The translations under genes and the position numbers were made by a program. This document shows positions 1 through 21,801 of a DNA stretch of 21,801 bases, piece after piece. Source of the stretch: a virus; IMG/VR virus record IMGVR_UViG_3300008217_003407, positions 1 to 21,801 of that record; one strand, given 5' to 3'. The stretch's first letter is position 1; the number at the start of each line of letters is the position of its first letter. The notes beneath the pieces were generated by a model, which saw nothing but the letters and a program-made list of their open reading frames with translations, did not search any database and was not told the DNA's origin.

Positions 1-117
1 GCGGCTTGGGAAGTCTAGGCATATCTGGCATAGCCAGCTTGGGAATTCTGGCACGTCTCTCGGGTCCGTGTTACGCGCCTTGCTGGCCTCTAGTTGCCAC
101 AACTCGTGGTCCGTCAT
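1..117 (-). CDS. Small Cys-containing protein, C-terminus cut by window edge
   Basis: An open frame starts at an ATG at 115-117 on the minus strand and runs off the left edge without a stop (39 codons visible, beginning MTDHELWQLEASKAR). A strong AAGGAAGG ribosome site lies about 8 bases upstream of the ATG, which is the main reason to accept so short a frame. The visible part ends with a CxxC pair (LCQICLDF), which could be half of a zinc site. It lies downstream of the 66-aa gene on the same strand with an 85-base gap, so the two probably share the promoter at 443-472. I do not recognise the family. Small Cys-pair proteins on the strand opposite the late genes are often early phage genes, but that is inference. 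Confidence 0.5.
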   Translation of the reverse strand, partial: MTDHELWQLEASKARNTDPRDVPEFPSWLCQICLDFPSR

Positions 118-202
118 GTTGTGTTCCTTCCTTTGGTGCTTCGAATGTTGCGCGGTGCTAGTTGGTGGCGATGCGTGGCCGCGTTACGTGCTCGGCGTGT
201 GT

Positions 203-403
203 CTAGTAGCCTAGCCAGTCCCGAAGATCTGCGATGGCGTAATAGTTTTTGACGCCTAGATTAGCGTTGAAGCTGGCGGGGCATTCGACCGACTCTAGCG
301 TGCACGGACCAACACAGACTGTGCACTGGTCCGGCGTCCAACCGTGTTGGGCTATGATGCGCTCGGCTTGTTCTCTATCGACGGAGGCTCTAAGGTCGTG
401 CAT
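203..403 (-). CDS. 66-aa Cys-rich small protein
   Basis: The protein begins MHDLRASVDREQAERIIAQH and has a CTVCVGPC cluster near the middle (C-x2-C-x3-C, with another Cys further on), suggesting metal binding or a structural knuckle. An AGGAG ribosome site (413-417) is spaced 9 bases from the ATG, and a sigma70-like promoter lies just upstream at 443-472. Start, ribosome site and promoter together make this a believable gene despite its size. It and the partial gene at 1-117 are the only genes on the minus strand, divergent from the structural operon. Function unknown; an early or regulatory role is a guess from the divergent layout. Confidence 0.55.
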   Translation of the reverse strand: MHDLRASVDREQAERIIAQHGWTPDQCTVCVGPCTLESVECPASFNANLGVKNYYAIADLRDWLGY

Positions 404-442
404 GTGGTGCGTCTCCTGGTGTGTGATTGGTTGTCGTGAACC

Positions 443-472
443 ATAGTAGTCTAGGTGGACGGCTCATGTCAA
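443..472 (-). promoter_or_regulatory. Sigma70-like promoter for the leftward small genes
   Basis: On the minus strand a perfect TTGACA (467-472) is followed after 18 bases by TACTAT (443-448, 4 of 6 matches to TATAAT). This places a start of transcription near 436, about 33 bases upstream of the ATG at 403 and its AGGAG site. The perfect -35 box and suitable spacing in front of a gene with its own ribosome site make it a good prediction. Confidence 0.5.
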
Positions 473-599
473 GACCTGTGGGGTGGATATTTGAGGGATT
501 TTGACATGGGCCGGATTGACACCGCATCGGCACGGCTGCTAGGCTAGGACCGCCGAATGCACGTGGCCTCACAAGACTGGGGTAAAGAGCTCACTACGC

Positions 600-735
600 C
601 CTGTGGGTTCGAACGGCACTAAAGCCTAATGCTACGGAGAGTCTAGCCGTAGAGGCTGAAAAGCGATGGCGTAGAAGCGCCAATAAATTGCTGAGCGGCA
701 CCGTCCTGTATATGGGCGGCTTGCGCCCATTTTTC
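600..735 (+). ncRNA. Possible small structured RNA ending at an intrinsic terminator
   Basis: A plus-strand terminator at 712-734 has no plus-strand gene in front of it. The 110 bases before it contain a compound hairpin: AGCCT pairs with AGGCT around an inner CTACGG/CCGTAG stem (about 625-659). A second hairpin, TGGCG/CGCCA, lies at about 668-683. This is what a short terminated RNA would look like, but no convincing promoter is visible (TTGACA at 501 and 516 lack good -10 boxes at the right distance). It could instead simply block rightward transcripts entering the region. Low confidence. Confidence 0.2.
712..735 (+). terminator. Rho-independent terminator, plus strand
   Basis: A perfect 7-bp stem ATGGGCG/CGCCCAT (712-718 and 724-730) with a 5-base loop is followed by a run of five T (730-734). 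It is bracketed by an 8-bp inverted repeat, GTCCTGTA (703-710) and TACAGGAC (751-758). The T-run is only on the right, so it acts on rightward transcripts. Confidence 0.6.
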
Positions 736-750
736 TCAGCTAGCGTAGCC

Positions 751-905
751 TACAGGACCATCCGGGACGGCTGGATGTGGACCGGGGATATCGTCGCGGC
801 TGGAGAGCTGGAGCCCGTGGTCAAGCAGCATCCGACGGTGGCAGACGCGGCGGTGATTGGGGTCCCCGACCCCGAGCCCTCTTCGACCGACACGCCGCTA
901 CCATA
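751..905 (+). pseudogene. Decayed C-terminal fragment of an AMP-binding acyl-CoA synthetase/ligase
   Basis: Frame 751-905 reads YRTIRDGWMWTGDIV, then AAGELEPVVKQHPTVADAAV, then IGVPDPEP before drifting into unrelated sequence and a stop. DGWxxTGD(I/L) and (E)xE..L..HP.VA.AAV(I/V)GVPDP are hallmark segments of the acyl-CoA synthetase family C-terminal part. In intact members roughly 35-40 residues lie between them, including the hinge/A8 motif (GR.kd.I..gG..i.P); here they are joined directly, so an internal in-frame deletion is apparent. The rest of the enzyme (a ~500-residue protein) is absent, and the fragment has no credible start or ribosome site. It is most simply a host gene relic picked up by illegitimate recombination; a misassembly joint is the alternative. 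Confidence 0.6.
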
Positions 906-948
906 GCTACCATAGCGGAGAGCCCTCAGGGCCTAGCGCTAGGCCCTG
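895..948. repeat. Dyad cluster including a 22-bp perfect palindrome
   Basis: CCGCTA (895-900) and TAGCGG (913-918) form an inverted repeat enclosing two direct copies of GCTACCATA (897-905, 906-914). Immediately after comes a perfect 22-bp palindrome at 927-948 (CAGGGCCTAGC followed by its exact complement). There is no T-run, so a simple terminator is unlikely. Palindromes of this length are typical of protein-binding or cruciform sites. Confidence 0.6.
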
Positions 949-1046
949 GTAGTGGTGGTAGGTTCGGGGTTGTTTAACACTAAGGCGTGGGCAGTATCAC
1001 GCTGGCGGGATAACGTCGGTGCCGTAATCCCCCCGCGTTTTCCAGC

Positions 1047-1084
1047 ACGGGTTCTTTAATCCCCAAGCGAGCTGAAGAACCCGT
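1047..1084. repeat. 10-bp perfect inverted repeat
   Basis: ACGGGTTCTT (1047-1056) and AAGAACCCGT (1075-1084) are exact complements with an 18-base spacer. The right arm overlaps the second copy of a direct repeat GTTCTTTAA (1051-1059 and 1083-1091), so direct and inverted repeats interlock. This arrangement resembles binding sites for a replication, packaging or regulatory protein; which one is not determinable here. Confidence 0.55.
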
Positions 1085-1087
1085 TCT

Positions 1088-1142
1088 TTAACCGGCCGGC
1101 TGTGGCAGCGGAACGTGTTCCCTAGACCGCCCGGCCGGTTAA
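1088..1142. repeat. 12-bp perfect inverted repeat (TTAACCGGCCGG)
   Basis: TTAACCGGCCGG (1088-1099) and its complement CCGGCCGGTTAA (1131-1142) flank 31 bases. Weaker nested pairing (GCGG/CCGC at 1108-1111 and 1127-1130, GGAA/TTCC inside) fits one long hairpin. It ends about 90 bases before the first rightward gene and has no T-run. Candidate cos/pac or regulatory element. Confidence 0.55.
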
Positions 1143-1208
1143 GGATCCGGGTGCCTTTATATAGGAGATGTCATCTTTCGCGAGAATTGTAATGCTTTCC
1201 TGGTTCAT

Positions 1209-1232
1209 TTGTAGCTGTGCTACAATCCCGCC
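1209..1232 (+). promoter_or_regulatory. Extended -10 promoter with overlapping operator-like dyad; leaderless start
   Basis: TG-C-TACAAT (1218-1226) is an extended -10 box (TGn followed by a 5-of-6 TATAAT). No good -35 is visible, which extended -10 promoters tolerate. Transcription would begin about 7 bases on, at or beside the ATG at 1233, so the first mRNA would be leaderless; there is indeed no ribosome site before that ATG. A perfect dyad TTGTAGC-TGT-GCTACAA (1209-1225) sits over the -10 box, an ideal place for a repressor. Confidence 0.5.
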
Positions 1233-1466
1233 ATGGGTGATTCATCTGCTGGGTACTCGCGGCCATTATGTGGGGATTCCGGCTGTAAGTTTGCGGACGT
1301 GGCGCATCGGCACGTATTACGGAGGGCTATAGGGAAAGTGGGGGACACTGTGGAGGTACCTGAGTCTGAGGTAGAGCGCTGGGTTGTACGTGGGGAGCCT
1401 CGTGAGGGGGAGTTAGTGACATACGCGGTGAACGTCCATGCATGGGGTGGAGACCGATGGAACTAA
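1233..1466 (+). CDS. Hypothetical 77-aa protein, first gene of the rightward operon
   Basis: The protein begins MGDSSAGYSRPLCGDSGCKF and has a CGDSGC...HRH arrangement (residues 13-27) that could bind metal, followed by a segment reading like a small beta fold (GDTVEVPESEVERWVVRGEP). The start is chosen because the TACAAT box at 1221-1226 puts the transcript start on this ATG; there is no ribosome site, fitting a leaderless mRNA. It precedes the putative small terminase gene by six bases. No family recognised. A small head, packaging or regulatory protein would fit the position. Confidence 0.55.
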   Translation: MGDSSAGYSRPLCGDSGCKFADVAHRHVLRRAIGKVGDTVEVPESEVERWVVRGEPREGELVTYAVNVHAWGGDRWN

Positions 1467-1472
1467 GTTCTT

Positions 1473-2204
1473 GTGAGTGGGGTCACGCGGGGCATGTCTA
1501 AGGAGCTTTTGAAGAGGGGTGAGACGGCAGAGGGGGCGACGTTACGTCCTCCTGTATCTGGGAGCAGTGCTGAGAAGCGGTTCTCGGACAGGAAGTTATC
1601 GCGGCGGGGGGATGGCACGTTTTTATCGGAGTCTCAGACCTCTGCTATGGAGGACGAGTCGGTTGCGGTGAAGGAGTACATGGAGACTGTCCCTCTGGAG
1701 TATGTGGAGGGGTGGGAGGACTTTTCACAGACCAAGCGCAAGGTGTTATTTGTGCTGCCGTTCTCCAGGACCATCCAACATGCGGCCAAGCGTGTTGGCA
1801 CCACCGGCGGGTACATCCGTGTGGAGATGACTCGTGACCCTGTGTTCAAGGCGGCGGTCCACAAGGTCCAGAGGCGGGAGAAGCCCTCTCGCGGCACTAT
1901 CCTGCGTCACCTTGTGGACAAGGCGTTCATGGAGTTGTATCTGAAGCTCGACCAGGAGACTGACAGTCCTGCCGACGAGAAGATTCGCATCCAGGCCGCT
2001 GAGTGGGTCGTTGGGCGCTTCCACGAGACCTTGAAGACGGGTGCTCTGCCGCCGGGGATTGTGGGTGACGGCACCAGGGACGACGAAGAGCCGGAGGGCC
2101 TTGACGGGCTGGAGTTGTCTTGGGTCAGCAAGATCATCGACCAGCACGAAGAGGAAGCCGTTCATGATGAGCCAGACGGAGACAGCGTTCCCGGCGTCCC
2201 GTAG
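1473..2204 (+). CDS. Putative terminase small subunit (TerS)
   Basis: Small terminases recognise the phage pac/cos DNA and hand it to the large terminase. This 243-aa protein lies directly upstream of TerL, the usual place. Residues about 95-125 (SRTIQHAAKRVGTTGGYIRV followed by DPVFKAAV) look like the HTH pattern of phage TerS proteins, in which an 'AA..vG.s..tv..w..dp.F..al' helix-turn-helix is common. The N-terminal 60 residues are charged and low in complexity; the C-terminus is acidic (HEEEAVHDEPDGD), as often seen in TerS tails. The start is GTG at 1473; an in-frame ATG at 1494 (MSKELLKR) is an alternative, and neither has a strong ribosome site. Its 3' end overlaps a ribosome site and ATG (2164) that may belong to TerL. 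Assigned by position and HTH-like pattern, not a clear family match. Confidence 0.55.
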   Translation: MSGVTRGMSKELLKRGETAEGATLRPPVSGSSAEKRFSDRKLSRRGDGTFLSESQTSAMEDESVAVKEYMETVPLEYVEGWEDFSQTKRKVLFVLPFSRTIQHAAKRVGTTGGYIRVEMTRDPVFKAAVHKVQRREKPSRGTILRHLVDKAFMELYLKLDQETDSPADEKIRIQAAEWVVGRFHETLKTGALPPGIVGDGTRDDEEPEGLDGLELSWVSKIIDQHEEEAVHDEPDGDSVPGVP

Positions 2205-2275
2205 GGGCGAGGAGTACCAAGACGCAGACTAGGCGCGCTCCCGTCCGGCTGAAGTACGACCCGCATCCCGGCCAG
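2164..2275 (+). other. Likely true 5' end of terL, out of frame with the main ORF (+1 shift)
   Basis: A GAGG-rich ribosome site (GAAGAGGAAG, about 2149-2158) stands six bases before ATG 2164. That frame reads MMSQTETAFPASRRG and stops at TAG 2230-2232. The terL frame is open from 2171 and reads ARSTKTQTRRAPVRLKYDPHPGQ into the ATG at 2276; it includes the conserved adenine-binding PHPGQ motif but has no ATG, GTG or TTG. Losing one G of the GGGG run at 2203-2206, or a +1 ribosomal shift near the CGT-AGG-GGC codons, would join the two frames into one normal TerL N-terminus. A sequencing or assembly indel is the simplest explanation, a programmed shift the interesting one. Confidence 0.5.
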
Positions 2276-3658
2276 ATGGCCGTCCACCAGGCGCGGGCTG
2301 ACGGCGCACGGCGCATCGTCAGTAAGATTGGCCGCAGGTGGGGCAAGACCCGCTTCGGCATCGGTGACATGATAGAGGCCTACCATCATGTCCTCCAACA
2401 GCACCGCCCTGAGTCGATGGTCCCTCCCTTTCACGTCTGGCTGGTGGTCCCCAACTTCCCCCAGGCCCGGCAGCCCTGGAACGAGATGCAGCAACTCATC
2501 CCCAGAGAGTGGGTCACTCAGCTCAACCCGAGTGACTGGAACTTCTGGCTGCGGGGCAACGAGAGGTGGCAGCACCGCCAGGGGTTCGTCGAGGTCAAGA
2601 CGGCCCACGACCCCGACGCCCTCCAGACCACCGGCGTAGACTACCTGTGGATCGACGAGGCCCAAGACGTACCCAACGAGGCGTTCGAGAAAGTGCTGCC
2701 CGTGTCCAGGAGCCCAGGCGTCCTCGGCTGGCAGTACTTCGACGGGATACCGTCCCTGTACCCCGAGCACTGGTTCGAGCGTGCCTACCGGGAAGCCGAA
2801 CGCAACCCGCTGCACTTCTCCCATACCGCCACCTCCTTCGACAACCCGCTCCTGACCACCATCGACAAGGCCGAGATAGAGTCTGACCGAGAGGTGCTGT
2901 CCAATGCCGCATGGGAACGCTTGTACCTCGCGCAATACTCCGAGAACGCCGCCTTCTTCCGAAACGTATCTCAGTGCATCAGCGGCGACCTCCTCACTGA
3001 ACCTACTCCAGGGCGGCAATACATCGCCGGGCTGGATGTCGGCTGGACTAACGACCCCTCCGTTTTCATACTCATGGATATGGAATCAAGGAGAGTCGTC
3101 AACCACTGGGAATGGGACGGCTCGGTGAGCTGGGTCCAGACCCGTGAGCACATCATGGCCATCCACGACGAGTGGGGCCTCAAGACCATCATCTTCGACG
3201 CTTCCTCCGGTGGCGGCAAGGCCGTCGAGGAAGACCTGATGAACACTGGTCTGCCCGTCGAGCCGTTCGCCATCGTGGGAGAGCGACGCAAGGAATTGCT
3301 CGAGAGGCTGGCCGGCGCGACCGAACGGGCGACGATTTCGTTCCCGCCGATCCCGCAGCTTGTCAGACAGCTAAGGGCCATGCAGATGCGCCGGCTCCCC
3401 GCAGGCGCATACCGGCTCCAAGTGCCCAGGGGCGAGCACGACGACTATATCTTCGCGCTAGCCCTCGGCCTGACCGCTTGCATCGAGGCGAGGGCTCCGG
3501 TGTCCACGCCTCCCCGCGCCAGCTCCAGTCGGTACGTCCCGACACAGGCTGAGGTAGACGGACATGCTAGAATGCGCTCGAAGGGAGCCCAGATCATGCG
3601 CCTGGCCCGTTCGGAGCGCCTCAAGCGCCGAGCGGACATGGCGGACGTTGAGAGATGA
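2276..3658 (+). CDS. terL: Terminase large subunit (TerL), ATPase-nuclease
   Basis: The DNA-packaging motor and headful/cos nuclease. Counting from ATG 2276: Walker A IGRRWGKT at residues 18-25 (the phage-type variant), Walker B with catalytic Glu LWIDE at 124-128, and a likely coupling segment ATSFDNP at 185-191. The C-terminal RNase H-like nuclease has AGLDVGWTNDPSVF (Asp254), IIFDASSGGGK (Asp308) and a final acidic pair EHDDYIFALALG (389-390). All parts of a complete TerL are therefore present. The true N-terminus is almost certainly upstream: the frame is open back to 2171 and encodes the PHPGQ adenine-binding motif just before this ATG, but no normal start codon is in frame (see 2164-2275). 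The stop overlaps the next gene as ATGA. Codons favour C in the third position, as in the portal gene. Confidence 0.93.
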   Translation: MAVHQARADGARRIVSKIGRRWGKTRFGIGDMIEAYHHVLQQHRPESMVPPFHVWLVVPNFPQARQPWNEMQQLIPREWVTQLNPSDWNFWLRGNERWQHRQGFVEVKTAHDPDALQTTGVDYLWIDEAQDVPNEAFEKVLPVSRSPGVLGWQYFDGIPSLYPEHWFERAYREAERNPLHFSHTATSFDNPLLTTIDKAEIESDREVLSNAAWERLYLAQYSENAAFFRNVSQCISGDLLTEPTPGRQYIAGLDVGWTNDPSVFILMDMESRRVVNHWEWDGSVSWVQTREHIMAIHDEWGLKTIIFDASSGGGKAVEEDLMNTGLPVEPFAIVGERRKELLERLAGATERATISFPPIPQLVRQLRAMQMRRLPAGAYRLQVPRGEHDDYIFALALGLTACIEARAPVSTPPRASSSRYVPTQAEVDGHARMRSKGAQIMRLARSERLKRRADMADVER

Positions 3659-4080
3659 CCGTGACGGGGAACGCTGGGTATCGCTACCTATTAGAAACGA
3701 TTTACGGCCAGAAGCTCATGGAGAAGCAGATTTCGGCAGAGGTGAGAGTTTTTGTAGACAGCGAGTTGCGTGAACATGCCCTTCCGAAAGCGGGTGAGTA
3801 TAAACGGAATATTCCTGTTGAGGAACGCGCCAATCTTGTCCGGCTGCGGTTTGGGCTTGATGACGACAGCCCAAAGACTTTTACAGAGATAGCAGAGATA
3901 TACGGGATTTCGCACAGTCTTCCTTCCCAGTTGATATCTAAGATTCTGCGCGGGTTGCGCCGTCCACGTACAGCCTGGCCGCTCCGTCAATTGATGATTG
4001 AGGATGGACTTGGTCTCGACCCTGATGAGCCGATCCCAGGGCCGAAACCCTACTGGTACTATTACGAGGGTAGCTCATGA
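3655..4080 (+). CDS. Stand-alone sigma70 region-4-like protein
   Basis: Residues about 58-114 follow the primary sigma factor domain 4 from end to end: RANLVRLRFGLDDDSPKTF (like REAKVLRMRFGID...T), TEIAEIYGIS (first HTH helix), then KILRGLRRPRTAWPLRQLM (like KALRKLRHPSRS..LR). Domain 4 normally binds the beta-flap of RNA polymerase and the -35 box. Here the recognition-helix residues that contact -35 (RER.RQ in RpoD) are replaced by HSLPSQ, with a Pro in the helix, so -35 binding is probably lost or altered. Regions 1-3 are absent. Known phage parallels are small sigma-4-like co-activators such as T4 gp33. The gene overlaps TerL and portal by ATGA at both ends, yet uses noticeably more A/T in third codon positions than either. 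The tail (residues 124-131, DEPIPGPK) is encoded by a 25-bp stretch repeated at 18078. Confidence 0.7.
   Translation: MTVTGNAGYRYLLETIYGQKLMEKQISAEVRVFVDSELREHALPKAGEYKRNIPVEERANLVRLRFGLDDDSPKTFTEIAEIYGISHSLPSQLISKILRGLRRPRTAWPLRQLMIEDGLGLDPDEPIPGPKPYWYYYEGSS
4023..4047 (+). repeat. 25-bp exact repeat, copy 1 (encodes DEPIPGPK)
   Basis: The 25 bases from 4023 (TGATGAGCCGATCCC...) recur without a mismatch at 18078-18102, 14 kb away, in the same reading frame but inside an unrelated gene. Here they encode the C-terminal tail of the sigma-4-like protein. Identity at silent positions argues for recent copying or recombination rather than convergence on a peptide. Confidence 0.8.
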
Positions 4081-5966
4081 CAATGTCCGCAACCAGCACT
4101 GCCGCCAACGGCGCTCGGCCTTCGACTGACTCAGGCGACGAGTCCGCGCCTGCTCCGACGTTCGAGCGCATCAAACAGCTCTCTACGGAGTCCGACACCT
4201 CCTTCCGTGCGTTCCACAGCCAGTGCAAGCTGGAAGAGGACTACTACTTTCTCCGCCGTCCCGTTCCTGCTCCCCAGGGCATAGACCCGACCCGGCCCGC
4301 CACCGCTCGCGCCATCGTTGACGTGGCCACTGACCACGTCGATGTCAACAACATCACCATCGATATCCCGCTCATGCTCCGCTCCAAGGCCAGGGCCGAG
4401 CGCATCAAAAAGCTCTACCTCGGTATCTGGGCCAACATCCGAGAACCCGTGCTGAGAACGGCCGTCAAACATGCCTTCACCTACGGCATTGGGTGGCTGC
4501 AACCAATGGTAAAGGCCGATCTGTGGTTCGACGCCCCCAAGATGAGCGACTACGGTGTCACCCTTGAGAACGGCGAGGTCATGCTCGTGCGCGAGCAGCA
4601 GTATAAGGAAGACCTCCAGAACTTCATGGAGCGGCGCCGTGTCACCTTCCCCTTCGTCTGCCGGAACGTCAACCCCAGGGAGTTGCGTTGGGACGACTCG
4701 GCCACAGGGCCGAACTGGGTCATTCGCAAGGTCCAGTCCAGTCGCGGCGACATCAAACGACGGTTCCCCAACTGGGTCGGCATGGGTTCTCGGCCCGACT
4801 CCGACCCTACGACCTGGATAGAGTATTGGGACCACCGCTACTACGCCTATCTGGCCGACAACGAGTTCGTGCAGAAGCCGACCGAGCACGGCTACGGGTT
4901 CCTGCCCTTCTTCCCTGTCCGGTCCGCCAGCACGATAGACTGGGACGCCGGCAAGCCGGAAGACCGCTACCAGGGCATCCTGTACCCCGTGCATCAGCTA
5001 CTCGACTCCGAGGCGAGGCTGGTGACTCAGGTGGAGGCCATCCTGCGGAAGGTGGCATGGGTCACACTCGACATCTATGGTCCCCGCCATAGCGCCCAGC
5101 AGGTGGAAGACCAGTATGAGGTGTTCAGCGGCAAGAACATCATCCCGCCCGGCGTCGAGGTCAAGTCGAGCCCTGTGATTCAACTGCCGCCCGACCTCCT
5201 CGGCCACCTGGCGAGGATACAGACGATGATCGAGGAAGCGACCTTCCCCAATGTCGTCAGGGGATTGCGCCCCACAGGGGTGTCCACGGGCTTTGGTGTC
5301 TCCGTGCTGGCCGGCATGGGTCGGCTGCGCTTCCAGGGAGTGGCTGACGGCATCTCCAGAGCGGTCGAGGCCTGCAACTCCGGCTTCGCACGGATGCTGG
5401 AGAACGTCCTTCGGTCCAGCGTCACCGTTCACGCCCGTTCGGAGGTACACAGCTTCGATGAGACCATCAAGCCGTCAGATATCAATGGCTACTACGAGAA
5501 TATCGTTACATTTAAGGCCGAAGCGCCCGAGGAGAGAGAGAGGGAAGCCCTCCTCGGCCTGCAATTACGTCGCGAAGGTGTTATTTCACTCTATGAGGCC
5601 CAGCGTCGTGCCGGGATTGCAAATCCTCTGGACGAGCAGAACCAGATAGCTGCGGAGGAACTGCTGAAGGAGCTCCGGCCCGAGCAGCTAGAGCGGCTGC
5701 GTGCGAGGCTTGGGAGCAACCAGCAGGCCCAGCAACAGCAGGCCGGTGGCGGTCCGCCGAATCTCGGCAACCAATTTCTGCCAGGCCAGGGCCAGCTACA
5801 ACGCCCAGGGGAGAGGAACATCCAGCAGGCACGGGTGTCGGCGCGGGACGGCCAGCCCTCGGTCTTCCCGCGGGGCAATAGCGGGCTGGATATCTTGGGG
5901 CGGCAGCTCGGCACGGCGGCAGGCGGTACAGTCGGGCTCCCCACTGGCCAGAGCGTGAGACGATAG
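4077..5966 (+). CDS. Portal protein
   Basis: At 629 aa, placed right after terL and its ATGA-coupled neighbour, this matches the length and pattern of podovirus/siphovirus-type portal proteins, which form the dodecameric ring through which DNA enters and leaves the head. Supporting segments are an N-terminal helical region with many aromatic and charged residues (LEEDYYFLRRP; ARAIVDVATDHV), a beta-rich wing (about residues 240-270, WIEYWDHRYYAYLADNEFVQ), a long helical stem region (DSEARLVTQVEAILRKVAW) and a crown-like helical C-terminus (EEREREALLGLQLRREGVIS). The last 90 residues are Gln/Gly-rich and likely disordered. ATG 4077 overlaps the previous stop; ATG 4083 is a possible alternative. 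Strong third-position C bias. Identification rests on position and overall pattern. Confidence 0.85.
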   Translation: MTMSATSTAANGARPSTDSGDESAPAPTFERIKQLSTESDTSFRAFHSQCKLEEDYYFLRRPVPAPQGIDPTRPATARAIVDVATDHVDVNNITIDIPLMLRSKARAERIKKLYLGIWANIREPVLRTAVKHAFTYGIGWLQPMVKADLWFDAPKMSDYGVTLENGEVMLVREQQYKEDLQNFMERRRVTFPFVCRNVNPRELRWDDSATGPNWVIRKVQSSRGDIKRRFPNWVGMGSRPDSDPTTWIEYWDHRYYAYLADNEFVQKPTEHGYGFLPFFPVRSASTIDWDAGKPEDRYQGILYPVHQLLDSEARLVTQVEAILRKVAWVTLDIYGPRHSAQQVEDQYEVFSGKNIIPPGVEVKSSPVIQLPPDLLGHLARIQTMIEEATFPNVVRGLRPTGVSTGFGVSVLAGMGRLRFQGVADGISRAVEACNSGFARMLENVLRSSVTVHARSEVHSFDETIKPSDINGYYENIVTFKAEAPEEREREALLGLQLRREGVISLYEAQRRAGIANPLDEQNQIAAEELLKELRPEQLERLRARLGSNQQAQQQQAGGGPPNLGNQFLPGQGQLQRPGERNIQQARVSARDGQPSVFPRGNSGLDILGRQLGTAAGGTVGLPTGQSVRR

Positions 5967-5989
5967 CTGCGGTTTGGGGTATTTGACCG

Positions 5990-6178
5990 TTGTTGCAAGC
6001 CGAGAAGGAATACGAGTGCGCGCTGAAGGGCCACATCCCTGAGTATTGGTTGACTCTGACGGCCGGAGATGCCGACACGCAGTTGACGCGCTACGTGTGC
6101 GCCCGCTGCAAGAAGACCGTCTATGTGAGCGCTTCGGGCGTCCATGCCCTGGCAGGAGAGGAGTACGGTGGCAAATAA
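5990..6178 (+). CDS. Small zinc-ribbon-like protein (62 aa)
   Basis: The protein has a C-x4-H pair (CALKGH, residues 10-15) and a CARC knuckle (about residues 37-40), a pattern that can form a single zinc site. Its frame is bounded upstream by a TGA at 5984, so the start must be one of two TTG codons (5990 or 5993); a GGGG stretch 12-15 bases upstream is a weak ribosome site. It sits between portal and a 60-aa gene that overlaps its end. Function unknown; small zinc-ribbon proteins near the portal are common in phages without an assigned role. Confidence 0.55.
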   Translation: MLQAEKEYECALKGHIPEYWLTLTAGDADTQLTRYVCARCKKTVYVSASGVHALAGEEYGGK

Positions 6179-6350
6179 CCGACAGCAAGACCTGGTGAAC
6201 GACCCCGTGGAGATAGCGTTGCAGCGCGTTGAGGACCAGACCGAGGACGTGCTGGAACGCCTTGCTCCCCGAGAATCACGGCTCAGCCCGACAACGCAAT
6301 GGCTCCATCGGATTGGCCTGCGCGTGAAGGACTTAACAGATAATGGCTGA
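6168..6350 (+). CDS. Hypothetical 60-aa protein
   Basis: The GTG at 6168 is preferred to ATG 6144 because the AGGAGAGGAG run (6154-6163) is correctly placed for it; the protein then begins MANNRQQDLVNDPVEIALQR. It is mostly helical and charged (EIALQRVEDQTEDVLERLAP) and ends VKDLTDNG. It overlaps the preceding gene by 11 bases and the following giant gene by 8, so translation is probably coupled. No family recognised. Confidence 0.6.
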   Translation: MANNRQQDLVNDPVEIALQRVEDQTEDVLERLAPRESRLSPTTQWLHRIGLRVKDLTDNG

Positions 6351-9270
6351 GGTGCGCTCCGCCGTAAAACCCCTACCGATCTTCGCAGATGAACCAGAGC
6401 CTACTGAAGGCCCGCTAGGCCCACAGCCTACTAAAGGCCCAGAGCCTACTAAAGGCCCGCCAGAGACTCCTGAAGATGAGCGAGAGCTTACTTCTTGGGA
6501 GATATCGGAGCTAGGACATTTCGAGCGTATAAGACAGGCGATATACGCTCTCGGGTACAGCCCTACTACCCCGTCCTATATTCAACAGGTTCGGACGTAT
6601 GAGGCCAAGACAGCCGGCAAGCTGATTCCCCTTACTGACGACGATATTAGGACGATCATCTCGGACGCGGTTGGTAACGCAATGGCGTTAGGAGAGATAT
6701 CTACAGACGCGGAGACTGTTAACCAAGCCTATTTGTACCTCCTGTACCGCCTATTTGAAAAACCGCGGCAGCCCGCCGGGTTGCTGGCCGGCAAAGACGC
6801 GGCCGAGAAGGCCGGTGTTGGAGACGTGGTTCCACTCTCACGCCTCAGCCAAAACGAAGCCGCCGCTCTGGTCTGGCCAGGACCGTCTGGCAGCAGCCCG
6901 GTTCAACGGGCCCTTGACTCAGGTGTGGTAGTCCGCTGGCCAGAGTTGATTCGGCGCTATCCCGATACCCCGCTCACCATTGATAAAAGCAACCTGGGGC
7001 GCGGTCGTGCGGGACAGGCTTTCTTGGCTGCCCGGGATATGGAACAGGCTCCTATTGCTGACAGAGATTATTCTGCCCCGGACATGCAGGCCTGGCTTGG
7101 TCAGGTGAGTTTTCTGGAAGCTAGAGCAGCCGAAGGAACATACGCTGGGCGGCCTGCCAATTGGCGACAAGTCGTCACAAACGACATTCAAGCCCGCATC
7201 AAAGGCGATGAGGGCGCGATACTTCCAGATATATCTGTCGATAAACAGCCCCCACGGCAGCCCGCGCCCGCAGATACCGAGACGCTGCTTCGTCTCGTGG
7301 GGGACAATCCTAGCAAGAAGAAGTTCAAAGAGGCCTACCGGGTTTTACTCAGCAGGCGGGGGATCAACCCTGACGACGTGGACACCCTTGACGAAGATGC
7401 GCAGAAGATGATGGACCTTTACGGCAGAGCCTTTGGCACTGCGATGGCAGACATTACCGGCCCGGCTGATGAGGCAGGTGCAGCCGCCCACCGCGCTGCC
7501 CTGGATCAGGTTGCGTTGTTCGCGCCCATCCAGGCTTACTCTGCTCTTGGCCGTACCGCTGACCTGCGACGCATAAAGGAGAATACAAAAGCCAAGGAAG
7601 ATGCCCTGGCCGGTCTTGAGAAGGCTTTTGATAATTGGAAGGCAACACTCTCGCCTGGCTTCGGTACGGCTCCTGCCATCCTCGGCCCTAAAGCCAAGGC
7701 CGCTTGGGATAAGGCCCAGGAGGGGTTGAAGGCCTTTATCGTCGAACAGGCGAGGTTTGGGCTCGAGAGATACGACCCTGAATCTGACGATGCGTTCCCC
7801 GAGGTGAACGCGATATTCGCCACTATCTTCAGTGATCCTCGTATGCAAACTGCGTTCTCTGCCCGTGACGCGAATGTGTCCCAGGTCATGATCACCAGCA
7901 TGACCAATGACATTCTGGGCTCCTATTCCACCACGACCGGGATGGACAGGTTCATCAACAATTACATTGCGAACCGCCAACTCGGAGAACCCGACTTCTA
8001 CCTGACTGAGCAGGGCAAGCAGCTTCTTCGCAGCCAAATAGTCCAGTATGTGGAAGCCTGGGACCCCAAGAGCGGCGAGATACCCCTAACAGGCGAGTCT
8101 CTCCTAGAGCAGTTTATCCGCGACCCAGCCTTCGGACAGGCTAGCGCTCGCTTCAAGCTTCGTGGTGAGGCTCAACAATTCGGTGAGTTCGATCTCCGGG
8201 AACGCCTGGAGGCTGGTGCCCTCAAGCTTTCTAGCGAAGACTTCGCTGAGACACTCAACCGCATTCGCGAGTCTGACAACGCAGAGATGGTGCTCCAGGA
8301 CGTGTTCCAGAATCGTCAGCGCTATGAGATGGCCGAGGCCCGCGAGCAGGCCTTCAGAGACCCACAGGGGGTAGTGCAGCAGTACCTTATAGACCAGGGC
8401 GTTCTTACCCCAAGTTCCTCCGCTGAGTTCCGGCTACACGTCACCAACGAACTAATCGTCCCTATGGCTGTGGCCCTACAGACGTTTCTTGCGCGTGATC
8501 CTGACACTGCCGATGTAAATGATTTCGTGGAGCGGGAGTTCCTAGGGCGTCAGCGTGACCACCTAGTGGACCAGGACGTGTTTGAGGGCAAAGTGCGCTC
8601 TTCGGCAGAGAAGCAGCGCCTAGCCGCAATTCCAGGCTCGACGGTTCTTCCATCCACAGTGGAGCGTCGCGATATCCAACCCAGTGTGTTCGACCCGTTC
8701 CTCAAGCCGATTCTTGAAGACCCTCAGCAGGACGCCTTTAGTCGCTTTCTGGAGAAACAACTACCTGGAGAGTTAGACCTCTTCGCTCGTGCTGGAGTTC
8801 CCCGGCCTGACCCGGAGGAGGCGGCGTCTCTTGCCCTCTTCGCCCGTGAGAGCGGGGCTATCGAAAAGGGACTCCTGGCAGGCCAGCGGAAATACGGCGG
8901 CCCAGTCGATGACCAAGGGGTGCCTTGGCCGCCAGAAGGCCCTCCGCTAGAGCCTGCCAAGGGCCCCAGCGTGTCCCGACAAGAGACAGACAGGCGCGCT
9001 TGGGCGGCTGCTATGCGTCCGGCTGAGACTGCGGGCGGCTACTTCGAGCGCCGCTTGCCGATACTGCGGAGCGAGTTCGAGGCGTCCCCTGCTGGCGTTC
9101 TGGCCGGCCGCGAGCGCCGAGAGGGAGCAGAACTAGAGGCCACGGCAGCAACAGCTCGTGCCGAGACAGAAGCCTGGCAGGCGGCCGCAGATATCAGACA
9201 GACAGAGTCAACTCGCCGCCGTAGACTGCGCCGTGGTGGATTCACTCTGTTCCGTAAAGCACGAGCCTAG
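6343..9270 (+). CDS. Giant putative virion protein (975 aa)
   Basis: This is an uninterrupted 975-residue frame, one of two giants in the head region. The N-terminus has a Pro/Gly/Lys repeat (EPTEGP, QPTKGP, EPTKGP; about residues 18-39), the middle is mainly helical, and residues 850-880 are Pro-rich (PPEGPPLEPAKGPS). The last 60 residues form a charged helix (EATAATARAETEAWQAAADI) ending in the basic tail RRLRRGGFTLFRKARA. The tail carries the GxFxLFR motif that recurs in the next two genes. There are no transmembrane segments or catalytic motifs I can identify. Given its size and its neighbours (portal before, scaffold and capsid after), an internal head or ejection protein is the best guess. 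It starts with an 8-base overlap with the preceding gene. Confidence 0.75.
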   Translation: MAEVRSAVKPLPIFADEPEPTEGPLGPQPTKGPEPTKGPPETPEDERELTSWEISELGHFERIRQAIYALGYSPTTPSYIQQVRTYEAKTAGKLIPLTDDDIRTIISDAVGNAMALGEISTDAETVNQAYLYLLYRLFEKPRQPAGLLAGKDAAEKAGVGDVVPLSRLSQNEAAALVWPGPSGSSPVQRALDSGVVVRWPELIRRYPDTPLTIDKSNLGRGRAGQAFLAARDMEQAPIADRDYSAPDMQAWLGQVSFLEARAAEGTYAGRPANWRQVVTNDIQARIKGDEGAILPDISVDKQPPRQPAPADTETLLRLVGDNPSKKKFKEAYRVLLSRRGINPDDVDTLDEDAQKMMDLYGRAFGTAMADITGPADEAGAAAHRAALDQVALFAPIQAYSALGRTADLRRIKENTKAKEDALAGLEKAFDNWKATLSPGFGTAPAILGPKAKAAWDKAQEGLKAFIVEQARFGLERYDPESDDAFPEVNAIFATIFSDPRMQTAFSARDANVSQVMITSMTNDILGSYSTTTGMDRFINNYIANRQLGEPDFYLTEQGKQLLRSQIVQYVEAWDPKSGEIPLTGESLLEQFIRDPAFGQASARFKLRGEAQQFGEFDLRERLEAGALKLSSEDFAETLNRIRESDNAEMVLQDVFQNRQRYEMAEAREQAFRDPQGVVQQYLIDQGVLTPSSSAEFRLHVTNELIVPMAVALQTFLARDPDTADVNDFVEREFLGRQRDHLVDQDVFEGKVRSSAEKQRLAAIPGSTVLPSTVERRDIQPSVFDPFLKPILEDPQQDAFSRFLEKQLPGELDLFARAGVPRPDPEEAASLALFARESGAIEKGLLAGQRKYGGPVDDQGVPWPPEGPPLEPAKGPSVSRQETDRRAWAAAMRPAETAGGYFERRLPILRSEFEASPAGVLAGRERREGAELEATAATARAETEAWQAAADIRQTESTRRRRLRRGGFTLFRKARA
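9233..9265 (+). repeat. LFR-peptide DNA repeat, copy A
   Basis: Encodes RGGFTLFRKAR at the very C-terminus of the 975-aa protein. It matches copy B (9310-9342) at 30 of 33 bases, 77 bases downstream, which is in a different frame and a different gene. Confidence 0.75.
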
Positions 9271-9272
9271 CC

Positions 9273-9782
9273 GTGGCGCATAAGCAGACGGCCGCAGGTA
9301 AAAGACAGAGTGGTGGATTCCCCCTGTTTCGTAAAGCACGAGAGCGGACAGAGAACAGGGGGGCCAGGCGGGCGAACGCGGCAGCCCGCCGCCGCGCCGT
9401 TCCTTCTGTTCGCCCCGCGCCCATGCCACCGCCCAGGGTCCCGCCGCCGGCCTGGGGTACGCCTTTTCCCTTCGGTCGCCCCGTGCCCATGCCACACCCC
9501 TTGCTGCGGCCGCCGTTCGCCCAGGGGCCGCGTACAGGCCCCACCATCACGCACCCGAGTATGGAATACATCCCGCCACCAGGGGTCGCCCAGGATCGCT
9601 ACCTTCGCCCGCTTCGCCCAGAGGTCGCAAACTTCCCCGCAAGCAGAAGGCCGCACGTAAAAGGCAGAGTGGTAGATTCAGCCTGTTTCGTGACGATTGG
9701 CGAGAGGCTGAGTATCGAGGACTCGGCCCAAACGGATAAGTCCAGTTCGCAAGAAGCCTATCCCCTTTATGGAGATATCTGA
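9273..9782 (+). CDS. Pro/Arg-rich 169-aa protein of the LFR-repeat region
   Basis: Starts at GTG 9273, two bases after the previous stop, and ends at TGA 9780-9782 overlapping the next ATG (TGATG), so it fits the coupled operon. Residues 8-23 read AAGKRQSGGFPLFRKA, the shared LFR motif; about residues 38-95 are strongly Pro/Arg-rich and probably disordered (VRPAPMPPPRVPPP). Near the end the DNA carries another repeat copy (9657-9714), but this frame reads it as VVDSACFVTIGERLS. In frame 2 the same DNA gives KQKAARKRQSGRFSLFRDDW, matching the other copies. A frameshift within this gene (mutation or indel) is therefore possible, or the repeat was inserted out of frame. It could be a degraded duplicate of a neighbour's linker. 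Function unknown. Confidence 0.45.
   Translation: MAHKQTAAGKRQSGGFPLFRKARERTENRGARRANAAARRRAVPSVRPAPMPPPRVPPPAWGTPFPFGRPVPMPHPLLRPPFAQGPRTGPTITHPSMEYIPPPGVAQDRYLRPLRPEVANFPASRRPHVKGRVVDSACFVTIGERLSIEDSAQTDKSSSQEAYPLYGDI
9310..9342 (+). repeat. LFR-peptide DNA repeat, copy B
   Basis: Encodes SGGFPLFRKARE near the N-terminus of the Pro/Arg-rich protein. The upstream context (GGCCGCA-GTAAAAG-CAGAGTGGT) also resembles copy C, so the repeat extends left of the core. Confidence 0.75.
9657..9714 (+). repeat. LFR-peptide DNA repeat, copy C (block order X-Y)
   Basis: A 38-base block X (9657-9694) is identical to 10125-10162. The following block Y (9694-9714, 21 bases) is identical to 10107-10127. 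Copy C therefore has X then Y, while copy D has Y then X: a circularly permuted pair. Confidence 0.85.
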
Positions 9783-12700
9783 TGGCTACAGATGAAATCC
9801 GCCGCATAATCGAGGCAGCCAGGCGGCAACGGGAGGCTGCCGGTGGCCCCCCGGTCTCGCCCACTCCCACTCCACGAGCGATAATAGGCCCCGCTCCCTC
9901 ACCCATTGGACCTATTCCCTCACCCACGCCCACGCCCACGCCCACGCCGGTAGCAGCTACGACACTTGACCCAACCACGTGGCGAGACCCCAGCGCACGG
10001 GGGGCACCTTCCCTTCTACAGCAGGCAGGAACATTTGGTGGGCAGTCCCTTGACCTACTAACGGGGACAGGGGAACTCTTTCGGGGCCTTGTCACTTATG
10101 GCGTGCCGATTGGCGAGAGGCTGAGTAAAAGGCAGAGTGGTAGATTCAGCCTGTTTCGTGACCTTGTCACTTATGGGGGGAAGCCTGCGCTCGACTTCAT
10201 CCGCAGGACGCCTTACCTCAATATCCTTGCTCAGGCTGGCCCTAAAGAGGCCCTTGAAGAGAAGCGCGTTCTTGAGGGGTTGGACTTATTTTTCAAACCT
10301 GGCCTTCTCAATCGCGGAGAGATGGGCCGCCGGCTACAGATAATGGGCAAAAGAGGGACTGAAGAAGGTTCTGTCCTGGGCCAGCTCCTAGGTCCAGAGC
10401 TGGCGTTTCCTACTGGCGCTGTGCGTGTCGGAGCAGGCAAGGTGGTCAAGCACATGCCGCTGCTTGCAGCACTGCCGTTCATGATAAGAAACCAGTTCCT
10501 CCGGCCTAAGATTCAGCCTGCCGTTGCCAAAGAGGCAATGGCAGACGCAGTAGCCATTTTGAAGCAAGTGAAGCCTGAACAGGAGGCATTGACCAAGGCG
10601 CTGAAAACAGGGGGCGAAGTCAAGGTTGGTCTCCGTGCGCTGGAAGAGGAGAAGTTGCTTGGGCAAGGGCTTTCGCCCCTCGAGGCGTTCGAGGGGTCCC
10701 TTAAGGTCCTTGGAGGCAAAGCTGATCGGGGCATCTCGGAAGCTACTTCCAAGAACATACGCCGGATGGGCGACGAGCGCATCGAGCAACTATTCAATAT
10801 TGTCGATGAGTTCGACTATCGGCCCACCCAGAACCTCAATAACAAAAGGGCGTTCTTTGGCCTCTTTCAGATGGACGAGATACCCACACAGGGACAACTA
10901 CGCAACCTCTCACGCATCTTTGGTGACGACTTTGTTAACGAGGCAACGCGGCTACGGGGTCTCGGCCCAACTGCTTTCGACACCTTCCTGGACGTAGCGG
11001 GTATAAACCGTGCCATGATGACTACCTTAGATATCAGCGCCAGCGTGCGGCAGGCCGGACCACTTGGCATTGGGAATCTCAAGGCGTGGACAAACGCTAC
11101 TGGTGCGGGCATTAAGGCTGTGTTCAACCCCAAGTACGAACGAGCCATTGTGGACTCCATGCTGGACGATGTGCGTTTTGATGATGTGACTAAGGTGATG
11201 GGCGTGGACCTTACCATATTTGGACGAACAGCCACCACGATGGAGGAGTTGGCCGGGTCTCGTTTCGCAGACCTTTTCCCGTTTGTCAGAGGTTCTAAGC
11301 GCGGCCACGTCGTGCTCCTGAATAAGCTGCGTTGGGACGTGGCTAGAAAGTGGCGCGACGAGCTTATTGCCTCCGGGTATAGCATGAAGAGCGACGCTCA
11401 CATATTCCGCAACGCAGGGAAGACCATTAACATCCTCACCGGCCGAGGCCCTGCCCCAGGTGGTAACGCGAGTTTGTCGGCTTTGCTCAACGCCTCTGTC
11501 TTCTCATATCGCTTACAAACAGCCCGCATCCTTACCCCGGCCCTTCTGGCCCTGCCTGGTGTTCGGATGCGCGTCGCCAACTCTATGGTTCGCTGGACCG
11601 CCCTCGGGCTGACCTCCTTGGCCCTTGCTGATTTAATGTTCGATGAGGTATCTGTAAACTGGAAACACCCATTGTCCTCTAACTGGGGCAAGATACAGAT
11701 AGGCCCCCTCAAAATCGACCCCTGGGTAGGATTCCAGCAGTACGCTTCCCTCGCCTTTCGCTTAATGCAGGGCGCGGTAAGGACCGAGAAGGGTGTACGC
11801 CTGGAACGCGGCCGCCTCCAAGACCGGATGTCTCTCTTAGCAAACTTCGCCTTATACAAAGTATCACCGACGACAGGTTTAGCTCTAATGCTTGGACGCG
11901 GCGGGGAGTCTGTCTTCGGCGAGAAGGTGACCCCGAGTGAGGCTGCGCGGATGAACCTCACACCCCTGAACCTTCAGGCGCTACACGACGCATTTGTGGA
12001 CGCCGCGAGGTACTACGGTTCTGTAGATGCTGGCCTCTTTGCCGGCGCGAGCGCTCTCGTGTTGGAGACCGGCGGAGTTACTGCTAACAGCTACACTGCC
12101 TACAGCGCGGCTCTCGACCGAGCCGCGTTCGAGACCGCCGGAGTCAGAGACTACAACGATATTACTGACTTTCAGGTGCAGCAGAAGGTCAAGGAGCACC
12201 CTCTTGTGCTAGGGCTTCTCCGGGAGCGCGATGAGAAGCTGGTTGAGCACGGTTCCAGCCCAGGCGATCCTGTGGACATTCGTGTGCGGGACCATTGGAA
12301 CGACTACGAAGCCTCGAAGCTTCTCATCGAGATGCAGTTTGCCCAGGTGCTCGAAAAGGGCATAACGGGCGAGACCCTGTTACAGAAGGTGAAAGAGTTC
12401 AAGCGTGATAGCGCGGCTCAGTTCGACCTGAGCTTCAGCAAGGACGAACGAGACTATATGAAGGAACGGCGCTCACTCAGCCTCCTCAACCGCTACCGCG
12501 ACGAGTATTGGGCTATTGAGCCTGAGATTTACTATGTGCGGGGGCAGGAGCTAGAGAACCACAATGTCAAGGACGAGGAGCGCCAAAAGGTCTTGCGCCG
12601 TGCCGAGGACGCCGGGTTGAATCCTATTGATATCACCACTCGTGGCCCTAAAGACTTCACCTACGATATTGTGAAAGACGCCATCTTGGAATACGACGCT

Positions 12701-12943
12701 GATATGATAACTCTGCGGCCGCACTTTGATGTGCCGAACCGAGTAATCCAAGACGCAGACCTCCTTGACCTCTACTACGCTGGGGCTGAAGCGATAGACT
12801 TGGAACAGCAGGGAGACCCCAGGGCGGACGACTTGAGGCTCGCAAAGAAAATCATAGCCGACATACGGCTGCAGATAAGGCTGAACTCTCCAGTTATTTT
12901 CGACGCCGGTGTGAAGTATGGAAAATGGTCCCCCAGACGGTAG
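9782..12943 (+). CDS. Giant virion protein, candidate DNA-ejection protein (1053 aa)
   Basis: After a disordered N-terminus with a Thr-Pro run (PTPTPTPTP), residues 98-132 contain a tandem duplication (LFRGLVTYG ... KRQSGRFS-LFRDLVTYG). Around residues 550-655 it carries a pattern I associate with large multi-domain phage proteins: ILTGRGPAPG, then ALLNASVFSYRLQTARILTP, a hydrophobic helix (about residues 601-620, MVRWTALGLTSLALADLMF), then SSNWGKIQIGPLKIDPWVGF, the 'SS-x-x-GKI-x-x-G-x-x-x-(I)D-x-W-x-GFQQ' signature. The rest is helical. Such proteins are thought to be packaged and ejected with the DNA, interacting with the host membrane. GGAG at 9771-9774 is a good ribosome site, and the ATG overlaps the previous stop. 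The family assignment is from memory and the function is inferred. Confidence 0.75.
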   Translation: MATDEIRRIIEAARRQREAAGGPPVSPTPTPRAIIGPAPSPIGPIPSPTPTPTPTPVAATTLDPTTWRDPSARGAPSLLQQAGTFGGQSLDLLTGTGELFRGLVTYGVPIGERLSKRQSGRFSLFRDLVTYGGKPALDFIRRTPYLNILAQAGPKEALEEKRVLEGLDLFFKPGLLNRGEMGRRLQIMGKRGTEEGSVLGQLLGPELAFPTGAVRVGAGKVVKHMPLLAALPFMIRNQFLRPKIQPAVAKEAMADAVAILKQVKPEQEALTKALKTGGEVKVGLRALEEEKLLGQGLSPLEAFEGSLKVLGGKADRGISEATSKNIRRMGDERIEQLFNIVDEFDYRPTQNLNNKRAFFGLFQMDEIPTQGQLRNLSRIFGDDFVNEATRLRGLGPTAFDTFLDVAGINRAMMTTLDISASVRQAGPLGIGNLKAWTNATGAGIKAVFNPKYERAIVDSMLDDVRFDDVTKVMGVDLTIFGRTATTMEELAGSRFADLFPFVRGSKRGHVVLLNKLRWDVARKWRDELIASGYSMKSDAHIFRNAGKTINILTGRGPAPGGNASLSALLNASVFSYRLQTARILTPALLALPGVRMRVANSMVRWTALGLTSLALADLMFDEVSVNWKHPLSSNWGKIQIGPLKIDPWVGFQQYASLAFRLMQGAVRTEKGVRLERGRLQDRMSLLANFALYKVSPTTGLALMLGRGGESVFGEKVTPSEAARMNLTPLNLQALHDAFVDAARYYGSVDAGLFAGASALVLETGGVTANSYTAYSAALDRAAFETAGVRDYNDITDFQVQQKVKEHPLVLGLLRERDEKLVEHGSSPGDPVDIRVRDHWNDYEASKLLIEMQFAQVLEKGITGETLLQKVKEFKRDSAAQFDLSFSKDERDYMKERRSLSLLNRYRDEYWAIEPEIYYVRGQELENHNVKDEERQKVLRRAEDAGLNPIDITTRGPKDFTYDIVKDAILEYDADMITLRPHFDVPNRVIQDADLLDLYYAGAEAIDLEQQGDPRADDLRLAKKIIADIRLQIRLNSPVIFDAGVKYGKWSPRR
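9923..9946 (+). repeat. Hexanucleotide microsatellite (CCCACG)x4
   Basis: Four exact tandem CCCACG units encode part of the Thr-Pro run at the N-terminus of the 1053-aa protein. Slippage by whole units would change linker length by two residues without breaking the frame. Confidence 0.85.
10076..10176 (+). repeat. 75-bp tandem duplication with LFR repeat, copy D
   Basis: Bases 10076-10101 and 10151-10176 match at 23 of 26 positions, 75 bases (25 codons) apart, encoding LFRGLVTYG and LFRDLVTYG. Between them lie block Y (10107-10127) and block X (10125-10162) shared with copy C. The reading frame is kept, so the duplication adds 25 residues to the protein. Confidence 0.8.
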
Positions 12944-13118
12944 CGAGTTGACAAACCAACGTGTCATCTTTAGACTCAGCGAAAAGGAAGCAGACTTGAT
13001 TGCCATTCTGCGGGACGTGCAATTCGGTAAGTTCGAGGTTGTTATGCAGAATGGGCAGCCTGACCGCGTCACTTGGATAAGGGAGTCGATCAAGCTAGGA
13101 AACGGCTCCACGCCTTAA
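12918..13118 (+). CDS. DUF2292/YezD-like small protein
   Basis: 66 aa. The stretch SEKEADLIAILRDVQFGKFE followed by VVMQNGQPDRVTWIRESIKL follows the small DUF2292 (YezD) pattern, in which a helix 'i...l..ir.G.v.i.i.dG.iv.i...e.ik/r' leads into a beta-hairpin. The function of that family is not established. The gene overlaps the end of the 1053-aa gene by 26 bases and is followed by an intrinsic terminator, so it closes the transcript of the giant proteins. The ribosome site is weak (GGTGTGAAG). Confidence 0.65.
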   Translation: MENGPPDGSELTNQRVIFRLSEKEADLIAILRDVQFGKFEVVMQNGQPDRVTWIRESIKLGNGSTP

Positions 13119-13139
13119 CAGTTAAATAGCGACAGCTAT
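13115..13139. repeat. Two small adjacent dyads after the DUF2292-like gene
   Basis: TTAAC-A-GTTAA (13115-13125) includes the stop codon of the gene at 12918-13118. It is followed at once by ATAGC-GACA-GCTAT (13126-13139). Neither has a T-run; they precede the terminator at 13151 and could be a protein-binding or mRNA-processing site. Confidence 0.4.
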
Positions 13140-13150
13140 CCGAGCAACGG

Positions 13151-13183
13151 AGGCGACCTTTAGTAATGAGGGTCGCCTTTTTC
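13151..13183 (+). terminator. Rho-independent terminator before the capsid module
   Basis: AGGCGACC (13151-13158) pairs perfectly with GGTCGCCT (13171-13178) across a 12-base loop and runs into five T (13178-13182). It separates the giant-protein genes from scaffold and capsid. I see no clear promoter between it and the scaffold gene, so it may act as an attenuator. Confidence 0.8.
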
Positions 13184-13206
13184 ATTTTATAAAGGAGGCA
13201 CAGTTG

Positions 13207-13935
13207 ATGCCTGACGAGACCACCCCTTCTGTCGAAGCTCCATCTGGGGCCTTGGCGAGCGGCACCGATGCCGTTTCCGAGGCTCAGAAGAGTATGGATG
13301 GTGAGGGGACATCTGTTCCAGCAGCAGCTACGACATCTGACCCAACCAACCAGCGAGTCCAGGCGATAGAGGGCCAGTTAAGAGGGTTGCAGAGTTCTTG
13401 GGATAAGACGGCCAAGGCACTTGAAGGAATCACGACCCAGCAAGAAAGTCGTGAGACCGAACAGTGGCTTGAGTCTCAACCCGAGGAGACCAGGCCCGTC
13501 TTGCAGTACCTTCATGAGCAGAACCAGAGGCTGAGTCAGCAGATGAGTGAGCTTCGGGACATCGTGCAGACTCAGCAAGGGTCAGCAACGCCGCAGGTGA
13601 GTGACCAAGCCAAGGAATTCGTGCGGGGCTATCAGCTAAACCCTGACGACCCGCGCATCGACTACGCGGCTTACAACCTCGGCACCGACGAAGGGACGCG
13701 AGCGTTCATGGACAGTATCTACGCTGCTAAAGGTTCACCGGCAGCGGCGCAGACTGTTGCTGCCGCAACGGGTACGCCTGAAGCGCCACCGCGCCCACCT
13801 TCACCGAATGATGGGCCGCCCGCACAGGGTGGCCTCGGTACAGAAGACGAAATCATGCAATGGGGCATCCGTACCGGCAACTGGAGGGAGATGAAAGATA
13901 AGTTGCGGGAGATAGGATCGTCCCTAGGGAGTTAA
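13207..13935 (+). CDS. Capsid assembly scaffolding protein (putative)
   Basis: 242 aa, immediately upstream of the capsid gene, the usual place for a scaffold. It is acidic and Gln/Ser/Ala-rich, with a disordered N-terminus (about residues 1-50), a central coiled-coil-like stretch (RVQAIEGQLRGLQSSWDKTA; QYLHEQNQRLSQQMSELRD) and a short charged C-terminal helix (NWREMKDKLREIGSSLGS), the part that binds capsid subunits in known scaffolds. The ATG at 13207 is chosen over TTG 13204 because AAAGGAGG (13191-13198) then has an ideal 8-base spacer. Residues about 40-48 (AAATTSDPT) share near-identical DNA with the linker of the 1053-aa protein. Confidence 0.75.
   Translation: MPDETTPSVEAPSGALASGTDAVSEAQKSMDGEGTSVPAAATTSDPTNQRVQAIEGQLRGLQSSWDKTAKALEGITTQQESRETEQWLESQPEETRPVLQYLHEQNQRLSQQMSELRDIVQTQQGSATPQVSDQAKEFVRGYQLNPDDPRIDYAAYNLGTDEGTRAFMDSIYAAKGSPAAAQTVAAATGTPEAPPRPPSPNDGPPAQGGLGTEDEIMQWGIRTGNWREMKDKLREIGSSLGS
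13323..13348 (+). repeat. Linker-encoding DNA shared with 9952-9977
   Basis: 24 of 26 bases (AGCAGCTACGACA..TGACCCAACCA) match 9952-9977 in the 1053-aa gene, in the same frame, encoding AATTxDPT in both. Both copies lie in low-complexity N-terminal linkers. Confidence 0.6.
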
Positions 13936-13941
13936 ACAACT

Positions 13942-14832
13942 ATGGCGATTGGAGTGACCTACACCGACACGAGTTCTCTGACCACTGGTCAGAAGATTCT
14001 CATTGCGGGCGCGGGTATGGCCTTTGAGCCCGCCGCCCCTGACCCAGACCTGGTTCGCACGGCGACCCTGCCAGAGGGTCACAAGCAGTACAGTTCAGGC
14101 ATCTTCGCCCGTCTGGCACAGGCGAGTGCTGTCCAAGAGAGCGTGGATTTCATCCAGGCCGAGCAGTTGCGGACCAACTACATCACCATTGACCCCAGCG
14201 AACACGGTATCCAGGTGACGATTTCCAACCGTGAGCGCCGGCGCCAGGGTGATGCGAATGTTGCGTCCGTGGCGGGTGAGCAGATGGGCGGTTCGTTGCG
14301 ACGGCGTGAGGCCAATGACATCATTGCGCTCTACGACACGTTCACCAAGAGCGTAGGTGGAGCGAGCGCCACGCTCGACATCACGACCTTCCGTGGCGAC
14401 GTGGCCTACTTGCTGACCGACAACGACAGCGCCTACGGCCCTGCGCCGATGCCGTTGCACGCTGCGCTGCACATCGAGCAGATTTCCGACATCATCCTCG
14501 ACATCACCGACCCTGGCACCGCTCCCGCCAATAGGCCGACTGGTCCGTTCTCCGAGATGATAAAGGGCTGGTGGAGAGGCAACGACCGCCTCTACGGCGT
14601 AGCGATCTGGCATAGCGGGAACATCGCCAGAAACTCAGGCGACGACGCAAAGGGTGCCTTAAAGCACCAGAACTCGCTGGTTCTCGTTGAGGAAGGCACG
14701 GCCGAGGCTGTAGACGAGATGGACAACTCTTCCCGCCTGACCGAGTTTGGGCTGTGGAAGTCCTGGGGCGAGGCGCTCCAGATCGACCCGCACGGCACCG
14801 AGATCCATTCCGATGCATCCGCGACTGTCTGA
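13942..14832 (+). CDS. Major capsid protein (HK97-fold, putative)
   Basis: 296 aa, directly after the scaffold-like gene and six bases from its stop. The early segment LPEGHKQYSSGIFARLAQAS, followed by VQESVDFIQAEQLRTNYITI, resembles the N-arm and E-loop region of tailed-phage coat proteins. EHGIQVTISNRERRRQGDAN and LRRREANDIIALYDTF look like the spine helix region, and the C-terminal half (DVAYLLTDNDSAYGPAPMPL onwards) would hold the A domain. The length suits coat proteins that need no protease. There is no cleavable delta domain, consistent with the separate scaffold. Assigned by gene order and overall pattern. Its stop overlaps the next start as TGATG. High third-position C, as expected for an abundant product. 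Confidence 0.8.
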   Translation: MAIGVTYTDTSSLTTGQKILIAGAGMAFEPAAPDPDLVRTATLPEGHKQYSSGIFARLAQASAVQESVDFIQAEQLRTNYITIDPSEHGIQVTISNRERRRQGDANVASVAGEQMGGSLRRREANDIIALYDTFTKSVGGASATLDITTFRGDVAYLLTDNDSAYGPAPMPLHAALHIEQISDIILDITDPGTAPANRPTGPFSEMIKGWWRGNDRLYGVAIWHSGNIARNSGDDAKGALKHQNSLVLVEEGTAEAVDEMDNSSRLTEFGLWKSWGEALQIDPHGTEIHSDASATV

Positions 14833-15437
14833 TGGTATTGCGTGAGCGTGTCGGGTCGCCTGAGCTTGCCGGGGTCAACGTCGATGATGTCCAGACCTGG
14901 CAGGATGCGCATGGCACGTGGTCGCGGAGGACCATCCATGACAACACCGTCCGGTTGTGGGACAACCTTGAAGAGCACTATACAGAGCCGTTGGCGCGGG
15001 ACGTGGCGAATGGGGCGTACCTTCATATGGTCTGCCTCTACTGCTCCGCGTGCAAGGCGACAGAGACGAGAGACGGCGCTGTTGAGAGGCACATCGAGCG
15101 GACCTTGCAATCGGTCGAGGACCACGAGGGTGCTGAACTTCAGTCCTTTGTGCGAGAGGGACATGCAGGAAACATCTGTAGCGGCTGCGGTGGCGAGTTC
15201 CTGCTGCGTAAGAAGCAGGGCGAAAAGCATCTGGCCAGCTACACGCGAGAGGTGGGGGACGCCCATCAGAACGCAGTCGAGAAACGAATCATGAGGTACA
15301 GCCTGGGGCCGAGTGCGGCAGCACCCGCTGGAGTCGAACCTAGCGAGGCTGCTCCTAGAGAGCTCCAGGAGTCGAGGATGCCGCGACAGGCTTCCGGTAA
15401 GCGAAGGCGCGGCAAGAGGGGTGGAAGGCGACACTGA
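14832..15437 (+). CDS. Cys-rich zinc-binding-like protein (201 aa)
   Basis: Start ATG 14832 overlaps the capsid stop (TGATG); an upstream ATG at 14754 lies inside the capsid gene and is rejected. Two Cys groups are visible: CLYCSAC (C-x2-C-x2-C, about residues 67-73) and CSGCGG (about residues 117-122), with His residues between (VERHIERT, EDHEGAEL), enough for one or two zinc sites. The last 30 residues are very basic (GKRRRGKRGGRRH), suggesting nucleic acid contact. Position suggests a head-completion or connector-region protein, but no known connector family is recognisable. Confidence 0.65.
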   Translation: MVLRERVGSPELAGVNVDDVQTWQDAHGTWSRRTIHDNTVRLWDNLEEHYTEPLARDVANGAYLHMVCLYCSACKATETRDGAVERHIERTLQSVEDHEGAELQSFVREGHAGNICSGCGGEFLLRKKQGEKHLASYTREVGDAHQNAVEKRIMRYSLGPSAAAPAGVEPSEAAPRELQESRMPRQASGKRRRGKRGGRRH

Positions 15438-16192
15438 TGACGATGGCCCGAACTGCCTTGAGGCGTCGAATTGACCCGGAGGCGCTAGCGCGCTTTCGGC
15501 AGACTGGTTGGGCGAACATAAGGCGTGAGCTGAGAGATGCCTTCGGTGTTGCCGAAGCTGACCTTAGCGAGCCCGAATGGGAAGTTCCAGGTCAGGCGTA
15601 CTTCTGGCAGGAGTCCACACTTAGACAAGTTGTGGAAGGGCCAAAGGGCCGTGAGTGGAAAGAGACTCCCACTGGATGGGAGCGCATCGGTCCGCTGACC
15701 TGCGATAGTGCGGGTCAAGTCGCCAGCTACCTGCAAAGGGGGCTCCGTTTTCGTCCGCCCACTGGAGACAGCGAGAGCGTTGATGAAGCGTCAGAGACTC
15801 GCCTCGCAGCCTCGGCCCCAAGCCGTACCTTTGTTTGCAAGCACGGTGCGGGAGACAAGGACAACAGGCTCTTCCCGACGTGGAAGGGCTACCTTCGTCA
15901 TTGCGTGCATTTTAACGAGCCGCTTCAGGAGAAGCCGCCCGATGAGGTGCTTGAAATGGCAGCGGGGTATAAGTGGTTTTGTTTCCTGCACGATGTTGGG
16001 TTCAATGAGAGCCAGCACCGTGCGATGGAACAGCACATGAGGATAAGGAAGATACAGGCCGCGGGGCACCCCGCGCTGTTTCAGAAACCAGATGGGAAGA
16101 AGACATTGGCGACGCTGCCTGTAAAAGAGGCAAGGGGGGCTATGACTGCCAGCCGAGGCCCCAACAAATCATCGGCGGGTAACGGGACCTAA
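15437..16192 (+). CDS. Cys/His-rich hypothetical protein (251 aa)
   Basis: Begins MTMARTALRRRIDPEALARF with ATG overlapping the previous stop. The central part has FVCKHGAG and YLRHCVHF, then KWFCFLHD with nearby HRAMEQHM, a spread of Cys and His that could build a zinc module. The N-terminal third is charged, and WEVPGQAYFWQESTL is followed by RQVVEGPKGREWKETPTGWE, a Trp-rich beta-like stretch. The C-terminus is basic and low in complexity. Placed between capsid-module genes and a beta-rich virion protein; function unknown. Confidence 0.65.
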   Translation: MTMARTALRRRIDPEALARFRQTGWANIRRELRDAFGVAEADLSEPEWEVPGQAYFWQESTLRQVVEGPKGREWKETPTGWERIGPLTCDSAGQVASYLQRGLRFRPPTGDSESVDEASETRLAASAPSRTFVCKHGAGDKDNRLFPTWKGYLRHCVHFNEPLQEKPPDEVLEMAAGYKWFCFLHDVGFNESQHRAMEQHMRIRKIQAAGHPALFQKPDGKKTLATLPVKEARGAMTASRGPNKSSAGNGT

Positions 16193-16217
16193 GAGCCCGC
16201 AACCAAAGGAGACAACA

Positions 16218-17051
16218 ATGCCGAATAACCATACCGTAAACCTTCGTTACGGGGCAGAGAAAGTGGTTACCTCTGCCAAGTTTCGTCAACTTGGAACACG
16301 TGGCGTCACGCCTGATAACCGTGTGTTCTACTACTGCCAGGCTGGTGGAACGGCCCTTATGGCGAACACGCTAACTCAGGCCAAGGCCACCGAGTCTCAG
16401 GCCAACCTGAACCTGACCCCCTCGACCTCGACGGGCGACTGGTCGGGCACCAACATCCCAACCGGCTCCGCCAGCATTGGAGTCGTGTGGGTGACAAACC
16501 ACGCTTCGGGCGAGTTCAACGACGGCTACATGACCGTCGAGACCACCCCTGGAACAGGGACATACCGAATCGCCTCCGATGGTGATACCGCCACGGGTTC
16601 CTCTAACACTGTGAACATCATCCGGCTGCACCCCGACGACACTATCCAGTCGGCAGCTCTGACCACGGTGAGCAAGCTGGCTTTCCATCACAACCCCTAC
16701 GCATCGGTGATCGTGGCGCCGACAACGCTGACAAACATCATTGTTGGCGTGCCGAATGTTACTGTCGCCCTCGACAACTACTTCTGGATTCAGACTTATG
16801 GAGAGGCGGCCGTTCGGTATAATGCCCTCGTTGCAGCGGTTGTTGGGGAAGGAGTGCTCGGTGGGGTAGGCGCGACAGCCGGAGACGTGGTCGGTCAGCC
16901 CAAGACCACCAACACGGTTGCATCGGTTGATTACGGCGCGACGGCCACTGGAGTTCCTGCGCTCAACTCGCGGCCGGTGATCGGCCACGCGATGGATGGC
17001 ATTCCTGGCGACGGGGACTTGCTGAAGGTGATGCTGACCATCCGCAGCTAG
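16218..17051 (+). CDS. Beta-rich virion protein, possible capsid decoration
   Basis: 277 aa with a strong ribosome site (AAAGGAGAC) seven bases before ATG. The sequence is Thr/Ser/Gly/Val-rich and beta-like throughout (PSTSTGDWSGTNIPTGSASI, then GVVWVTNHASGEFNDGYMTV), with few charges and no enzyme motif, typical of virion surface or decoration proteins. It follows the capsid module, ends with GDGDLLKVMLTIRS, and is followed by a structured non-coding gap. Good translation signals suggest an abundant product. Head decoration protein or tail component cannot be told apart here. Confidence 0.6.
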   Translation: MPNNHTVNLRYGAEKVVTSAKFRQLGTRGVTPDNRVFYYCQAGGTALMANTLTQAKATESQANLNLTPSTSTGDWSGTNIPTGSASIGVVWVTNHASGEFNDGYMTVETTPGTGTYRIASDGDTATGSSNTVNIIRLHPDDTIQSAALTTVSKLAFHHNPYASVIVAPTTLTNIIVGVPNVTVALDNYFWIQTYGEAAVRYNALVAAVVGEGVLGGVGATAGDVVGQPKTTNTVASVDYGATATGVPALNSRPVIGHAMDGIPGDGDLLKVMLTIRS

Positions 17052-17097
17052 ACCCGTTGGTGGTGAGAGACAGAGATCTCTAAACCTAAGTATCTCA

Positions 17098-17143
17098 GGC
17101 AGGGCTTCGTCATTGGCAACCCGCTGGTGACGTTAGCCCTGCC
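17098..17143 (+). promoter_or_regulatory. Long RNA hairpin without T-run
   Basis: GGCAGGGCT (17098-17106) and AGCCCTGCC (17135-17143) are exact complements. Inside them CGTCA/TGACG and further wobble pairs continue the stem, giving roughly 18 paired positions. No T-run follows, so it is not a classic terminator. It sits in the 129-base gap between two genes, after a 10-bp palindrome AGAGATCTCT (17072-17081). mRNA end-protection or processing is possible. Confidence 0.5.
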
Positions 17144-17180
17144 CGTGTTGAACGAAGAACGTCATCTGGCTGGAGGATGA

Positions 17181-17372
17181 ATGTTTACCGAGATAGAGCG
17201 AACAATTTTCGTAGACCTGGATGCTGAGGGCGAAGAGGTGCAGCGCATCGTGTTCCAGCCACACGACGGGATGGTTCCCACGCTATCCGCGAATTATTTA
17301 CCTGGCTGGCTTAACGAGCTAGAGGCGAACAGGTTGCTTCAGCAGCAGAACCAAGAGGTGACCCTTGGGTAG
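17181..17372 (+). CDS. Hypothetical 63-aa protein
   Basis: Begins MFTEIERTIFVDLDAEGEEV with GGAGG four bases before the ATG (a short spacer). It reads as a small beta-strand/helix unit and ends with a helix (WLNELEANRLLQQQNQ). Its end overlaps the TTG start of the next gene, so they are probably translated together. No family recognised. Confidence 0.6.
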   Translation: MFTEIERTIFVDLDAEGEEVQRIVFQPHDGMVPTLSANYLPGWLNELEANRLLQQQNQEVTLG

Positions 17373-18222
17373 GCGCATCTGTCTCGTCGGATTCTCTGAC
17401 ATCAATCGTATGTGGGCTATGAAACAACCCAAGGCGGTTGAGCTTTGGGGATTGAACGAGGTCCATAATTGCGCCGCACGGCTTCAGCACACCGACGAAC
17501 TAGGGCGTGTGACGCAGACACGTTGTCGCTGCTACAATCCACATCAGTGTACATGCGAGAGCCACAAGCATAGCTTCATGCCGAGGTACGACCGTTGGTT
17601 CCAACTCCATCCCAAGGCTTGGAAAGAAGAGAAGCGCCTCAAGGCGCTCAAGGAAGATGGCCTAACGCTACACCCACGGGATCGTGGCGTGTTCGGGCGT
17701 AACGAGTCCCACTTAAAGTTCCTGCGAGAATGCGATGTGGCTGTCTACGGCCAACGGAAGTGGGCAGATATCCCGAACTCAGTGCGTTACCCGTTTGGTG
17801 CGATTCAGGAGTTGTACGGCCAGCGTCGCGGTAGCAAGAAGTGGCTCTACTCGACATCGACACCGGCCTACATGATAGCGCTAGCCCTTTACGAGCATCA
17901 CCAAGGGGATACCGTAGACGAGATACGGATAGCGGGCATTGAACTTGCGGTAGGCACCGAATACTTCTGGCAACGCCCGTGCATGGAGTTCTACATGGGC
18001 ATCGCGATTGGCTACGGGATAAAGGTCACCACGCCACCACAGGGTTCGTCTATGCTGGCAGCACCGAGATATATCCTTGATGAGCCGATCCCAGGGCCGA
18101 AAGACTACAAGCACGAGTCCTTCCCGCTCTCATTGCCAACAGACCGACAGATAGTCAAACACGGGCTGCCTCAAGCTGCAATGGACGATGGTGCGGCCAA
18201 GGAGTTGCTAAGTGTCCGTTGA
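17365..18222 (+). CDS. Rossmann-like protein of the 'WGLN...DRWFQLH' type
   Basis: 285 aa from a TTG start, chosen because AAGAGGTGA precedes it and the frame overlaps the previous gene by 8 bases. Residues 5-31 (ICLVGFSDINR ... ELWGLNEVH) and DRWFQLHP (about residues 76-83) match a pattern I know from phage and capsule loci: a Rossmann-like start with V/LVG, then WxLN, then DRWFxxH. Its biochemical role is not established. An insertion with CRCYNPHQCTCESHKH (about residues 53-68) looks like a zinc-binding loop. Residues 239-246 (DEPIPGPK) come from the 25-bp repeat also present at 4023. It starts a small cassette with an FkbM methyltransferase and a NeuB enzyme, pointing to glycan-related work. 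Confidence 0.65.
   Translation: MGRRICLVGFSDINRMWAMKQPKAVELWGLNEVHNCAARLQHTDELGRVTQTRCRCYNPHQCTCESHKHSFMPRYDRWFQLHPKAWKEEKRLKALKEDGLTLHPRDRGVFGRNESHLKFLRECDVAVYGQRKWADIPNSVRYPFGAIQELYGQRRGSKKWLYSTSTPAYMIALALYEHHQGDTVDEIRIAGIELAVGTEYFWQRPCMEFYMGIAIGYGIKVTTPPQGSSMLAAPRYILDEPIPGPKDYKHESFPLSLPTDRQIVKHGLPQAAMDDGAAKELLSVR
18078..18102 (+). repeat. 25-bp exact repeat, copy 2 (encodes DEPIPGPK)
   Basis: Identical to 4023-4047 and in the same reading frame, here near the C-terminus of the Rossmann-like protein. The flanks differ on both sides, so the match is limited to 25 bases. Confidence 0.8.
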
Positions 18223-18910
18223 ACTCCTAGATTACCCGAAAGCCGCCCTCAAAATGGTGGTCAATACGGGATATGAGCGGACGTGGCGCATCAATTCCTG
18301 TTTCAAGGAACCCCATACCGTGCGTTGGCTTGACGAGTACATCGAGGAAGGCGACGTGTTCTACGATGTGGGCGCTAATGTTGGGGCTTATTCCCTGATC
18401 GCAGCGCACCTTGGAGCTCAGGTCTACGCATTTGAGCCCGAAGCTATGAACTACGGGCGGCTGGTCCAGAATGTGGGTCTGAACAAGCTCGAGGAGAAGA
18501 TCAAGGCGCTACCGCTGGCTTTATGGGACCGCCATCGCATTGAGACGATGTACGGCACTGTTTTTACATGTGGCGCTGCCAGTCACAAGTTCGAGCAGAA
18601 TGGGACTCAGTCTCTCCAGCAAGCTGTGTTCACCGTCCAGATGGACGATCTGACGATGCACCATATCCCTCTGCCGAACATCGTCAAGATTGACGTGGAC
18701 GGCTACGAAGAACGAGTGGTGAACGGCGCAGTGTTCGCATTGGCCAACCTCCAGCTAAAGACACTCATGGTTGAGGTGGACTACATCAATGAGAGGTCAG
18801 CCCAACATGTGCTGGGGTCGGTGCGATCAGCAGGCTTGACCGAGTACCATTCGCACCAACACACCGAGACGCTGATAACCCACTTCTTCGCACGCGGGCG
18901 GAAGGGCTGA
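18212..18910 (+). CDS. FkbM family SAM-dependent methyltransferase
   Basis: 232 aa. GTG start with AAGGAG seven bases upstream, overlapping the previous gene by 11 bases. The SAM-binding core is clear: VFYDVGANVGAYSLIAA (motif I, about residues 49-65), VYAFEPE (acidic loop, about 71-77), then the FkbM signature NIVKIDVDGYEERVVNGA (about 156-173). FkbM-type enzymes methylate hydroxyls, often on sugars or polyketides. Position between a glycan-associated Rossmann-like protein and a NeuB-type synthase suggests it caps or modifies a sugar on the virion or host surface; the substrate is not known. It is complete and its motifs are intact. Confidence 0.88.
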   Translation: MSVELLDYPKAALKMVVNTGYERTWRINSCFKEPHTVRWLDEYIEEGDVFYDVGANVGAYSLIAAHLGAQVYAFEPEAMNYGRLVQNVGLNKLEEKIKALPLALWDRHRIETMYGTVFTCGAASHKFEQNGTQSLQQAVFTVQMDDLTMHHIPLPNIVKIDVDGYEERVVNGAVFALANLQLKTLMVEVDYINERSAQHVLGSVRSAGLTEYHSHQHTETLITHFFARGRKG

Positions 18911-18912
18911 CC

Positions 18913-20004
18913 ATGCGAGAACTCGTGATCGACGGCCAGCGCATCGCTGACGATACTCCCCCGTACATCGTGGCAGAGATTGGGCACAATCACGGTGGCT
19001 CATTGGACCGTGCTAAGGAGATGGTGCGCACTGCAAAAGATGCTGGGGCGAGTAGCATAAAGGTGCAGACTCGTCACCCCAGGGAGGTGTACGCGCCTAC
19101 AGACGAGGCTGGCGGCTACTTCTATGTGTCTCGCAACAAGCAGTGGATGGACGCGGTATACGGCAAGCACCGCGAGAAGCTAGAGTTCACCGTCGAGCAA
19201 CACGCTGACCTGTTCGACTATTGTCGGGAGGTGGGCATAACAGCTTTCTCGACACCCTTCGACAAGTCCAGCGCGGACTTGCTGCACAGTCTCGATGTTC
19301 CAGCGTTCAAGGTGGCCAGCGGGGACGCCACCAACATCCCGCTCATCCAGTACATTGCGTCCAAGGGCAAGCCGATGATCGTGTCCACTGGCGGATGCAC
19401 CTTCGGTGACGTGAACCGCATCTACGAGGCCCTGGAGCACCATACGGCGGGCTTTGCGCTCCTCCAGTGTTCCTGTATCTATCCTGCCACGAGCGACATC
19501 CTCAACCTGAACATCATCCCGAAGTACCGAGCGTGCTTCCCTGGCCAGGTAGTCGGCCTGTCCACGCACCATCCTCGGTGGGAGCCATCGTTGGCCGCCT
19601 ATGTGCTCGGTGCCCGCATCATCGAGCACCACTACACCAACGACCGCTCGTGGAAGGGGACAGACAACAACTTCTCGCTGACGCCATCTATGCTGCGTGA
19701 GTTGGTCGATGCCTGCGAGGCCATACGCGACACAGGCGGCGATGGCTTCAAGCAGGTTGACCCGCGAGAGGAGTCCTACGCCACGGAGCGCCAGAAGTCG
19801 CTCTACTGGGCGCGGGACTTGGCCGAGGGCGACACCATTGCCGAGGACGACGTTGCTATCATGTGTCCAGGTGGTGGCATCCCGCCGTATGAGATAGGCA
19901 ACGTCGTAGGCCATGCCGTAGACCGCGTCTGTTTGCACGGTGAACGCATTACGGACCAGGACATTGTGACTATCCAGACCGAGGCCGAGTATGCCATTAG
20001 CTAA
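18913..20004 (+). CDS. neuB: NeuB-type N-acetylneuraminate (sialic acid) synthase
   Basis: 363 aa, the normal length for the family. NeuB condenses phosphoenolpyruvate with a hexosamine derivative (ManNAc or a relative) to a nonulosonic acid. N-terminal TIM barrel: YIVAEIGHNHGGSLDRAKEM (residues 18-37), IKVQT (49-53), ITAFSTPFD (109-117), FKVASGDATNIPLI (132-145), MIVSTGG (155-161). The metal-site histidines appear conserved in GLSTHH (215-220) and EHHYT (238-242), and the family GPD motif reads GTD (249-251). The C-terminal SAF domain spans about residues 293-353. The usual GLSDHT motif is changed to GLSTHH, so the substrate may differ. GGAAGGG precedes the ATG. Related enzymes (PseI, LegI) make other nonulosonates and cannot be excluded. 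No other pathway gene is in the window. Confidence 0.9.
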   Translation: MRELVIDGQRIADDTPPYIVAEIGHNHGGSLDRAKEMVRTAKDAGASSIKVQTRHPREVYAPTDEAGGYFYVSRNKQWMDAVYGKHREKLEFTVEQHADLFDYCREVGITAFSTPFDKSSADLLHSLDVPAFKVASGDATNIPLIQYIASKGKPMIVSTGGCTFGDVNRIYEALEHHTAGFALLQCSCIYPATSDILNLNIIPKYRACFPGQVVGLSTHHPRWEPSLAAYVLGARIIEHHYTNDRSWKGTDNNFSLTPSMLRELVDACEAIRDTGGDGFKQVDPREESYATERQKSLYWARDLAEGDTIAEDDVAIMCPGGGIPPYEIGNVVGHAVDRVCLHGERITDQDIVTIQTEAEYAIS

Positions 20005-20122
20005 GGGTAAGGGGAAGAAGGCAATCAGCAAGAACATCCGTGAGTTGAAGCGCAGTGGCCGACTACAGAAGCAGGCTGTCGCAATAGCTCTCAAGAAGGC
20101 CGGGAAGTCGAAGAAGAAGTGA
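19991..20122 (+). CDS. Tiny lysine-rich protein (43 aa), DUF6496-like
   Basis: Starts at ATG 19991 inside the end of the neuB gene and ends at TGA 20120-20122, overlapping the next GTG. It reads MPLAKGKGKKAISKNIRELK then RSGRLQKQAVAIALKKAGKS then KKK. The sequence 'K.isknI.e...sG..qkQAvAIAl.kAGks' is a pattern known from many phage genomes (DUF6496-like small basic proteins), which supports a gene this short. It is highly basic, so a DNA- or RNA-binding or virion-packaged role is plausible. Function unknown. Confidence 0.8.
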   Translation: MPLAKGKGKKAISKNIRELKRSGRLQKQAVAIALKKAGKSKKK

Positions 20123-20715
20123 TTCCCCACGACGCATACCATCCCTCGTTCGTCCCCCTGCTGGATGCCATTCCAGAGCGGGGCTTGCTCTCGCCGTGGG
20201 CGTATGTCGAACATTGGGTTGGGGACATGGCCCATCAGCATCTCGTGGGTGACGGCCTGGAGAACGACATCGCTGTGGGGTGGACTAGCCTAGAGGGCGT
20301 TGCTGACACCCTTGCGGACTCAGTTCTCAAGTGCAGCAACGAGCGCCACCAGGCCCCACATCACCCCGAGGAGGCTGAGAAGGCGTACAAGTCTGCCCTT
20401 GACCAGCTCACTCAGGGCTGGTTCGACCGAGAGCGGGTCTTCCAGGTCTGGCTACGGCAGATGTATAACAAGTGGGGCGGACACATGCCGGCTGCGGTGA
20501 TTATCCCCACCGGGACCGAAGTCACACGCTGGCAACTCATGATGCCGGACCATCGGGGAGACCCCCTGTTCTACGACGTGGGGAATCACACCATCGAAGC
20601 GCCGACTCCGCAAGACATGAAGGCCCGCTACGATGCCGACAGGGGCCTCTGGCACGTCCACAAGCCGTGGAGCCCTGACCGCCGGATGGCGAGCTTACAC
20701 GCGAGAGGGAGGTGA
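20119..20715 (+). CDS. Hypothetical 198-aa protein
   Basis: Starts at GTG 20119 overlapping the previous stop; ends overlapping the GTG of the next tiny gene. It begins MIPHDAYHPSFVPLLDAIPE and is rich in Trp and His. The central part is helical (EEAEKAYKSALDQLTQGWFD). The C-terminal part reads like a beta fold (MPAAVIIPTGTEVTRWQLMM) followed by GNHTIEAPTPQDMKARYDAD. No motif or family recognised. Flanked on both sides by tiny basic proteins, all in a chain of overlapping starts and stops. Confidence 0.6.
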   Translation: MIPHDAYHPSFVPLLDAIPERGLLSPWAYVEHWVGDMAHQHLVGDGLENDIAVGWTSLEGVADTLADSVLKCSNERHQAPHHPEEAEKAYKSALDQLTQGWFDRERVFQVWLRQMYNKWGGHMPAAVIIPTGTEVTRWQLMMPDHRGDPLFYDVGNHTIEAPTPQDMKARYDADRGLWHVHKPWSPDRRMASLHARGR

Positions 20716-20813
20716 ACGCAATCCCTATCCACACGAAGGCCGAGCGCAAGAAAAAGGGCCTCAAACGAGGCAAGGGCGGGAAAATCACGAAGTTGCGCAA
20801 GTCCAAGAAGTAG
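20712..20813 (+). CDS. Tiny lysine/arginine-rich protein (33 aa)
   Basis: GTG 20712 overlaps the previous stop and the frame reads MNAIPIHTKAERKKKGLKRG then KGGKITKLRKSKK to TAG 20811. An AGAGGGAG run stands immediately before the start. More than a third of residues are Lys or Arg. It ends in KSKK like the 43-aa protein at 19991, making a second tiny basic gene in the same overlapping chain. Composition suggests nucleic acid binding; no family recognised. Confidence 0.5.
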   Translation: MNAIPIHTKAERKKKGLKRGKGGKITKLRKSKK

Positions 20814-20821
20814 CTTATACT
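20793..20821 (+). promoter_or_regulatory. Possible promoter before the tail-region genes
   Basis: TTGCGC (20793-20798, 3 of 6 to TTGACA) and TATACT (20816-20821, 5 of 6 to TATAAT) are separated by exactly 17 bases. Transcription would start near 20828, upstream of the GGAGG and ATG 20880. This is the first gap of more than 60 bases after 17180, so a fresh promoter for the tail genes is plausible. Confidence 0.35.
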
Positions 20822-20879
20822 GCCGCTACAACTTCAGACACGCCTCTCATGATGATGATGAATAAACGGAGGTGCCCTA

Positions 20880-21182
20880 ATGCCCAACCAAACGGGCTAT
20901 GTTGATGTGACGAAGACCGGCGATACCGCAGGCGGTCTTGGAACGATAGTTGTAGGCACCACCCAGGCCGTCCTCAAGTGTGAGGACAATGCGCTCCGGT
21001 GGCGTGCCGATGGCACTGCCCCCACCAACGATGTCGGGAAACTAATGCACCCCGGTGACGAGTTGCTGCTTGTCGGCAATGACTACGGCGATTTCCTCCG
21101 AGCGTTCTCTTTCATCAACGACGCTGATGGGTCTAATGCGCGGATTCAAGGGCCGTTGATGGATGGGTTCGACCGGGCATAG
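20880..21182 (+). CDS. Hypothetical 100-aa virion-type protein
   Basis: Begins MPNQTGYVDVTKTGDTAGGL with GGAGG eight bases before the ATG. It is a small, beta-rich, low-Lys protein (TIVVGTTQAVLKCEDNALRW; PGDELLLVGNDYGDFLRAFS) resembling small head-decoration or tail accessory proteins in composition, but with no family match I can name. It is separated by nine bases from the tail-fibre-like gene. The start is preceded by four ATG/GAT triplet repeats and a candidate promoter. Confidence 0.6.
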   Translation: MPNQTGYVDVTKTGDTAGGLGTIVVGTTQAVLKCEDNALRWRADGTAPTNDVGKLMHPGDELLLVGNDYGDFLRAFSFINDADGSNARIQGPLMDGFDRA

Positions 21183-21191
21183 GGGGCTGAC

Positions 21192-21801
21192 ATGAAAACC
21201 TTCGTCACTCCTGCCTTCTACAACGCCGGGACAACTTGGCGCTTGCGTGTGGAGCAGGCGATTGACCTCAATGGTGTTGGGACTATCCTCAAAGTCGGCA
21301 ATGCAACTTCCAGTTGGACGGCTGGCAGCCTCACCGTTGACCATTCCTCGGCCACGTCCGTGACCGCCTCTACCACCGGCGGCGGGAATGACGCTCAGTT
21401 TGTCGCAAAGACCCCAGCATCTAGCACTGGTGGCAACTATGTCCTTTTCCAGCAGGGCGATGGTTCGGGCAGTCCGAACAATATGCTCTACTTGCTAGGC
21501 TATACGGCCGACGGCCCTTACTTCAGGCTACAGAGTAGAGACTTCGATGGTGATGAGGGTAATTCCGATGTCTTTCGCGTAACTGACGGCACTGACGACG
21601 TGGCGTTTCTGGGTGGTGTCGGCGTCGGTGCAGGCACGGCTCCGACCAGCGGCCTTGACCTAAACTCCACCCCGCTGGCAAACGTGGGCAACGCGGGGTC
21701 AGACTGGTCAGCCGGTAGCCTCACGGTAGACCATACCTCGGAAGTGGTCGTAACTGTTTCGACAACTGCCGGTGGAAACGACGCTAGACTTGTCTTAAAA
21801 A
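21192..21801 (+). CDS. Tail-fibre-like repeat protein, C-terminus cut by window edge
   Basis: Open from ATG 21192 to the right edge (203 codons), starting MKTFVTPAFYNAGTTWRLRV. A unit of about 50 residues occurs twice, at about residues 25-76 and 155-203, matching DLN...VGNA-x-S-x-W-x-AGSLTVDH...VT-x-STT-x-GGNDA-x-x-V. Between them is DVFRVTDGTDDVAFLGGVGV and then GAGTAPTSGLDLN, the 'GVG/GIGT..P..gLdl' strand pattern common in trimeric phage fibres and spikes. It probably forms a beta-rich receptor-binding or tail-needle protein. The ribosome site is weak (GGGGG eight bases upstream). Because the frame leaves the window, length and C-terminal domain are unknown. Confidence 0.7.
   Translation, partial: MKTFVTPAFYNAGTTWRLRVEQAIDLNGVGTILKVGNATSSWTAGSLTVDHSSATSVTASTTGGGNDAQFVAKTPASSTGGNYVLFQQGDGSGSPNNMLYLLGYTADGPYFRLQSRDFDGDEGNSDVFRVTDGTDDVAFLGGVGVGAGTAPTSGLDLNSTPLANVGNAGSDWSAGSLTVDHTSEVVVTVSTTAGGNDARLVLK

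Follow-up and report, generated by a model that had tools for sequence, protein, structure and literature searches.

The virus record studied here is a window of 21.8 kb (IMG/VR record IMGVR_UViG_3300008217_003407, positions 1-21,801; "the window" means this entire stretch). Searches with its capsid and portal proteins gathered up to 19 and 51 related loci, respectively, several of which are parts of one contig. Most loci that span the region share the gene order terminase, portal, short ORF, p975-type gene, p1053-type gene, scaffold and capsid, with p975-type proteins of 400 to 1120 aa and p1053-type proteins of 1000 to 1800 aa among the relatives. From this position, p975 and p1053 can reasonably be taken as virion genes. 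The phage group around the record is poorly known. Its capsid is a distant relative of the pelagiphage HTVC026P capsid (about 27% identity), and among the window proteins only capsid and terminase gave distant matches in cultured phages; no cultured-phage relatives were found for p1053, for the portal, or for the p975 homologue of locus L054. Scanning bacterial and archaeal genomes with the capsid alignment returned no match. A profile search against solved structures also found nothing. The closest contig, L004, is 99.8% identical and stops within the portal gene, short of the repeat region. The features of that region are as follows.

6343..9270, plus strand: p975 gene (975 aa, an ORF between portal and p1053), ending in copy A; homologues in L006, L008, L013, L030, L054 and L055 share a C-terminal module.
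9208..9270, plus strand: copy A, the native tail at the C-terminus of p975, TESTRRRRLRRGGFTLFRKARA with its stop (core 9233-9265); among homologues it is conserved only at C-termini.
9271..9781, plus strand: lineage-specific insert of 511 nt from p975 stop to p1053 start, recognized by junction comparison, coding signal and homologue search; it holds the ORF 9273-9782 (169 aa, frame 0).
9284..9342, plus strand: copy B, frame 0 (KQTAAGKRQSGGFPLFRKARE), lacking 30 nt found in A (repeat families D1-D3; alignment to A).
9641..9714, plus strand: copy C, B-like on the left (9641-9691) and D-like on the right (9657-9714), and only its frame 2 encodes the LFR peptide (repeat families, frames, alignment).
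9782..12943, plus strand: p1053 gene (1053 aa), homologous to proteins of L006 and L030, with a profile match to a 1582-aa protein of MW202497.
10076..10101, plus strand: left 26-nt repeat flanking D (LFRGLVTYG), 88% identical to 10151-10176 at a spacing of 75 nt.
10107..10162, plus strand: copy D, read in the frame of p1053 (IGERLSKRQSGRFSLFRD), with the blocks of C in rotated order (exact 21-nt and 38-nt blocks).
10151..10176, plus strand: right 26-nt repeat (LFRDLVTYG), which overlaps D at its end and is 88% identical to 10076-10101.

The four DNA copies have their cores at 9233 (A), 9310 (B), 9669 (C) and 10137 (D), and all fall within 9177-10176 of a record that is possibly incomplete. 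Identity is 91% over 33 nt between A and B and 88% over 51 nt between B and C. Copies C and D share 38 nt exactly (9657-9694 = 10125-10162, so that the exact block begins at 9657 in C and at 10125 in D) and a further 21 nt (9694-9714 = 10107-10127) in reversed order relative to the first block. At 38 nt, the longer block exceeds every other exact repeat of the whole window, and 50 Markov simulations reached a maximum of 17 nt; the repeats are therefore not a product of chance. The places and similarity of the copies given in a preliminary description of this DNA thus stand, as do its two exact C/D blocks in opposite order. Written out, the candidate docking peptide of these repeats is TRRRRLRRGGFTLFRKARA. 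Substitutions between copies are mostly non-synonymous; those separating B from C, at few sites, all spare the G, F and LFR residues. A diversity-generating retroelement was set aside as their source, because the cores of C and D do not differ and the changes among other copies are not adenine-specific by eye.

Identity over 38 and 21 nt also raises the question of an assembly artefact, in which C and D, or the entire insert, would come from mis-joined short reads, and no second contig covers the region, L004 having stopped upstream. Copies A and B, and B and C, differ at several sites, however, and so are not one collapsed sequence; the repeats are short, and comparable in-frame repeats occur in p975 genes of other relatives. 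We regard such an artefact as very improbable.

The preliminary description presented C and D as circularly permuted. The rotation is exact, the C unit being a rotation of the D unit on a circle of 55 nt, and its cause is simple. When the 75-nt unit of D (10088-10162) is taken as a cycle, C aligns to it at 58 of 58 positions with a single gap of 20 nt, which falls between the near-identical CGTGAC and CGTGCC. This is the pattern of a slippage deletion. The blocks look permuted because C and D are one 75-nt unit in different phase, C minus 20 nt, and the same loss puts the two blocks of C in different frames. Since the left part of C is B-like, C bridges a chain A-B-C-D, as expected for successive copying of short tracts.

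Copy A belongs to a larger pattern. Homologues of p975 have a C-terminal module (approximately FFxxRLPGLREEFxxSPxG), then a variable charged stretch, then a terminal tail, and related basic tails end six distant homologues of this roughly 1000-aa protein encoded between portal and scaffold. The tails compared were ESTRRRRLRRGGFTLFRKARA followed by the stop in the window, ESTRRGELRGGQSIFRRRMA followed by the stop in L054, RDRRRKLRGRGMNVFERLRR in L030, ERTRRGQLRTGRTVLTR in L008 and ERTRRRTLTRGKVMVR in L013, with weaker forms in L055 and L006; the consensus is about E-S/R-T-R-R-x-x-L-R-x-G-x-x-I/L/V-F-R, and relatives show variants such as FTLFRKARA, RTVLTR and KVMVR. A regular expression for the tail matched 4 of 945 ORFs, each at the C-terminus of a p975-type protein; it was composed after the tails had been seen, and so locates the motif and yields no unbiased p-value. 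Some proteins in the p975 position (L007, L009 and L010, for example) carry different C-terminal ends. In p975 the LPGLREEFxxSP module is followed, at the very end of the protein, by the basic tail RRxxLRxGxx-hydrophobic-F-R in copy A; B, C and D lie at no such C-terminus. Relatives lacking the motif in all of these proteins, the observation that the preliminary description had set against its own proposal, are not what we found for copy A, as the tail is kept in p975 homologues. On this comparison copy A is native to p975, and its conservation at C-termini suits a functional peptide, which the tail probably is. The comparison pinpoints a conserved, testable C-terminal tail on p975, a large and uncharacterised member of the portal-scaffold block.

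The AlphaFold model of p975 has a mean pLDDT of 45, too poor for a fold search; in it the tail follows a long helix (916-964), the best-scored part of this low-confidence model. The tail is probably flexible, and the position of p975 makes it a probable internal or ejected protein of the head. The tail may contact another virion component or DNA.

Immediately downstream, 24 of 25 relatives place the p1053 start at -8 to +27 nt from the p975 stop; in the window the distance is 511 nt. The exception, L022, has 328 nt and a separate ORF at this junction. That short ORF (L022:3694-4023) ends in APSLRNDYGRTSSFSPSTRFLYR, like a p975 C-terminal module plus tail, as if a p975-type gene had been split.

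In frames 0 and 2 the insert of the window has a coding score close to zero, which falls below the coding mean of 0.12 and above the off-frame means of -0.26 and -0.33. A search of all frames of the middle ORF found no clear coding signal, and a search for homologues of its 169-aa product found none, nor any counterpart in the relatives; with no relatives and a weak coding signal, the ORF was rejected as a real gene, and its coding value is doubtful. Translation of copy B hinges on a GTG start, and no ribosome-binding site is evident for it. At copy C the ORF reads frame 0 (VVDSACFVTIGERLS) and the peptide lies in frame 2, for which no start codon (ATG, GTG or TTG) occurs in 9335-9660. A programmed -1 frameshift joining B and C was also considered and rejected, frame 0 having no canonical slippery heptamer. 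Only A and D, therefore, are safely translated as the peptide. Of the earlier picture of a repeat spread over three adjacent virion genes, A in p975 and D in p1053 survive; the middle ORF is doubtful, C is out of frame, and "virion" is drawn from position. Similarly, of the placements proposed for the peptide, a C-terminal tail in A and an internal site in D hold, and the near-N-terminal one in B is only as good as its GTG start.

Copy D occupies residues 116-126 or thereabouts of p1053. BLAST matches that protein to its counterparts in L006 (E 4e-74) and L030 (E 8e-70), with alignments that start only at residue 241, past the copy; the L030 homologue in turn matches one metagenomic phage. The AlphaFold model of p1053 has a mean pLDDT of 47, again too poor for a fold search, and the stretch holding D scores below 50; the N-terminal region carrying the copy is probably disordered. 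What had been described as a 75-bp in-frame tandem duplication around D is really a pair of 26-nt ends (88% identical) spaced 75 nt apart, with no duplicated 75-mer. The gene for the 1582-aa protein of MW202497 lies two genes downstream of one for a "phage stabilization protein", a position that fits the ejection proteins known from P22-like phages.

Copies B, C and D were sought in the relatives and found in none. GxFxLFR occurred there in no plausible gene, a looser motif gave native tails only, plus matches at the level of shuffled sequence, and no p1053-type protein of a relative contained the motif. Repetition as such, by contrast with the shuffle expectation of 0, is a habit of the p975 family: exact repeats of at least 18 nt occur in 6 of 25 p975-type genes, 1 of 20 p1053-type genes and 0 of 18 portal genes. 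The p975-type repeats form 21 pairs, with overlapping pairs of one array each counted, and 20 of these are in frame. They differ by lineage: TLYPDMP and AKDMSDR in L006, EGGVEEGQ and PLARRGF in L008, FIAEQQQF in L030, PGVQNG in L009, and tandem arrays in L012 and L007. The in-frame repeats of L006:3096-3475, L008:4033-4957 and L012:901-3450 form chains of partly overlapping blocks. Genes of the p975 family thus repeatedly gain short, mostly in-frame duplications, and the LFR copies of the window look like the same habit spilling past the end of the gene.

We infer, with a probability of roughly 0.6, a short-tract duplication of the conserved C-terminal tail by slippage or template switching, A being ancestral and B-D local copies. 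The ancestral element would be the basic tail of p975, and the 3' end of that gene would have been copied to adjoining sites through slipped-strand mispairing or template switching at micro-homologies, a process acting on DNA and blind to reading frame. Its products would be B just past the stop codon, C some 360 nt further on, and a chimeric D in the unconserved N-terminal region of p1053. Being in frame within a linker, D may be tolerated, and B and C lie in the insert, whose coding value is doubtful. All three look like recent copying events blind to frame, and most extra copies look like by-products. The copies resemble known slippage and template-switch repeats in their short units, junction micro-homology, phase-shifted copies with a deletion at short direct repeats, location in unconserved regions, and restriction to one lineage, being absent from relatives. 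They differ from the usual intragenic kind in that they cross a gene boundary and in that one unit comes from a conserved C-terminal tail.

Several observations run counter to this duplication reading. B-D occur in one genome only, which leaves no intermediates to reveal the order of events; 30 nt of A are missing from B, so B is no simple copy of A; the B/C changes that spare G, F and LFR could hint at selection; and D has retained both its frame and an intact motif. The last two points would suit a functional tag, by which the tail docks p975 into the procapsid (through portal, scaffold or capsid) and the copies on the small ORF and p1053 are retained as the same putative signal. The conservation of tail A, the in-frame position of B as well as D with their G-x-F-x-LFR residues intact, and the location of the genes between portal and scaffold agree with such a role, which would make D a natural experiment on gaining a docking signal. 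The motif, however, is in no relative's p1053 or middle gene, the latter being absent there and doubtful here; copy C is out of frame, and the tail itself is variable in relatives. We consider a retained tag unlikely. The expanding repeat across virion proteins that the preliminary description envisaged, a spreading head-docking tag, lacks support beyond copy A, since the motif turns up nowhere else in relatives and B-D look like frame-blind duplications. A combined account, in which a putative docking tail of an internal head protein was duplicated by replication errors and captured by neighbour genes, with new proteins thereby entering the phage head, strikes us as distinctly unlikely; if true, it would offer a glimpse of packaging signals spreading among virion proteins.

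Because the copies occupy more than one frame, the core might alternatively be a selfish or functional DNA element, either a small mobile element or a protein- or replication-binding site, with coding incidental; the sharing of another short in-frame tract of 25 nt (DEPIPGPK) by two other genes, at 4023 and 18078, would fit. The core, however, has no palindrome or terminal repeat, the sole inverted pair found lying elsewhere in the insert; the copies are restricted to 1 kb around the native tail, and the degenerate core pattern had no match in a viral contig collection. This explanation we find scarcely credible. Rickettsia palindromic elements are repeats that insert in frame into protein genes, and the likeness is that one DNA repeat lies inside several coding regions. 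Here, in contrast, there are four copies of about 50 nt within 1 kb, neither palindromic nor dispersed over the record.

As large proteins encoded beside portal, scaffold and capsid genes, p975 and p1053 also recall the polyvalent or ejected head proteins of LPD38 type. In L054 the syntenic protein has an LPD38 match. Phage-type polyvalent proteins are the only ones from which this domain is reported, and proteins of that class are believed to be packaged and injected (PMC5512222). No LPD38 match was found in p1053 of the window, to which the L054 protein is not detectably similar by BLAST, and packaging of p1053 is only putative.

Two further features of the window were observed. The 25-nt exact repeat TGATGAGCCGATCCCAGGGCCGAAA (4023-4047 and 18078-18102) is read in frame as DEPIPGPK in each of two unrelated ORFs (3655-4080 and 17365-18222) and is absent from the relatives save the near-identical L004. 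The stretch 18212-20004 contains an FkbM-like ORF together with a gene that Pfam assigns to the NeuB family, and L030:4616-6179 holds, by eye, two ORFs resembling sialic-acid-type sugar genes between the portal and the p975 homologue; these may be surface-glycan genes of the phage group.
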